Shown: piece by piece, positions 1 to 64,000 of the stretch
How positions within the stretch are numbered: position 1 is the first letter of the stretch
Layout: every line of letters begins with the position of its first letter
Made by a program: the position numbers and the translations under genes
Assembly: GCA_016791365.1 (NCBI GenBank)
Contig: JAEUMT010000004.1
Span: forward strand, 1-64,000
Length of the DNA: 64,000 nt
DNA from: Hyphomonadaceae bacterium
GTDB taxonomy: Bacteria > Pseudomonadota > Alphaproteobacteria > Caulobacterales > Aquidulcibacteraceae
Direction of reading: 5' to 3'
The notes under the pieces: model-generated
Databases searched by the model: none
What the model saw: only the letters and a program-made list of their open reading frames with translations
Told to the model about the DNA's origin: nothing

Positions 1-124
1 TTTCCGCAGCGCGTCCGCGACGTCGAACCCTTGTCTGGAAGACGCCTGCGCGCGAATACAACGGTTGTGGGCGCGTGTATGCTAATATCCCCGTTCGGGG
101 TCTCCCCGGCAAACTGCGGTGCAT

Positions 125-141
125 GCCGGCGAGACGCCGGC
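125..141 (-). terminator. Weak hairpin downstream of the saccharopine-dehydrogenase-like gene
   Basis: A 7-bp perfect stem (GCCGGCG / CGCCGGC) with a 3-base loop lies 14 bases past the stop codon of the leftward gene. There is no clear run of T after it on the minus strand, so it is at best a weak terminator. The rest of bases 1-154 shows no convincing gene. Confidence 0.3.
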
Positions 142-154
142 GGTCCATATTGCA

Positions 155-1372
155 CTAGTTCTCGAGCTTAAACGTCAGCCCGGCTTTTTCCTGCAATCGC
201 GCGATGAGCGCATCGCCCATCGCCGCGGCTGGCGTCCAGATGCCGCCGGGGGTGGTCTGGCGGCTGGTGTCGTTCAGCGTGATCGCTGCTTCCGAGATCA
301 TCTTCGAGGTGGAGCCGTAACCTGGATCCTTGTCTCCATGGACGCTGGCGCGCAGTAAGCGGCCGTCGGCGGCCGTGCCTACATAGAGCACATCGAACAT
401 GCCGCTTTCGCGCGCCGCTTCATCCGGGCCTTCGCCAGGCTTGGGCAGCGCGAATTGCGTCAGCAGCATGCGCGTTGGCGCAAAGCCGAGCAGGGCGCGC
501 TGCATGTTCGATGCGCCAAGTGCGGACTTGGCGCGCTTTTGCCCCTGTGCGCCGCCGCCAGTCATCATCATTTCACTGTACGTAAAATCCTTGCCGTATG
601 GATATTTCGCCAGTGCGTTAGTGCGGTGCACGTTCTTCGTGTTGATCGACGCCATCACGAAGGGCGCCGCCCACGAATTGATGTCCGCGTCTTCTGTGAC
701 GACATCGCCATTGGGTTGCGGCGCTTGCCGCTCGGGCGAAAGCAAGAATGGATCGGCCATGCGCGCGCCTAAGGATGGGTCGCGCTTTGTCGCCTCCAGC
801 GTCGCCAGCATCGACGCCATCGTGCCGCCCGAGAATGTGCCTTTCATTTTGCGCACGCGGCCGCGAACATCGCGTAGCGGCTGGCCGAAGCGTGCTTGCG
901 CTTCGCGCTGCAAGAACCAGACGCCGCAATCGAACGGAATTGAATCGAAGCCGCACGAGAAGACGATGCGCGCACCGCTTTCCTTGGCGGTCTTTTCGTA
1001 TTTGGCGATCATATCCGCCATCCAGTTCGGCTCGCCGCAGAGATCGACATAGTCCGTGCCGGCCTTGGCGCACGCCGCCAGCAGGCCCTCACCGTATCGC
1101 TGGTAAGGGCCAACGGTTGTGATCACGACGCGCGCGCGGTGGGCCAAGGCGTCGAGCGCGTTGGAATCGGTTGCGCCGGCGACGATGATTGGCAGCGTGT
1201 AAGGCGCGCCGATCTCGTTGCGGACGGTTTTGAGCTTTTCCTCGTCGCGGCCGGCCATGGCCCAGCGCACCTCGCCTGCCGCGCCGTAAGCGCGCATCAG
1301 ATGCTCGGTCACCAGTTTCCCGGTGAAGCCCGTTGCACCGTAAACAACGATGTCGAATTCCTGTGCGCTCAT
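155..1372 (-). CDS. Saccharopine dehydrogenase-like / trans-acting enoyl reductase family protein
   Basis: This 405-residue protein starts with a Rossmann dinucleotide-binding strand and glycine motif (YGATGFTG, residues 11-18). It carries the CGFDSIPFD block near residue 140 that is typical of the family containing eukaryotic SCCPDH and mycobacterial trans-acting enoyl reductases. Members are NAD(P)-dependent oxidoreductases, often linked to lipid metabolism rather than lysine breakdown. The length matches the family. The ATG at 1372 is preceded by a purine-rich GGAGGCGG ribosome-binding site. It is divergent from the EamA transporter gene. The substrate cannot be inferred from the context. 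Confidence 0.85.
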   Translation of the reverse strand: MSAQEFDIVVYGATGFTGKLVTEHLMRAYGAAGEVRWAMAGRDEEKLKTVRNEIGAPYTLPIIVAGATDSNALDALAHRARVVITTVGPYQRYGEGLLAACAKAGTDYVDLCGEPNWMADMIAKYEKTAKESGARIVFSCGFDSIPFDCGVWFLQREAQARFGQPLRDVRGRVRKMKGTFSGGTMASMLATLEATKRDPSLGARMADPFLLSPERQAPQPNGDVVTEDADINSWAAPFVMASINTKNVHRTNALAKYPYGKDFTYSEMMMTGGGAQGQKRAKSALGASNMQRALLGFAPTRMLLTQFALPKPGEGPDEAARESGMFDVLYVGTAADGRLLRASVHGDKDPGYGSTSKMISEAAITLNDTSRQTTPGGIWTPAAAMGDALIARLQEKAGLTFKLEN

Positions 1373-1454
1373 AGCCGCCTCCGCCTTGAGCCCCGCCTAG
1401 CACGTTGCGGCACGGCAGGGGAGGCGCCCGTCGTTTATCGTTCGCCACCTGCGC

Positions 1455-2315
1455 GTGGCATGCTCTAAGTGCGCGCGACTCATGCCGCCACTCGCCATCG
1501 CCGCTGCCATTCTTTCGGCCGTGATCCACGCCAGCTGGAATGCTGTGCTCAAAGGCGGGACAGACCGCGTCACCGATTCCTTCTTGATCGCTGTCGGCGG
1601 GCTTGGCGCCGGTCTGCTAATCATCCTCTCTATGGGCGCGCTGCCGCCCGCGGCGTGGCCGTACGTGACGCTCACCGTCGCCATTCATCTCGCTTACTGG
1701 TTTTGTCTCTTCAAGGGCTACGACGCCGGCGACATGAGCCATGTTTACACGCTGTCGCGCGGCATGGCGCCGATCTTGGTGGCGCTGGGCGCCGCGCTCA
1801 CCGTGAGCGAGATTCCGCCGCCGCTCAAAATGTTGGGCATCGCGTTCGTTTCGATCGGCGTGTTCACGGTTGGCGCAAGTCCGCGCGCGCCATTGAAAGC
1901 GACATTGTGGGCTGGAGCGATAGGGCTCTGCATTGCGTCCTATTCTCTGGTCGACGCGCTTGGCGCGCGCGCGACGGGCAATGCTGTGCTTTTTCTCGGA
2001 TGGTCGATGGCGCTCATGTCGGCGCCGATGGCGGCCTTTGCCTTCTGGCGGCGCGGATGGTCGCGTCTGCTCAAGGACGCCGCGGTTGCGCCTTGGCGTG
2101 GGATTGGCATCGGGATCATCAGCTTCGCCGGCTACGGGCTCGTGCTTTGGGCGCAGACATTCGCGCCAATCGCGCAGGTGACGGCGCTGCGCGAAACCTC
2201 GGTCGTCTGGGGCGCGCTGATCGCCTTCGTGTTTCTGCGCGAGAGGTTGGGCGTGCGGCGTTGGCTGGGGGCGGCGATTGTCGCGGCCGGCGCTGGCTTG
2301 ATCGCCTTTGCTTGA
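1455..2315 (+). CDS. EamA (DMT superfamily) transporter
   Basis: A highly hydrophobic protein of 286 residues from the GTG at 1455, or 277 from the ATG at 1482. It has about ten predicted membrane segments arranged as two EamA repeats. The N-terminal sequence IHASWNAVLKGG and the C-terminal VVWGALIAFVFLRERLG are characteristic of drug/metabolite exporters of the inner membrane. The ATG at 1482 gives a more natural first membrane helix. The substrate is unknown. The gene lies 15 bases upstream of the first FolB-like gene and may be co-transcribed with it. Confidence 0.85.
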   Translation: MACSKCARLMPPLAIAAAILSAVIHASWNAVLKGGTDRVTDSFLIAVGGLGAGLLIILSMGALPPAAWPYVTLTVAIHLAYWFCLFKGYDAGDMSHVYTLSRGMAPILVALGAALTVSEIPPPLKMLGIAFVSIGVFTVGASPRAPLKATLWAGAIGLCIASYSLVDALGARATGNAVLFLGWSMALMSAPMAAFAFWRRGWSRLLKDAAVAPWRGIGIGIISFAGYGLVLWAQTFAPIAQVTALRETSVVWGALIAFVFLRERLGVRRWLGAAIVAAGAGLIAFA

Positions 2316-2330
2316 GTAGGTTCGCTGCCA

Positions 2331-2693
2331 ATGGCCGACCTGCAAATCATTCGTATCGACGACGCCAAGGCGCTGGTTCGCGTCGGCGTGCCCGAGCCGG
2401 AGCGTGCAACGCCGCAGGAGGTTCGCATCTCGGTGGCGATGGCGCTCAACAACCCGCCGGACTTTCCCGCGCAAGATCGCATCGGCGCGACAGTCGATTA
2501 CGATCAGATCATCCATTTCATTCGCGGCGATCTGGGTGAGCCGGCGCACTTGATCGAGACCTTGGCCGACCGTGTCGCCGGGCATTGCCTGTCGCTATCG
2601 CCGCGCGCGCTTTGGGTTGAGGTTACGGTGAAGAAGCCGTCCGTCCTGTCCGGCGATGGCTTGGTGGCTGTTACGATTCGACGTGAAGCCTAG
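2331..2693 (+). CDS. Dihydroneopterin aldolase/epimerase family protein (FolB/FolX-like), copy 1
   Basis: A 120-residue protein of the tunnelling-fold FolB/FolX family. These enzymes cleave or epimerise dihydroneopterin or its phosphates in folate and monapterin synthesis. Conserved positions are visible: the acidic residue after the first strand (GVPEPER), VDYDQI (family tyrosine), LIETLAD (family glutamate) and the C-terminal KKPSVL lysine block. It converges on a FolM-like reductase, whose stop overlaps it by 4 bases, and a second FolB-like gene follows. Two paralogues around a FolM suggest one is the aldolase (FolB) and the other a FolX-type epimerase. Which is which cannot be told from the motifs. 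Confidence 0.75.
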   Translation: MADLQIIRIDDAKALVRVGVPEPERATPQEVRISVAMALNNPPDFPAQDRIGATVDYDQIIHFIRGDLGEPAHLIETLADRVAGHCLSLSPRALWVEVTVKKPSVLSGDGLVAVTIRREA

Positions 2694-3427
2694 TCGAACA
2701 TCACGTCGCGAGCGCTTGCCACCAGATACTGACCGCCATCAACGGGAATAAGCGCGCCTGTGACATTCTCGGCTCTCGCGAGATACGCCACTGCCTCGGC
2801 GACATCTTCAACGCGCGTACCGATGCGCGTGAGGTTCTTGTTGTGAACCTCTTCAAAGTTTTTCTGATCGCCGCTGACCAGCATCAATCCGGCCGCGATA
2901 CAGTTGACGCGGATATTGGGCGCCAGCGCCATGGCCAGCGCGCCGGTGGCGTGCGCGAGGCCGGTCTTGGCGAGCGTATAAGAGAGAAAGTCCGGATTTT
3001 GGTTCAGAACTTTTTGATCTGATATGTTGGTGACGAAGCCCCGCTTCGCGCCAATCTGCTCACGAAGTTTGCGTGCGAGATAAATCGGCGCGAGTAAATT
3101 CAGCCGCAGCTGCTTTTCCGCGGCGTCGAGCGCAAAATCATTGATGGTGTCAGGCGTGAAGCTAGCCGCGCTGTTCACCAAACCCACCCAATCGCCGCGC
3201 TTGGCGAGCGCGCTCGTCATGGCGTCGATTGCGTGTTGGTCGCTGAGATCCGCGCCGAAGATCTCGGCCTTGCCACCATCGGCGCGAATGGATGCAGCAA
3301 CACCCTCGGCCCCCTCGCGAGAGCTGTTGAAATGTACGCCGACGATCCAGCCGTCGCGGGCAAGCCGTCGCGCGATGCCCGCGCCGACGCGCCGTCCCGC
3401 GCCGGTGACAAGAACAAGCCCGCTCAT
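2690..3427 (-). CDS. SDR oxidoreductase, pteridine/dihydromonapterin reductase-like (FolM type)
   Basis: A 245-residue short-chain dehydrogenase. The cofactor motif is TGAGRRVG (residues 8-15), with the double arginine after the glycine seen in PTR1/FolM pteridine reductases rather than the usual TGxxxGxG. The catalytic serine is in NISD and the Tyr-Lys pair in YTLAK. The gene overlaps the downstream end of the upstream FolB-like gene by 4 bases (3424-3427), indicating translational coupling. With two FolB-family neighbours, NADPH-dependent reduction of dihydrofolate or dihydromonapterin is the likely role. General SDR promiscuity leaves some doubt. Confidence 0.8.
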   Translation of the reverse strand: MSGLVLVTGAGRRVGAGIARRLARDGWIVGVHFNSSREGAEGVAASIRADGGKAEIFGADLSDQHAIDAMTSALAKRGDWVGLVNSAASFTPDTINDFALDAAEKQLRLNLLAPIYLARKLREQIGAKRGFVTNISDQKVLNQNPDFLSYTLAKTGLAHATGALAMALAPNIRVNCIAAGLMLVSGDQKNFEEVHNKNLTRIGTRVEDVAEAVAYLARAENVTGALIPVDGGQYLVASARDVMFD

Positions 3428-3792
3428 GTGTCGAAGTCCGCGCGCGCTACATCGTAGCTGAGACCAACGCCTTGCATCTCCGGAAAGATGTCCGGCTTCA
3501 AAAGCGTCAGCTGAACGCGGTCTGCCGGCGTGAGGTCAAAGCACGCCGCGAGAATATCGTACGCCAGTGTTTCGAGGCGTTCGGTGTGCGGGCGGTTCTC
3601 GATGTCTTTCAGAAACGCGCGCAGGGGATCGTAATTGACGTAACCGCCGTGACGTTCGCGATAGTCGCGAAAGCCAAATTGCAGAACGAGGCTGACCCGA
3701 AGCCTCTGTGCTTCGCCTTTCTCCCACGCGTGCTCGCCGATGCGTACGCTGAGTTCGGCGTCGCGCATGACGATGGAGACGGTGGAGGACAT
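3424..3792 (-). CDS. folB: Dihydroneopterin aldolase (FolB), copy 2
   Basis: A 122-residue FolB-family enzyme of pterin/folate synthesis. The family positions are clear: IGEHAWEKGEAQ (glutamate after strand 1), VNYDPL (tyrosine), ERLETLAYDI (glutamate) and LKPDIFPE (lysine). It is the first gene of a leftward two-gene operon whose second member, the FolM-like reductase, starts within its stop codon. It fits canonical FolB better than the paralogue at 2331. A FolX-type epimerase role is the alternative. Confidence 0.8.
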   Translation of the reverse strand: MSSTVSIVMRDAELSVRIGEHAWEKGEAQRLRVSLVLQFGFRDYRERHGGYVNYDPLRAFLKDIENRPHTERLETLAYDILAACFDLTPADRVQLTLLKPDIFPEMQGVGLSYDVARADFDT

Positions 3793-3852
3793 GAAGGCTA
3801 GCTACACGCCGGGCCGTTGGCGGGGCAAGCACAGCCCGTGACTCGCGTCACA

Positions 3853-3868
3853 TCGTTAGAGCTAACGA
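3853..3868. promoter_or_regulatory. Inverted repeat between folB and a small peptide gene
   Basis: A perfect inverted repeat with 7-base arms and a 2-base spacer (TCGTTAG-AG-CTAACGA) sits in the 133-bp divergent region between the folB operon and the 30-residue peptide gene. It looks like a dimeric repressor site. The regulator is unknown. Confidence 0.4.
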
Positions 3869-3925
3869 CCTACTACCTTCAACTTATCGGATCGATGGAC
3901 GGTTCGAGCAGAGATGGAGCCAGCA

Positions 3926-4018
3926 ATGACCAAGTTCTACACCCTCGTCGCGGCCTTGGCGGTTTTCGCCCCCTTCGCCTTCGCGACCTTGAACCAAGCT
4001 GCTCAGATGGTTGCCTAA
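3926..4018 (+). CDS. 30-residue hydrophobic peptide
   Basis: A very short reading frame (ATG 3926, TAA 4016-4018) encoding a 30-residue peptide with one hydrophobic stretch that could be a membrane helix or an uncleaved signal. Support comes from a good Shine-Dalgarno GGAG 6 bases before the ATG, an upstream inverted repeat at 3853-3868 and a strong factor-independent terminator at 4101-4127. The function is unknown. It resembles the many single-pass mini-proteins of alphaproteobacteria. Confidence 0.5.
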   Translation: MTKFYTLVAALAVFAPFAFATLNQAAQMVA

Positions 4019-4100
4019 CCGGGCGCTGACCTGAAAATCCCAGGCCGGAAACGGCGCAAGAAGACAGGCAGAGCATCATGAGAAGCCCAGGAATCTAAGG

Positions 4101-4127
4101 GCGCCGGTCTGACCGGCGTCCTTTTTA
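4101..4127 (+). terminator. Rho-independent terminator
   Basis: An 8-bp stem (GCGCCGGT / ACCGGCGT, one G-T pair) with a 3-base loop is followed by CCTTTTT. It lies 82 bases after the small peptide gene and ends its transcript before the radical SAM gene. Confidence 0.75.
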
Positions 4128-4177
4128 AGCGCCATAATGTTCTTGATTTGTTCTAACTTAGGATTACAATCCCATGG

Positions 4178-5251
4178 ATGAAATCCGATCCCCTGCACGG
4201 CCGGGGCGCCCGCACGAATGCGAGCGGCCGCTACGAGCGCTTTGCCCGCGAGGCCTTTGATGACGGCTGGATTGGGGAAGATGGAGCCGCCAGGCTGGAG
4301 ACGATCGTCACGCCTGAGTTGGCAAAGACAATCATCTCAACCAACCGAAGCCCCGACATCTCCTTTGATCAATCGATCAACCCGTATCGCGGCTGCGAGC
4401 ATGGCTGCGTCTATTGCTACGCGCGTCCGAACCACGCCTATGTCGGCCTCTCGCCGGGCATCGATTTTGAGACCAAATTGTTCGTGAAAGCCAACGCCGT
4501 TGAGCTTCTCGAACGCGAATTCGCAAAGCCGACATACAAGCCAAAGACGATCATGCTCGGCGGAGTGACCGATATCTATCAGCCAATCGAGCGGGGCTAC
4601 GGCATCACGCGCGGTTTGCTTGAGACGATGGAGCGCTGGCGCCATCCTGTTGCGCTGATCACAAAATCGCAGTTGGTTGTTCGTGATATCGATATTCTGG
4701 CGCGCCTTGCCGAGCGTGGATTAGCCAAGGCCGCTATTTCCGTGACGTCGTTGGAGCGGCGCCTTGCGCGCACCATGGAGCCTCGTGCGGCAGCGCCGCA
4801 TCGGCGTATCGAAGCCATTCGCATGCTTGCCGAAGCCGGCATTCCCGTAACCGCCATGGTGGCGCCCATTGTGCCGGCGATCAACGACAGTGAAATCGAC
4901 TCTATTCTGGAAGAGTGCGCGAAGGCCGGCGCAAGCTCCGCCGGCTACGTGGTGCTGAGGCTGCCGCTTGAGATCAAGGACCTGTTCCAGGAATGGCTCC
5001 GCACGCACTTTCCCGACCGCGCGACGCGGGTGATGACCTTGGTTCGCCAGATGCGTAACGGCCGCGACTACGATCCGGAGTGGGGCAAACGTCAGAAGGG
5101 CGAGGGGCCCTACGCCAAGCTCATCGGTGACCGCTTCTCGGCCGCATGCCGACGGTTCGGCTTGGATAAGCCAAGGCTGGCGCTCGATCACACGCAATTT
5201 CGCCGCCCGCTGGACCTCGACGGTCAGGCGGACCTCTTCGCCCCGGAGTAG
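4178..5251 (+). CDS. PA0069-family radical SAM protein
   Basis: A 357-residue radical SAM protein. The [4Fe-4S] cluster motif is CxxxCxxC at residues 73, 77 and 80 (RGCEHGCVYCYARP). This is the variant used by the spore photoproduct lyase-like / PA0069 / Rv2578c group. HGRG and YERFA at the N-terminus are also typical of that group. The physiological substrate is unknown, and proteins of this type are often guessed to be nucleic-acid repair enzymes. A second ATG at 4174 is in another frame. The gene appears monocistronic. Confidence 0.85.
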   Translation: MKSDPLHGRGARTNASGRYERFAREAFDDGWIGEDGAARLETIVTPELAKTIISTNRSPDISFDQSINPYRGCEHGCVYCYARPNHAYVGLSPGIDFETKLFVKANAVELLEREFAKPTYKPKTIMLGGVTDIYQPIERGYGITRGLLETMERWRHPVALITKSQLVVRDIDILARLAERGLAKAAISVTSLERRLARTMEPRAAAPHRRIEAIRMLAEAGIPVTAMVAPIVPAINDSEIDSILEECAKAGASSAGYVVLRLPLEIKDLFQEWLRTHFPDRATRVMTLVRQMRNGRDYDPEWGKRQKGEGPYAKLIGDRFSAACRRFGLDKPRLALDHTQFRRPLDLDGQADLFAPE

Positions 5252-5302
5252 CGCCGCGTCCGCGCCCAGTCTAAGACACCTCCGAGGGCAGGAGACGTAC
5301 CT

Positions 5303-6223
5303 ATGCGCACAGATGGCCAACGCCGTTCCGACAATTTCGAAGATCGCGGTCGCGGCAGCGGCGGCGGCATGGGCGGCGGCGGATTGCCGGGCGGCGTCCT
5401 GTTCGCGATCCTGCGGCGCATCGGCTTTCGCGGCATTCTGATCGTCGGCGTCCTTGGCGCGATCGTTTGGTTTGGCTTTCCGCAATTCCGCGCGCCGATC
5501 CTGCAATTGCTCGGCATTGGCGGCGGCGGCGGCGAGGTTGCGCAAGGCGAAGGCACGGTGTGCGACAGCTCAACGGGCGCCACGCAAGCGTGTGACTTCT
5601 CGCGCGTCATCCTGGGTTCAACCGAGGATGTCTGGGGGCAGCAATTCCAGCAGGGCCGCCTCCCGCGTTACAACAACCAGCAGCCGGGCGCGTACCAGAA
5701 CCCAACGCTCGTTGTGTACTCAGGCGGCGTCGCCACCGAAGGCTGCGGCAGCGCCAGCTCCGATGTCGGCCCGTTCTACTGCCCGGGCGACCGCAAGCTT
5801 TATGTCGATCCGAGCTTCTATGAAGTGATGGAGAGCCGTTTGCGCGCGCCGGGAGATTTCGCGCAGGCTTACGTCATCGCACACGAAGTTGGTCACCACG
5901 TCCAGAATCTGATCGGCGCGACACAAGTTCAGGTGCAAGGCGAGTCGCAGAACCAGACGTCCGTGCGCGTTGAGTTGCAGGCCGATTGCTTTGCCGGCGT
6001 CTGGGGGCACACGGCGCGCGCGACGCTCGCCATCGATGACGCCGACTTGCGCGAAGCGCTGAATGCCGCGCACGCGATCGGTGATGACGCCTTGGGTCAT
6101 CAGAACGAAAGCCAGTTCACGCACGGCTCGAGCGCCCAGCGTATGGCCTGGTTCCGTCGCGGCTTCGATAGCGGCGATGCGCGCCAGTGCGATACGTTCA
6201 ACGTATCAGCGAGCCAGCTTTGA
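5303..6223 (+). CDS. Neutral zinc metallopeptidase (YpfJ/KPN_02809 family)
   Basis: A 306-residue membrane-anchored metallopeptidase. A glycine-rich start is followed by one membrane helix at about residues 42-60. The zinc site HEVGHH begins at His194, with Glu195 as catalytic base. Length and the ELQADCFAG block downstream match the family. The catalytic domain probably faces the periplasm. The start has a strong GGAGACG site 7-8 bases upstream. The substrate is unknown. Confidence 0.85.
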   Translation: MRTDGQRRSDNFEDRGRGSGGGMGGGGLPGGVLFAILRRIGFRGILIVGVLGAIVWFGFPQFRAPILQLLGIGGGGGEVAQGEGTVCDSSTGATQACDFSRVILGSTEDVWGQQFQQGRLPRYNNQQPGAYQNPTLVVYSGGVATEGCGSASSDVGPFYCPGDRKLYVDPSFYEVMESRLRAPGDFAQAYVIAHEVGHHVQNLIGATQVQVQGESQNQTSVRVELQADCFAGVWGHTARATLAIDDADLREALNAAHAIGDDALGHQNESQFTHGSSAQRMAWFRRGFDSGDARQCDTFNVSASQL

Positions 6224-6238
6224 CACTGATTGGGAGCC

Positions 6239-7129
6239 TTAGGGCTCCCAATCGGCCGCCTGGTCGATGAGGAATTGGCGGAACGCGGCGATGCGCTTCG
6301 AGCGCTTTAGGTCGCTCGGATAGATGAAATAAACTTCGAAGCTTGGGCCCTGCAGGTTGGGCAGCACCTTCACGAGGTTCGGGTTTTCGCGCGCCATATA
6401 GTCCGGCGCGCTGCCGATGCCGAAGCCTGACTCAACCGCGCGCAGCATGCCGTACACGTTGTTGATCTCAAGCAGCGGCGGCCGCGGCTTTGCATCTTCG
6501 CGGCCGGCGCGCTGCGCCCAATCAAGCTCACGCATCGGCGTCGGAACGCCGGCCTGATACGCGATGATGCGGTGGTTGTCGAGATCCTCGACGTTCTTCG
6601 GCGTGCCGTGGCGCTGTAGATAAGCGGCCGACGCATAGAGGCTGACGCGCACTTCCAGCAGCTTGCGCTGGATTAAGTCGGCGTGTGTCGCGGCCCAGAG
6701 ACGGATCGCGCACTCCGCTTCGAGTTTCAAAAGGTCATACTCGCGATCGTCGAGCATGATCTGCAAGCGCGTCTCGGGATAGGTGTCCGCGAACGCGCCC
6801 AGGCGCGGGGCGAGCCAGGTTGAACCAAAAGCGACAGGCGCGGTCACTTTGAGGTCGCCGATGACCTTCTCGCGCGCGTCCTTCAGCGTCGATTCCGCGA
6901 TCACGGCGGCGCCAGCCATTTCTCGCGTGAATTCGCGCAGCGCCATGCCTGGGCCGGTGAGCAACAGCCCGCGTGCGTGACGCTGGAACAGCGGCACGCC
7001 CATGTCGCTTTCAAGCGCGGCGATCTGGCGGCTGACGGAAGATTGGCTGACGCCAAGCTTTTCAGCGGCTGCGGTCAGGCTGCCGGTCTCGGCCGCGAAG
7101 TGAAAGGTCTTGAGCTTGTCCCAGTCCAT
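6239..7129 (-). CDS. LysR-family transcriptional regulator
   Basis: A 296-residue regulator starting at the ATG at 7129. A longer frame to 7255 exists, but it would overlap the divergent MscS gene and lacks LysR-like sequence. The N-terminal winged helix (GSLTAAAEKLGVSQSSVSRQ) is followed by the dimer helix and the substrate-binding domain. It is transcribed away from an mscS-type channel gene across a 103-bp region that contains a 12-bp palindrome (7170-7181), so autoregulation and control of the channel gene are plausible. Confidence 0.88.
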   Translation of the reverse strand: MDWDKLKTFHFAAETGSLTAAAEKLGVSQSSVSRQIAALESDMGVPLFQRHARGLLLTGPGMALREFTREMAGAAVIAESTLKDAREKVIGDLKVTAPVAFGSTWLAPRLGAFADTYPETRLQIMLDDREYDLLKLEAECAIRLWAATHADLIQRKLLEVRVSLYASAAYLQRHGTPKNVEDLDNHRIIAYQAGVPTPMRELDWAQRAGREDAKPRPPLLEINNVYGMLRAVESGFGIGSAPDYMARENPNLVKVLPNLQGPSFEVYFIYPSDLKRSKRIAAFRQFLIDQAADWEP

Positions 7130-7169
7130 GAAGGCCCCGCAGAAACCTCTCGCTCGCGGCTTCTTGGCT

Positions 7170-7181
7170 TGCAATATTGCA
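7170..7181. promoter_or_regulatory. Candidate LysR-box palindrome
   Basis: A perfect 12-base palindrome (TGCAATATTGCA). With the preceding T it meets the T-N11-A form of LysR operators (T7169, A7181). It lies between the divergent LysR and MscS genes. Confidence 0.45.
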
Positions 7182-7232
7182 TAGCTCGGCAAGCGGGTCG
7201 ATAGAGAAGGCTGGCGCGCCAGGGAATTTCGT

Positions 7233-8255
7233 ATGTTCGACGGCCTGCAGGGCATCTCTCATATCGTGCTCTTCCGTCTCGGCGTCTCCGAGGTGACGGT
7301 CGGCGGCGTCGGCGGCGCCGTGTTCGTATTGTTCATGTTCATGGCGACCGCCTGGATCGTCGGGACGATGCTGAAGCGGCTGCGCTATCGCACCGAGCCT
7401 GGCAACGCGGCGCTCTACATTGCTGAAAAGGTGTTAAGCTACGGCCTTGTGATCGTCGGCGTCATCGCCGGCCTCTCCGCGCTGGGTATTGATCTCACAT
7501 CCCTGGCTGTCTTTGCCGGCGGTCTCGGCATCGGCCTTGGGCTTGGATTGCAGGGGATCATCAAGGAATTTGTTTCTGGTCTGACATTGGTCTTCGATCG
7601 CGCCGTGCAGATCGGCGACTATGTGGAGATGCATGACGGCACGCGCGGCGTCGTGCAGGAAATCGGCCCGAGAGCGACGCGGGTGCGCAACAACGACAAC
7701 GTCTATCTGCTCATTCCCAATTCAAAGTTGATCGAAAACACCATGATCAATTGGACGCGGCGCGGTGAAACCCGTCGCATCCACGTGCCGTTTCAAGTTG
7801 CGATTGGCGCGGACAAAGAGAGAGTGCGCGAATGCGTGCTGGCGGCCGCGCGCGAGGTGCCGTTCACATTGCCCGACACCGATACGCATCGCTCGCAGGT
7901 CTGGCTTGTCGGTTACGGCGATAGCGCGTTGAAGTTTGAACTGATCGTCTGGCCGACGTTGGAAGCGGTGAAGCGGCCGAAAGCAATGAACGCCGCCTAC
8001 ACTTGGGCGATCGATGACGCTCTGCGCGGCGCCGGCATCGAGATCCCGTATCCGCAGCGCGATGTGCGACTGCGCGCGTTCTTTGGCGAAGAGGGCGATG
8101 ATGCGTTGGATGCGCTAAATCTCCGGGCGTCCAAGCACGCCGCGCCGCAGGCGCCTTCGACATCGGTCAACGACGCAGCCGATGACCTGCTTCGGCCGGA
8201 GCTTGAACCAGACGTGGAAAACCCGCCGCCGCCCGCGCACCAGCAAAAATCTTAG
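7233..8255 (+). CDS. Mechanosensitive channel, MscS family
   Basis: A 340-residue small-conductance mechanosensitive channel. There are two to three membrane segments in the first 110 residues. The pore helix is rich in Gly/Ala (FAGGLGIGLGLGLQGI), followed by the conserved GLTLVFDRAVQIGDYVE turn into the cytoplasmic beta domain. A disordered, acidic and proline-rich tail of about 60 residues follows the usual end of the fold. It protects against hypo-osmotic shock by opening under membrane tension. It is divergent from a LysR regulator. Confidence 0.9.
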   Translation: MFDGLQGISHIVLFRLGVSEVTVGGVGGAVFVLFMFMATAWIVGTMLKRLRYRTEPGNAALYIAEKVLSYGLVIVGVIAGLSALGIDLTSLAVFAGGLGIGLGLGLQGIIKEFVSGLTLVFDRAVQIGDYVEMHDGTRGVVQEIGPRATRVRNNDNVYLLIPNSKLIENTMINWTRRGETRRIHVPFQVAIGADKERVRECVLAAAREVPFTLPDTDTHRSQVWLVGYGDSALKFELIVWPTLEAVKRPKAMNAAYTWAIDDALRGAGIEIPYPQRDVRLRAFFGEEGDDALDALNLRASKHAAPQAPSTSVNDAADDLLRPELEPDVENPPPPAHQQKS

Positions 8256-8295
8256 CACCTAGGTACTTGTCAAAAATAGCTTTTCAGACATACTA

Positions 8296-8306
8296 CATAC
8301 AGTATG
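8296..8306. promoter_or_regulatory. Candidate GntR operator overlapping its own start codon
   Basis: A perfect 11-base palindrome CATAC-A-GTATG whose last three bases are the ATG of the GntR gene. A wider repeat CATACT-N6-AGTATG (8289-8306) shares the same right arm. No Shine-Dalgarno sequence precedes the ATG, so the transcript may be leaderless. Binding here would block transcription or start-codon access directly. Confidence 0.5.
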
Positions 8307-8972
8307 CAATTACCAGAAGTCGGACGAGGCAATATCAGCGAGGCGGCGGCGGACGCTGTGCGCGCCATGATTGTCGATGGCCGCTTGAGCGCCGGCGATC
8401 GTCTCAATGAGGTGCATCTTGCGCGGCAACTCGGCGTTAGCCGCACGCCCTTGCGCGAAGCGCTGAGTGGTTTGGTTGCGGAAGGCGCGCTTATAGCGCG
8501 TCCGCGACTGGGCTATTTCGTGCGGCCGCTGACGCTCGAAGAGTTCGAGCAGATTTACGACCTGCGTCCTTTGCTCGATCCCGAAGCGTTGCGGCTTGCC
8601 GGTGTGCCTTCGGAAAAGCGTATCGCCCGGCTTGAGAAGCTCAATGTCGATCTGGCGCGCGCCAAGGGATTGCGCGCGATCGAGATCGATGATGCGTGGC
8701 ACATGGAATTGCTGGCCGATTGTCCGAACAAGGTTCTGATCGAAATGATCAGGAACATCATTGTTCGTACGCGCCGCTACGAACTGGCGCTTATGCGCGA
8801 GCAGAAGTATGTCGGCGCCGCAACGCGAGATCACGAGCGGATCGTGGCTGCGTTGAAAGCGGGCGATCTCAATGCCGCCTGCGCCGCACTCAAAGAGAAT
8901 ATGCAAAGCGGCCGCGCGCCCATTGTCGCCTGGTTGAAATCGCGCGCGGCGCGGAAGGGGATCAAGTCGTGA
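8304..8972 (+). CDS. GntR-family (FCD) transcriptional regulator
   Basis: A 222-residue regulator with an N-terminal winged helix-turn-helix (RLNEVHLARQLGVSRTPLRE, around residues 33-52). An all-helical FCD ligand domain fills the rest, with LYDLRPLLDPEA-like and AxxxHxxI-type helices. Its stop codon overlaps the GTG of the serine hydrolase gene (GTGA, 8969-8972), so the two are translationally coupled. The palindrome over the start codon suggests autorepression. The effector is unknown, though FCD members usually sense small organic acids. Confidence 0.88.
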   Translation: MQLPEVGRGNISEAAADAVRAMIVDGRLSAGDRLNEVHLARQLGVSRTPLREALSGLVAEGALIARPRLGYFVRPLTLEEFEQIYDLRPLLDPEALRLAGVPSEKRIARLEKLNVDLARAKGLRAIEIDDAWHMELLADCPNKVLIEMIRNIIVRTRRYELALMREQKYVGAATRDHERIVAALKAGDLNAACAALKENMQSGRAPIVAWLKSRAARKGIKS

Positions 8973-10780
8973 AATTCTGGCAGGGGGCCGTTCTCGGCCT
9001 GGCGCTTTTGGTTCAGCCGGCGGCGGCGCAGGTCGCGGGTGCGGACCTTGACGGTCTCTGGGTCGTCCAGCGTTTGTACGCGCCCACATTGCGCGGCGAG
9101 CTCAACGTCAGACGTGCCGGTGAGATCTGGACGGGCGAGATCGGCGGTCAGCGCGCTGAAGCGCGCGCTCAAGGCGGCGCCGTTCGGCTCGCGTTCGCCG
9201 ATCACGGCGCGTTTCGCGGCGCCCTTGCGCCCTCCGGGCTCACCGGCGTTTGGATCCAACCCAACAGCGACGCCGAGGACCGCGACGACAACACGGCGAC
9301 ATCCCAATCTTTCGCATCGCGGCTGACGTTTCGGCGCAATGGCCGTAACGCCTGGCGCGCTGATGTGCGTCCGCTCGATGGCGCTTTCACGCTCTATCTC
9401 CGCATCTTTACGGACGCTGAGGGCAGGCGCATCGCCGCCTTTCGCAACCACGAAATCAACTCACGCGGCGGCGCGTCGCAGTTTCAACTCGCGCAGGAAG
9501 GTAGCGCGGTGACATTTTCCGTCCGCCAGGACGATGGCCGGGAAGTCCGGCACACCGCGACATATCTGCGTGATCCGGATCGCATCCGCATCTTCTGGCC
9601 CGACGTCGGTAGCGATCTCGAACTTCATCGCGCCACGCCGCAAGAGGCAAATCTCTTCACGCCACGCCCGTCCGGTGAGCCACGTTACGCCTATCGTCGC
9701 CCCGACCAGCTGCGCGACGGTTGGCGCACAGCGCGCGCGAATAGTGTCGGCATCGACGAAGCGGCCCTGACGACGATGGTGCAGGGCATCATCGATAGCG
9801 ATCCCTCAGCGCGGCGTCCGAGTCAAATTCACTCCGTGCTTGTCGCGCATCGTGGACGCCTCGTGCTCGAAGAGTATTTTCATGGCTTCACGCGCGAGAC
9901 GCCCCACGACATCCGATCAGCCGGCAAGACCTTTGCTTCGATCATGTTGGGCGCGGCGATGGAGGCGGGCGCGCCGATCACTCCCGAAACACCGGTTTTC
10001 GATCTCATGGCCGCCAATGGGCCGTTCGAAAATCCGGATCCGCGCAAAAGCCGCATAACTATCGCGCATTTGCTGACGCACACCGCCGGTCTCGCGTGCA
10101 ACGACAATGATGACAATTCGCCCGGTAACGAAGGCGCGCTATGGCGGCAAGGCAATCCGAACCTTTGGCAATACACCCTGAACTTGCCGCAGCTTCACGA
10201 GCCTGGCGCGCGCTACGCTTACTGCTCGGCCAACCTCAATCTTGTGGGCGGCGCGCTTAATGCAGCGACGCGCGAGTCATTGCCGGAGTTGTTTGACCGG
10301 ACAATTGCGCGCCCACTGCAATTTGCGCCTTATTATTGGAACGTGATGCCGAACGGCGAAGGCTATCTCGGCGGCGGCGCTTACATTCGCCCCCGCGATT
10401 TGCTCAAGGTCGGGCAGACCTACCTCGATGGCGGCGTGTGGCGCGGTCGCCGCATTGTCAGCCATGAGTGGGTGGAACGCTCGACGTCGCCGCGCATTGA
10501 AATCTCGCCCGCGACCACCGGCCTCACACAAGAAGAGTTCGAGAACTTCTACGCCCCAGGGATCGATGGTTACGCCTGGCATCGGTACGGCGTGCACGTC
10601 GGCGATCGCGTCGTCGAAGAATACGAAGCCAACGGCAATGGCGGCCAACTCCTGATCGTCGTGCCTGAATACGATCTCGTCGTGGTCTTCACCGGCGGCA
10701 ATTACATGCAGGGCGGAATCTGGTCGCGCTGGCGCGATCAGTTCATCGGCGGCGTGATCATTCCGGCCATGGCCGGATAG
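8969..10780 (+). CDS. Beta-lactamase-fold serine hydrolase, exported
   Basis: A 603-residue protein starting at the GTG at 8969, which overlaps the GntR stop. A longer upstream frame runs inside the regulator and is not credible. A signal peptide (residues 1-19, cut after QPAAA) precedes a 270-residue beta-rich domain of unknown type, then a class C beta-lactamase/penicillin-binding fold. Visible motifs are RSAGKT (SxxK nucleophile and lysine) and YAYCSAN (tyrosine motif). Such proteins are esterases, D-aminopeptidases or peptidoglycan-related enzymes. Coupling to a GntR regulator suggests inducible expression in the periplasm. Confidence 0.82.
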   Translation: MKFWQGAVLGLALLVQPAAAQVAGADLDGLWVVQRLYAPTLRGELNVRRAGEIWTGEIGGQRAEARAQGGAVRLAFADHGAFRGALAPSGLTGVWIQPNSDAEDRDDNTATSQSFASRLTFRRNGRNAWRADVRPLDGAFTLYLRIFTDAEGRRIAAFRNHEINSRGGASQFQLAQEGSAVTFSVRQDDGREVRHTATYLRDPDRIRIFWPDVGSDLELHRATPQEANLFTPRPSGEPRYAYRRPDQLRDGWRTARANSVGIDEAALTTMVQGIIDSDPSARRPSQIHSVLVAHRGRLVLEEYFHGFTRETPHDIRSAGKTFASIMLGAAMEAGAPITPETPVFDLMAANGPFENPDPRKSRITIAHLLTHTAGLACNDNDDNSPGNEGALWRQGNPNLWQYTLNLPQLHEPGARYAYCSANLNLVGGALNAATRESLPELFDRTIARPLQFAPYYWNVMPNGEGYLGGGAYIRPRDLLKVGQTYLDGGVWRGRRIVSHEWVERSTSPRIEISPATTGLTQEEFENFYAPGIDGYAWHRYGVHVGDRVVEEYEANGNGGQLLIVVPEYDLVVVFTGGNYMQGGIWSRWRDQFIGGVIIPAMAG

Positions 10781-10794
10781 CCTGGCCCGCTTCG

Positions 10795-10818
10795 CCTTCG
10801 ACACGCTCAGGCTGACGC
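10795..10818 (+). repeat. 24-base intergenic repeat (CTTCGACA...CTCAGGCTGACG type)
   Basis: Single copy of a repeat whose near-identical relatives form an inverted pair at 28070-28144 (one difference in the TTCGACAxGCTCAGG core). It lies between the serine hydrolase and trxB genes. Such elements are common dispersed intergenic repeats in alphaproteobacterial genomes. Confidence 0.55.
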
Positions 10819-10855
10819 TACCTCAGCAGAAGTGCTTTCACCCGCGCCAGCGGAG

Positions 10856-11842
10856 TTAAGCCGCCGCGCCAGCCTTCGCGCGGGCGTGATCGAGTTCGAG
10901 GTTGGCGAGGTATTTCTCGGCCTCAAGCGCGGCCATGCAACCGAGACCGGCCGCGGTGACCGCTTGGCGGTACGTGTCATCCGCGACGTCGCCGGCGGCA
11001 TAGACGCCCGGAATGTTGGTCTCCGTCGTGCCTGGCTTCACGACGATATAGCCGTTGTCCTTCATTGTAATCTGACCAACGAAAAGCTCCGTCGCCGGCG
11101 CATGGCCGATGGCGATGAACACACCGTCGAGCTTGCGCTCTTCGCGTGCGCCGGTCCTCACGTTTCTGATCACGATGCCGGTGACGCCTTTCGGATCCTC
11201 GGTCCCTTCGATCGATTCAAGCTCGGTGTCCCAAACGACCTCGATGCTTGGATGATTGAAAAGGCGTTCCTGCAGCACCTTCTCGGCTTTGAGAGAGTCG
11301 CGGCGGTGAATGAGCGTCACCTTGCTGGCGAGGTGCGCGAGATAGAGAGCTTCTTCGACAGCGCTATTGCCGCCGCCAATGACCGCGACTTCCTTGCCGC
11401 GATAGAAGAAGCCGTCGCATGTCGCGCAGGCGCTGACGCCGAAGCCCTGGAATTTGGTTTCGCTCTCAAGGCCGAGCCACTTTGCCTGCGCGCCTGTCGC
11501 GATGATGAGCGCGTCCGCGAGATAAACCTGACCGCTATCGCCTGTGAGTTTGAACGGCCGCTGATCCAGTTCCGCTTTCACGATGATGTCGTCGACCATG
11601 TCCGTGCCGACGTGTTGGGCCTGCGCCCGCATCTGCTCCATCAGCCACGGACCTTGGATTGTGTCGGCAAAGCCCGGATAGTTTTCCACGTCGGTGGTGA
11701 TTGTCAGTTGGCCGCCCGGTTGCAGGCCCGCGATAAGCATCGGCTTGCGCAGGGCGCGTGCGGCATAGATGGCGGCCGTGTAACCGGCGGGGCCGGAGCC
11801 GATGATGACGATGGGGGCGTGGCGGGCGGCGGTCGAGGTCAT
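10856..11842 (-). CDS. trxB: Thioredoxin-disulfide reductase
   Basis: A 328-residue NADPH- and FAD-dependent reductase of thioredoxin. The FAD motif is IIGSGPAGYTAA near residue 12, the redox-active pair is in ACATCDGF (CxxC), and the NADPH motif is VIGGGNSAVEEA. The length is standard. The start at 11842 is set by homology of MTSTAARHAP. A 150-residue in-frame upstream extension lacks family sequence. The C-terminal AGDVADDTYRQA FAD block is intact. It is divergent from a receiver-domain gene. Confidence 0.95.
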   Translation of the reverse strand: MTSTAARHAPIVIIGSGPAGYTAAIYAARALRKPMLIAGLQPGGQLTITTDVENYPGFADTIQGPWLMEQMRAQAQHVGTDMVDDIIVKAELDQRPFKLTGDSGQVYLADALIIATGAQAKWLGLESETKFQGFGVSACATCDGFFYRGKEVAVIGGGNSAVEEALYLAHLASKVTLIHRRDSLKAEKVLQERLFNHPSIEVVWDTELESIEGTEDPKGVTGIVIRNVRTGAREERKLDGVFIAIGHAPATELFVGQITMKDNGYIVVKPGTTETNIPGVYAAGDVADDTYRQAVTAAGLGCMAALEAEKYLANLELDHARAKAGAAA

Positions 11843-11994
11843 GTCGGGCTCATGCAGGGATTCGATGGTCTCCAATATGGCGACGCTGCCGCGCCTTCGG
11901 AAGCGTTCCGCGCGCGATGCTGATTGACGGTAAATGACGCTGATGAGCAGAATTGCGCCTCCGCATTTTCCACAGCTATGGTGGCGCGGGGGGA

Positions 11995-12378
11995 ATGGTC
12001 CGTTCGTTAGCCGGGGCTCACTGCGCTTTGCGGAAGATTTTGGTCGTCGAGGATGACGCGCTGATCGCCATGGAACTTGGCGAGCGGCTCGCGGACATGG
12101 GGTATGCGGTCCTCGGGCCGGCGCATTCCATTGCGGAAGCGGAAGCCATCCTTGCGCGCGAAACGCCCGATGGCGCCTTGCTGGACGCGAGCTTGGCCGG
12201 TGGCGTGTCAAGCGTGCCGCTGGGCATGACGCTGCACGCAAAAGGCGTCCGCGTCGCGTTCTGCACCGGCTATGACCGCGTGAAGGGCGCACCGCCCGAA
12301 CTGGCGAAGGCGCCGGTGATGACCAAGCCCGTCAGCGACGCCGACCTAAAGGACGGCCTCGATAAACTCTTCGCTTAG
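11995..12378 (+). CDS. Single-domain response regulator
   Basis: A protein of about 127 residues consisting of only a CheY-like receiver. It shows the acidic pair VVEDDA, the phospho-acceptor aspartate in ALLDAS and the lysine in MTKPV. The start is uncertain: TTG 11953, ATG 11995 or TTG 12028 are all in frame. The domain itself begins just after 12028. There is no output domain, so it acts by protein contact or as a phosphate relay. No kinase is adjacent. The 3' end overlaps that of the convergent ELM1-like gene by 4 bases. Confidence 0.8.
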   Translation: MVRSLAGAHCALRKILVVEDDALIAMELGERLADMGYAVLGPAHSIAEAEAILARETPDGALLDASLAGGVSSVPLGMTLHAKGVRVAFCTGYDRVKGAPPELAKAPVMTKPVSDADLKDGLDKLFA

Positions 12379-13382
12379 GAGGGCCGCGTACGCGCCGCCC
12401 AGGCCGTAAGGACAGCGGCCGCGGCGCGGTCCGTTTCCAGCAATGGCGGGTAGGACCAGGCTTCAAGTCTGCCCTTGAACGGCCGCGCACATCCACGCCG
12501 CGCCAGGCTCTGATGAAAGCGCGCAAGTTTGCCTGCGTGCCCGTCCACGGCGAGGATGTGTACCGGCCTGCCTGTGGCGGACGCTTCCGTCGCCATGTTC
12601 ACGCTATCGGCGGTGACGAAGATGTGGTCGGCGGCGCCGAGGATCGCCGGGTAGGGATTTGCGCCCTCGTCTTCATAGAACACGGCGCTGTGCGGCGCGA
12701 GCCAGGTGCGAAATTGCATGCGGGCGGCAAGGCCGGTGCGACGCGAAAGTGTGACCAGCAACGAGCCGCCGGTTTCTCGCTGCACTGCCGCAAGCGAATC
12801 TGAAATCTCTCTTGCGCGCGTCGCGGAAATGTTCTGCCGCTTGGATTTGCCGCCGATGAGCACCGCGAAACGCGGCGATGGCAGGTCTTCCAGATTTGCC
12901 GATTGATACTGCAAAACCGCGTCGTCCAGCCGCTCCGGCGTGATGCGATTGCACGCGCCGACGATCGGCAGAACATTCTGGCCCTCCAGTCCGTCGTGCA
13001 GTGGCGGGATCACGACGTCAAACTCGCGTGGGTTCACGCGCGGGTCCTGCAATTGCACCACGAACGTCTTGCTGTTCGACCATGTGCGCACGCCAAGCGC
13101 AAAGGGCACCGAAGCGCGGCCGCAGCCGATAAAAATATCCGGCCACGGCGGTTTGATCGGGTCTGACTCAAGTGTCAGCGTGTCTTGCGCGGCTGGAATG
13201 AAGCCAGGCGGCAGCCAGCTCCACGGCGTTCGTAGATGCACGCGCTTGGTTGTGAGTGAGACCGGTGCGCGCCGCGCGATCGCTTCGGCCAGCCCGAGCG
13301 CTTGCGCTTCGATGCCGGCGCGGCCGTCCGTGACGATCCAGACGTTCAGAGGCTCTGCGGGCTGATAGCCAGCGCTGCGCAT
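12375..13382 (-). CDS. Mitochondrial fission ELM1-like family protein
   Basis: A 335-residue protein of the ELM1/DUF1022 family, found in alphaproteobacteria and plants. N-terminal DGRAGIEAQALGLAEA and the later LIGGKSK and EASATGRPVHIL blocks are family hallmarks. The fold is glycosyltransferase-B-like, so a sugar-nucleotide role is often suspected, but the bacterial function is unknown. It lies 23 bases downstream of greA and is probably in the same transcript. Confidence 0.8.
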   Translation of the reverse strand: MRSAGYQPAEPLNVWIVTDGRAGIEAQALGLAEAIARRAPVSLTTKRVHLRTPWSWLPPGFIPAAQDTLTLESDPIKPPWPDIFIGCGRASVPFALGVRTWSNSKTFVVQLQDPRVNPREFDVVIPPLHDGLEGQNVLPIVGACNRITPERLDDAVLQYQSANLEDLPSPRFAVLIGGKSKRQNISATRAREISDSLAAVQRETGGSLLVTLSRRTGLAARMQFRTWLAPHSAVFYEDEGANPYPAILGAADHIFVTADSVNMATEASATGRPVHILAVDGHAGKLARFHQSLARRGCARPFKGRLEAWSYPPLLETDRAAAAVLTAWAARTRPS

Positions 13383-13405
13383 TCAGCCCCCGTCCGTCTC
13401 AGATG

Positions 13406-13879
13406 TCAGAGGTATTTCACCTTGGTGATCTCGTACGATTTCGGCCCGCCAGGCGCCATCACCTCGATGACGTCGCCTTCTTCCTTGCCGATGAGCGCGC
13501 GCGCGATCGGAGAGGTGATCGAAATCTTGCCACCCTTCACGTCGGACTCGTCTTCGCCGACGATCTTGTATTTGGACTTCGCGCCTGAATCCTCATCGAG
13601 CAGGTTCACGGTCGCGCCGAACTTCACTTGCTTGCCCGTCAGTTTTGAGATGTCGATGATCTGCGCGCGGGCGATCTTGTCCTCAAGCTCTGTGACCCGG
13701 CCTTCGATGAAGGCCTGGCGCTCTTTGGCCGCATGATATTCGGCGTTTTCGGAGAGGTCGCCGTGGGCGCGCGCCTCCGCGATCGCCTGGATTACCGCCG
13801 GGCGCTCTTCCGTCTTGAGACGTTTCAGTTCTGCGTCGAGGGCTGTGTAACCCTCGGCGGTCATTGGGATTTTTTCCAT
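13406..13879 (-). CDS. greA: Transcription elongation factor GreA
   Basis: A 157-residue factor that rescues backtracked RNA polymerase by stimulating transcript cleavage. The N-terminal coiled coil includes the acidic tip [13 protein letters not shown], where the Asp/Glu pair acts in the polymerase secondary channel. The C-terminal FKBP-like domain ends with [13 protein letters not shown]. It follows carB by 58 bases, an order common in alphaproteobacteria, and is followed by the ELM1-like gene. Confidence 0.96.
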
Positions 13880-13937
13880 GGGTGTGGTGTAAAAGTCCGT
13901 TTAGGAGATGGAAATTTGGGTCCGATCCGGCCTGACG

Positions 13938-17219
<3,282 letters not shown>

Positions 17220-17298
17220 GCGTCTCCGCCCGCTTCATGCGGCCTAAGAATCGATCCTTCGGGGGATCACGCGTGATTAGGGCAAGGGGCGGGGAGGG

Positions 17299-17329
17299 AC
17301 AAGCCTGCGCCTGTGCAGCGCAGGCTTGT
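17299..17329 (-). terminator. Perfect 12-bp hairpin after the SPFH operon
   Basis: Arms ACAAGCCTGCGC / GCGCAGGCTTGT pair perfectly around a 7-base loop. It begins 9 bases after the stop codon of the CPBP protease gene and separates that operon from carB. The U-run is missing, so termination may depend on Rho or the hairpin may protect the mRNA end. Confidence 0.6.
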
Positions 17330-17337
17330 TCTGGAGG

Positions 17338-18222
17338 TTAAGCTGTCGCGGGCGCCGGAACGTTTGAGGGGCGTTGCAGGATGAAGGCGAGGGCGGCGCT
17401 CAGAGCCAACGCAAGGAAGCCGCCAATCCCGACAATGCCGTTCCACGGAAACACCGGATTTGAGATCGCCGCGATCGTCAGTCCGCCGACGGCGTTGAAC
17501 GTGCCGTGAAAGAGGCCCGCCGCCCACACCGAGCCGCCGCGGTCGCGGATCACTGTCATGATCGGGCTAAGCAACACGCAGAAGATCACGAAGAGTGCAA
17601 GACCGACCGCGCGGTCGTCCGGATAGTTGAGGCCGAAAAGGAAGATCGCGGGCGCATGCCAAACGCCCCACACAAACCCCGTGCCGAGCGACGTCTTCCA
17701 GAAACCGGATGGGCGCCAAAGGCTGTGCAGATATCCACGCCAGCCCAGTTCCTCGGTGAACGTCAGGATTGGCATATTGATGAGGGCGCCGAAGACAACG
17801 CCCATCGACACGATGAAGGCGGTGCTCAGCGCGAACGGCGGCGCTTGTGAAAGATCGGCGCCTTGCGCTTCCGCGGCCAGACGCGACGCAACGCCGATAT
17901 CGACATAATTCCGGTCGGACAGCGCGAGCGTGAAGGCGACAGACGCGCCAGCCAGAACGATAGGGATGAGCCACGCCAGCAGCCACCAGAGGTTTGGCTT
18001 GAAGTGAAGCCCGAGTGCGCGAACGCGCTCGCCCGTTTTCTCGAAGGCAAACGTGCAGATGAGTGCGGCGATCGCCGGTCCTGTCATCATCGCCGCCAGG
18101 GTCGGCACGGCAAGTTCAGCGGTTTGCGAAAGCCCAGCGAGATGCGCGCCGATAACGATAGCCCAGCTGATCGAAAACGCCAGCGCCAGGAAGACGATCG
18201 ATTTGTTCTTTGCGGACATCAC
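17338..18222 (-). CDS. CPBP-family intramembrane metalloprotease
   Basis: A 294-residue polytopic membrane protein with about eight hydrophobic segments. It carries the CAAX-protease/bacteriocin-processing signature: EELGWRGYL (Glu-Glu-x-x-x-Arg) near residue 155, then FVWGVWHAPA and a later histidine in GLFHGTFNA. It is the last gene of an SPFH / ribbon-helix-helix / CPBP operon, with its ATG overlapping the stop of the preceding gene (18219-18222). Prokaryotic members process peptides or act in bacteriocin immunity. The SPFH partner suggests membrane-microdomain proteolysis. Confidence 0.85.
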   Translation of the reverse strand: MMSAKNKSIVFLALAFSISWAIVIGAHLAGLSQTAELAVPTLAAMMTGPAIAALICTFAFEKTGERVRALGLHFKPNLWWLLAWLIPIVLAGASVAFTLALSDRNYVDIGVASRLAAEAQGADLSQAPPFALSTAFIVSMGVVFGALINMPILTFTEELGWRGYLHSLWRPSGFWKTSLGTGFVWGVWHAPAIFLFGLNYPDDRAVGLALFVIFCVLLSPIMTVIRDRGGSVWAAGLFHGTFNAVGGLTIAAISNPVFPWNGIVGIGGFLALALSAALAFILQRPSNVPAPATA

Positions 18223-18416
18223 TCACCCCCGGGTTCTTTTTTGTCTTCCGCGACCGCCTTATCGCTAAGTTTTATGCCTCGCGCGCGCAGCGCTTCGCGC
18301 AGCAGAAACTCGATTTCCGCGTTTATGCTGCGCAATTCCGCGCCCGCCAGACGGGCAATTGCGTCATGAAGCGTAGGGTCGAGTCTGAGCGCGAAGGCTT
18401 TGCGATCTGTGGCCAT
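18219..18416 (-). CDS. Arc-like ribbon-helix-helix protein
   Basis: A 65-residue protein with an N-terminal ribbon-helix-helix fold (KAFALRLDPTLHDAIARLAG, then SINAEIEFLLREAL) like Arc repressors. The C-terminal tail is charged. It sits between the SPFH gene (11 bases upstream) and the CPBP protease gene (4-base overlap). It is the likely regulator of this operon, and the palindrome at 19343-19352 is a candidate binding site. No toxin-like partner is adjacent, so it is probably not an antitoxin. Confidence 0.8.
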   Translation of the reverse strand: MATDRKAFALRLDPTLHDAIARLAGAELRSINAEIEFLLREALRARGIKLSDKAVAEDKKEPGGE

Positions 18417-18427
18417 GGGGCTCGCGC

Positions 18428-19318
18428 CTATTGATAGAGCGAGCCTGCATTGACCACCGGCTGCGCGTCGCGATCACCGCAGAGCACCACCAGCAGGTTC
18501 GACACCATTGTCGCGCGGCGTTCGTCGTCGAGCTTGACGATGTCGCGTTCGCTCAATTGTTCGAGCGCGTGCTGCACCATCTCGACGGCGCCTTGCACGA
18601 TGTAGCGCCGTGCCGATAGCACCGCCTCGGCCTGCTGGCGGCGCAACATCGCGCCGGCGATTTCAGGTGCGTAGGCGAGGTGGCTGAGCTTGGTTTCGTC
18701 GACCACGACGCCGGCCACTGACACCCGATCCTGCAGCTTTTCGCGGAGCAGCGCTGAAACCTGGTCGGCGTCGCCGCGCAGGGTCGGTTCGCCTTCCTGG
18801 GCGTGATCGTAGGCAAAGTGCGACGCGATCTCGCGCACGGCGGTTTCGATCTGAATATCGACGAAGGTCTGATAGTGATCGACGTCGAACAGCGCCTGCG
18901 CCGTATCGGTGACGCGCCAGACCACGACAGCGGCGATCTCAATCGGGTTGCCGCGCTTGTCGTTAACTTTGAGCTTCTCGCCGGTGACGTTGCGAACGCG
19001 CAGGCTGATCTTCTTGCGTGTGTACCAGGGCAGCATCCAGCGCAGACCGGGCGTGCGGTCGGTGCCCTTGTAGTTGCCGAAGAGCGTGATCGCTGCGCCC
19101 TCATTGGGCTGCAGCGTGTAGAAGCCGCAGATCTGCAGAACGAAAATTGTGGAGAGCACGATCGTGCCCATGCCATTGAGCCCGCTTTCGTACAGGATAA
19201 GGCCAATGACCACCCAGATCAGGGCCGCCAGGATGACCAGCGTCAGCAGGAGCATCATCCCGCCGTTGGACGTATTGGCTTTGCGTTCTTGAGTGCGATT
19301 CAGCGCTGCTGCGGCCAT
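18428..19318 (-). CDS. SPFH/Band 7 (stomatin-prohibitin) domain protein
   Basis: A 296-residue protein. Two hydrophobic segments near residues 20-65 (LLLTLVILAALIWVVIG and the following stretch) anchor it. A Band 7 domain follows, with LQPNEGAAITLFG and LRWMLPWY, and a helical tail with RRQQAEAVLSARRYIV. SPFH proteins oligomerise on membranes and scaffold proteases or lipid domains. It is the first gene of a three-gene leftward operon with an RHH regulator and a CPBP protease. Confidence 0.9.
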   Translation of the reverse strand: MAAAALNRTQERKANTSNGGMMLLLTLVILAALIWVVIGLILYESGLNGMGTIVLSTIFVLQICGFYTLQPNEGAAITLFGNYKGTDRTPGLRWMLPWYTRKKISLRVRNVTGEKLKVNDKRGNPIEIAAVVVWRVTDTAQALFDVDHYQTFVDIQIETAVREIASHFAYDHAQEGEPTLRGDADQVSALLREKLQDRVSVAGVVVDETKLSHLAYAPEIAGAMLRRQQAEAVLSARRYIVQGAVEMVQHALEQLSERDIVKLDDERRATMVSNLLVVLCGDRDAQPVVNAGSLYQ

Positions 19319-19342
19319 GACCTACCCTCTCATGCCATCAAA

Positions 19343-19359
19343 GTGATATCACCATAATA
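19343..19359 (-). promoter_or_regulatory. Palindromic operator and -10-like box upstream of the SPFH operon
   Basis: A perfect 10-base palindrome GTGATATCAC at 19343-19352 lies 25 bases upstream of the SPFH start codon. A TATTAT box (minus strand, 19354-19359) lies directly before it. A repressor here would cover the likely transcription start, and the operon's own RHH protein is the obvious candidate. Confidence 0.5.
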
Positions 19360-19476
19360 GCAAAAAGTCAGGGCGCGCAAGCAATTTCGGCTCCATTCAC
19401 CAAGTTCTAAAAGTCTGTATTAAGCGCAATCTGATACCTCAATGCGTCCCGTAAGGGTCGGATTTTGGGGCAGAAA

Positions 19477-21291
19477 ATGGTTAGCGGGCAATTCACCAAG
19501 GCGGTGTCGAAGCGCAATTTGCTGCGCGAACGCTCAGGCAACGTCGCGATGATGTGGGCGCTGATGGGTACCGTCCTGATCGGGCTGGTCGGCCTGACGG
19601 TGGATTTCACCCGTGCGCAAGCCATCCGAAACGCCATGCAGAACGCCGTCGACGGCGCGGCGCTCGTCGCCGAGCGGAGCTCGAACCTCTCCATCGGCGC
19701 CCGCACGCAAGCTGCCCGCGCCTTCTTTGACGGCGAAGTCGGAGACTCGGTGAGCAACGTCACCTTCGCGGTCCAGCAGCTCGATGAGGGGGGCCACCGC
19801 GTCGACGCCTCGATGCCCATGCCATTGAGCTTGGCGCGCATTATCTCCAATCAGCCCTGGACAATCGCCGTTTCGGCCGAGGCGCAAGCCAACGCCAGCC
19901 CGCCGATCGAAGTCGCGCTCGTGCTCGACAACACAGGCTCGATGTCGAACGACATGCAAGGGTTGCGTGACGCCGCCAGCGCTCTTGCCAGTGATCTGCT
20001 TTCGCTCGATGGCGATAGCGTGCGTGTCGCGCTGGTGCCGTTCGTCGCGCAAGTGAACGTCGGCAACGAGCAAGCACACCGCGCCTGGTTGGATCAGGCC
20101 GGCGCCGCGCCGTACAATGGCGAACTTCTCGAAGATCGTTCGATCGGCTATCGCGCGCGCAACACCACTGTTGGTCACGCCAACTATACCGGCGCCGATT
20201 GCAGCGCGCTTTCGACGACGCCGAACGGCTATACGGGCCCGTATCGCGTAACGTGGCGGCGCGGCGGCGGCGGCGCGGCAGGTTCCGCGAGCCGTTGCTA
20301 CGCCTGGACCCCGGAAGACGGCGTCAGCCATCTTCAATTGTTTGATCTGATCTCCAATGAAGACTGGAAGGGCTGCGTGGAAGCGCGCCCTGAGCCCTTC
20401 GATATCACCGACGCGGCGCCTGACGTCGGAAACCCCGAAACGATGTTCGTGCCGTTCTTCTGGCTCGACACGGTCGATGGCGTAACCGGCACGTCCAATT
20501 CCTATTTCACGGATTCTGTTGGCAGCATTTCCGGCACGACCATGAGCACCAACATGGGCTCCGGCGCTGGCACCACCCAGCAGCAGCGCGAAGCCTCGAT
20601 GTTCAACGTCTTCAAGTATCGCAACAACACGGCCTCGCTCGATACCTCGGCGCCGGATACGCGCGGTCCCAATCGCGGCTGCCCCACGCCGATCGTGCCG
20701 CTGACAACAAATGAAACCACGGTTCAAACCAACATTGCCGCCATGCGTCACTGGTCAGGTGGCGGCACCAACCAGGCCGAGGGCCTTGCCTGGGGCTGGC
20801 GCGTGCTTTCGCCGACCGCTCCGTTCACCGAGGGCGCCGCTTACGGCCCGGACGTGCGCAAAGTCATCGTGCTGATGTCGGACGGCGAAAACACCAATGT
20901 CGGCAGCGACGTGGTGATGAGCAGCGATTACTCCGCCTACAACCATCTTGGCTTGTGGCGCGACTACGCAAGCGGCGGTTTGTTGAACCAGCTCGTGAGC
21001 GGCATCTTGCGCGGCATCCTGCCGCCGCAATACCGGCGCAACATCAACTCGTCGACGAGCTACGTGACCTACGTCAACAACCGCGAGCGCACGCTTTGCA
21101 CCAACATCAAAAACGCCGGCATCGAGATCTACACGGTCATCTTCCGTGAAACAGATTCCGCGACCGAACAGCTGATGCGCCAATGTGCTTCCGGCTCGGA
21201 TCACTTCTTCCGTGCGGACAACGCTGAGGAACTCTCGCAGGCGTTCGACGCGATCGGCACCGGCATCGGCGCGCTGCGTCTGACGCGTTAA
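19477..21291 (+). CDS. TadE/TadG-like pilus assembly protein with von Willebrand A domain
   Basis: A 604-residue protein. It starts with a TadE-type membrane segment (GNVAMMWALMGTVLIGLVGL) and RNAMQNAVDGAAL. A vWA domain begins near residue 145 with VLDNTGSMS, a MIDAS variant with Thr in place of the second Ser. Long insertions between the vWA strands are typical of TadG. The ATG at 19477 is chosen over the TTG at 19465 because GGGG lies 6 bases before it. The protein is expected to face the periplasm. No other tad genes are in this window, so it is an orphan. Confidence 0.82.
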   Translation: MVSGQFTKAVSKRNLLRERSGNVAMMWALMGTVLIGLVGLTVDFTRAQAIRNAMQNAVDGAALVAERSSNLSIGARTQAARAFFDGEVGDSVSNVTFAVQQLDEGGHRVDASMPMPLSLARIISNQPWTIAVSAEAQANASPPIEVALVLDNTGSMSNDMQGLRDAASALASDLLSLDGDSVRVALVPFVAQVNVGNEQAHRAWLDQAGAAPYNGELLEDRSIGYRARNTTVGHANYTGADCSALSTTPNGYTGPYRVTWRRGGGGAAGSASRCYAWTPEDGVSHLQLFDLISNEDWKGCVEARPEPFDITDAAPDVGNPETMFVPFFWLDTVDGVTGTSNSYFTDSVGSISGTTMSTNMGSGAGTTQQQREASMFNVFKYRNNTASLDTSAPDTRGPNRGCPTPIVPLTTNETTVQTNIAAMRHWSGGGTNQAEGLAWGWRVLSPTAPFTEGAAYGPDVRKVIVLMSDGENTNVGSDVVMSSDYSAYNHLGLWRDYASGGLLNQLVSGILRGILPPQYRRNINSSTSYVTYVNNRERTLCTNIKNAGIEIYTVIFRETDSATEQLMRQCASGSDHFFRADNAEELSQAFDAIGTGIGALRLTR

Positions 21292-21304
21292 GACGCCAGG
21301 CAGG

Positions 21305-21338
21305 TGTGAGGCGGGGCTGGCTTAGCGCCGGCCTCACA
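21305..21338. terminator. Bidirectional hairpin between convergent genes
   Basis: Arms TGTGAGGC / GCCTCACA with an inner GC-rich hairpin, between the ends of the TadG-like gene and the TIR-TonB gene. T-rich sequence follows on the plus strand (CTGTTTATT). Confidence 0.5.
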
Positions 21339-21344
21339 TCCTGT

Positions 21345-23045
21345 TTATTGGGGCGCCTGGAAGTTTACAGCGATCCGCGTCGTCGAACCGACCGCGCTCG
21401 ATCCGTCCGACAAGGTGGGGCTCGCGCGATAGGAGTTGGATGCGCTCAAGGCCGCGCGGCCGAAGCCGTTGCCTGAGGGCGTTTCCGACGCGACCGAGCA
21501 CGCGACCGAAAGATCACCCTGCACCCGGCAATCCATCACGACACGCCCGCCGACGCCGGCGTTGGCCGCGCCACGCGGATAGAGCTCCGAGATACGGCGC
21601 GCGGTGGGACGCTGCGCCCAGACAACCGTTCCCGCGGGTGCGGCGCGCTGCGGCGTCGCTGAACCGGTGATCGTGGGTTCGACGCTGGCGACTTGTTGCG
21701 GCGGCGCGTTGAAGCTTGGGCTCAACGGGGCCGGCGCTTGGGTGGTGGTTGGCGCGAGGGTCACGGGGCCGCCGCTATTGCTGGCCGCGTTTGTACTCGA
21801 CGGCGGATCGCGGCGCGGTTGTTCGCGTTCGACGGTCCGCGGCGGGTCGGCGCGCGTTTGTGTGCGCGGCGCCGGCTCGCGCTCTTGCGTGCGTGCGGCG
21901 GCTTGGCGATCGGCGCGTGTCGTTACCGCTTCCGAAAGCGGCACGCTCGGGGCTTCGTCAAGCGCGCCAAACTCATCGCCGCTCGCTTGCGCTTCTGTTG
22001 AGGCTGCCGGTTGTGTTTCCGCTGCTTGCTCCGTTGCGGGCGGTGAATTGCCGAGACCGCCGCCACCGAAATAGATGCCGCCGGCAAGCGCCGCGGCGAG
22101 AATTGCAATCAAAACGATCGCGCGTACCGGGCCACCCTGACCCCGAGGCGGATCGCGGAGGTCGCGTGTGTAATCGCGATCGATTGGCGGCGCGCGGCGC
22201 TGTTGCTGCGGCGGCGGATCCATGCGGCGCTGCGTTGGCGGCAGCGCTTCAGGACGGCGTTGCGGCGGCGGCTCGGCGCGACGCATGGGCGGCGGCGCTT
22301 CGGCGCGCGGCGGCGGCGTTGGCGTGCGGACAGGCGGGCGCATTGGCGGCGCTGAGCGCGCGTCACCCGGGCCAGTGAGTTGCTTCAAGCGCAGCTCGGC
22401 AACTTCCGAGAACGCGCCATCGGGGCCGTAGCGGGCCAGATAGTCCATGAAGTCAGACGGGTTGCGGCTGTCGCGAATAGCCCGCCAGTGCTCGGCCTCC
22501 GAGCCAAGCGGGTCCGATTGCGGCGGCACGCGATAGCTTTGCTGCTGCGGCTCCGGCGGCGGGGCGCGATAGACAGGTTCCTGGCGGCGCGGCGGCGGCT
22601 CGGCGCGGATTGGCGCGCTGCGCTGCGGCGGCGGCGGATCATAGTCGCGGCTTTCACGCTGCGCGGCGCCAACGCCGGCGCGCGCCGCGTTCACCATGCG
22701 ATCGACGGCAAAGAAGAGGGGGTCGAGCGACGGATCGTTCGGATCGCCGTCCCAATGGGAAAGATCGAACGCCGGCGATTCGCCAATGCTCGATGGCGGC
22801 GGCGGATCGATCAGGCTCGCGACAACGGCCTTGTTCGCATTGATGACGCGCTGCGCCGCATCAAGGAACGGCCGCGATCGGATTGAGGCTTGCGACCACA
22901 CGACGACGCCCGCGCCGCTTGAGCGCAATGCGCCATCGCTCGATGGCGCGCCGCCGATCGAGAAGCCCGCCGCTTCGAACATATCCGCAAGCGCTTTTGC
23001 TTGCGGTTCGTCCTCGCGGACACAAACAATGAGCACGTCCGCCAT
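21345..23045 (-). CDS. TIR-like domain / TonB C-terminal domain fusion, membrane spanning
   Basis: A 566-residue protein from the ATG at 23045. Residues 1-80 form a TIR-like fold (DVLIVCVREDE, GAGVVVWSQASI). The site where active TIR NADases have SxWVxxE reads SRPFLDA, so the catalytic glutamate appears lost. Residues 185-222 contain the WRAIRDSRNPSDFMDYLARY motif often seen beside TIR and caspase effectors. Long Pro/Arg-rich linkers follow. A single membrane helix at about 309-328 is followed by a linker and a TonB-type C-terminal domain at about 490-566. The topology predicts a cytoplasmic TIR and a periplasmic TonB domain. Function is unknown. Confidence 0.7.
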   Translation of the reverse strand: MADVLIVCVREDEPQAKALADMFEAAGFSIGGAPSSDGALRSSGAGVVVWSQASIRSRPFLDAAQRVINANKAVVASLIDPPPPSSIGESPAFDLSHWDGDPNDPSLDPLFFAVDRMVNAARAGVGAAQRESRDYDPPPPQRSAPIRAEPPPRRQEPVYRAPPPEPQQQSYRVPPQSDPLGSEAEHWRAIRDSRNPSDFMDYLARYGPDGAFSEVAELRLKQLTGPGDARSAPPMRPPVRTPTPPPRAEAPPPMRRAEPPPQRRPEALPPTQRRMDPPPQQQRRAPPIDRDYTRDLRDPPRGQGGPVRAIVLIAILAAALAGGIYFGGGGLGNSPPATEQAAETQPAASTEAQASGDEFGALDEAPSVPLSEAVTTRADRQAAARTQEREPAPRTQTRADPPRTVEREQPRRDPPSSTNAASNSGGPVTLAPTTTQAPAPLSPSFNAPPQQVASVEPTITGSATPQRAAPAGTVVWAQRPTARRISELYPRGAANAGVGGRVVMDCRVQGDLSVACSVASETPSGNGFGRAALSASNSYRASPTLSDGSSAVGSTTRIAVNFQAPQ

Positions 23046-23144
23046 GACGTCTCCTGCGCCCCGTCCCAGCTGCCACCGTGTCCGCAATACCACGGAACAT
23101 CAAACGCGCCACCTGGGTACACGCGGCAATACTGTGAATTCGCG

Positions 23145-23750
23145 TCAAAGCACCGGTTGGAAGGCGCCGGTAACTGTATCCAAAACCTCAAGCCCGCCGT
23201 CGGCAACGCCGTAGCGCATGCCGATAAGGTTAAGCCCGCGATCTTTCATAGCGTCCTGAACGAACGGAAATGTGGCGAGGTTTTCGAGCGTTACACGAAT
23301 GCTCTCGTGCTCCAGTTCCGAAACACGGTCGCCGTCCGGCGGAATGCGCGACTTGGCGGTGTCCAGAAGGCTGATCCAGGAATCGAGGAAAGAGTGAGGG
23401 TCGCGCGGCCGGTCGTCGAGCGCTGCCGCAACCCCGCCACATTGTGCGTGGCCCAGGACAAGGATCGTCTCGACCTTAAGATGCATCACCGCGAACTCGA
23501 TCGCCGCGCTCACCCCGTGAAAGCCTGACGCCTTTTCAAACGGCGGGGCCAGGTTTGCCACGTTCCGCACAACGAAAAGCTCGCCGGGACCGGCGTTGAA
23601 AATCGTGGCCGGATCAACGCGGCTGTCCGCGCAAGCGATGACCAGGGTTCTTGGCGACTGCCCCCGGTCCGCGAGATACCGATGCAAGCTGCGCAACTCT
23701 GGCCAGCGCGTCTCCCGGTAAATCCGGTACCCCTCAATCAGGTGATCCAT
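23145..23750 (-). CDS. Beta-class carbonic anhydrase
   Basis: A 201-residue zinc enzyme interconverting CO2 and bicarbonate. Zinc ligands are visible: Cys in ACADSRV with its Asp-Arg dyad, and the His and Cys in GHAQCGGV. The ATG at 23750 is preferred to the TTG at 23762 because GAAGGG lies just upstream. Bicarbonate supply for carboxylation reactions, including CarAB, is the usual role. It is divergent from a lipoprotein gene. Confidence 0.92.
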   Translation of the reverse strand: MDHLIEGYRIYRETRWPELRSLHRYLADRGQSPRTLVIACADSRVDPATIFNAGPGELFVVRNVANLAPPFEKASGFHGVSAAIEFAVMHLKVETILVLGHAQCGGVAAALDDRPRDPHSFLDSWISLLDTAKSRIPPDGDRVSELEHESIRVTLENLATFPFVQDAMKDRGLNLIGMRYGVADGGLEVLDTVTGAFQPVL

Positions 23751-23821
23751 CGCGCCCTTCAAGCGAACCTGCTTGGCGGCGTCAACCGAGCGCGCAATCT
23801 CAGCCGCTCCGGAGAGGGATC

Positions 23822-25003
23822 ATGAAGTCGATTATAGCCGCCTGCGCTGCAGCACTGCTTGCCGCCTCGTGCGCCACCGCGCCGGACATTCCCTCCCAGC
23901 GCGAACGCCTCACCCGCCAGATCGCCGACGACGCCGTCGGCTTCAATGAAGCCTACGGACAGGCGGTCTCCGCCCAGATCCTTCTCAACATTCTGCGCTC
24001 GCGCGATCGTCTGCCGCGATACTACCTCGCCATGACTGGCATATCCGACAGCCCGTCCTGGTCCACCACACAGAGCGCGGCCGTCGGCGGCGTTCCGCTC
24101 GGCGGCGACATCGGCACGCCCTGGGGCGTCGGCGGATTGGGGATAGAACGCGAGCGCGTCACCCGTCCGAGCTACGCCGTTCAACCCTTCGACGCGGCGA
24201 CGCTGGCGCGCACCGCGTTCCAGCCCACGCCGAGTTCCGTGTTCGAGCATTATTGGTACAGCGGCTGGCCGCGCGACCTGCTGATGCTGATGATGGTCGA
24301 GTCGATCGAGAAGGCTGACGCGCGCGGCCATATCAGTGTTTACACAAACGAGGCCAACACGATCTTTGATGATTGCGCGGCGAGCGTGCAAACTGATGGC
24401 TGCGACTTTGTCCGCGAAGTACGCGCCTTTCTCGCCACCTCACAGCAGCATCCCTATCAGCGCGGCATTGATCTGCAGAACGGCCGCGCCCTCTGCGGCC
24501 TGGTTGGAGCCTACAATCCTGCTTCGCCCGTGCGCCCCACGCCACCGCGTGAAGGGCAGACGTGTGAGCCGGTGTTTGCCGTCGGCGCCGATACGTTGCG
24601 CCTGCGTCTGCGTTCGCTGGATGACATGGTCTATTATGTCGGCGAATTGCTGCGCGCCGGCGGCATGCGCGCGGCGCCTGGCGAGGCCATCGAGGCGCAA
24701 GTCACCGTGCGTGCGGCCGGCCTTCGCGGCGGCGGCCAGGGCGTGCCGCTCTTCCGCGTCGTTCCCGCGCACAATACTGCGCACGGCGTCTATGCCGCGG
24801 AGATCGCGTATGGCGGCCAGCGTTTCCGCGCGGGCCCCGCGATCGGCCGCTCCTGCGGTGAGCAGGCGCCGGCGGGCGTTTGTCGTGACGTCGCTGAGGA
24901 GGGCGACCGGTCGTCGTCCGTTCTGTCACTGATCGCCGAAATCCTGGCGCTGAACCAATCGCCAGATGCGATCCGGGCGCCGAACCGTCTCATCGCTGAG
25001 TAG
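23822..25003 (+). CDS. Lipoprotein of unknown function
   Basis: A 393-residue protein with a lipoprotein signal ending in LLAASC (lipobox, Cys18 or so). It is preceded by a strong GGAGAGGGA site. The mature part includes QILLNILRSRDRLPRYYLAMT, a block I recall from uncharacterised proteobacterial lipoproteins, and a C-terminal region rich in GGQ and cysteines. No enzymatic motif is recognised. It is expected on the outer membrane or in the periplasm. It is divergent from the carbonic anhydrase gene and 48 bases upstream of a TPR protein gene. Confidence 0.75.
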   Translation: MKSIIAACAAALLAASCATAPDIPSQRERLTRQIADDAVGFNEAYGQAVSAQILLNILRSRDRLPRYYLAMTGISDSPSWSTTQSAAVGGVPLGGDIGTPWGVGGLGIERERVTRPSYAVQPFDAATLARTAFQPTPSSVFEHYWYSGWPRDLLMLMMVESIEKADARGHISVYTNEANTIFDDCAASVQTDGCDFVREVRAFLATSQQHPYQRGIDLQNGRALCGLVGAYNPASPVRPTPPREGQTCEPVFAVGADTLRLRLRSLDDMVYYVGELLRAGGMRAAPGEAIEAQVTVRAAGLRGGGQGVPLFRVVPAHNTAHGVYAAEIAYGGQRFRAGPAIGRSCGEQAPAGVCRDVAEEGDRSSSVLSLIAEILALNQSPDAIRAPNRLIAE

Positions 25004-25051
25004 CGGAGAACCGTACGCCGTGTTACCTCCCGGATGGGGAGGATTTCAGTC

Positions 25052-26326
25052 ATGCGAACGTTGGTTGGGGTGGTTGCGCTTTTGGCGGTGGCGGTGACGG
25101 CGGCGCCTGCGTTGGCGCAGAGCAACACCGATATGTGCGGGTCTAACGCGGAGGCTTACCCGCCCCAACAGGTCGTCAATGCGTGCACGGCGCTGATCAA
25201 TGGCGGCGGCTACGGCAGTGCCGACCTGGCGATCATCTACTCCAATCGTGGCAACGCCTGGAAACGCGCCGGCGATCTCCGGAGCGCATTGACCGATCAG
25301 GACACCGCCCTCCAGTACAATCCGAGCGACGGCATCACCTATTACAATCGCGGCAACACGCGCCTGCAAATGGGTGATGATGTGGGTGCGCTCGCCGACT
25401 ACGACATTGGCGTCCGCTTTGCGCCGACGCACCAGCCGATTTGGTACCAGCGCGGCCTGACACGCTACAATCGTGGCGACTATCAGCAATCGATCGTCGA
25501 CACATCCGAAGCGATCCGGCTTTCGCCCAATCACGCGGATTCCTACACCAATCGCGCCAACGGCTACATCATGACGGAGCAATTTCCGGCCGCCATCGCC
25601 GACCTCAACGTCGCTATCCGGCTGGAGCCGAACGTGGCGCTGCATCGCTACAATCGCGGCGTCGCCAACGAACGCGCCGGCAACACGCAACAAGCGATCG
25701 CGGATTACGCGGACGCGCTCCGCATTGATCCGCGTTACGCCAGCGCGCTTGGCAATCGCGGCAATCTGAAAGCCAGCAATGGCGATGTGCCCGGCGGCAT
25801 TGCTGATCTCACCGCGGCGCTCTCCATCCGCGAAAGCGTGATCGATCTGAACAATCGTGCTTACGCTTATGTCAGTACGCGCGACTATGCCCGCGCGCTG
25901 GCGGATTTCGATCGCGCGGCCGTAGTCGCGCCAAATTCGCACCAGTACGACAATAGCCGTTGCTGGTATCGGATCATGGCCAACACGCAGCTGGATGTGG
26001 CCCGCGCCGCTTGCGATCGCGGCATTCTCGGTTATGCCAACAACCCAGTCGAGCTCGCCAACATCCTCGATAGCCGCGGCATGCTCAACTTGAAGCAAAA
26101 CCGCTTCCAGGATGCGTGGGACGACTACAGCGCCGCGATGCGGGCCGATTCCAGTCGTGCGTCCTATCCATTCGGGCGCGGCATTGCAGCGCTGCGCCTC
26201 GGCCGCACCGAAGAGGCGCGTAGCGATTTCGCCCGCGCCATGGCGATCGAAGCAGCCGTCGCCGAGCGCTACGCTGGCTATGGCTTTCCGATCGACGCTT
26301 CGCTGTTGCCGCCACCTGCGCGCTAA
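25052..26326 (+). CDS. Periplasmic TPR-repeat protein
   Basis: A 424-residue protein with a cleavable signal (cut after APALAQ, residue 23 or so). About ten tetratricopeptide repeats follow, each marked by YxNRGN and ADxxxAIRLxP-type helices. TPR proteins scaffold complexes. GGAGG sits 9 bases before the ATG at 25052, so this start is preferred over 25034. A cysteine pair near residues 300-315 could form a disulfide. It may be co-transcribed with the preceding lipoprotein gene. Binding partners are unknown. Confidence 0.85.
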   Translation: MRTLVGVVALLAVAVTAAPALAQSNTDMCGSNAEAYPPQQVVNACTALINGGGYGSADLAIIYSNRGNAWKRAGDLRSALTDQDTALQYNPSDGITYYNRGNTRLQMGDDVGALADYDIGVRFAPTHQPIWYQRGLTRYNRGDYQQSIVDTSEAIRLSPNHADSYTNRANGYIMTEQFPAAIADLNVAIRLEPNVALHRYNRGVANERAGNTQQAIADYADALRIDPRYASALGNRGNLKASNGDVPGGIADLTAALSIRESVIDLNNRAYAYVSTRDYARALADFDRAAVVAPNSHQYDNSRCWYRIMANTQLDVARAACDRGILGYANNPVELANILDSRGMLNLKQNRFQDAWDDYSAAMRADSSRASYPFGRGIAALRLGRTEEARSDFARAMAIEAAVAERYAGYGFPIDASLLPPPAR

Positions 26327-26423
26327 GTCACGCCGCAACCGGGCTGCCGCGGTGACGTGAAAGCAGGCTTGAGAACTTGGCCTGCGCGTGAGAAGCACCG
26401 CTGACCAGCGAGTGGGAGTTCTT

Positions 26424-26909
26424 ATGCGCGGCACGATTCTTGGCGTTCATGATGGCCGCGGCGTTCTCTTGGGCGCCGAAGACAGGCGGCTTGAATTTCC
26501 GCTGACCGAATGGCGCTCAGGCGGCGCGCCCTATGCGGGCCAAATCGTCGACTACATGGAAGAGGGCGGCCAGGCGCGCGCGGTGTTTGCTGTGCCGGGG
26601 ATGGGCCCGGGCTACGCCGGCGCGCAATCTGGTTCGCGCGTGCTCGGCATTATCGGCGTCATCTGCCTGGTCATCAGCTTCCTCATTCCGCTGATCCCAA
26701 CCATCGCGGCGTTCGTGTTGGGCGTCATCGCCGCCAAGCAGGCGCAGGAAGAGCGCGACGATACATCGTTGCTGTTGGCGCGCATCTCCTGGATCGGCGC
26801 GGTGGTGATGCTGGGTCTCGGCTTGCTTGTTGTGCTCGGCATCCTGGCGCTTGTCGGCACGCTCGGTATGGCCGGCGTGTTCCACGGTTGGGAGCGGTGG
26901 GATTTCTAA
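26424..26909 (+). CDS. Membrane protein with cold-shock-like N-terminal segment
   Basis: A 161-residue protein. Residues 1-60 (MRGTILGVHDGRGVLLGAED, then FPLTEW) resemble the cold-shock/OB-like cap seen before small membrane domains in alphaproteobacteria. Two to three hydrophobic segments follow (GIIGVICLVISFLIPLIP and VVMLGLGLLVVLGILALVG), similar to DUF4190-type modules. GGGAG lies 6-9 bases before the ATG at 26424. The 3' end overlaps the convergent VOC gene by 4 bases. Function is unknown. Confidence 0.7.
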   Translation: MRGTILGVHDGRGVLLGAEDRRLEFPLTEWRSGGAPYAGQIVDYMEEGGQARAVFAVPGMGPGYAGAQSGSRVLGIIGVICLVISFLIPLIPTIAAFVLGVIAAKQAQEERDDTSLLLARISWIGAVVMLGLGLLVVLGILALVGTLGMAGVFHGWERWDF

Positions 26910-27538
26910 AGCGCGATGCTGGTCGCATCGCCTTCGACAAACGCGCGCAGACGATGATGCCATGCGCCGGTTTCTTCCGGCCATTCGATTTCCATCAGCG
27001 CCAGGAGGCTGTGCAGATCGTGCGGGCCAAGCGACGTCTTGAAGTCCGCGTAGGTGTCCTGAAAGGTCCGCCACGCCTGCTCGCCCAGATCGCTTTTCAC
27101 CACCACAAAACAGCTGTCGCGAATGATGAGATGCAAATTCGGCTCACCCGGCGGCGCATCCACGCGCCACGGCGGAAAGCGCCGGTTCTCGCCGGCGTGA
27201 TATAAGCAGATCGCGTTGCCCGCCGGATCGCGGAGCCAGGCTTCGCGCCAGAGCCACGATTGCAGCATCAGCTCGCGCTCAAACGAAAGACCGGCAGCCT
27301 TGAGCCGCTTCACCTCTTTATCGAGCCCAGCATCACTGAGTTCGAAATAGAGAAGCGGCGCATTCTCACGCGCGATCTCGCCCTCGACCACGTGCAGCGA
27401 AAACGTCGCCTCGCCCTTCGGCAACTCGAACCGCGCATAGTGCGGGCTCTTCACGATAAGCCTCAGACCCAGAAGTTCGTAGAAAGCGATCGAGGCCTCA
27501 AGATCGCTGGCTGGTGCGGTGATTTGGTTCAGGCGCAT
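26906..27538 (-). CDS. VOC-family (glyoxalase/dioxygenase fold) protein with C-terminal extension
   Basis: A 210-residue protein. The first 120 residues form a vicinal-oxygen-chelate domain (DLEASIAFYELLGLRL, later WREAWLRDPAGNAICLY). About 80 further residues of unknown type follow, with LGPHDLHSLLALMEIEW. The start at 27538 is set by the VOC strand beginning MRLNQITAP. The canonical second metal histidine is not obvious, so enzymatic activity is uncertain. It is divergent from a DUF1203 gene. Confidence 0.75.
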   Translation of the reverse strand: MRLNQITAPASDLEASIAFYELLGLRLIVKSPHYARFELPKGEATFSLHVVEGEIARENAPLLYFELSDAGLDKEVKRLKAAGLSFERELMLQSWLWREAWLRDPAGNAICLYHAGENRRFPPWRVDAPPGEPNLHLIIRDSCFVVVKSDLGEQAWRTFQDTYADFKTSLGPHDLHSLLALMEIEWPEETGAWHHRLRAFVEGDATSIAL

Positions 27539-27600
27539 CGTCTCAGCATAAGGTCCGAAAGCGGCCAGCGCACCCGCGCGTTTTGAACCATGTTGCCGGC

Positions 27601-28062
27601 ATGACATTCCAAATCACCGGCCTTGACCCCGCGCTCTTTGCGCACTTCCACGCCATGAGCGACGAGCAGCTTGCGCTTGGCGGCGCTCAGCGCGTACGCG
27701 TCACCGAAAAGCCCGCCGCGCCCTGCCGCATTTCGCTGGACGATGCTGAGGTCGGCGAGAGCGTCATTCTGGTGAACTACACCCACCAGGGCGCCGACAC
27801 GCCGTACCACCAGCAAGGCCCGATCTTCATCCGCGAAACCAACGCGCGTTTCGCGTCGCGTGACGCCATCCCGGCCGCATTGGCCCGCCGTACGCTCTCG
27901 CTCCGAGGTTTCGACGCCAACAGCATGATGATCGAAGCCGATCTTACAGAAGGGGAGCAGGCCGTGGCGCTGATCGAGCGCTTCTTCGCCAATCCGGGCG
28001 TCGCCTACATCCACGCGCACTACGCCCGCCGCGGCTGCTTCGCCGCGCTGATCGAGCGCTGA
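27601..28062 (+). CDS. DUF1203 family protein
   Basis: A 153-residue protein matching the DUF1203 family by MTFQITGLDPALF at the start, CRISLDDAEVGE and the Tyr/His-rich middle YTHQGADTPYHQQGPIF. The C-terminal HAHYARRGCF is also typical. The function of the family is unknown. It is probably monocistronic, since an inverted repeat pair follows directly. Confidence 0.8.
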   Translation: MTFQITGLDPALFAHFHAMSDEQLALGGAQRVRVTEKPAAPCRISLDDAEVGESVILVNYTHQGADTPYHQQGPIFIRETNARFASRDAIPAALARRTLSLRGFDANSMMIEADLTEGEQAVALIERFFANPGVAYIHAHYARRGCFAALIER

Positions 28063-28069
28063 CCTCCCG

Positions 28070-28144
28070 CCTTCGACAAGCTCAGGCTGACGCTTGTGGT
28101 GTGCGCTGAGCGTAGAATTGGCGTCACCCTGAGCCTGTCGAAGG
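28070..28144. repeat. Inverted pair of 24-base intergenic repeats
   Basis: The left arm (28070-28093, CCTTCGACAAGCTCAGGCTG...) and the right arm (28121-28144) are reverse complements with two mismatches, separated by 27 bases. A third copy is at 10795-10818. The pair can fold into a long hairpin between the DUF1203 gene and the D-aminoacylase gene, and may end transcription or be a REP-like mobile remnant. Confidence 0.65.
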
Positions 28145-28240
28145 GCGACGCCACGCACTTTCCCTACCGATACCGATTGCCAACCGACCGTCTCGGCGCC
28201 TCTATCGGTGACAATAACAAGCAACGGGAGGTCGCGGCTC

Positions 28241-29980
28241 ATGCACGATCTAGTCATCCGCAACGGGACCATCGTCGATGGCTCCGGCAAACCGCGTTTC
28301 ATCGCTGACGTCGCCGTAGATGGCGGTCTCATCACCGCGATTGGCCCTGACATCGGCAAAGGCCGCGAAGAGATCGGTGCCGCCGGCAAGATCGTCGCGC
28401 CCGGCTGGGTCGACATCCACACGCACTATGACGGCCAAGCCACCTGGGACCAGGAAATGGCGCCGTCCTCTTGGCACGGCGTCACCACCGTCGTGATGGG
28501 CAATTGCGGCGTCGGTTTCGCGCCGGCCAAGCCCGACAAACACGATTGGCTCATCGGCCTGATGGAAGGCGTTGAGGACATTCCCGGCACTGCGCTTGCC
28601 GAAGGCATGAGCTGGAACTGGGAAACCTTCCCCGAATATCTCGATGAACTCGAGCGCCTGCCGCGCACCGTCGATGTCGGCACGCACGTCCCGCACGGCT
28701 CGGTGCGCGCCTATGTCATGGGCGAACGCGGCGCGCGCAACGAAGAACCGACTGAAACCGACATCGCGCAAATGTCGAAGGTGGTGGAAGAGGGGCTGCG
28801 CGCCGGCGCGCTCGGCTTCTCAACCTCGCGCACAATCCTGCACCGCTCCGTCGATCGCGAACTTGTGCCCGGCACGACAGCGACGAAGGAAGAACTCCTC
28901 GGCATCGGCCGCGCCATGGGCCGCGTCGGCTACGGCGTCTTTGAAATGGCGTCAGACCTCAAGCGCGAATGGAATGAGTTCGAGTGGATGGGCGAACTCT
29001 CGCGCGAGACCGGCTTGCCGGTGACGTTCGCGGCGCTGCAATCCATCGCCAAGGAACTGCCGCTGCCCGAGCAGATCAGTGAAATGCGCGCGCAAAACAA
29101 GAAGGGCGCCAACATCGTCGCGCAGATCGCATTGCGCGGAAACGGCATCGTCATGGCTTGGCAGGGCACGGTGCATCCCTTCCGCTTCCGTCCAGCCTGG
29201 CTCGAAGTCATCGACAAGCCGTGGGTCGAACAGCTCGCGCATCTGAAAGACCCCGCCTTCAAGCAGCGCATGATCACTGAAGACAACGTCTTCCCCGAGA
29301 GCGACCTCATCGGCCTGATGATGGTCGTCGCCGGCGGCTGGACGCTGCAATACGAGATGGGTCCGAACTTCAACTACGAGCCGACGCAAGCCGAAACCAT
29401 TGCCGCGCGCGCGGCGGAAGCGGGCGTGTCGCCCGTCGAATACGCCTACGACCTGCTGATGCAGAATGATGGCACAGGCTTCGTATATTTTCCGATCCTC
29501 AATTACGCCGACGGCAATCTGAATTTCCTTGAAGATCTGCAAACCGCCGACGATTGCGTGAATTCACTCTCGGATGGCGGCGCCCATTGCGGCACCATTT
29601 GCGATGCCGCTTCGCCAACGTTCATGCTGCAGCACTGGGTGCGCGACCGCGACGGCAAACGCATCACGCTTGAAAACGCCGTGAAACGCCAGTCGCGCGA
29701 CACGGCCGTGCTCTATAGCCTCTCCGATCGCGGCCTGATCGCGCCCGGCTACCTTGCCGACATCAACATCATCGACTTCGACAACGTGAAGCTCGGCAAA
29801 CCATGGCTTGCTTTCGATCTTCCCGCGGGCGGCAAGCGCCTGCTGCAAAAGGCTAGCGGCTACGTCGCCACCATCAAGTCGGGCCAAATTACCTTCCGGG
29901 ACGGCGAATATCTCGGCGTTCACCCGGGCAAACTCATTCGCGGCCCACAAATCGCGCCGCAAGCGATGGCGGCCGAATAG
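28241..29980 (+). CDS. N-acyl-D-amino-acid deacylase family amidohydrolase
   Basis: A 579-residue amidohydrolase. The metal-binding HxH is in DIHTHYDGQ, followed by [15 protein letters not shown]. The late [13 protein letters not shown] contains the catalytic aspartate block of D-aminoacylases. The family hydrolyses N-acyl-D-amino acids or related amides. The ATG at 28241 follows a GGGAGG site, so the frame upstream to 28208 is excluded. There is no export signal, so it is cytoplasmic. The exact substrate is unknown. Confidence 0.85.
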
Positions 29981-30055
29981 GGCGCGCCTCAGTTCGGCCC
30001 TCAGCTGCGGTTTATGTCCGGGGAGCTACGCTGCGGCTGTAGGTGAGGATAAGGC

Positions 30056-30535
30056 ATGATGTTTCGGTCGGCGTTTCTTGGTCTTGCGGCGGCGATTTGC
30101 CTTGCGGCGTGCGCCAGCGCGCCAACACCGGCGCCCGCGGACATCCGCCAAATCGTTTCGACGACTTCGTTCGGCATGTGCGTGGGCTATTGCACGACGC
30201 GACTCGAAATCTCCGAGGGCCGCGCTGTCCTCATTCGCGAAGCGCGCGGTGGGCGTGGCGCGCCGCAAAATCTCCCCGCACAACGCTTCACCACCGTGCT
30301 AACGCCTGACGAGTGGGACGCAATTGAAGCGCTTGCCGCAAACACAGATCTCTCCGGCCTTGAGCCCGTGATCGGCTGCCCCGATTGCGCCGATGGCGGC
30401 GCGGAATCGCTTGCCATTGCCGGGACCGGTCAAGAGAGGGGCATATCGTTTGAATACGGGGCCGCAATCCCGCAAGCGGCGCCCTTGCTTGAGCGCGTTC
30501 GTGCGCTGCGTGCGCGCCTGACGCCGGCCGAATAA
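30056..30535 (+). CDS. Small lipoprotein, DUF6438-like
   Basis: A 159-residue protein with a lipoprotein signal ending LAACAS. The mature part has STTSFGMCVGYCTTRLEI, like the cysteine-pair start of DUF6438 proteins, and a second pair in VIGCPDCADG. A further related-looking lipoprotein gene follows at 30600. Function is unknown. Start codons at 30056 and 30059 are equally possible. Confidence 0.65.
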   Translation: MMFRSAFLGLAAAICLAACASAPTPAPADIRQIVSTTSFGMCVGYCTTRLEISEGRAVLIREARGGRGAPQNLPAQRFTTVLTPDEWDAIEALAANTDLSGLEPVIGCPDCADGGAESLAIAGTGQERGISFEYGAAIPQAAPLLERVRALRARLTPAE

Positions 30536-30599
30536 GCTTCGCCTTATCTTTACCGCAAGCTCGCACGAGGCTGCGCGTGCGAGGTGGAGGCTTGGTCTC

Positions 30600-31079
30600 A
30601 TGCGCGCGTTTGGCGTCGCTACGCTCTGCTTATTGCTGGCTGGGTGCTTCTCTTCAAACGGCCCGGTGTTTTCGGAAGATCGTGGTCAGTGCCCGTTCAC
30701 AACGCCGACACTCTACGAAGAGACGGAAGAGCCGAACCGATTCAGGTTCGAAACCGAGGGCCATTACTGTAAAGTCACCGGATCCGACGGTGACGTAACA
30801 CTGGCGCTTTTCATTCCGATCGGCCGCGAGCGCTGGATCGTTCAGGGCGACGAAGCCAGCCCCACCTACATGATCATGCGCCGTAGCGGCGATCGGTTGA
30901 CGCAATATCTGCCGCGCTGCCAGGACTATTCCGCGTCGCATCTGCGTCGCCTTGGCATTACGTTCGATGAAGAACGTCGCTATTGCACCGTCACCGAAGC
31001 CCGTCAGATCGAAACACTCTTTCGATCTGCTCGTGGACGCATGATGGGTGCGTATCGTCGCGTGCGCGAGGAACGCTAG
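30600..31079 (+). CDS. Small lipoprotein of unknown function
   Basis: A 159-residue protein with a short signal and lipobox LLAGCFS. GGAGG lies 9 bases before the ATG. Three to four cysteines in the mature part suggest disulfides. I recognise no family. Its end overlaps that of the convergent TetR gene by 4 bases. Confidence 0.6.
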   Translation: MRAFGVATLCLLLAGCFSSNGPVFSEDRGQCPFTTPTLYEETEEPNRFRFETEGHYCKVTGSDGDVTLALFIPIGRERWIVQGDEASPTYMIMRRSGDRLTQYLPRCQDYSASHLRRLGITFDEERRYCTVTEARQIETLFRSARGRMMGAYRRVREER

Positions 31080-31657
31080 TTCGCCAGCAGCGCCGCCGCC
31101 AGCGCTTGCATTGCGCGTGAGGCGTTGAGGTGCGGCGCTGTCGAACGCTGCGCCTTCGAGAGAACGAACGCGCCCTCCATCGAGGCTAGAAACGCGGATG
31201 CAAACACCGCCGCGTTGGCCTCGCTCATGCCCCGCGCATGCGCTGCCCGCGCGATCGCCGCTTCCCATGCTGCAAAGCAATCGCGAATGGCGACGGCCAA
31301 CAATTTATCATCGACGCCGAAACCCGCGGCGATCGCCGCAATCGGGCAGGAGCCGTCGAATTCGCAGCCTTTCGATTCCTTGGCGGTGGTCTTGAAGACG
31401 CTGATGATGAAGGTGTCGATATCGACACCGCTTTCATCCAGTTCGCGAAAGCGCGCTGCGGTGCGTTCCGCGAAGCCGTTGATGACTTCCGCGCCGATCT
31501 GCTCCTTGCCGCCGGGAAAGTGGAAATAGAGTGAGCCGCGCGGCGCGCCGGATTTTTCCAGCAGCTCCGCGATGCCGATGCCTTCATAGCCGCGCGCGCG
31601 AAACAGGCTCGAAGCCGCGGTGAGCATGTTTTCGCGAGCAGATGAAACTTTTGCCAT
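31076..31657 (-). CDS. TetR/AcrR-family regulator, LmrA/YxaF-like
   Basis: A 193-residue repressor. The N-terminal helix-turn-helix (IAELLEKSGAPRGSLYFHFP, then GGKEQIGAEV) matches the LmrA/YxaF (QdoR) branch, as does the GSCPIAAIAAGFG turn in the ligand domain. Two copies of GACCGGTC lie in its promoter region (31683-31717), and the right-hand copy fits the LmrA/YxaF box consensus as I recall it. It is divergent from a small exported protein gene. The ligand is unknown; flavonoids induce the Bacillus members. Confidence 0.85.
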   Translation of the reverse strand: MAKVSSARENMLTAASSLFRARGYEGIGIAELLEKSGAPRGSLYFHFPGGKEQIGAEVINGFAERTAARFRELDESGVDIDTFIISVFKTTAKESKGCEFDGSCPIAAIAAGFGVDDKLLAVAIRDCFAAWEAAIARAAHARGMSEANAAVFASAFLASMEGAFVLSKAQRSTAPHLNASRAMQALAAALLAN

Positions 31658-31682
31658 TCGCGAAAAATAGCACTTGTATGAC

Positions 31683-31717
31683 GACCGGTCTAGTGATAAC
31701 TAGGAAATAGACCGGTC
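31683..31717. promoter_or_regulatory. Two palindromic TetR boxes
   Basis: Two perfect 8-base palindromes GACCGGTC at 31683-31690 and 31710-31717, 27 bases centre to centre, each extended as TAGACCGGTC in opposite orientation. They lie between the divergent TetR gene and the small exported protein gene, and are ideally placed for autoregulation. Confidence 0.7.
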
Positions 31718-31757
31718 ATCATAGTGGTCCCGGTCACCTCACTCCCCGGAGGGTCCA

Positions 31758-32072
31758 ATGAGAAATTTCCTTATGTCCGCCATGGCGTTAACCGCCGTTC
31801 TGGTTATCCCTGGCGTCGCCAGCGCCGATGACGTCGCTGATCGCAACCAGGCGATCTCGCTCTGCCGCGCCGAAGTCCAGGCCCAGGCCGGCGCCGACGC
31901 CACCGTTCGTCTCGACCAGGTCCGCGTTCGTCCGCGCGCCGTGCGGGTCGAACTTGATTTGTGGCGCGACGGCCAGCTCCAGAACGTCCGCTGCGACGTC
32001 TCGCGCGGCCGGGATCAGCTGACGATCGCTTCGATCAGCCCGGCGCTGCAGACCGCGTCGCTCACCCGCTAA
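31758..32072 (+). CDS. Small exported protein of unknown function
   Basis: A 104-residue protein with a signal peptide (cut after GVASA, near residue 23). The mature part is about 80 residues with one Cys pair. The Shine-Dalgarno GGAGGG is 7 bases before the ATG. It is the divergent neighbour and probable target of the TetR regulator. No family is recognised. Confidence 0.65.
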   Translation: MRNFLMSAMALTAVLVIPGVASADDVADRNQAISLCRAEVQAQAGADATVRLDQVRVRPRAVRVELDLWRDGQLQNVRCDVSRGRDQLTIASISPALQTASLTR

Positions 32073-32221
32073 CTCCTGCCCTGAACCAGGCGTCCTCCGC
32101 CTCCCGCGTGGACGTTCCCACTGGCGCCCTTCGTTCCTCCCAATTCCTGGAGGCGCGGGGGCGCCATTTCTTTGGAGCGAATGCGGTTGGCGGATCACAT
32201 GTCCGCCCGTAAGCAGCGCGC

Positions 32222-32824
32222 ATGGAGATCAAGCCGCTCTTCGTCACCAAGCTCTACCGCGCCGCACTCGTTGGCGTGGACAATGCCGCGCTGTTGAAGA
32301 GTTGCCGCGTTATCGCTGAAGACGATGAAGCCGGGCTGAGCTGGAGCAGGGAGCACGGTTATAAGGGCTACACTTCATACGCGTCGCTCGATGATCTCCC
32401 GAGGCGCGATCCGGAGTTTGGGGCGTTGGTGAAGGCGTTGGATAAGCACGCCGCCGCGTTCGCGCGGGAGCTGCATCTCGATCTTGAGCGCCGGAAGTTA
32501 AAACTCGACTCAATCTGGATCAATGTGCTGGAGCCGAACGGCGTTCACACCAGCCACATCCATCCGCACTCGGTGCTGAGCGGCACCTATTATGTCGACG
32601 TGCCCAACAACGCCTCGGCGCTGAAACTCGAGGATCCGCGTCACGCCATGATGATGGCGGCGCCTAAGCGCCTCGACGATGCGCCGGAAAACGAGCGGAC
32701 GTTCGTTTACATCGCGCCGAAGGCTGGCGAGGTGCTGATGTGGGAGAGCTTCGTGCGCCATGAAGTGCCGATGAACCAGGCCCGCAAGTCTCGCGTCAGC
32801 GTGAGCTTCAATTACGGCTGGTGA
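32222..32824 (+). CDS. TIGR02466-family putative 2OG-Fe(II) oxygenase
   Basis: A 200-residue non-haem iron oxygenase. Iron and cosubstrate ligands are visible: SHIHPHS (His) with the following acidic residue, a later RHEV histidine, and Arg/Ser in KSRVSVSFNYGW. The family hydroxylates unknown substrates. It is not clearly in an operon with the alpha/beta hydrolase that starts 33 bases later, although the short gap allows it. Confidence 0.8.
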   Translation: MEIKPLFVTKLYRAALVGVDNAALLKSCRVIAEDDEAGLSWSREHGYKGYTSYASLDDLPRRDPEFGALVKALDKHAAAFARELHLDLERRKLKLDSIWINVLEPNGVHTSHIHPHSVLSGTYYVDVPNNASALKLEDPRHAMMMAAPKRLDDAPENERTFVYIAPKAGEVLMWESFVRHEVPMNQARKSRVSVSFNYGW

Positions 32825-32857
32825 CGCTCTAGGCTCGGTGCAAACGGAGCTTTGTTC

Positions 32858-33931
32858 ATGTCCTTCGCCGCAGCTGTGATCGCATTGGCTTTGCAGGGTG
32901 CGCCGGTCAGCGCGCCGCCCGCGCCGCAATACACGCCGGCCGAGGCCGATTTTGTCGCGCGCAATGTCGAATTCCGCTCCGGCGAGCGAATGGACGAAGT
33001 GCGCATCCATTATCAAACGCTCGGGCGTCCGCACCGGGATCGGCATGGGCAGATCGATAACGCGGTGCTGCTCCTGCACGGCACCGGCGGAAGCGGACGG
33101 CAGTTTCTCGCGCCGCAATTTGCCGGCGAACTCTTCGGCCCCGGCCAGCCGCTTGATATCGAGCGCTACTACATCGTGATGCCCGACAATGTCGGCCACG
33201 GCCGCTCATCGAAGCCGTCGGACGGCTTGCGCATGCGCTTCCCGCATTACGATTACGACGACATGGTCGCACTGCAGCATCGCTTGCTGGCTGAGGGTCT
33301 GCGCGTGCGCCGCGCGCGGCTCATTCTCGGCACCTCGATGGGCTGCATGCACGCGTTTGTGTGGGGCGAGACCTATCCGGACTTCGCGCGCGCGCTGATG
33401 CCGCTGGCGTGTGAGCCGATCGAGATCGCGGGGCTCAACCGTATGTGGCGCCAGCTGATCATTGACGGCATCCAGAACGATCCGGCGTGGAATGGCGGCG
33501 AATATTCCGCGCAGCCTGCGCAAGGTTTGCGGACAGCGGCTTCGATCCTGCAAGTCGCCGGCGCCGCGCCACTTTATTTCCAAGAGCAATGGCCGACGCG
33601 CGATGCGGCGACGGCGGAAATCCGCGGCCGTGTCGATCGCGCCATCGCGGGGCTCGATGCGAACGACATGATCTATCAGTTCGAGAGCTCGCGGACGTAC
33701 AATCCCTGGCCCAATCTTGAGCGCATCACGGCGCCCATGATGTGGATCAACAGCGCCGACGATTTCATCAATCCGCGCAATTTCACCTATCCACGGGACG
33801 CATTGGCGCGCATGGGCGCCAATGCCCGGTTTCGCATGATCGAAGAATCCAACACGACCCGCGGGCACGGCACGCATACGTGGGCGGTGAACTGGAAGCA
33901 GGATTTGGTGGAGCTGCTGGCGCGAAGCTAG
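32858..33931 (+). CDS. Exported alpha/beta hydrolase, MetX-like fold
   Basis: A 357-residue protein. A signal peptide precedes the domain. The oxyanion region is LLHGTGGSG, the nucleophile elbow GTSMGC (Ser), the acid in INSADD and the histidine in RGHGTHTW. The overall pattern resembles homoserine O-acetyltransferases, but the export signal suggests an esterase or hydrolase of the periplasm. GGAG lies 8 bases before the ATG at 32858; the TTG at 32852 is less likely. Confidence 0.8.
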   Translation: MSFAAAVIALALQGAPVSAPPAPQYTPAEADFVARNVEFRSGERMDEVRIHYQTLGRPHRDRHGQIDNAVLLLHGTGGSGRQFLAPQFAGELFGPGQPLDIERYYIVMPDNVGHGRSSKPSDGLRMRFPHYDYDDMVALQHRLLAEGLRVRRARLILGTSMGCMHAFVWGETYPDFARALMPLACEPIEIAGLNRMWRQLIIDGIQNDPAWNGGEYSAQPAQGLRTAASILQVAGAAPLYFQEQWPTRDAATAEIRGRVDRAIAGLDANDMIYQFESSRTYNPWPNLERITAPMMWINSADDFINPRNFTYPRDALARMGANARFRMIEESNTTRGHGTHTWAVNWKQDLVELLARS

Positions 33932-33938
33932 GAACTAT

Positions 33939-33965
33939 CCCCCTCTCCGCAAGGGAGAAGGGGAG
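33939..33965. terminator. Bidirectional terminator hairpin
   Basis: CCCCTCTCC / GGGAGAAGGGG arms with a GCAA loop (one bulge) between the convergent alpha/beta hydrolase and DUF4440 genes. Confidence 0.55.
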
Positions 33966-33969
33966 TGTC

Positions 33970-34443
33970 TTAGCTATGCGGATCGTATGACGACACGTGA
34001 TTGAGCGAGATCACCCAGCGGCCATTGATTTTTCGCATGAGGCGCGTGTTGATGCCTTCCTGCGCGCGCTCCGGGCGTTCGAGACGATAGTGGCTGACCA
34101 GCATCGCCGCATCGGGCGCCAGCATGTCGACGCTGATGTCGTAGAAGTGCAGCGCGCCGCGCCGATCCGCCGAGCCGCCATAATCGCGCACGTAATGATC
34201 CAGCGTGCCTTGCCAGCCATCTTGAATGCGTCCGTTTGAAACGAAGGTGACGCCCGGGTTTTCAAACCCCGCCATGTAGCCTTCAAAGTCGCCGCGATTC
34301 CAGGCCGCTTCCATGGTCGCGATGAGCGCGCGGATTTCCGCTTCGTCCTGCGCGGCGCTAACCGTAACGGGCGCGCTTTGCGTTTGCGCGCACGCCGCCA
34401 GCGGCGCCGCCGCCAGGATCAAAGCCGCCAGAAATGCGCGCAT
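33970..34443 (-). CDS. SnoaL/DUF4440-like lipoprotein
   Basis: A 157-residue protein with a lipoprotein signal ending LAACAQ. The cystatin-like NTF2 fold follows (IRALIATMEAAWNRGDFEGYM, then FVSNGRIQDGW and WVISLNHVSS). Such domains bind small hydrophobic ligands or act as enzymes. The start at 34443 is chosen from the signal peptide; the frame continues upstream into the MerR gene without family sequence. Confidence 0.75.
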   Translation of the reverse strand: MRAFLAALILAAAPLAACAQTQSAPVTVSAAQDEAEIRALIATMEAAWNRGDFEGYMAGFENPGVTFVSNGRIQDGWQGTLDHYVRDYGGSADRRGALHFYDISVDMLAPDAAMLVSHYRLERPERAQEGINTRLMRKINGRWVISLNHVSSYDPHS

Positions 34444-34532
34444 GTTTTCCCCCGATGCTCGATGGCGCAAGCGTAGCGAGTGCGAATGCGGGCGTCGATG
34501 CGAGTTTTCGCGGGATCGCGTCGGCGATCGCG

Positions 34533-34997
34533 CTAGCTCTTCCTCTTGCCGGCCTTGGATACGTTTCTTGCTGATTTGCGCGTGCGGCTTTCCGGAACAC
34601 GAATGGCGCCGGCGGCTGCGGCTGCGAGCAACTTGCGAAAGGTGGGGCATTCGAAATGGCTGGGCGCGCGGCAGACAGCGGCGTGACGCAGGCCGTCACG
34701 CATGGCCCTGATGCGAACGATGGACCGATCGAGTTCATCCGCTTTGGCGGAGAGCAGCGCGCGATCGATGTGAACCCGGCCGGTTGGTGAGAATACGTTG
34801 GCGATTTCATTCAGCGAAAATCCGGCCGCGCGCGCCAGGGTGATGAGAGCCAGGCGTTCGTACACGGACGCATCGAATTGCCGGCGCAGACCCTTTCGGC
34901 CCACCGAGGCGATAAGCCTCCGTTCTTCGTAGAAGCGCAGTGTCGAAGCCGGAACGCCGGAACGGCGCGCGACTTCGGCAATATCCGGAAAAGGCAT
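34533..34997 (-). CDS. MerR-family transcriptional activator with a CX7C sensor motif
   Basis: A 154-residue regulator. The winged helix begins at DIAEVARRSGVPASTLRFYEE, followed by the long dimer helix. The C-terminal region has VCRAPSHFECP, two cysteines seven residues apart, the spacing used by CueR-type metal sensors. The four-cysteine iron-sulfur site of SoxR is absent. The start at 34997 adjoins a divergent promoter with a 19-bp spacer (34999-35029). Its likely targets are the DUF2938 and DUF2798 membrane protein genes. Confidence 0.85.
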   Translation of the reverse strand: MPFPDIAEVARRSGVPASTLRFYEERRLIASVGRKGLRRQFDASVYERLALITLARAAGFSLNEIANVFSPTGRVHIDRALLSAKADELDRSIVRIRAMRDGLRHAAVCRAPSHFECPTFRKLLAAAAAGAIRVPESRTRKSARNVSKAGKRKS

Positions 34998-34998
34998 C

Positions 34999-35029
34999 TT
35001 GACCTCAAGTGAACTTGAAGAGGTAGCAT
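34999..35029 (+). promoter_or_regulatory. MerR-type promoter with 19-bp spacer and palindromic operator
   Basis: The -35 box TTGACC (34999-35004) and -10 box TAGCAT (35024-35029) are 19 bases apart. The spacer holds TCAAGT-GA-ACTTGA (35005-35018). The over-long spacer with a centred inverted repeat is the hallmark of MerR-activated promoters. The half sites resemble the SoxR box. It drives the DUF2938 gene. Confidence 0.8.
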
Positions 35030-35066
35030 CGGCGCCTTGAGTTGGCAAAGCGCGGAGGCGCCCATA

Positions 35067-35537
35067 TTGAACGCGATCCTGATCGGCATTGGCGCGACCG
35101 CCTTTATGGACCTCACGTCCGTCGTGCGCGCGTGGCTCGGCGCGCCATTTCCGGACTACGGACTGGTTGGCCGATGGTTGGCGCACGTGGCGCGGGGGCG
35201 CGTGCGCCATGACGCGATCGCGACATCCGCGGCTGTAGAGGGCGAGGCGCTGATCGGCTGGGGTGCGCACTATGCGATTGGCGTTGGTTACGCCGCGCTC
35301 TTGCTGACGGCATGGCCGGCTTGGGCGGCGGCGCCTTCACTTGCGCCCGCAATGTTTGTCGGCGTCGCTACGGTGTTGGCGCCGTTTCTCATCATGCAGC
35401 CGGGCATGGGCGCGGGACTCTTTGCGTCACGTATGGCCGATCCCGGCTTGGCGCGACTGCGCAGTTTGACCTCGCACGCGCTTTTCGGGCTTGGGCTCTA
35501 CGCGGCCGGCCTCGCTCGCGCAGCTCTTCTTCCGTGA
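35067..35537 (+). CDS. DUF2938 family membrane protein
   Basis: A 156-residue polytopic protein of the DUF2938 family (ILIGIGATAFMDLTSVV, then GALIGWGAHY-like and LMQPGMGAGLFASRMADP). The TTG at 35067 is preferred because GGAGG ends 8 bases before it. The in-frame TTG at 35037 would lie at the predicted transcription start of the MerR promoter. Function is unknown. It is regulated by the divergent MerR protein by strong inference. Confidence 0.8.
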   Translation: MNAILIGIGATAFMDLTSVVRAWLGAPFPDYGLVGRWLAHVARGRVRHDAIATSAAVEGEALIGWGAHYAIGVGYAALLLTAWPAWAAAPSLAPAMFVGVATVLAPFLIMQPGMGAGLFASRMADPGLARLRSLTSHALFGLGLYAAGLARAALLP

Positions 35538-35567
35538 TCCACGAATTTCAAAGCAAGGAGTATATTC

Positions 35568-35825
35568 ATGTCTATCAATACCTCGAGTCGGCGATTGCCC
35601 GCGCGCTATGCGGCAATCATGATGCCGTTCGTTCTTTCGATCGTGATGTCGATGGTTGTGTCGGCGGTCTCGACACTCAAGACCATTGGCTTCAGCGAAG
35701 CATTCTTCGCGGCTTGGCCGATCGCGTGGCTTCTGTCCTGGCTTGTGGCTTTGCCGACGCTGCTGCTGGTGCTGCCCATGGTGCGCCGCATCGTGGCCCT
35801 GGTCGTTGAACCCGCGCCGCGCTGA
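35568..35825 (+). CDS. DUF2798 family membrane protein
   Basis: An 85-residue protein with two membrane helices (AIMMPFVLSIVMSMVVSAVS and FFAAWPIAWLLSWLVALPT), matching DUF2798. AAGGAG lies 9 bases before the ATG. It lies 30 bases after the DUF2938 gene, so both should share the MerR-controlled transcript. Function is unknown. Confidence 0.8.
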   Translation: MSINTSSRRLPARYAAIMMPFVLSIVMSMVVSAVSTLKTIGFSEAFFAAWPIAWLLSWLVALPTLLLVLPMVRRIVALVVEPAPR

Positions 35826-35871
35826 CAAGAAAGAAAGCCCCAGCGCGGGTTAGCGTGCGTGCTTGAAGGTC

Positions 35872-35916
35872 GGAGCGCGGGCCTCGGCCTCGCATGCGTG
35901 CCGAGGCTCGCGCTCC
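35872..35916. terminator. Long hairpin between convergent genes
   Basis: 17-base arms (35872-35888 and 35900-35916) pair with one mismatch around an 11-base loop, between the DUF2798 gene and the ParE-like toxin gene. Probably ends transcripts from both sides. Confidence 0.6.
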
Positions 35917-35957
35917 AACTCGTCGGCGCCGCGCCCATTCTGTCCCGCGTCTTGTGG

Positions 35958-36242
35958 TCAGCTACGATCTTCTTTGCCGTGCCAAATGCGGGTGATCAGC
36001 ACCGTGTCATCGAACACGCGATAGCGGATGATGTAACCACTCTTGCCGTGGCGAAGGACGAGTTGACGGTATCCGTCGCCTGTCTCTTTACCCAGGTCGG
36101 GAAAGCGCCGCAGATTCCGAAGGCCGCGAATAATCCGTGCGATCGCGCGCGCGGCTTGTCGCTTGCTCTCTGTCGCGATGAAGACTTGTAGCCGTTCCAG
36201 GTCGGCATCGGCATGCCGCGAATAAATAAGCTTGCGCCGCAC
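35958..36242 (-). CDS. RelE/ParE-family toxin
   Basis: A 94-residue ParE-type toxin: LIYSRHADADLERLQVFIA at the start and the C-terminal strand YIIRYRVFDDTVLITRIWHGKEDR are diagnostic. ParE proteins poison gyrase; RelE-type members cut mRNA on ribosomes. The YRVFDD and IWH features favour the ParE branch. The antitoxin gene ends 5 bases upstream in the same transcript. Confidence 0.85.
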   Translation of the reverse strand: MRRKLIYSRHADADLERLQVFIATESKRQAARAIARIIRGLRNLRRFPDLGKETGDGYRQLVLRHGKSGYIIRYRVFDDTVLITRIWHGKEDRS

Positions 36243-36247
36243 CGACG

Positions 36248-36544
36248 CTATTTGAGCTTACGCGGACGTGGGCGCGGCAGAGGATTGGCCGTGGTGAGCG
36301 AGCGCAGCCACGCTTCGACCTCTTCGCCAGGAATGCCCATGCCGGTGCGCTCGAAATCTTCGAAAGCGGCAATATCTTCTTCGACACCAAAGTCCGGTTC
36401 GGCATCGTCAGCGCCAAGGGCGATGTCCCAGGCGATCTGCTGGCGCACGTATTCCTCCGGTGTCAGCCCACGCGCCTCGGCGGCCGCGCGGACTTCATCC
36501 AGGAGCGGACCGGTGAGGGAGATGGTGAGCGTGTCGGCCGGCAT
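36248..36544 (-). CDS. Ribbon-helix-helix antitoxin (ParD-like)
   Basis: A 98-residue protein. The N-terminal ribbon-helix-helix (LTISLTGPLLDEVRAAAEARGLTPEEYV) binds DNA. The acidic C-terminus (EDIAAFEDFERTGMGI) should wrap and neutralise the toxin encoded 5 bases downstream. A 13-base palindrome lies directly upstream of the ATG (36549-36561), consistent with autoregulation by the complex. Confidence 0.82.
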   Translation of the reverse strand: MPADTLTISLTGPLLDEVRAAAEARGLTPEEYVRQQIAWDIALGADDAEPDFGVEEDIAAFEDFERTGMGIPGEEVEAWLRSLTTANPLPRPRPRKLK

Positions 36545-36548
36545 AGTG

Positions 36549-36561
36549 GCTAGTCACTAGC
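36549..36561. promoter_or_regulatory. Toxin-antitoxin operator palindrome
   Basis: A perfect GCTAGT-C-ACTAGC palindrome 4 bases upstream of the antitoxin start codon, the expected place for an RHH antitoxin operator. Confidence 0.55.
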
Positions 36562-36580
36562 ACAATTCCGCCGCGTCGTC

Positions 36581-36606
36581 ATTCCGGGGCTCAGCGCAAC
36601 CGGAAT
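36581..36606. repeat. Short intergenic inverted repeat
   Basis: ATTCCGG / CCGGAAT arms around a 12-base loop, in the 130-bp gap between the toxin-antitoxin pair and the next gene. Similar ATTCC...GGAAT hairpin sequence occurs at 43027-43076, so both may be copies of one dispersed element. Confidence 0.35.
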
Positions 36607-36674
36607 CTAGGGGCAACTGCGGGTTTGCGAGCACGCCGCCAGCGGCGCTTCCGCAAGGATGAAAGCTGCCAAAG

Positions 36675-37253
36675 CTACTCTTGAAAGCTAACAACTAGGA
36701 CCCACCGCGCTGTACCGCGTCGTCCCCATTGGCTGTAGTCGTAACTCGGTTCTTCTTTTCTGATTTCGCTTAAGACAATGCGAAGTCTTCGTGCATGGCA
36801 TGTTTGTGTGAGTGTCAAATAGGCGGGGCAGCAGCGCAGTGCTTCTGTGATTTTCTGCCGTGAGGGATTGCCGGGCTCATGATGCTCGATGTGATCCCCC
36901 AGTTTCGTCTGCCACCACCCCCAATCGATTCCTAATTCGCAGGTCAATCTTGTCCCGCCTCGCTTTGCCGTTGCCATAAGGCTCGCGTCTAGAGTCGACA
37001 GGAAATTGCTGATGTGGGTTTGGCACGCAGTTACTAAAGCGTCTTGGTTGGCCTGACGCTCCCGCGCCTTGCTCTCTTCCTCGCGCAGCCTTACTTGCCG
37101 CTCGTTGGCGTTGTGCGCCGCGATCCGACGCTTCTCCTCACGCGATTTTTCTTCGGCCGCTGCGTTTGCGATCTTTCTCAGAGCGCGAGCGCTCAGTTCG
37201 TCGTTTGATCGAGTTGATCCGAGTCGAAAATGGTCAAGCCAGCTGCGCGTCAC
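36675..37253 (-). CDS. Hypothetical protein with coiled-coil start
   Basis: A 192-residue protein. Residues about 20-70 are rich in Glu, Arg and Ala (AAAEEKSREEKRR and so on), a likely coiled coil. The remainder is Trp- and Cys-containing with WGWWQTKLGDHIEHHE. No family is recognised. Codon third positions are less G+C-rich than in the flanking genes, which suggests acquired DNA. It sits between the toxin-antitoxin pair and rpoD. Confidence 0.55.
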   Translation of the reverse strand: MTRSWLDHFRLGSTRSNDELSARALRKIANAAAEEKSREEKRRIAAHNANERQVRLREEESKARERQANQDALVTACQTHISNFLSTLDASLMATAKRGGTRLTCELGIDWGWWQTKLGDHIEHHEPGNPSRQKITEALRCCPAYLTLTQTCHARRLRIVLSEIRKEEPSYDYSQWGRRGTARWVLVVSFQE

Positions 37254-37287
37254 TTGCGAGCTCCTTTCTCCGCAGTTTCGAATCTTC

Positions 37288-39375
<2,088 letters not shown>

Positions 39376-39403
39376 CTACTCAATCCGAAATAGGCATCAA
39401 ACG

Positions 39404-41308
39404 TTAGGCGACTAGGCCGCCCGCATCGTCCTCTTGCACATCATCCAACTTGCTCTCGCGAGCGCGCGCTTCGATCTCGCGGGCTTCCCGGCTCAAGGCC
39501 TGAAAGCGAGCGAAGGCTGTGTCGTCCCCATCGGCCGCTGCCTCGCGCAGCTCCGCCAATTCCTCCCGTATCGCCGGCGCCACCACCTCACGTATCGCCA
39601 GCGCCAACCATTCCGCGCCGACATCCGCCCCTTCGGGAGGCGGTTTTGCCTTAGGCCAGCGCGAAATCCGCGCCACGGCGCGGTCTTGACCCGATCGGGT
39701 CAAATGGAGGCTCAGGGCCGCGCGGTCAATGGCCCCATCGGTTTCAGGGTCATCCGCCAGCTGCAACAGGGCGTCGCGGATGGCGTCGAGGTCGGGGTCG
39801 GTGATGGCGAGCCGCTCAATCCAGTTGCCATAGCTGGCGAGGATGCCGGGAACGTCGGCGGCGGCGCGCAGGAAAAGTTCGGCGGCCGGGCGCGGGCGGT
39901 GCGCAACCGCGTGGGCCTTGAGCTCCTCGGTCGCGCCGGCGGGTTGACCCTTGCGGAAACCGCCAGGGCGCTGTCCGCCGCCTTGCTTCTCGTACGGCAC
40001 GAAGGCCGGCCGCTTGGCGCGGACCAGCGCGTTGGCGCGGCTCATCAACTCCGAGAAGAATGCCCGCTGGGTGTCGCGGTCAGTGATTTTGCCGATGCTT
40101 TCCTTGAGCGAGGCCTGGAAAGCGGCTTGGGCCTCGGGGGTATCGACGCCGCCGTGGCGGAGCTTTTCGCGTTCGAACAATGCGTCGGACGCGGGCACGG
40201 AAGCCCCGATCAGCGCTGCCAGCGCTTCGGCGCCGGCGCGGCGGTAGATGTCGTCCGGGTCTTCGCCCTTGGGCGCGTAAGCCAGGCGAATGGTGCGCCC
40301 GGGCGCCAGATGCGGGATGGCGAGATCGAGCGCGCGTTCGGCGGCGCGTTGACCGGCGCTGTCCCCGTCGAGGCAAAGCACCGGCGCGCCGCCTGAACGC
40401 CAAAGCAGCTGCAGCTGTTCGTCCGTCAGCGCGGTGCCGCACGGCGCGACAGCGGCGATGCCGGCCCGCTCGAACGCCAACACGTCGAGATAGCCTTCGC
40501 CGACGACCAAGCCGTCAGCCTTGGTTTTTGCCAGCAATTCGCGTGCTTGCTTCAAGCGATAGAGCACGCGGCTCTTTGAATAGAGCGGCGTCTCTGGCGA
40601 GTTTATGTATTTGGCCTTGGCGTCCTTCGCGAGCGCGCGGCCGCCGAAACCGATGACTTTTCCCGCCGTATCGGTGATTTCGAAGGTGATGCGGCCGCGG
40701 AAGGTGTCGACCGGGCGTTTTTCGTCCTCGCCGCCGCGCGCGACGCCGGCCTGCACGATCTCTTCGATCGTGTAGCCTTCGGCTTTGAGCTTATCGATCG
40801 CCCACGTCCATTCGTCGGGCGCAAAGCCGATCGAGAAGCGGTCCCACTCATCCGGGCCAATGCCGCGGCCTTGCAGATATTTGCGCGCTTCCGCGCCGCC
40901 GGTGGAGCGCAACGCGGTTGCGAAGAGACGGCCTGCGGCGGCGGTGACGCCATAGAGGCGCTTCCTCTGATCGTTCTCGCCGCGATTGTCGTAATCGTCC
41001 TTCGGCAACTGCACGCCGGCGATTTCGGCGAACTTTTCGACCGCTTCGGGAAAGCTCAATCCCTCAAGCTTCATCGAGAGCGTGAAGACGTCGCCTTTTT
41101 CACCGCAGCCGAAGCACTTGAAGAGACCCTTATTGTCCAGCACGTGGAAGGAGGGGCTCTTTTCCTGATGGAAGGGGCAACAAGCCCAGTAGTCGCCGGC
41201 CGAGGGCCGCGACTTCTGCTTGTGCCACGTCAGGCGTTTGCCGGCGTAATCGGCAATCGAAACCCGGTCGCGCACCTGGCGTAGCAAGGTGTCGGTAAAA
41301 CGCATCAA
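39404..41308 (-). CDS. dnaG: DNA primase DnaG
   Basis: A 634-residue primase that makes RNA primers at the replication fork. The zinc finger is CCPFHQEKSPSF then FKCFGCGEKGDV near residues 43-75. The TOPRIM region contains VVGEGYLDVLAFE and CLDGDSAGQ. The helicase-binding tail is divergent and acidic. The gene order dnaG-rpoD is conserved in alphaproteobacteria. Confidence 0.96.
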   Translation of the reverse strand: MMRFTDTLLRQVRDRVSIADYAGKRLTWHKQKSRPSAGDYWACCPFHQEKSPSFHVLDNKGLFKCFGCGEKGDVFTLSMKLEGLSFPEAVEKFAEIAGVQLPKDDYDNRGENDQRKRLYGVTAAAGRLFATALRSTGGAEARKYLQGRGIGPDEWDRFSIGFAPDEWTWAIDKLKAEGYTIEEIVQAGVARGGEDEKRPVDTFRGRITFEITDTAGKVIGFGGRALAKDAKAKYINSPETPLYSKSRVLYRLKQARELLAKTKADGLVVGEGYLDVLAFERAGIAAVAPCGTALTDEQLQLLWRSGGAPVLCLDGDSAGQRAAERALDLAIPHLAPGRTIRLAYAPKGEDPDDIYRRAGAEALAALIGASVPASDALFEREKLRHGGVDTPEAQAAFQASLKESIGKITDRDTQRAFFSELMSRANALVRAKRPAFVPYEKQGGGQRPGGFRKGQPAGATEELKAHAVAHRPRPAAELFLRAAADVPGILASYGNWIERLAITDPDLDAIRDALLQLADDPETDGAIDRAALSLHLTRSGQDRAVARISRWPKAKPPPEGADVGAEWLALAIREVVAPAIREELAELREAAADGDDTAFARFQALSREAREIEARARESKLDDVQEDDAGGLVA

Positions 41309-41395
41309 AACCTGAAGAACGGAGAAGGGCGGCGTGTGTCCATATTATACAGCGATTCGCTGAAACGATTCGGCGCCGCTGGATTCATTCGGCTT

Positions 41396-41557
41396 TTAGT
41401 CGACGTGATGCCCGCTTGCTGCGGGCGGGTCGCTCGCGGGGAAGCTCGCGTCCGAGGCTTCATCGACCTCGTCCCAGGATTTTGGCGGGTTTTCCATCGC
41501 GCCGGGGCCTGCGTCGCGGATTTCCTGGGGGTCGGTCGGCACGGGCAGCTTGGTCAT
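41396..41557 (-). CDS. Small SFPASDPPA-motif protein, copy 1
   Basis: A 53-residue protein (ATG at 41557) with the conserved pattern RDAGPGAMENPPKSWDEVDE followed by [14 protein letters not shown] tandem paralogue lies just upstream at 41592-41765. The composition is acidic and proline-rich and no membrane segment is seen. The family is common in alphaproteobacteria and uncharacterised. The Shine-Dalgarno is weak. Confidence 0.6.
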   Translation of the reverse strand: MTKLPVPTDPQEIRDAGPGAMENPPKSWDEVDEASDASFPASDPPAASGHHVD

Positions 41558-41591
41558 AGAGCCAAGATGGTCCCGCGCCCGCGACATGCAA

Positions 41592-41819
<228 letters not shown>

Positions 41820-41917
41820 TCACATTCTTGGGAGTGAGGCGGGGCAACCGTGACTCCGCCGTAATTCGGGCGCCGCGCCCACCTTCTTGAGCGCGAGGGA
41901 TGACGGAGAAAATCTTG

Positions 41918-42649
41918 ATGCAAGTGATGAAAGCCGCGGCAGCATTCGCCGTTCTGGCCGCCGCGGCCGTACCGCCCGCGGCTCAAGCTCAAACGCAAGG
42001 ACAAGTCGTGCTGGCGGAAGGAACACTGCTGAGCGTCAGCGCGGATGGAAAGTCTGAAGCGCGCCCGGACATGGCGACGATCAATCTCGGCGTCACGACC
42101 GAGGGCCAGACAGCCGCCGCCGCTTTGGCGGAAAATGCGCGCCGCATGACGGCGCTCGTTGCAGCGCTTCGCCGCGCAGGCGTCGCCGAGCGCGATATCC
42201 AGACCTCCAACGTCTCGGTCTATCCGCAGCAACAATATGTTGAAGGCCAACAGCCGCGCATCACGGGCTACCAGGCCAATAACAGCGTCACGGCCAAGGT
42301 CCGCCGTATCGATACGACCGGCCGTGTGATCGACGCGGCGGTCGGCGCCGGCGGTAATACGGTGAACGGCGTTTCGTTCTCGCACTCGGATCCTGACGCG
42401 CAGCTCGATATTGCGCGCCGTGATGCGATCGCCGAAGCGCGCCGCCGCGCTGAATTGTACGCGAACGCGCTCGGCATGCGCGTGAACCGCATCGTCTCGG
42501 TCAGCGAAAGCGGCGGCTATGCGCCGCCTATTCCGGTCGCGGTCGAACGCTTTGCGATGGCCGATCAGGCGGCGCCGCCGCCGACCCCGGTCGCACCTGG
42601 CGAAATCGAAACGCGGGTCAGCGTCCATGTGACGTTCGAACTGCGCTAG
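41918..42649 (+). CDS. SIMPL-domain (DUF541) periplasmic protein
   Basis: A 243-residue protein from the ATG at 41918 (GGAG 9 bases upstream; the ATG at 41900 is also possible). A signal peptide ends in PAAQAQ. The SIMPL/DUF541 domain follows (GKSEARPDMATINLGVTTEG, then NVSVYPQQQY). BP26 of Brucella is the best-known relative, forming oligomers in the periplasm. The role is unknown. It ends before a small single-pass membrane protein gene. Confidence 0.88.
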   Translation: MQVMKAAAAFAVLAAAAVPPAAQAQTQGQVVLAEGTLLSVSADGKSEARPDMATINLGVTTEGQTAAAALAENARRMTALVAALRRAGVAERDIQTSNVSVYPQQQYVEGQQPRITGYQANNSVTAKVRRIDTTGRVIDAAVGAGGNTVNGVSFSHSDPDAQLDIARRDAIAEARRRAELYANALGMRVNRIVSVSESGGYAPPIPVAVERFAMADQAAPPPTPVAPGEIETRVSVHVTFELR

Positions 42650-42723
42650 TTCGCGAAGAAATCGCGCAACTGAAGGAGGGCGGCGGAGTGATCCGCCGCC
42701 CTCTGATTTTGTGGCGCTGTGTC

Positions 42724-42963
42724 TTAGTTGGTCGGGGCTTCCGCCGGCGCCTCAGCTTGCGGCGGCATCGCCGGCGGGTCCGGCAGATCGATGTCCGGCG
42801 GATTGATCTTCACATCCGGCACATTGACTTCAAGTTGCGCCGTCTCGCGCTGCTGCAGGCCGCCAGTGTACGCAACGACGCCGAAGGCGACGACCGCGAC
42901 CAAAATGATGCCCGCCAAAAATGCTACCCACGGTGAACCGCCGCCACCTTCACGCTCTGCCAT
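42724..42963 (-). CDS. Small single-pass membrane protein
   Basis: A 79-residue protein: a Glu/Gly-rich start, one membrane helix (WVAFLAGIILVAVVAFGVVAY), and a periplasmic tail of acidic and proline-rich sequence (NVPDVKINPPDIDLPDPP). GGAGAG is just before the ATG. The composition resembles small envelope-linked proteins of Caulobacterales. Function unknown. Confidence 0.65.
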   Translation of the reverse strand: MAEREGGGGSPWVAFLAGIILVAVVAFGVVAYTGGLQQRETAQLEVNVPDVKINPPDIDLPDPPAMPPQAEAPAEAPTN

Positions 42964-43026
42964 TGCTCTCTCTCCAGCGATGATGTTGGAGGTTGAACCG
43001 CGTCGGCGCGAAGATGGTTCCGCTCT

Positions 43027-43076
43027 ACCCATTCCCGGATTGCGCGCAGCGCCAGTCCGGGACCCTGGGAATGGGT
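43027..43076. terminator. Nested hairpin downstream of the hydroxyacid dehydrogenase gene
   Basis: Outer arms ACCCATTCCC / GGGAATGGGT (10 bp, perfect) enclose an inner CCCGGA / TCCGGG pairing. It starts directly after the stop codon of the leftward dehydrogenase gene and could end its transcript, or be a dispersed repeat (compare 36581-36606). Confidence 0.5.
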
Positions 43077-43077
43077 G

Positions 43078-43989
43078 TCACAGCAACGGCGTCAGAAGGT
43101 CCTCGCCAGCGTGGAACCGGCGGAGATTTTCGAGCACGTTCTGCGAGCCTTCATAGAGCGCCTCGCGGGTCGCGCCGCCGAGGTGCGGCGTCAGCGTCGT
43201 GTTCGGCACGCCTTTCCAGCGATCCATCGGTGTCGGTTCCTCGACGAACACGTCGAGCCCCGCGCCGCCAAGCGCCCCCGATCTTAATGCTGCAATCATC
43301 GCGTCTTCGTCTATGACGATGCCGCGCGAAATGTTGACGATCACGCCGTCGCTGCCCACGGCCTTGATCACCTCGGCGCTGATGATGCCCTCCGTGCTCT
43401 TGTCGCCGCGCGCCGCGATGGCGAGCACGTTGCACCAGTCTGCAAGTTTCAGCAGATCGGGCTCGTAAGGGTACTTCACGTCAGGCTTGGTGCGCGGGCC
43501 ATACCATTTGATTTCCATGCCAAACGCTGCGGCGCGGTGCGCGATCGCCGCGCCAATGGCGCCCATGCCGACAATGCCGATCTTCGACCCGCGCAGCCGT
43601 TTCTGCGGCGGCACCGCCAGCGGCGGCGTCCACGCGCCTTCGCGCAGGACTTTTTCGCCCTCGGTGAAGAGGCGAAGACGCGCGATCATCAGGCCAATCG
43701 CAACGTCGGCCACATCCTCATGATTGATGTCGCGGCCATGCGTAACCGCAACGCCGCGTTGCTTGGCGTAGCCGAGATCAATCCCATCAACGCCAACCCC
43801 GAAGCAGACGATGCAGCGCAACTCCGGCAGCGCATCAATCATCGCATTCGAAATGCCGACGTGACCGATGGTGACGGCGGCGCCGATGTCTTTGCGATCC
43901 GTCGGCCAATGCACGACTTCGTAGTTGCCAGCCAGGCGCGCTTCGAAGAAGCCGAGGGAAGGATGAACGAGAAGCGCGGGCTTGGTCAT
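43078..43989 (-). CDS. D-isomer 2-hydroxyacid dehydrogenase
   Basis: A 303-residue NAD(P)-dependent oxidoreductase. The cofactor motif is GIVGMGAIGAAI. The catalytic Arg is in AARGDKST, the Glu in VFVEEPTP and the His in TPHLGGATREA. It interconverts 2-hydroxy and 2-oxo acids. GhrB-like glyoxylate/hydroxypyruvate reductases are the nearest relatives, but the substrate is not certain. It is next to an M28 peptidase gene, without overlap. Confidence 0.87.
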   Translation of the reverse strand: MTKPALLVHPSLGFFEARLAGNYEVVHWPTDRKDIGAAVTIGHVGISNAMIDALPELRCIVCFGVGVDGIDLGYAKQRGVAVTHGRDINHEDVADVAIGLMIARLRLFTEGEKVLREGAWTPPLAVPPQKRLRGSKIGIVGMGAIGAAIAHRAAAFGMEIKWYGPRTKPDVKYPYEPDLLKLADWCNVLAIAARGDKSTEGIISAEVIKAVGSDGVIVNISRGIVIDEDAMIAALRSGALGGAGLDVFVEEPTPMDRWKGVPNTTLTPHLGGATREALYEGSQNVLENLRRFHAGEDLLTPLL

Positions 43990-44059
43990 GGCGCGAATAT
44001 GGACCGCCGGCGTGCCGCCCGCCAGCGCGCCGTTTGGTCAGCGGTGAGATCGGCTTTGT

Positions 44060-45604
44060 TCACTCACGCGGGCGATTTGGACTGTCCGGCAACCATTGCG
44101 GGCGTGCGTCAGCGTTTGCCACGGCTTCGGTGAGCGCGAAGTAGAAGCGATGGAAATCGGCCTGCGCTTGGAAGTCGATGGGCGTGGTCAGGTCGTCTTG
44201 CGGTGCATGGTAACGGTGCTCGTACCAGGCGCGATAGCGCGCGTGCGCTTCGGTGTCATTTTCATCAAAGCCAAACAGAAAACTCACCGCTGGCACGCCG
44301 CGCTGCATGAAGGGCCAATGATCGGTGCGGCGGAGCAGGTTGCGCTCGGGCTCGAGATCGGCGCGCACCGTGACACCCATGGGGCCGGCAATGTCGCGGA
44401 CGGTTTGACCGAGTGTCGAATCGTGGAGGCCTAGCGTGGTCAGGATGCGCAATGGATAGAGCGGCCGCAACTGATCGAGATTGAGCACAGCGATAGGCGT
44501 CGGCGCGCCGGGCGTTGGATGTGCGGCCAGCCAGCGCGAGCCCCATAAACCTTTCTCTTCGGCGGTCACGGCGGCGAAAATCACCGGACGACGGAAGCCG
44601 CGTCCGGCGCGCGCGTCAGCGAAGGTGATGAGCGTCGCGACATAGGCGGCGTCATCGAGGGCGCCGTTGTAGAGATTGTCGCCGTTAACGGGCGTGCCAT
44701 AGCCGTAGCCATCGAGGTGCGCGATGAGCAGCACGGGTTCGTTGGCAAGCGCGGGGTCCGTTCCCGGAAGCACGGCGAGGACATTGTCGGATGCGTAGTT
44801 GCGTTCACGGGTGACGAAGCGCGCGTTAAGCCGCGCGGAGAAATCGAATGAGAGCAACGACTCTCCGCGTGCGCCGCGTGCGAGAATGTCAGCGCCGTCA
44901 TGGCCTGCGCCGCTTCGCGCAACCAGATCGACAAACACCGGCGCAGCCAAGCGAAGCACTGGGATGCCGCTTGCCAAGGGCGCGCCATCGTCGAGGGTGA
45001 CGGTGCGCGCGTACGCGAGCGGCCAGCGCGGCGGCTCGATGGTAAAGCCTATGTCGTCGACGCGGACCAGGGCCGCCGCGCCCGCGGCGGTCGCGGCATC
45101 GGTTTGTGCAGCGCTCAAAACCTGTCCGGTTCTGCGTGTCCCGAAGCACACGACGACCGCGCCGCGCACATTTTCCATTTGTGATGGGCCGCAATAGCCG
45201 CGGAAGACGAGAGGCGCATCGATCCGCGCCGGCATGCTCCATGCCGGCGTCACCGAAATTTCTTCCAGAAAGCGAAGCGCACGCGTGGCGCCGTTAGCGT
45301 AAGTGACGTTGAACGATGTGCCGTCGCCCATGACTTCGATGTCGCGAAAGCGGATGCGCTGGAAATACGTGTCGCCGTCGCCCGCGGGCCGGAGGCCGGC
45401 GCGCTGGAAACGATCAGCGACATAAGCCGCGGCGCGGTCATAGCCGGGTGAACCTGTGTCGCGGCCCTCCATGTCATCGCCCGAGAGCGCAGCGGTGGTG
45501 CGCCACCATGCAGCGGTTTGTGCATCCGGCGCAGCGCTCACGCTCGCGCACGCACCGAGGATGAAAACCGCGCAGGCAGCTGCGATCCAACGTTGGACTG
45601 TCAT
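44060..45604 (-). CDS. M28-family metallopeptidase with PA domain, lipoprotein
   Basis: A 514-residue exported peptidase with a lipobox-like LGACAS. A protease-associated insert (about residues 130-240) precedes the zinc catalytic domain. Zinc ligands are in IAHLDGYG (His-Asp), GALDDA (bridging Asp) and TAEEKGLWGS (Glu-Glu). The family are aminopeptidases or carboxypeptidases. It is divergent from the SH3-like gene. It probably acts in the periplasm on peptides. Confidence 0.87.
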   Translation of the reverse strand: MTVQRWIAAACAVFILGACASVSAAPDAQTAAWWRTTAALSGDDMEGRDTGSPGYDRAAAYVADRFQRAGLRPAGDGDTYFQRIRFRDIEVMGDGTSFNVTYANGATRALRFLEEISVTPAWSMPARIDAPLVFRGYCGPSQMENVRGAVVVCFGTRRTGQVLSAAQTDAATAAGAAALVRVDDIGFTIEPPRWPLAYARTVTLDDGAPLASGIPVLRLAAPVFVDLVARSGAGHDGADILARGARGESLLSFDFSARLNARFVTRERNYASDNVLAVLPGTDPALANEPVLLIAHLDGYGYGTPVNGDNLYNGALDDAAYVATLITFADARAGRGFRRPVIFAAVTAEEKGLWGSRWLAAHPTPGAPTPIAVLNLDQLRPLYPLRILTTLGLHDSTLGQTVRDIAGPMGVTVRADLEPERNLLRRTDHWPFMQRGVPAVSFLFGFDENDTEAHARYRAWYEHRYHAPQDDLTTPIDFQAQADFHRFYFALTEAVANADARPQWLPDSPNRPRE

Positions 45605-45740
45605 GATGTATGCGCTCCCAGGCCTGGATGATGCGGCAGAAGTAACATCGGATACAGGAAAATCTCAGGCGCACGCGGTGCGCGATTGAGAGTTCGGGCG
45701 CCGTGAGTTCATATGATCACAGCGGATGGTGGAGTGATTC

Positions 45741-46586
45741 ATGCGGCATCGATTGGCGGCAATTCTTGTCTCATGCGTTGTCTTATTGATCCCGCCTGCT
45801 GCGGCGGACACGCCCGTGCTAGAAGCGGAGACGTCGCCACCTCAAGCGGAAGCGACCTGTTACATGCGGAGTCTTCTCAACCATCGCAGATGGGAGCGTT
45901 TGGATTGGGAGGAGCTGAGTTGCTACGCGCAGGATAGTTGCCACGGTGGTTTGGGACGCTTCGGCGGTGGTTGCTACAAATGGGCGCGAGGGCCGGAGGA
46001 CCCGCCCTTGCCTTGGTCCGCGGAAGTCACGGGCGACGAGCCGCCAGGGCGCCCATTGCCGACCGATGAAGGCCTGCCGCTGGAATATGGTCTTTTCGCA
46101 TTCCGCACCAATTGCGCGGAAGATCGAGGCGCCTGCCCAGTCTTGCGCTGGCGCGCCAATGCGCGCGTGCCACTCTACGCGGAGCCAAATCCAACCTCGC
46201 GGCGAGTCGGCCGGCTCAATAACAACGAGGTTGTTGTCATGCTTGAGGAGGCGCGCTTCGTCGCGGCACAGCGCGGGACCGTCATCGATGGGTATAACGG
46301 GATGAACGCGGGCGATGTCGTTTACGCGGTCGAAGAGGTCTGCAAGTGGCAGACAGTGTGGCGCAGGGGCGATCTCATCCGGGGCGTCGATGGCGGCGTC
46401 GAGTGGGAGCCGCAGCAACGTTTGTACAATCCAAGCGCCGGCCCGTGGGTGCGCTTCGAACGCGCGAACGGTCAACGCGGTTGGGCGCGAGCCAGTGTGG
46501 TGGGCCACTATCTCACGCAAGATCCGCCACCGGTTATTGAACCGGTGCAAGAAGGCGATGAGTACGAGTTCGACGAGTGCGAGTAG
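45741..46586 (+). CDS. Exported protein with SH3-like domain
   Basis: A 281-residue protein with a signal peptide cut near residue 22. The mature N-terminal part is Cys-rich and contains YAQDSCHGGLGRFGGGC. An SH3-like strand set begins at VPLYAEPNPTSRRVGRLNNN, with the turn RGWARASVVGHYL near the end. It resembles bacterial SH3 proteins that bind cell-wall peptides. It lies immediately (10 bases) before the carA-remnant border of the TIR module and on the opposite strand. Confidence 0.6.
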   Translation: MRHRLAAILVSCVVLLIPPAAADTPVLEAETSPPQAEATCYMRSLLNHRRWERLDWEELSCYAQDSCHGGLGRFGGGCYKWARGPEDPPLPWSAEVTGDEPPGRPLPTDEGLPLEYGLFAFRTNCAEDRGACPVLRWRANARVPLYAEPNPTSRRVGRLNNNEVVVMLEEARFVAAQRGTVIDGYNGMNAGDVVYAVEEVCKWQTVWRRGDLIRGVDGGVEWEPQQRLYNPSAGPWVRFERANGQRGWARASVVGHYLTQDPPPVIEPVQEGDEYEFDECE

Positions 46587-46596
46587 AGGCGGCGGA

Positions 46597-46678
46597 CTAA
46601 GCCGCGCTCTTGGTTTTCTTCGCCACTAGCTTCGCGAAGCGCCGAACATGCAGTGGCTGTTGTGCGCGTCGGGCGAGA
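46597..46678 (-). pseudogene. carA: Degraded copy of the carA 3' end
   Basis: About 82 bases align with the 3' end of intact carA (48733-48815), both on the minus strand, with about 83% identity and one single-base deletion. The translated tail keeps FAKLVAKKTKSAA before the stop; CarA ends [13 protein letters not shown]. The deletion shifts the frame further upstream, so it is a remnant, not a gene. With intact carA, it brackets the Imm70-like and TIR-FGE genes. Confidence 0.85.
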
Positions 46679-48220
46679 TTACAAACTCCGGGCGACTCTG
46701 AAGCCCATCTCGACGCTGCCGCGATAGTCGCGTTTTTCGGAGTCGCGCGCGGTGAGACCGGGGAGGTCGCTGTACCAGGAGCCGCCGCGCAGCACGATGC
46801 GCTCGCAGACGTCGCTGCGCGGCGCATCGTACGGCGCGTAACAATCATCGACGAATTCGTGCGCGTTGCCGTGCATGTCATAGAGCCCGAATGCGTTGGC
46901 CGGGAACGAGCCTACGTCCCACGACCCGTGCGAACTGGGGCATGTCGATTGCGCGGCGCCGTTTGGCGCCGATGGTTCGCAGACAGGCGCTTCGTCGCCC
47001 CATGAGAAACGCGAGCGTGGGGCGCCGGCGGCGTTTGATCCGCGCGCGGCGTATTCCCATTCGGCTTCGCTGAGCAAACGATACGTGACGCCTGTCATGC
47101 GCGAGAGCCAGGCGACGTAACGTTGCGCATCTTCGAAAGAAATGTGCCCGACTGGCCGGTTCGCGCCGTCCCACCCTTCGATGAAAGTGGAATCGCCGAG
47201 GTTCTGCCAGCCGGCGCGCTGTGGGCGATAGCCGTCGCATCCGCCATTGGCGACGCACGCGTTCCATTCCGCGAACGTGATCTCGTGGGCTGAGACTGCG
47301 TAACGCTGCAGCGTTATTTCGCGCTGCGGAGATTCATCGCTGATGCGGCCCTCAAAGCCGCGAATGCTGAACGCGTCGAGCACGGCGTGGTTCAGCGCGT
47401 GATCTGGCGCGTCTTCAGGTGAGCCCATGAGGAAGCTGCCTTCCGGGACAACCACCATGAGCGGGCAATCGGCGGCGCCATCGCGGCAGTCTTGAAACGT
47501 TGCGCCTGGCGCAAGCGCGGCGGCGGTATCGACGTAGGGGCGATATTTGGTCCAGCTTGCGACGAGCGGCTCAAGCGTTACGCGCTGCGAATAGGCGCCG
47601 GCGCCGGCGAGCGCGAGGATGATCCAGAACGCAGCAGCGCTGAGCGCGCGCGTTTGCCGGCGCTTCTTGTCGCGGTCGATGAGCTGACCGGGGCTTACGC
47701 CGATCAATCCGGCGACGATCTTTAGCCATGCGTTGCGGAAGCCGTCTTTGCCTTTGCGTGCATCGGCCGCCAGCGGTTCGAGTTTGTCGCCCGCGAGCGC
47801 ATCACCGAGGAAGGTGGGCGGGAAGCATGAGCGCGTCGCATCCGCGCCAGCGTCGTCAGTCAGTGGCGCGGCGTCGGAGATGATCGCGAAAACCCGGTCG
47901 GCGCGACCGAGGCTGGCGAAAAACTCAATTTCCTTTTGCACCCACGGGCTCAGCGCTGCGTTGGGTGAGCACACGACGATCAATGCTGACGAGGCGCGCA
48001 GATTGTTTTCGATGGCGTCGCCTAAGTGTCCCGCCGCCAATTCTTCGCGGTCACGGAAAACGGGATAGATGCGGTTGCGTTTGCCGTTGGCGATCAGCCG
48101 GAAATCACCAAGCGATGACGGCACGCCGTAAGCTTCGAGCGCGCGATGCAGTCGCTTCGCGAATGGCGCGTCTTTGCTCGAATAAGAAATGAACGCAGCG
48201 TAGCGCGCTTCGTCTGCCAT
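46679..48220 (-). CDS. TIR - membrane helix - FGE-sulfatase domain protein
   Basis: A 513-residue protein. The TIR domain (residues 5-140) starts AAFISYSSKDAPF and keeps SPWVQKE with Glu97 at the NADase position. A positively charged stretch (residues 183-190) precedes one membrane helix at about 192-210. The C-terminal 250 residues form a formylglycine-generating-enzyme (FGE-sulfatase) fold with GSFLMGSPED, GVTYRLLSEAEWEYAARG and GFRVARS. The usual catalytic cysteine position is not a cysteine (LTARDSEK), so it is probably a binding module. The topology predicts a cytoplasmic TIR and a periplasmic FGE domain. It is in a two-gene set after the Imm70-like gene. Confidence 0.88.
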   Translation of the reverse strand: MADEARYAAFISYSSKDAPFAKRLHRALEAYGVPSSLGDFRLIANGKRNRIYPVFRDREELAAGHLGDAIENNLRASSALIVVCSPNAALSPWVQKEIEFFASLGRADRVFAIISDAAPLTDDAGADATRSCFPPTFLGDALAGDKLEPLAADARKGKDGFRNAWLKIVAGLIGVSPGQLIDRDKKRRQTRALSAAAFWIILALAGAGAYSQRVTLEPLVASWTKYRPYVDTAAALAPGATFQDCRDGAADCPLMVVVPEGSFLMGSPEDAPDHALNHAVLDAFSIRGFEGRISDESPQREITLQRYAVSAHEITFAEWNACVANGGCDGYRPQRAGWQNLGDSTFIEGWDGANRPVGHISFEDAQRYVAWLSRMTGVTYRLLSEAEWEYAARGSNAAGAPRSRFSWGDEAPVCEPSAPNGAAQSTCPSSHGSWDVGSFPANAFGLYDMHGNAHEFVDDCYAPYDAPRSDVCERIVLRGGSWYSDLPGLTARDSEKRDYRGSVEMGFRVARSL

Positions 48221-48296
48221 CGTGGTCCCCCGGCGGGCAGCCTAGCAAAGAGATTTGAGCCGTCGAGGGCCGTCGCGGGCGAAAGTTACGGTGGGA

Positions 48297-48725
48297 TCAG
48301 CGCCTGGCGTCGAATGGGACGATTTCGAGTGGACCGCCAAATTCGATTTGCGATTCCAGATTGTCGACGACTTCGTCGACCAGGTTGCGGCCTGTCGTGG
48401 TGACGAAATATTGCGCCATGTTGGCGACGTGCGAGCCGACACGCTCGCCCCAAGGCGGCAGCGCGCCTGGCTGGTCGATGTCCCAGACTATTTCTTTCGG
48501 CGGAAGGAGGGCGAGCTCGCTGCGGATCGTCTGCGCTTCGCGCATCGCCTCTGTCGCGTGCTCAGCCGCGAGCGAGCCTTGATAAAGCTCGTTCATGATG
48601 CGTGGAAAGCGGCTGCCCCAGGCGCCGCGCTCGAGCTTTGCGGCAATTGTCGAGCAGAGAGCGTGAAGAATGCCGCCAGGACCAATGATGGTGAGCACGG
48701 CGCCTTGGCGAAATGCGATCGTCAC
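48297..48725 (-). CDS. Imm70-like immunity protein
   Basis: A 142-residue protein that resembles the Imm70 family of polymorphic-toxin immunity proteins: WGSRFPRIMNELYQG, IVWDIDQPGALPPWG and YFVTTTGRNL are matching blocks as I recall them. It starts 7 bases after the carA stop. No matching toxin gene is present in the window. The TIR-FGE gene follows 76 bases later. It may protect against an incoming toxin or act with the TIR protein; the second is only an inference. Confidence 0.68.
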   Translation of the reverse strand: MTIAFRQGAVLTIIGPGGILHALCSTIAAKLERGAWGSRFPRIMNELYQGSLAAEHATEAMREAQTIRSELALLPPKEIVWDIDQPGALPPWGERVGSHVANMAQYFVTTTGRNLVDEVVDNLESQIEFGGPLEIVPFDARR

Positions 48726-48732
48726 GGCGTGG

Positions 48733-49914
48733 CTAAGCCGCGTTCTTCGTTTTCTTCGCCATCAGCTTCGCGAAGCGCTCGAACAAATAGTGGCTGTCTT
48801 GCGGGCCGGGTGACGCTTCCGGGTGATACTGCACCGAGAACACCGGCTTGCCTTCGAGTTCGATGCCGCAATTGGAGCCGTCGAACAGGGAGACGTGGGT
48901 TTCTTTCACGCCTTTGGGCAGTGTTTTTGTGTCGATCGCGAAGCCGTGGTTCATCGAGACGATTTCGACTTTGCCGGTCGATTGATCTTTCACCGGGTGG
49001 TTCGCGCCGTGGTGGCCTTGCGCCATTTTGTGCGTCTTCGCGCCGAGCGCGAGGCCGAGCATTTGGTGGCCGAGGCAGACGCCCATCACCGGCTTGCCGC
49101 TGTCGACGAGCTTCTTGATCTGCGGCGCGGCGTACACGCCAGTCGCGGCTGGATCGCCCGGGCCGTTTGAAAGCAGGATGCCATCCGGATTGTGCGCGAG
49201 TACTTCTTCAGCGGTTGCGGTCGCGGGCAACACTATCGTCTTTGCGCCGATCTCACCGAGTGCGCGGAGGATGTTGCGCTTCACGCCATAGTCCATGACC
49301 ACGACGGTGAATTTCGGCTTCTTCACTTCCGGCACGCCGATCGACCATTGCCAGAGCTTTTCGTTGACGACGTAGCTCTGCGCGGTGGTGACTTCTTTCG
49401 CGAGGTCGAGGCCGTCGAGGCCGTGCCAGGCTTTCGCGCGCTTCTTCAAAGCGTCGAGATCGAACTTGCCGTCGGCCGCGTGCGCGATGACGGCGTTCGG
49501 CATGCCTTGTTCGCGGATGCGCTTGGTCAGTGCGCGCGTGTCGAGGCCCGAGAGGCCGATCACATTACGCTTCTTCATCCAGCTATCGAGATCATCGTCG
49601 CTGCGCCAATTCGACGGCATCGTCGGGCGCGTGCGGAAAACGGCGCCGCGCGCGGCTGCCGATGCAGCTGGCGAAGAGGTTTCGATGTCTTCGTTGTTGG
49701 TGCCGACATTGCCGATATGCGGGAAGGTGAAGGCGACGATCTGCGCGGCGTAGGAGGGGTCCGTTAGGATTTCCTGATAGCCGGTCATCGACGTGTTGAA
49801 GCAGACCTCGCCATCGGCGGCGCCTATCGCGCCCAGGCCTTCGCCCAGGAAAATGGAACCATCGGCGAGCACGAGTGCGCCGGTGGGGGCGGAGGATTGA
49901 GTCGGATGGGCCAA
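48733..49914 (-). CDS. carA: Carbamoyl-phosphate synthase small subunit
   Basis: A glutaminase of about 393 residues, supplying ammonia to CarB. The N-terminal CarA domain begins [15 protein letters not shown]. The class I glutamine amidotransferase domain has the nucleophile in [10 protein letters not shown] and the His-Pro-Glu in QYHPEASPG. The start is uncertain: no ATG lies in frame between 50097 and the domain, and the TTG at 49914 best fits the family length. It is 7 bases upstream of the Imm70-like gene, so that gene is probably co-transcribed from the carA promoter. Confidence 0.93.
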
Positions 49915-50075
49915 AGCGGCAGTGAGATAGGGTGCGCGGGGCGGGGTGTCAAAACGCCGGGTGCGGCCTTTGGCGGACCCCGCGTCACAGCCCCGGTCAA
50001 ACCCATGCCGCAAAGGTGAACACCCTGTCAGCCATGCGCGTTGGCGGGCAGATGACAGGGCTGTAAGGTTTCGGG

Positions 50076-52238
50076 GTGGTATCGAAGATCGGCACACTTT
50101 GGGCGGGGGCGGTTGCCCTGGCGCTAGGGCTAGCGGTCGCCGCCTGCGGCGAGCGCGCCCGCGCGCCCGTGCCCGATCCGGCCGCGCCTGATCTCATCAC
50201 CCGTGCGGCCTTGTTCGGAGAGCCCGCGAGAGGCGCCGGCCAGCTCTCGCCGCGCGGCGACCGCATCGCGTTCTTGGCCCCCCGCGACGGTGTCACGAAC
50301 ATCTGGGTGCTGTCAGTCGACGCCATGGACGAGGCGCGTCCGTTGACGGACGAGCGCGCGCGCGGCGTCACCAATTTTCGCTGGTCGGCGGACGGCGCGA
50401 CGCTGCTGTTTCTGCAAGATAATAGCGGCGACGAGAATGCACGTCTGTACGGGGTCGACGCGACAACGGGCGTTGTACGTCCGCTGACGCCGGCGGGCGT
50501 ACGCGCCGAGATCCTTGGCGTTAGCCAATCCGATCCGGACGCTGTGATTGTGTCCCTGAACGATCGCGATCGCGGATGGCCGGATGTGGTTCGCATCGAA
50601 TTGGCCACCGGCGCGCGAAGCGTGTTGCTGCGCAATGCGGGGCCGCGGGGATATGTCAGCGTGCTGCTCGACCGCGACAACGCCGTGCGTGTTGGCATGC
50701 GCGCGCTGGCGGACGGCGGCGTTGAGGTCGTGGCGATGCCGCCGCGTGGACGCGCGCGGACATTGTTCGCGGCGTCGTTCGAGGACGCGATGTCGATGCG
50801 CCTCATCGGTATGGAGGCCGATGGCGCGCATTTTCTAATGCTGGATTCGAGCGTCGGTCAGCCCGACGCGGCGCGTGATCGTACGGCGCTGGTGCGCGTC
50901 GATATCGCGACCGGCGAGAGGATCGTATTGGGCGAGGGCGAACGCTCCGAGGTTGTCGATGTCTGGATCGATCCCGCGACGGGCGCGGCGGAAGCGTTCG
51001 CGACCGAGTATTTGCGGCGCGAGTGGCGCGCGCTCAATTCTGATAGTCAGGCTGATATCGAGTTTCTGGATCGCTCGCTGACCGGTGATTTCAGTGTCGT
51101 GTCGCGCAGCGCTGACGACACGCGTTGGATTGTGCTGGAGGAGAGTCCAACGACGCCGCGGCGTTCCTATCTGTTCGATCGCGCCGGACCGGCTGGACGG
51201 CGATTGACCTCGCTGTTTTCGCACCGTCCCGATTTGCAGCAAGCGGCGCTGCAGCCGATGACCCCGGTTGAGATCGTGGCGCGCGACGGTGTGAGCCTGG
51301 TTTCGTACCTCACGCTCCCCGGTGGAGCCGACGCGAATGGCGATGCGCGTCCCGAGCAACCTCTGCCGCTTGTGCTGCTTCCGCACGATGGCCCATGGGC
51401 GCGTGATTCTTATGGCTTCGACGCGATGCACCAATGGCTCGCCAATCGCGGCTATGCGGTGCTCTCGGTGAATTACCGGGGTTCCGCAGGCTTTGGAAAA
51501 GCATTCCTCAATGCCGGCAATGGCGAGTGGGGCGCGGCGATACAGAATGACCTCGCCGATGCGGCGCAGTGGGCCGTTGCACAACGCGTCGCCGAAGAGG
51601 GGCGCGTTGCGATCGTGGGGTCTGGGTTCGGCGGCTACGCGGTATTGTCGGGCCTCGCGTTCACGCCCGACCAATATCGCTGCGGTGCAAGTTTTGCGGC
51701 GCCCGCCAACTTGTTCTCGATGCTGGATCTCGCGCCGGCATGGCAGCGCGATCAGCTCTATCGCCGCGTCGCCGACGCGCGGACCGAAGCTGGCCGACAA
51801 TTGTTGCGTGTGCGCTCACCGGTTTTCCACGCCGGGCGTGTACGCAGCCCGTTGTTGTTGGCGTATGGCGCACGCGATCCGCGTCTCTCGCGCGGTGAGA
51901 CGGATCAGGTTGCGCAAGCGGTTCGCCTGCGCGGCATGCTGACCTATCTCGTCTTTCCCGATGAGGGACGCGAACTCATCCGCCCACAAGACCGGCTTTC
52001 ATACCTCGCGGTGCTTGAGCATTTTTTGGGCGATTGCCTGGGCGGACGGGTTGAGCCGGTTGGCGCCGCGTTCGAGGGCGCGGCGATCAATGTCTATGAC
52101 GGCGCGGTCAATGTGCCGGGTCTGAGCGCGTTCTCGCGCCGGCCGGCTCAAGCAGCGCCGCAACCGGCGCCGCAAGAAACCGGCGAAGACGGCGCCGAAA
52201 ACGCCATCGAACCGGGCGCCGAAGACGAGCTGGACTAA
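50076..52238 (+). CDS. S9 prolyl-oligopeptidase-like lipoprotein lacking catalytic residues
   Basis: A 720-residue protein from the GTG at 50076, with a lipobox signal (AVAACGE). A beta-propeller precedes an alpha/beta hydrolase domain at about residues 440-660. The nucleophile elbow, normally GxSxGG, reads GSGFGG with Gly517 in the serine position. The histidine segment reads DEGREL in place of an EGH-type loop. The Asp block (YGARDP) is kept. It therefore looks like a pseudoenzyme. An intact paralogue is at 58841. A disordered, acidic C-terminal tail of about 50 residues follows the hydrolase fold. Confidence 0.85.
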
Positions 52239-52304
52239 GCATCGTTTAAGAAATTGAGCGCGGCGCTCCATGGCAGCGCGCGCTGACGCTGGCGAGAAAA
52301 CGCC

Positions 52305-53288
52305 TTAGCCCTGAGGATACATCGAGCGCACGCGACTGCGCCGTCCCGTAAATGTATCCCACACCAACGTATCGACGTGCGCGGCGCCGCGTTCGAACTG
52401 CACGCCTTCGAACATCGAGCCGTGCGTTACGCCGGAGGCCGCGAACACGACGTGGCCTGGCGCCATGTCGTCAAGCGTCAGTTTCTTGTGCACGTCGCGG
52501 CCCATGGCGCGGGCGCGCTGTTCTTCCTGCTCGTTCTCCGGCTTCAAGCGCGCTTGCATCTGCCCGCCGGCGCAGCGGATCGCGGCTGCCGCAAGCACGC
52601 CTTCGGGCGCGCCGCCGGAGCCGAAATAGATGTCCACGCCGGAGCGCGCCGCTTCCGTTGTCCAAAACACCCCGGCGACATCGCCGTCAGGAATGAGACG
52701 GATCCCGGCGCCAAGGCTGCGCAGTTCTTCGACAATGTGCTTGTGCCGGTCACGGTCGAGCAGGCATGCGCGTATTTGGCTGACATCGACGTTCTTGGCT
52801 TTTGCCAAGCGCTTCACATTCTCAGCGGGCGAAAGGTCAAGGTCGATCAGGCCCGCCGGATAGCCGGGACCAATCGCGAGTTTGTCCATATACATGTCCG
52901 GCGCGTGCAGTAGGCCGCCTTCGGGCGCTAGCGCCACCACCGTCATCGCGTTTGGCGCGTCGTTGGCGCAGAGCTTGGTGCCTTCAAGCGGATCGACGGC
53001 GATGTCCACGCGCGGCCCGCCAGCCCCCAGTTCTTCGCCGATATAGAGCATCGGCGCTTCGTCGATCTCGCCTTCGCCGATCACGACTTTGCCGGAGAAG
53101 GGCGCGGTCTGAAATGAGCGGCGCATGGCGTCCACGGCCGCCTGGTCCGCATCGTTCTTGCGGCCGAATCCGGTGAGCTTGGCGCTGGCGATCGCCGCCA
53201 CTTCCGTCGCGTGCTGCGCGATCTGGGAAAGGATCAAGCCGGTGTTGTAGTCGCTCACGTTCGCCCCTCGATTTGCTGGCGCTGTCAT
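52305..53288 (-). CDS. glpX: Fructose-1,6-bisphosphatase class II
   Basis: A 327-residue GlpX-type phosphatase, converting fructose-1,6-bisphosphate to fructose-6-phosphate in gluconeogenesis. Metal and phosphate binding residues are in VIGEGEIDEAPMLY, VDPLEGTKLC and GSGGAPEGVLAAAA. The ATG at 53288 gives a normal length; the GTG at 53258 (SDYNTGL) is an alternative. It is convergent with the S9-like gene. Confidence 0.93.
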   Translation of the reverse strand: MTAPANRGANVSDYNTGLILSQIAQHATEVAAIASAKLTGFGRKNDADQAAVDAMRRSFQTAPFSGKVVIGEGEIDEAPMLYIGEELGAGGPRVDIAVDPLEGTKLCANDAPNAMTVVALAPEGGLLHAPDMYMDKLAIGPGYPAGLIDLDLSPAENVKRLAKAKNVDVSQIRACLLDRDRHKHIVEELRSLGAGIRLIPDGDVAGVFWTTEAARSGVDIYFGSGGAPEGVLAAAAIRCAGGQMQARLKPENEQEEQRARAMGRDVHKKLTLDDMAPGHVVFAASGVTHGSMFEGVQFERGAAHVDTLVWDTFTGRRSRVRSMYPQG

Positions 53289-53330
53289 ATCGCGCCGAGA
53301 TCAGGGGGCAAGAGCAGCTCGGCTCACGAG

Positions 53331-53831
53331 CTAGTCTAGCGTCAGCAGGTCGCCGCAAATGGCCTCGAGGCCGGCCTGATCGACCGTGTCGAACGCGTCG
53401 AACTGGGTTGAATCGACATCGAGCACGGCGGCGAGCGCGCCGGTCCTGTCGAACACAGGCGTCACGATTTCGGAGTTTGAGCGGTTGTCGCAGGCGATGT
53501 GACCGGGAAAGGCATGAACGTCCGGCACGAGGATGGTTTCTCGCTTGGCGGCGGCAGCGCCACAAACGCCCTTGCCGAACGGGATGCGCAAGCAACCCAG
53601 CGTGCCCTGATAGGGGCCGACAACAAGCTCGGCGGGCTTGTCTGGATCGACGACGTAAAAGCCCGTCCAAAAGAAGCGGTCCGGGAAAGCCTGCGCGAGC
53701 AGCGAGGCCGCTGTTGCGTAGCGCGCGGTGACGTTGGGCTCGCCGGCAATTACCGCGCCGATCTCGGCGCGCAACGCCGCATAGCGTTCGGCCTTATCGA
53801 CCGGCAGTTCGGCGCGCGCGGCTTCGGCCAT
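53331..53831 (-). CDS. msrC: Free methionine-(R)-sulfoxide reductase (GAF domain)
   Basis: A 166-residue GAF-domain enzyme that reduces free methionine-R-sulfoxide. The three functional cysteines are visible in GTLGCLRIP, GKGVCGAA and HIACDNRS, and EIVTPVF follows. The ATG at 53831 overlaps the stop of the preceding small gene by one base (TGATG), so the two are coupled. A longer upstream frame is excluded because the fold starts only after MAEAARAELP. Confidence 0.88.
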   Translation of the reverse strand: MAEAARAELPVDKAERYAALRAEIGAVIAGEPNVTARYATAASLLAQAFPDRFFWTGFYVVDPDKPAELVVGPYQGTLGCLRIPFGKGVCGAAAAKRETILVPDVHAFPGHIACDNRSNSEIVTPVFDRTGALAAVLDVDSTQFDAFDTVDQAGLEAICGDLLTLD

Positions 53832-54004
53832 CAGCTGCGGTTTGACTTGCGGTGCTTGAGTGCGCCGGAGGCCTTTAGCGCGGTCATTTGCGCCTGGCGA
53901 TCGGAGGAGAGTTGCTTGGGCTTGTTCAACGTCTTGCCGACCAACACCGAAATGCCAACGATCGCGAGAACAGCCAAAACGATCGTAATCCAAAAGACAG
54001 TCAT
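53831..54004 (-). CDS. 57-residue single-pass membrane protein
   Basis: A 57-residue protein: a membrane helix (VFWITIVLAVLAIVGISVLVG) followed by a basic tail (ALKHRKSNRS). The start at 54004 is chosen because the frame before it has no membrane-protein start. It overlaps msrC by one base and is 51 bases from the tRNA gene. No function is known. Possibly a redox-operon accessory by position. Confidence 0.6.
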   Translation of the reverse strand: MTVFWITIVLAVLAIVGISVLVGKTLNKPKQLSSDRQAQMTALKASGALKHRKSNRS

Positions 54005-54055
54005 GGTGTTCTCCGCTGTTGAAACCAACATAGTGTTCCGGGAGAGGGATGGAAG

Positions 54056-54128
54056 TGGGCGCGGCAGGACTCGAACCTGCAACCAGACCGTTATGAGCGG
54101 CCGGCTCTAACCATTGAGCTACGCGCCC
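54056..54128 (-). tRNA. tRNA with CAU anticodon, probably Ile2
   Basis: A 73-base cloverleaf on the minus strand. The acceptor stem is GGGCGCG / CGCGCCC, the anticodon loop CTCATAA (anticodon CAU) and the T arm GCAGG-TTCGAGT-CCTGC. The 8-base D loop AATGGTTA resembles E. coli ileX, the tRNA-Ile whose C34 becomes lysidine. Elongator or initiator Met cannot be excluded by eye. CCA is not encoded. Confidence 0.82.
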
Positions 54129-54194
54129 CCACCCGAAGGCGGTTTGCCCGTAGCACTACGCGCCGGGCGTCGGAAGAGCGTTCCGTGCGTTAGC

Positions 54195-55841
54195 TCAGCT
54201 TGAGCCGTCGCCACGCGCGTAACCGACGATCGCGGCCCGTACGAAATCGTCGAAATTGATGCTGTCGAGGTGCCGCGGATGCGGCGCCCATGGCGGGCCG
54301 TCGAGCATCTGTACGGTGATTTCGGGTTGCTTGCCTTTGCTGCGCTTGTTGCGGCCAAGCGCGTGCTCGGTTTCTTTTTCCACCCACTCGGACGCCGCGG
54401 CCGATTTCGACCAGCACAGGTGGAAAAGGTCGGCGCGATCGATCTCGCGGCGCAGCCGCGGGCTCCATTCTTCGCCAGATTTCAGCGACGTCCTGTCAAA
54501 GAAGTGCTCCACACCGGCGGCGGCATAGGCGGTGGCGATCGCCGAAACGGTTTCGCGGTCCTTGCTTGAGTAGGAGAGAAAAACCCGTTTGTGCCGCTTG
54601 AGGCGAACGCTGTCCGCGGATGCAGCGTTTTTCTTCGGACCACCGATCGGGCGTGTGAACGCGAGTACGCCAATTTGTGCGTCATCGACGAAAACGCGCG
54701 CCAAGAACACGGCTTGCTTGACGCCGTCTTCGGCTTCGGCCGAGAAGTTGAAATCGATCGGTTCGCCTTGCCACGTGCGCCGCTGAACGGCGCCCTCGCA
54801 GCTTGCGCCCCGCACTTCGAGCATGACGCCGACGCTGGCGCCCAGCGGCACCTCGCCGATTTTCATGCCGCTCGGCGCCGCATCCGTCGTCGGATCGATT
54901 TTACGCGCCTCTTTGATGACGGCCTTCAAGTCCTTCGGTTGATGGAGGACGATCCGCACCAGTTCCGGCGTGCCGCGCCGGAGTTTTTTCGGCGCGAACG
55001 CGGTGGCGTCGGCGGGCGCGCCCGATGGCGCGGCGCGCGCGTTGCCGACTGTAATTCCGCGCTCGCGTATCGGCGGTGGTGTCGCCGGCGCCGGCGTTGG
55101 CGCCTGTGGCCTGGCCGCTTCTGTTTCCAGCTCGGTAACGCTTGCCGGCGGTGCGGGAGGTTCGGGCGCGGAATCCCGGGGCGCCGCTTCCTGTTCAGCC
55201 GGCGCCTGGTAACCGCCGCCGAACGCATCTGAAAGCGGCTCATCGGTTTCCGGCGCAGGCGCCGTGACGCCTTCATCGACCGGCGCCAAATTATCATCCG
55301 CCGAACCGGGGGCGGGCGCATCGTCGGTTTCTGCCGGCGCTTCGTTTTCGACGCCGCCGTGAAGGTCGGGCGCGGTTTCCTGCTCGGGCTGCGGTTCGGG
55401 CTCAGGGTCTGGCGCTGGGGTGGGCGGCGCGGCTTCCTCGACCGGCGGCAGCGGATGCGCGCGCGGTGGCGTTTCGCCGCCTTCTGCCTCGGTGCGCCGC
55501 CGCAGCAAATCGATCGCGCGCGCTTGCGCGTCGGCCATCGCCATGACCGGCCAGGCCTGGGGCAAAAAACCAAACGCGGCGCGCACGTCCGGATCGGCCA
55601 AAATGAGCTGTGCGCTGCGGAGCGTGCGCGAGAGAACTTGCAAGAGCGCAATATAGTTCGCGTCGCGGGTAGCGGCCGCGGTCAGAACGATGCCGACATT
55701 CGCCGCGCTTTGCATTGCGGTCGCGGCGGCTTCGTCTGTGCCAAACGATTGGGCGCTGACCGCCTCCAGGCCGAAGCCGCTGGCGATATCGTGCAAGTCG
55801 GGCAGGTCTGCCTGAGCAGCCAGCAAAAATCCGTTCGACAT
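54195..55841 (-). CDS. TIR-domain protein with long acidic linker
   Basis: A 548-residue protein. An N-terminal helical/Rossmann-like segment of 120 residues is followed by a Pro/Ala/Glu-rich disordered region. A beta domain at about 285-400 contains LVRIVLHQPKDLK and VFVDDAQIGVLAFTRP. The C-terminal TIR domain (residues 419-548) opens RVFLSYSSKD and keeps SEWVEKE, with the candidate NADase Glu at about 490. There is no membrane helix. TIR proteins of this kind serve in NAD-depleting antiphage defence or signalling. It lies 66 bases upstream of the tRNA gene. Confidence 0.82.
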   Translation of the reverse strand: MSNGFLLAAQADLPDLHDIASGFGLEAVSAQSFGTDEAAATAMQSAANVGIVLTAAATRDANYIALLQVLSRTLRSAQLILADPDVRAAFGFLPQAWPVMAMADAQARAIDLLRRRTEAEGGETPPRAHPLPPVEEAAPPTPAPDPEPEPQPEQETAPDLHGGVENEAPAETDDAPAPGSADDNLAPVDEGVTAPAPETDEPLSDAFGGGYQAPAEQEAAPRDSAPEPPAPPASVTELETEAARPQAPTPAPATPPPIRERGITVGNARAAPSGAPADATAFAPKKLRRGTPELVRIVLHQPKDLKAVIKEARKIDPTTDAAPSGMKIGEVPLGASVGVMLEVRGASCEGAVQRRTWQGEPIDFNFSAEAEDGVKQAVFLARVFVDDAQIGVLAFTRPIGGPKKNAASADSVRLKRHKRVFLSYSSKDRETVSAIATAYAAAGVEHFFDRTSLKSGEEWSPRLRREIDRADLFHLCWSKSAAASEWVEKETEHALGRNKRSKGKQPEITVQMLDGPPWAPHPRHLDSINFDDFVRAAIVGYARGDGSS

Positions 55842-55965
55842 GCATATACCCCCTGGGGCGCCGTTTATGGGGCGCCCTAAGCACGCCGGGCAAGCAAACC
55901 CCGACAGACTGTTTCTCAGAACGTCAAAACAACCTAAAAGAGGCGCTTAGATGGAGAATCCTCAG

Positions 55966-56286
55966 ATGCGCTCTCTCGCCGCCCTTTCAGTGTTCGTTTT
56001 CTTGGCGGCTTGCCAGACGCCGTGCCCGTCGCCGCAAACGGGCCCCGTCAACACCTCGTTTCGCTGCGAGGACGGTTCGCTGCTCAACGTGACGTTCACG
56101 CGAAACCCCGGTTCGGCGCGCATCTCGCAGGAAGGGTATGTGGTCGTCGATCTGCCTGAGCGGGTCACCGGTTCGGGCTATCGCTACAATGGCAACGGCG
56201 CGGAATTGCGCGGCCATTCGAATGAGGCGCGCTGGACGCGTCCAGGCGCCGCCGAAACGGTCTGCCTGGAAACGCCCAGAAATTGA
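55966..56286 (+). CDS. MliC-family lysozyme inhibitor-like lipoprotein
   Basis: A 106-residue lipoprotein (lipobox LAACQT). The C-terminal MliC-like beta-barrel shows FRCEDGSLLNVTF and a terminal cysteine for the conserved disulfide (ETVCLE). MliC/PliC proteins inhibit c-type lysozyme at the cell surface. The ATG at 55966 has GGAG about 9 bases upstream; the ATG at 55951 is the alternative. Confidence 0.8.
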   Translation: MRSLAALSVFVFLAACQTPCPSPQTGPVNTSFRCEDGSLLNVTFTRNPGSARISQEGYVVVDLPERVTGSGYRYNGNGAELRGHSNEARWTRPGAAETVCLETPRN

Positions 56287-56304
56287 TCGCCTAGAGCGCG
56301 GCGC

Positions 56305-56820
56305 CTAGTTGCGCCGTTTGCTTTGCTTCATCAGTTCGTCTTTGCGCGCCTTCATCTCAGCGCCGAGTTCATTGAGGTCGAGATCGGCCTGCTTCGCCTT
56401 GGCGAACATGCCGCCGCGTTGCTCTTCTTCCTTGACGTGATGTTTGATCATCTCTCCCAACACTTTGACCTTGGCGTCCCAATGGTCGTCACCGGCTGAA
56501 CCGGCCTCGATCTCGGCGATCAGCTTCTTGGCGCCGTCGTGCTCGACGTCAGCCTCATCCATCATGTCTTCTTCGATGCCGGCCTCGCGGCACGCGGGGT
56601 AGAGGATCTCTTCCTCGATTTGGGTATGCACGCGCAACGCCAAGCAGATCTGGGTCGCGAGTTTGTTTTTCTTGGACCCGCTATTGGTGCTTTCGAATTC
56701 GTCGAACCAAGCCTCGACCTGCCTATGATCATCCTTGAGCAGTTTGATCGCATCCGGCGCCGCGGCTCGTGCCGGCGTTTTCGTCTTGCGCGTGGTTGAT
56801 CGGGTCTCGGTGACGGCCAT
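56305..56820 (-). CDS. Hemerythrin-domain protein
   Basis: A 171-residue four-helix protein. Iron-binding residues of hemerythrin HHE domains are visible: KDDHRQVEAWFDEFE, HTQIEEEILYP, DVEHDGAKKLIAEIE and IKHHVKEEEQ. A basic N-terminal extension (RSTTRKTKTPARAAA) precedes the domain. Such proteins bind oxygen, nitric oxide or iron in stress responses. It is convergent with the MliC-like gene. Confidence 0.87.
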   Translation of the reverse strand: MAVTETRSTTRKTKTPARAAAPDAIKLLKDDHRQVEAWFDEFESTNSGSKKNKLATQICLALRVHTQIEEEILYPACREAGIEEDMMDEADVEHDGAKKLIAEIEAGSAGDDHWDAKVKVLGEMIKHHVKEEEQRGGMFAKAKQADLDLNELGAEMKARKDELMKQSKRRN

Positions 56821-56893
56821 GGCGTTGCTCCTTTGGATTTGTCCAAAAGAACAACGCGCACGGCGCCAGGTTCCTGTTGCGAAGCGTTTTCAC

Positions 56894-57223
56894 CTAGTGG
56901 CGGCGATCCCACCGGTTTTCGCGCCGATCCCAACGGTCTTCGCGGCGGTCCCAGCGGTCCTCGCGCAAATCGCGCACGTCTTCGCGCGCATCGCGAACAT
57001 CCTCCGCGCGATCGCGCCAGCCACCCTGATGTTGCGCGTCACGGACGTCCTCGCGGACGTCGCGGCGGTCTTCGCGCAAATCCCTACGGTCCTCGCGGCG
57101 GTCGGCGCGATTTTCCGCGCGATCGTAACGGTTCTCAATACGATCCCAGTTGCGCGCATGTGCGGCGGGCGCGGCGAATGCCGTCACCGCGACCACGGCG
57201 CACAGCGTTAAAATCCGTTTCAT
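56894..57223 (-). CDS. Exported Arg/Asp-repeat protein
   Basis: A 109-residue protein from the ATG at 57223. A cleavable signal (cut after AAHA, near residue 22) is followed by a low-complexity mature part built of repeated DRREDRRDLRE- and DRWDRREDRWDRRE-type units. The repeats form an extremely charged, likely helical or disordered chain. Homologues with RED repeats are known as uncharacterised periplasmic proteins. A role in metal, polyanion or wall binding is only a guess. Confidence 0.75.
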   Translation of the reverse strand: MKRILTLCAVVAVTAFAAPAAHARNWDRIENRYDRAENRADRREDRRDLREDRRDVREDVRDAQHQGGWRDRAEDVRDAREDVRDLREDRWDRREDRWDRRENRWDRRH

Positions 57224-57284
57224 GATCAAGCTCCTTCAGGCTGCCCCTCGGAGCTACAAACGCCGCCGCCGGCGCAATCCGTCG

Positions 57285-58718
57285 CTAGCTCAGCGCGAAT
57301 TCCAGCGTGGCGTCGCGTCCGTTAGCGATGTCCTCGCGGGTGAGGGCGATGGCGACATCGGGGAGCAACCCTGCATCTGGTTTCGGCGTCATCGGAAAGC
57401 GGCCGATGAGCGGCACGTCCGCTTCAAGACCTGAAGCGGGCAAACGTAAGAAGAAAAAGGCGCCGCCATTGATGCCGCGTTGACTGCCGCCGGTTGGCGC
57501 GCCGATGAGGCGTCCGAGGCGGTTGTTTTTGATGCAGCTTGCGAATTGAAACGTCGCCGACGAGTTCTGAGAATCGATCAGAACATCGACAGCGCCGCGA
57601 AAGCGCGGGCCCAGTGGTTCGATTTGATCGGCGTCAGTTTCGCCACGAAGATCGTAGAACCCATCCTCGCGCACCGTCGCGTCGTCACCCCAATCGCGGA
57701 ACGATCTGTCCCAAGTATCAAGATACTGATCGAGCCGTTCGGGCGTTTGCCGATAGCGGGTGCGGCGTGCGTAGCCTTCGCGCGCGATCGGCGTATCGGT
57801 GAGCCGTGCGGCAATGAGATCGCCGCAATCGTCGCCGCCTTCATTGCCGCGAATATCAATGATCAGCTTGGTCGCGTTGCGCGCGGCGATTTCGGCAAAG
57901 CTCTGGTCGAGGAACGCGCGCCAATTCCATTCGGAATTATAAAGGGCCCAAGTGGGCATGGTGAGACGCGCCGTTTGTGGACGCGGAAAAGCGAGCGTCC
58001 ATACCGCGGCATTGCCGTCCGGGTCGGCAACCAAGAGCGACCGCCGCGTAGCGAGACCTATGGTTGCGGCGTCAAATGTCTCCGTGCGTTCTGAATTGGA
58101 TGGTCGTGCACGCAGGCGCACGCTGGCGCCGGGACGAAATTGCAGGCTGTAGAACACGTCGAACGTCTCATAGCGATCGTAGCCGCGCACCTCGAGCAGG
58201 GCGCGGCGCTTATCGTCGTTGCTTCCGTCGGCGCGCGCGTATGGCATGAGCGCGCGTAGAATGCCGCGCGTCGAGCGCCCATCAATGCTGAGAATCTCGG
58301 CGCCGTGTCCAAGGCGCGGATCGCTCGATTGAGTCCGGAGCACCACCATGCGGTCGTCGATCCACGCGAAGTGGAACGGAAGAAGGCGTTGCGCGTCGAA
58401 AAGCTCGCCCTGAACTTGCTCGGACTGGTTGTAGAAGTTGGCGTAAGTGTGCCCGCACTTGATGGTTGCGAGGAAGCGGGAGAGGCTGAGATATGCCTCG
58501 CCGCGGGTTTGCGGGCGTGACCAGGCGCGCGCCAACGCATCGAAGCGCGCGCTCATATCGTGCGGCGTATTGTACCGATAGAGTCCCGGGTGCAGCGTCT
58601 CGTAAGCGTCGCGCAAAATCGCGATGTCGCCAGAAATATCGCCGAGCGGTTCCGCGAATGCGCCTGGCGCAAACAACAATCCGGCGCTGGCCCCGGCAAA
58701 GCTCCTGCGTGTCAACAT
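57285..58718 (-). CDS. S41-family (C-terminal processing-like) peptidase
   Basis: A 477-residue exported protein with a Tat-like signal (MLTRRSFAGASAG). A PDZ-like stretch (ILSIDGRSTRGIL) precedes the S41 domain. The catalytic serine is likely in IDSQNSSATFQF, after the LIIDIRGNEGGD strand. S41 peptidases degrade or process periplasmic and secreted proteins. It is divergent from the intact S9 peptidase gene. Confidence 0.82.
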   Translation of the reverse strand: MLTRRSFAGASAGLLFAPGAFAEPLGDISGDIAILRDAYETLHPGLYRYNTPHDMSARFDALARAWSRPQTRGEAYLSLSRFLATIKCGHTYANFYNQSEQVQGELFDAQRLLPFHFAWIDDRMVVLRTQSSDPRLGHGAEILSIDGRSTRGILRALMPYARADGSNDDKRRALLEVRGYDRYETFDVFYSLQFRPGASVRLRARPSNSERTETFDAATIGLATRRSLLVADPDGNAAVWTLAFPRPQTARLTMPTWALYNSEWNWRAFLDQSFAEIAARNATKLIIDIRGNEGGDDCGDLIAARLTDTPIAREGYARRTRYRQTPERLDQYLDTWDRSFRDWGDDATVREDGFYDLRGETDADQIEPLGPRFRGAVDVLIDSQNSSATFQFASCIKNNRLGRLIGAPTGGSQRGINGGAFFFLRLPASGLEADVPLIGRFPMTPKPDAGLLPDVAIALTREDIANGRDATLEFALS

Positions 58719-58840
58719 TTTCCCGACCCCACTATGGGTGAGTTACGCCCGTTCGCGTCAATCGGATCAGTCGCGGTAATGCGCGTGCGTCTTCCTTCGC
58801 TCGGGGTGATGTTCTACGTTGGGCCGGCATGGAGGGGTGG

Positions 58841-60862
58841 ATGCGAACTTTTGTCAAAACGGCGGTGACAGGGCTTGTGCTTGCATTGGCTAGCCCGTCA
58901 GTGGCGCAGCAAACGACCGAGGGCCCGCAGATTGTCGTCATCGGCAATCGTGTTTCCGCTGAGGCTTATGGCCGCTTGCCCGCTGTTTCAGACGTCGCGA
59001 TCTCGCCCGATGGCACGCACGTCGCGCTCGCCGAATCCAATCTCGCCGGTCTGACCTGGGTCAGCATCGTCAATCTCAACAATCCCTCCGAGCGCACAAC
59101 GCACGGCCCGCCGCAAAGCACCCAATTGCGCGGCGTCGGTTGGATCGATGATCAGCACGTCTCGTTCGTGATCGACCGAACCTATCGCACCGATCAGATT
59201 CCGCTTCCCGGCGGCATGCGCATGCCCGGGCCGCCGCGCCGCGTGGACATTTTCCGCTCGGGCGTGATCGACATCGCCGGCGGCGACGCGCGTGTGTTCT
59301 ATACTGATCCGGAAAATCCCTGGGCGGATTGGGGCGCGGGTTTGATCGCGCCGATCGAAGGCGATCCTGAATACGTCCGTCTTATCGGCGGCAACACCAA
59401 TTTCGACCGCGGGAACGCTGCGATCTATCGCGTCAATCTGCGCGCCAACCGCTCCAACCGCCTAACGCCAAACGGCACTACCACCGATACGGTGTCCTAC
59501 ACGCTGGATCAGCGCGGGCAGGTCGCGGTTCGTTTGGATGCAAACCAGCAAAGCAATCGTTACGGCGTCTATGTCTATGAAGGGCCGACGCCGCGTCTCT
59601 TGATCGAAGGCGTTTCGCCCTACGGTGCGCCGCCCTCAGTCGAAGGTCTTCTGCCGGATGGGCGCGTCGTGTTGTCCATGCCGGCGGATGAAGAGGCCGG
59701 ACTCGCGGCGCTCTTTGCCTACCACCGCACGACAGGTGAACGCGAAACTCTGTTTCAGCGCGACGGCTTGGATGTCGCGGGCACGCTGCATGATCCATGG
59801 ACGCGCGTCATCATTGGCGCGGCGTGGGTGGCCGACGAACTCCAGGTCCAATATTTCGATGCGGATCTGCAGCGTGTGCACGATGCGGCGGTCGCTTCGC
59901 TCGGCGGGTCCGTTCAACTCAGCAACTGGTCGCGCGATCGGTCCCGTTTCATCATCTATGCCGAGCGCGGCATGGATGGCGGCGGCTTCTATCTGTTCAC
60001 GCCGGCGGCGAACACCATGCGCCGCCTGGCGATGCGCTACCCGGAAATCGCGCAACACCCAACCGGCGAGCGTCAAGCGATCCGTTATCGCGCGCGCGAC
60101 GGCGTCAGCATCCCCGCGATCCTCACGCTGCCCGAGGGCGGGCGCACCAACCTGCCGCTCGTGCTGCTGCCGCACGGCGGTCCGCACGGCCCTCGCGACG
60201 ATCTTGGCTTCGATTGGTGGGCCGCGTTCTTGGCGTCGCGCGGATACGCCGTGCTGCAGCCCAATTATCGCGGTTCAGGCGGCTACGGTCAGGCTTGGCA
60301 AGAAGCCGGCTACCGCCAGTGGGGCGGGCTCATGCAGAATGACCTCGACGACGGCGTGAACGCACTGGCGCGCGCCGGCATCATCAATCCGCAGCGCGTC
60401 TGCATCGTCGGCGCCTCGTACGGGGGATACGCTACTCTTGCGGGAGTCACGATGACGCCCGAGCGCTATCGTTGCGGCGCCAGCGTCGCTGGCGTGTCTG
60501 ATCTCAGTCAGATGTTGCTCGAAACAGAACGCAACACCGGCGGTGAAGACAGCATGTCCTCTGATTGGTGGCGCCAATCCATCGGCGATCGCAGCGAAGA
60601 TCGTGACTCTGTGCGTGCGGCTTCGCCGGTGAATCTGGCCAGCGCCGTGACCGCGCCGGTATTGCTCATCCACGGCACCGATGACACCGTTGTGCCGATC
60701 GACCAGTCGCGCCGGATGCTGCGCGCGCTGCAAGGCGCGGGCAAGAACGTGCGGTTCGTTGAGCTTTCTGGTGACGATCACTGGCTCTCGGATGCGCCCA
60801 CGCGTATCCGGATGCTGCACGAGATCGAGACGTTCCTGGATGAGCACTTACGAGAGCCGTAA
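58841..60862 (+). CDS. S9-family prolyl-oligopeptidase-like peptidase, exported
   Basis: A 673-residue protein with a signal peptide (cut after PSVAQ). A beta-propeller is followed by the catalytic alpha/beta domain: nucleophile GASYGG (Ser526), acid in HGTDDTV and histidine in GDDHWLS. All three are present, unlike in the paralogue at 50076. The ATG at 58841 has GGAGGGG upstream; the ATG at 58829 is less likely. It should cleave oligopeptides in the periplasm. Confidence 0.88.
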   Translation: MRTFVKTAVTGLVLALASPSVAQQTTEGPQIVVIGNRVSAEAYGRLPAVSDVAISPDGTHVALAESNLAGLTWVSIVNLNNPSERTTHGPPQSTQLRGVGWIDDQHVSFVIDRTYRTDQIPLPGGMRMPGPPRRVDIFRSGVIDIAGGDARVFYTDPENPWADWGAGLIAPIEGDPEYVRLIGGNTNFDRGNAAIYRVNLRANRSNRLTPNGTTTDTVSYTLDQRGQVAVRLDANQQSNRYGVYVYEGPTPRLLIEGVSPYGAPPSVEGLLPDGRVVLSMPADEEAGLAALFAYHRTTGERETLFQRDGLDVAGTLHDPWTRVIIGAAWVADELQVQYFDADLQRVHDAAVASLGGSVQLSNWSRDRSRFIIYAERGMDGGGFYLFTPAANTMRRLAMRYPEIAQHPTGERQAIRYRARDGVSIPAILTLPEGGRTNLPLVLLPHGGPHGPRDDLGFDWWAAFLASRGYAVLQPNYRGSGGYGQAWQEAGYRQWGGLMQNDLDDGVNALARAGIINPQRVCIVGASYGGYATLAGVTMTPERYRCGASVAGVSDLSQMLLETERNTGGEDSMSSDWWRQSIGDRSEDRDSVRAASPVNLASAVTAPVLLIHGTDDTVVPIDQSRRMLRALQGAGKNVRFVELSGDDHWLSDAPTRIRMLHEIETFLDEHLREP

Positions 60863-60936
60863 GGCCTGCCTGGACGCTGACTGCTTGCGTCGCTATATCC
60901 GCGCTTCGATTTTCCCGACAGAACGGACGGCGACCC

Positions 60937-62606
<1,670 letters not shown>

Positions 62607-62607
<1 letters not shown>

Positions 62608-63503
62608 TGCAAGCTCTCCGCCGTCTGGACATTCTGCTCACGCATCGATTTGCGATGCTCGTCGTCTTTGGCGTTTTCTCGTTCTGCGCTGTCGCCACCG
62701 GCGCAATCGTCTGCGCGTTGAGCGGCGTAACTACGGCGCTTTGGATGCTGAATTTGGCCGGCTGGGTCGCCGGCACGCTCGCGGCTGTGCTTGTGGCGAA
62801 GGCGTTTCGTCCTGCCATGCTGCATGTCGCGTTGTGGCTCGCGCCGTTCGGTCTGCTCGCTTCGTTCTTCAGCCCCGCCCAAGAGGGTGTGCATCGTTGG
62901 ATTGATGCCGGGCCGTTGCATTTCAACGCGGCGATGTTGCTGTTGCCGTCCGCGTCTGTGGCCTTGGCCGTGTTGGCGCAGAGGCAGATCTGGATATGGA
63001 TCGCGCCGTTCGCGTCGCTGATTTTGCTGTTGCTGCAACCTGATGCGTCGCAGGCCACGACGCTTGCGGTCGTCATGGTCGCCATCGCCGCCGCTACGTC
63101 AGCGCGCCCGTTGCTCCGGGTCGGGATCATTGTTGGCGCGGTTGCGCTTGCGACATTGGCTTGGTCCCGGCCCGATCCGCTGCAACCGATCCCCGAGGTC
63201 GAGGGGATTGTCGGATTGGCGTACGGGCTGTCACCGCTCTTGGCCGTCGCCGCGTTGGCGCTGCTGGTGCTTACGGCGATCAGCGCGGACATGGTGATGC
63301 GCTATCATCGCCTGACATCGCGAACTGGCGCGTGGGTGCTCAGTCTTTGTTTCCTGGGCTGGATCGCCACCACCTATTTTGGTGCGTTCCCGACGCCGTG
63401 GGTCGGCATTGGCCTAAGCCCCATCGTCGGCGCCTGGCTCGGCGTAGGCTTGCTCGCAGGCGCATGCCGCAATGGTGCGGCGCGTCACTCCGCCAAACTC
63501 TGA
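62607..63503 (+). CDS. Polytopic membrane protein, SEDS-like
   Basis: A 298-residue protein with about eight hydrophobic segments, starting at a GTG that overlaps the last base of the ettA stop. The pattern HRWIDAG (residues 96-102) and LLQPDASQA (143-150) recall RWI-G and PDLGT in FtsW/RodA glycosyltransferases. It is shorter and the catalytic aspartate region is not recognisable. It may be a divergent SEDS relative with an envelope role. The frame upstream of the GTG lies inside ettA and is not used. Confidence 0.6.
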
Positions 63504-63612
63504 TGAGCGCGTGCAGCGCCGCGCGTGATTCACGAATCTGCGGCTCGTCGGCAAACCGCTAAACGCGTAAATGACCGCCGTCTGCGTGCGAGCGCGATCG
63601 TGAAAAGCCAGA

Positions 63613-64000
63613 TCAAATTCGAGGATCTCGTGCGCCAACGCTATCGTCCGTGAGCGGAGGCGGACTGGCGGCGAGGCTGTACGGCGTGTCACCCTTGTGC
63701 GTCCGATAAGCCTTCACGCCCGCATTGAGGTGACGAACCCAGGCGCGGTCGGCGTCGGTCACGCTCCCGGGATCCGCCATGCCCACCATTGTGCGGAAAA
63801 GGGGCGTAAAGCGTGGGTGGCTGATCAAGTGATAGAGCTGCTGATCCACATCGCGAACCGCCCACTCATCAATCAGGCCACCCCTTACAAGCTCGTGCGC
63901 CTGGCGCGAGACACTCATGAGGTTGAAGCAAAGCGTCGCCATTTGCGGCATGCGTGTTTCGTCCGCTGGCTTTGCATGATCTGATAGTTCGATGATGGCC
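63613..64000 (-). CDS. C-terminal part of an unidentified protein, cut by the window edge
   Basis: The frame is open from the right edge of the window to a stop at 63613-63615. At least 128 residues are visible (LSDHAKPADETR near the edge, then FNLMSVSRQAHELVRGGLIDEW and later YHLISHPRFTPLFRTMVG). It has no upstream stop, so the ATG at 63951 need not be the start. No family is recognised, although the pattern resembles cytoplasmic tails of small alphaproteobacterial proteins. Confidence 0.5.
   Translation of the reverse strand, partial: AIIELSDHAKPADETRMPQMATLCFNLMSVSRQAHELVRGGLIDEWAVRDVDQQLYHLISHPRFTPLFRTMVGMADPGSVTDADRAWVRHLNAGVKAYRTHKGDTPYSLAASPPPLTDDSVGARDPRI

Follow-up and report, generated by a model that had tools for sequence, protein, structure and literature searches.

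The window analysed here, the whole 64,000-nucleotide stretch at the start of contig JAEUMT010000004.1 of a Hyphomonadaceae bacterium, was found to carry a 513-aa open reading frame on its reverse strand. Pfam analysis of the translated protein identified a TIR_2 domain at residues 10-114 (E 4.5e-12) and an FGE-sulfatase domain at residues 252-511 (E 1.6e-42), while Kyte-Doolittle analysis detected one hydrophobic segment, which directly follows the basic patch RDKKRRQTR. The combination of TIR domain, single helix and FGE fold given in a preliminary description of this DNA was thus borne out, as was its placing of the basic patch and the helix. An Imm70 immunity-protein gene begins 7 nt past the stop codon of carA, and the ~2.1-kb segment comprising this gene and the TIR-FGE gene is bracketed by an imperfect direct repeat, about 80 bp long, of the carA 3' end, the two copies sharing 91% identity over 46 nt and then 76% over the next 34 nt (Table 1).

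Table 1. Features of the TIR-FGE locus, in window coordinates
Feature	Position	Strand	Basis
TIR-TM-FGE fold protein, 513 aa (P0001)	46679..48220	(-)	ORF, translation; Pfam TIR_2 and FGE-sulfatase
TIR domain, about residues 7-176	47693..48202	(-)	Pfam, structure model, fold matches
Glu97, putative catalytic glutamate (SPWVQKE)	47930..47932	(-)	Relatives and plant TIR alignment
Basic patch RDKKRRQTR, residues 183-191	47648..47674	(-)	Sequence; positive-inside bias
Transmembrane helix, residues 192-210	47591..47647	(-)	Kyte-Doolittle 1.78; position common to TIR-family relatives
PvdO/FGE-fold (C-type lectin fold) domain, residues 252-511	46688..47467	(-)	Pfam, model, PvdO match
Cys pair 245/252	47465..47488	(-)	Co-occurrence; confined to exported relatives
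Cys pair 322/328	47237..47257	(-)	Co-occurrence; confined to exported relatives
Cys pair 460/472	46805..46843	(-)	Co-occurrence; mostly in exported relatives
Columns of the two FGE catalytic cysteines, S484 and L486	46763..46771	(-)	Alignment with canonical FGE L006
Imm70 immunity-protein gene	48297..48725	(-)	Pfam Imm70 1.7e-34; same inserted segment
3' end of intact carA (near repeat)	48733..48813	(-)	carA CDS 48733-50097
Displaced, frame-broken copy of carA 3' end (far repeat)	46597..46676	(-)	Nucleotide identity to 48733-48813

The TIR domain and the PvdO-like domain

In the full-length structure prediction, the TIR domain was modelled with a pLDDT of about 90-96 across most of its length, and its top structural matches were NADase TIRs; comparison gave Z 15.2 with the TIR-APAZ of SPARTA and Z about 14 with human SARM1 TIR, at 26% identity. 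The motif SPWVQKE, which had been described as kept by the domain, occupies residues 91-97 and ends in Glu97, a residue found in all 24 relatives that cover this column. Profile-based alignment placed Glu97 in the glutamate column of the plant TIR NADases L6 and RUN1, a link that was found with a profile and not with single-sequence phmmer, which matched the TIR domain alone to no solved TIR in the PDB at E <= 1. Both the fold and the catalytic glutamate column of TIR NADases are thus present, and the domain is a putative NADase. The ThsB_TIR profile (Thoeris ThsB) also matched above its cut-off, at 31.9 bits, more weakly than TIR_2, and a PADLOC search for known defence systems returned partial TIR matches and defined no known system.

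Since the full-length model, built from a mixed alignment, resolved only the TIR domain well and left the FGE part poor, the latter was refolded alone, giving a model with pLDDT 83 and pTM 0.86. Its fold is that of SUMF1/FGE, with Z about 23 to FGE structures and Z 25.3 to TvpA (2y3c), the variable protein of a diversity-generating retroelement (DGR). The nearest solved structure was PvdO (5hha), both by phmmer (E 7e-31) and by structure comparison (Z 28.1 over 232 residues, 38% identity), which places the domain in the PvdO-like branch of PF03781; it scored 133 bits against the NCBIfam pyoverdine_PvdO equivalog, whose cut-off is 500.

Human FGE has two catalytic cysteines, C336/C341. The same genome encodes a separate, canonical FGE (RVLKGGSQLCAPNFCSRYR, L006) with both catalytic cysteines in the motif LCAPNFC, and when the domain was aligned with this enzyme the two columns were found to hold Ser484 and Leu486. 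The catalytic-cysteine segment had been read as LTARDSEK; the site is indeed devoid of cysteine, but LTARDSEK (489-496) lies just past these columns. The cysteines of the domain, at 245, 252, 322, 328, 414, 427, 460 and 472 with none after residue 472, look to sit where structural disulfides would rather than at the FGE active site. In the stretch checked, the FGE cysteine pair was absent from all 123 collected homologues, 13 of which had one cysteine there, and the PvdO 5hha segment aligned by phmmer likewise has no cysteine at the site. Thus, while it is true that the domain lacks its catalytic cysteine, the wording misleads, because such a lack is normal in the PvdO-like branch, and the domain is better read as a member of a non-FGE branch than as a broken FGE. 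A decayed FGE that had lost its cysteines was ruled out on the same ground and by the presence of the canonical enzyme in the genome. Where the catalytic site was lost, the loop ranks with the most variable parts of the domain; its entropy is 2.9-3.0 bits, compared with a mean of 1.9 across the domain.

Membrane topology

The residues flanking the helix are asymmetrically charged, with six Lys and Arg in 15 residues on the N-terminal side against two in 15 on the C-terminal side. The same bias runs through the family, the N-terminal side being the more positive in 40 of 42 FGE proteins that have just one internal helix and in 30/33 TIR proteins, and nearly all TIR-family relatives have a helix at the equivalent place. 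Three cysteine pairs of the FGE-fold domain co-occur strongly (p down to 6e-36), both members being present in 57 of the 59 homologues that have either residue of the pair 245/252, in 52/52 for 322/328 and in 74/79 for 460/472. When relatives were classed by simple hydropathy rules, which may have missed weak signal peptides in a few of the 'non-exported' proteins and make the counts approximate, 245/252 was found in 55 of 109 exported and none of 11 non-exported proteins, 322/328 in 51/109 and 0/11, and 460/472 in 70/109 and 3/11, respectively. These pairs are thus probably disulfides that track export. Moreover, the guanylate cyclase, protein kinase, PP2C, HD-GYP and caspase heads that are joined to the same tail work in the cytoplasm. 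Together, the charge bias, the export-linked cysteine pairs and the cytoplasmic heads support the orientation given in the preliminary description, with the TIR domain inside and the FGE domain in the periplasm.

Shuffled heads and the carA segment

The same FGE module was found behind one helix on guanylate cyclase, kinase, PP2C, HD-GYP, caspase and TIR-nSTAND1 heads. The TIR domain shares up to about 80% identity with TIRs that bear WD40 or MlaD/MCE tails in other genomes of the genus. The FGE tail instead clusters with the TIR-nSTAND1-TM-FGE proteins of the genus (support 0.958), and the switch in similarity between the two lineages falls near the helix. The protein is a chimera, its TIR derived from the TIR-TM-WD40/MCE lineage and its tail from the TIR-STAND-TM-FGE lineage. 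This particular pairing of TIR and FGE was not seen in any of the 29 other genomes of the genus. Proteins that join an FGE domain to a different type of TIR do exist (L124, L125), so that the architecture recurs by shuffling, and open reading frames with both TIR and FGE matches are candidates for further members in G021, G022, G024 and G025. Related TIRs carry WD40, TPR and MCE partners; one such protein (L130, 2747-3772) joins a TIR through a transmembrane segment to an MlaD/MCE periplasmic domain of lipid-transport type. Another FGE protein with one helix (L004, 889-2322) has an N-terminal region that matches no Pfam family.

The bracketing repeats look like the product of site-specific insertion at carA, a gene present in 28 of the 30 genomes of the genus, and no recombinase was identified for it. 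A second carA tail was also found in G003 (L194, 2344-2417 and 3100-3188), with a Gp49-like toxin and an HI1420-type antidote between the copies. The source and G003 assemblies are both in many contigs, and an assembly artefact, though possible, is less likely because the carA repeat is imperfect. The carA 3' end is a possible insertion site for small cargo; in G005, carA is followed immediately by a different TIR gene (L201, 7154-8344). The Imm70 gene is rare in the class and looks like an orphan, with no partner toxin in sight; none of the 29 other genomes in the genus has it, and of 385 genomes sampled across the class the source genome alone passed the family cut-off, with one weak match besides.

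A candidate periplasm-facing receptor

With a TIR enzyme domain inside, a lectin-fold domain without catalytic cysteines outside and a single helix between them, the protein is built like a small receptor. We favour, with moderate confidence, a type II single-pass inner-membrane receptor that faces the periplasm and is driven by a ligand, with a cytoplasmic TIR effector. The N-terminal TIR domain would lie in the cytoplasm and the C-terminal PvdO/FGE-type domain, lacking the FGE cysteines and probably braced by disulfides, in the periplasm, where its variable face, which resembles an active site, may bind a ligand; binding would then drive clustering across the helix, bring TIR domains together and switch on NAD+ cleavage or nucleotide signalling via Glu97, possibly in defence or cell death. 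Ligand sensing by the outside domain, which we infer from the modular architecture and the variable active-site loop, is a good reading of these features and agrees with published proposals for FGS (PF03781) domains (PMC8195603).

Other readings of the outside domain have to be weighed. It may be a periplasmic enzyme of PvdO-like oxidation or a scaffold like PorK/GldK, with the TIR domain serving it as a partner in the cytoplasm and not as a sensor's output. PvdO, its closest solved relative, is periplasmic and required for dihydropyoverdine oxidation, so that a domain of this fold may be catalytic even when it lacks the FGE cysteines, which counts against sensing; PorK and GldK are structural members of the same fold, and exported FGE proteins without signalling heads exist. 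However, the active-site loop is one of the domain's most variable parts, the tail is common to many unrelated signalling heads, and a Pfam scan of five neighbours found no biosynthetic genes; we hold it to be unlikely. We give distinctly less credence to a cytoplasmic FGE domain behind a hydrophobic segment that is not a membrane helix, as in the soluble STAND-FGS conflict proteins, and regard it as very improbable. The hydropathy of the segment is only moderate (1.78), which counts against the receptor reading, and several published DGR-linked CLec targets are predicted to be cytoplasmic, but the family-wide charge and cysteine-pair evidence opposes this, as does the equal placing of the helix in nearly all TIR relatives, one of them with the periplasmic-type MlaD/MCE domain.

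Many TIRs are adaptors, and an adaptor or assembly role without NADase activity would fit the failure of the single TIR sequence to match solved TIRs directly and the WD40, TPR and MCE partners of its relatives; the presence of Glu97 in all 24 relatives that cover it, its alignment to NADase TIRs and the lead of such TIRs among the structural matches make this role quite unlikely. There is hardly any likelihood that the TIR-FGE protein and Imm70 form a toxin-immunity pair. The genes are adjacent on the same strand in one inserted segment, and another genome has a toxin-antitoxin pair between repeats of the same kind; elsewhere, however, Imm70 occurs in polymorphic-toxin clusters (LXG, TNT, AHH) and not beside TIRs, so that the present copy resembles an orphan immunity gene that travelled with the segment.

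Set against the openly licensed literature, the type of protein was partly foreseen, and what is new is that it faces outward, is of patchwork descent and lies on a small segment of acquired DNA. A published proposal (PMC8195603) holds that FGS domains recognise invaders when they are attached to TIR, caspase and STAND proteins, and that they do so by binding invader molecules, for instance viral proteins or nucleic acids. The STAND-FGS conflict proteins of the nSTAND1 family likewise combine a TIR effector with a PF03781 sensor of C-type lectin fold. In contrast, Pfam finds only TIR and FGE in the 513-aa protein, with no STAND or other NTPase between them and no EAD adaptor, and its helix puts the sensor outside; the related TIR-nSTAND1-TM-FGE proteins do have an NTPase between TIR and FGE. 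DGR-diversified CLec/FGE relatives have been discussed as antigen sensors (PMC10907252), and TvpA resembles the domain both in fold and in its variability in the same C-terminal stretch. A DGR-diversified target was nevertheless ruled out, as the source genome (99.5% complete) gave no RVT_1 match and so has no reverse transcriptase. PvdO differs in being an untethered protein of the periplasm that is linked to pyoverdine synthesis, whereas the present domain is joined to a TIR domain, and SUMF1-type formylglycine-generating enzymes share the fold but have the catalytic cysteines.

Animal Toll-like receptors have a ligand domain outside, one helix and a TIR domain inside; the working layout is similar, but the chain order is opposite and the ectodomain unrelated, and the 513-aa protein is not a member of that family. 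The bacterial TIR systems characterised so far are mostly regarded as sensors of intracellular events. If the receptor reading is true, a TIR domain with a periplasmic lectin-fold sensor would enable the cell to respond to an invader or toxin that has not yet entered, in a receptor layout parallel to that of the Toll-like receptors, and would give this PvdO-like branch of FGS sensors a concrete, testable location. More tentatively, it is possible that the genus runs a shuffled, Toll-receptor-like set in which TIR, TIR-STAND or cyclase heads are joined by one helix to an outward lectin-fold sensor watching the periplasm, some members being disseminated as small defence segments with the 3' end of carA as their insertion site. 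Genomes of the genus hold between 8 and 25 TIR domains, and the source genome (3.46 Mb) holds 18. A second TIR protein, of 548 aa with a C-terminal TIR domain, lies about 6 kb away in the window, at 54195-55841.
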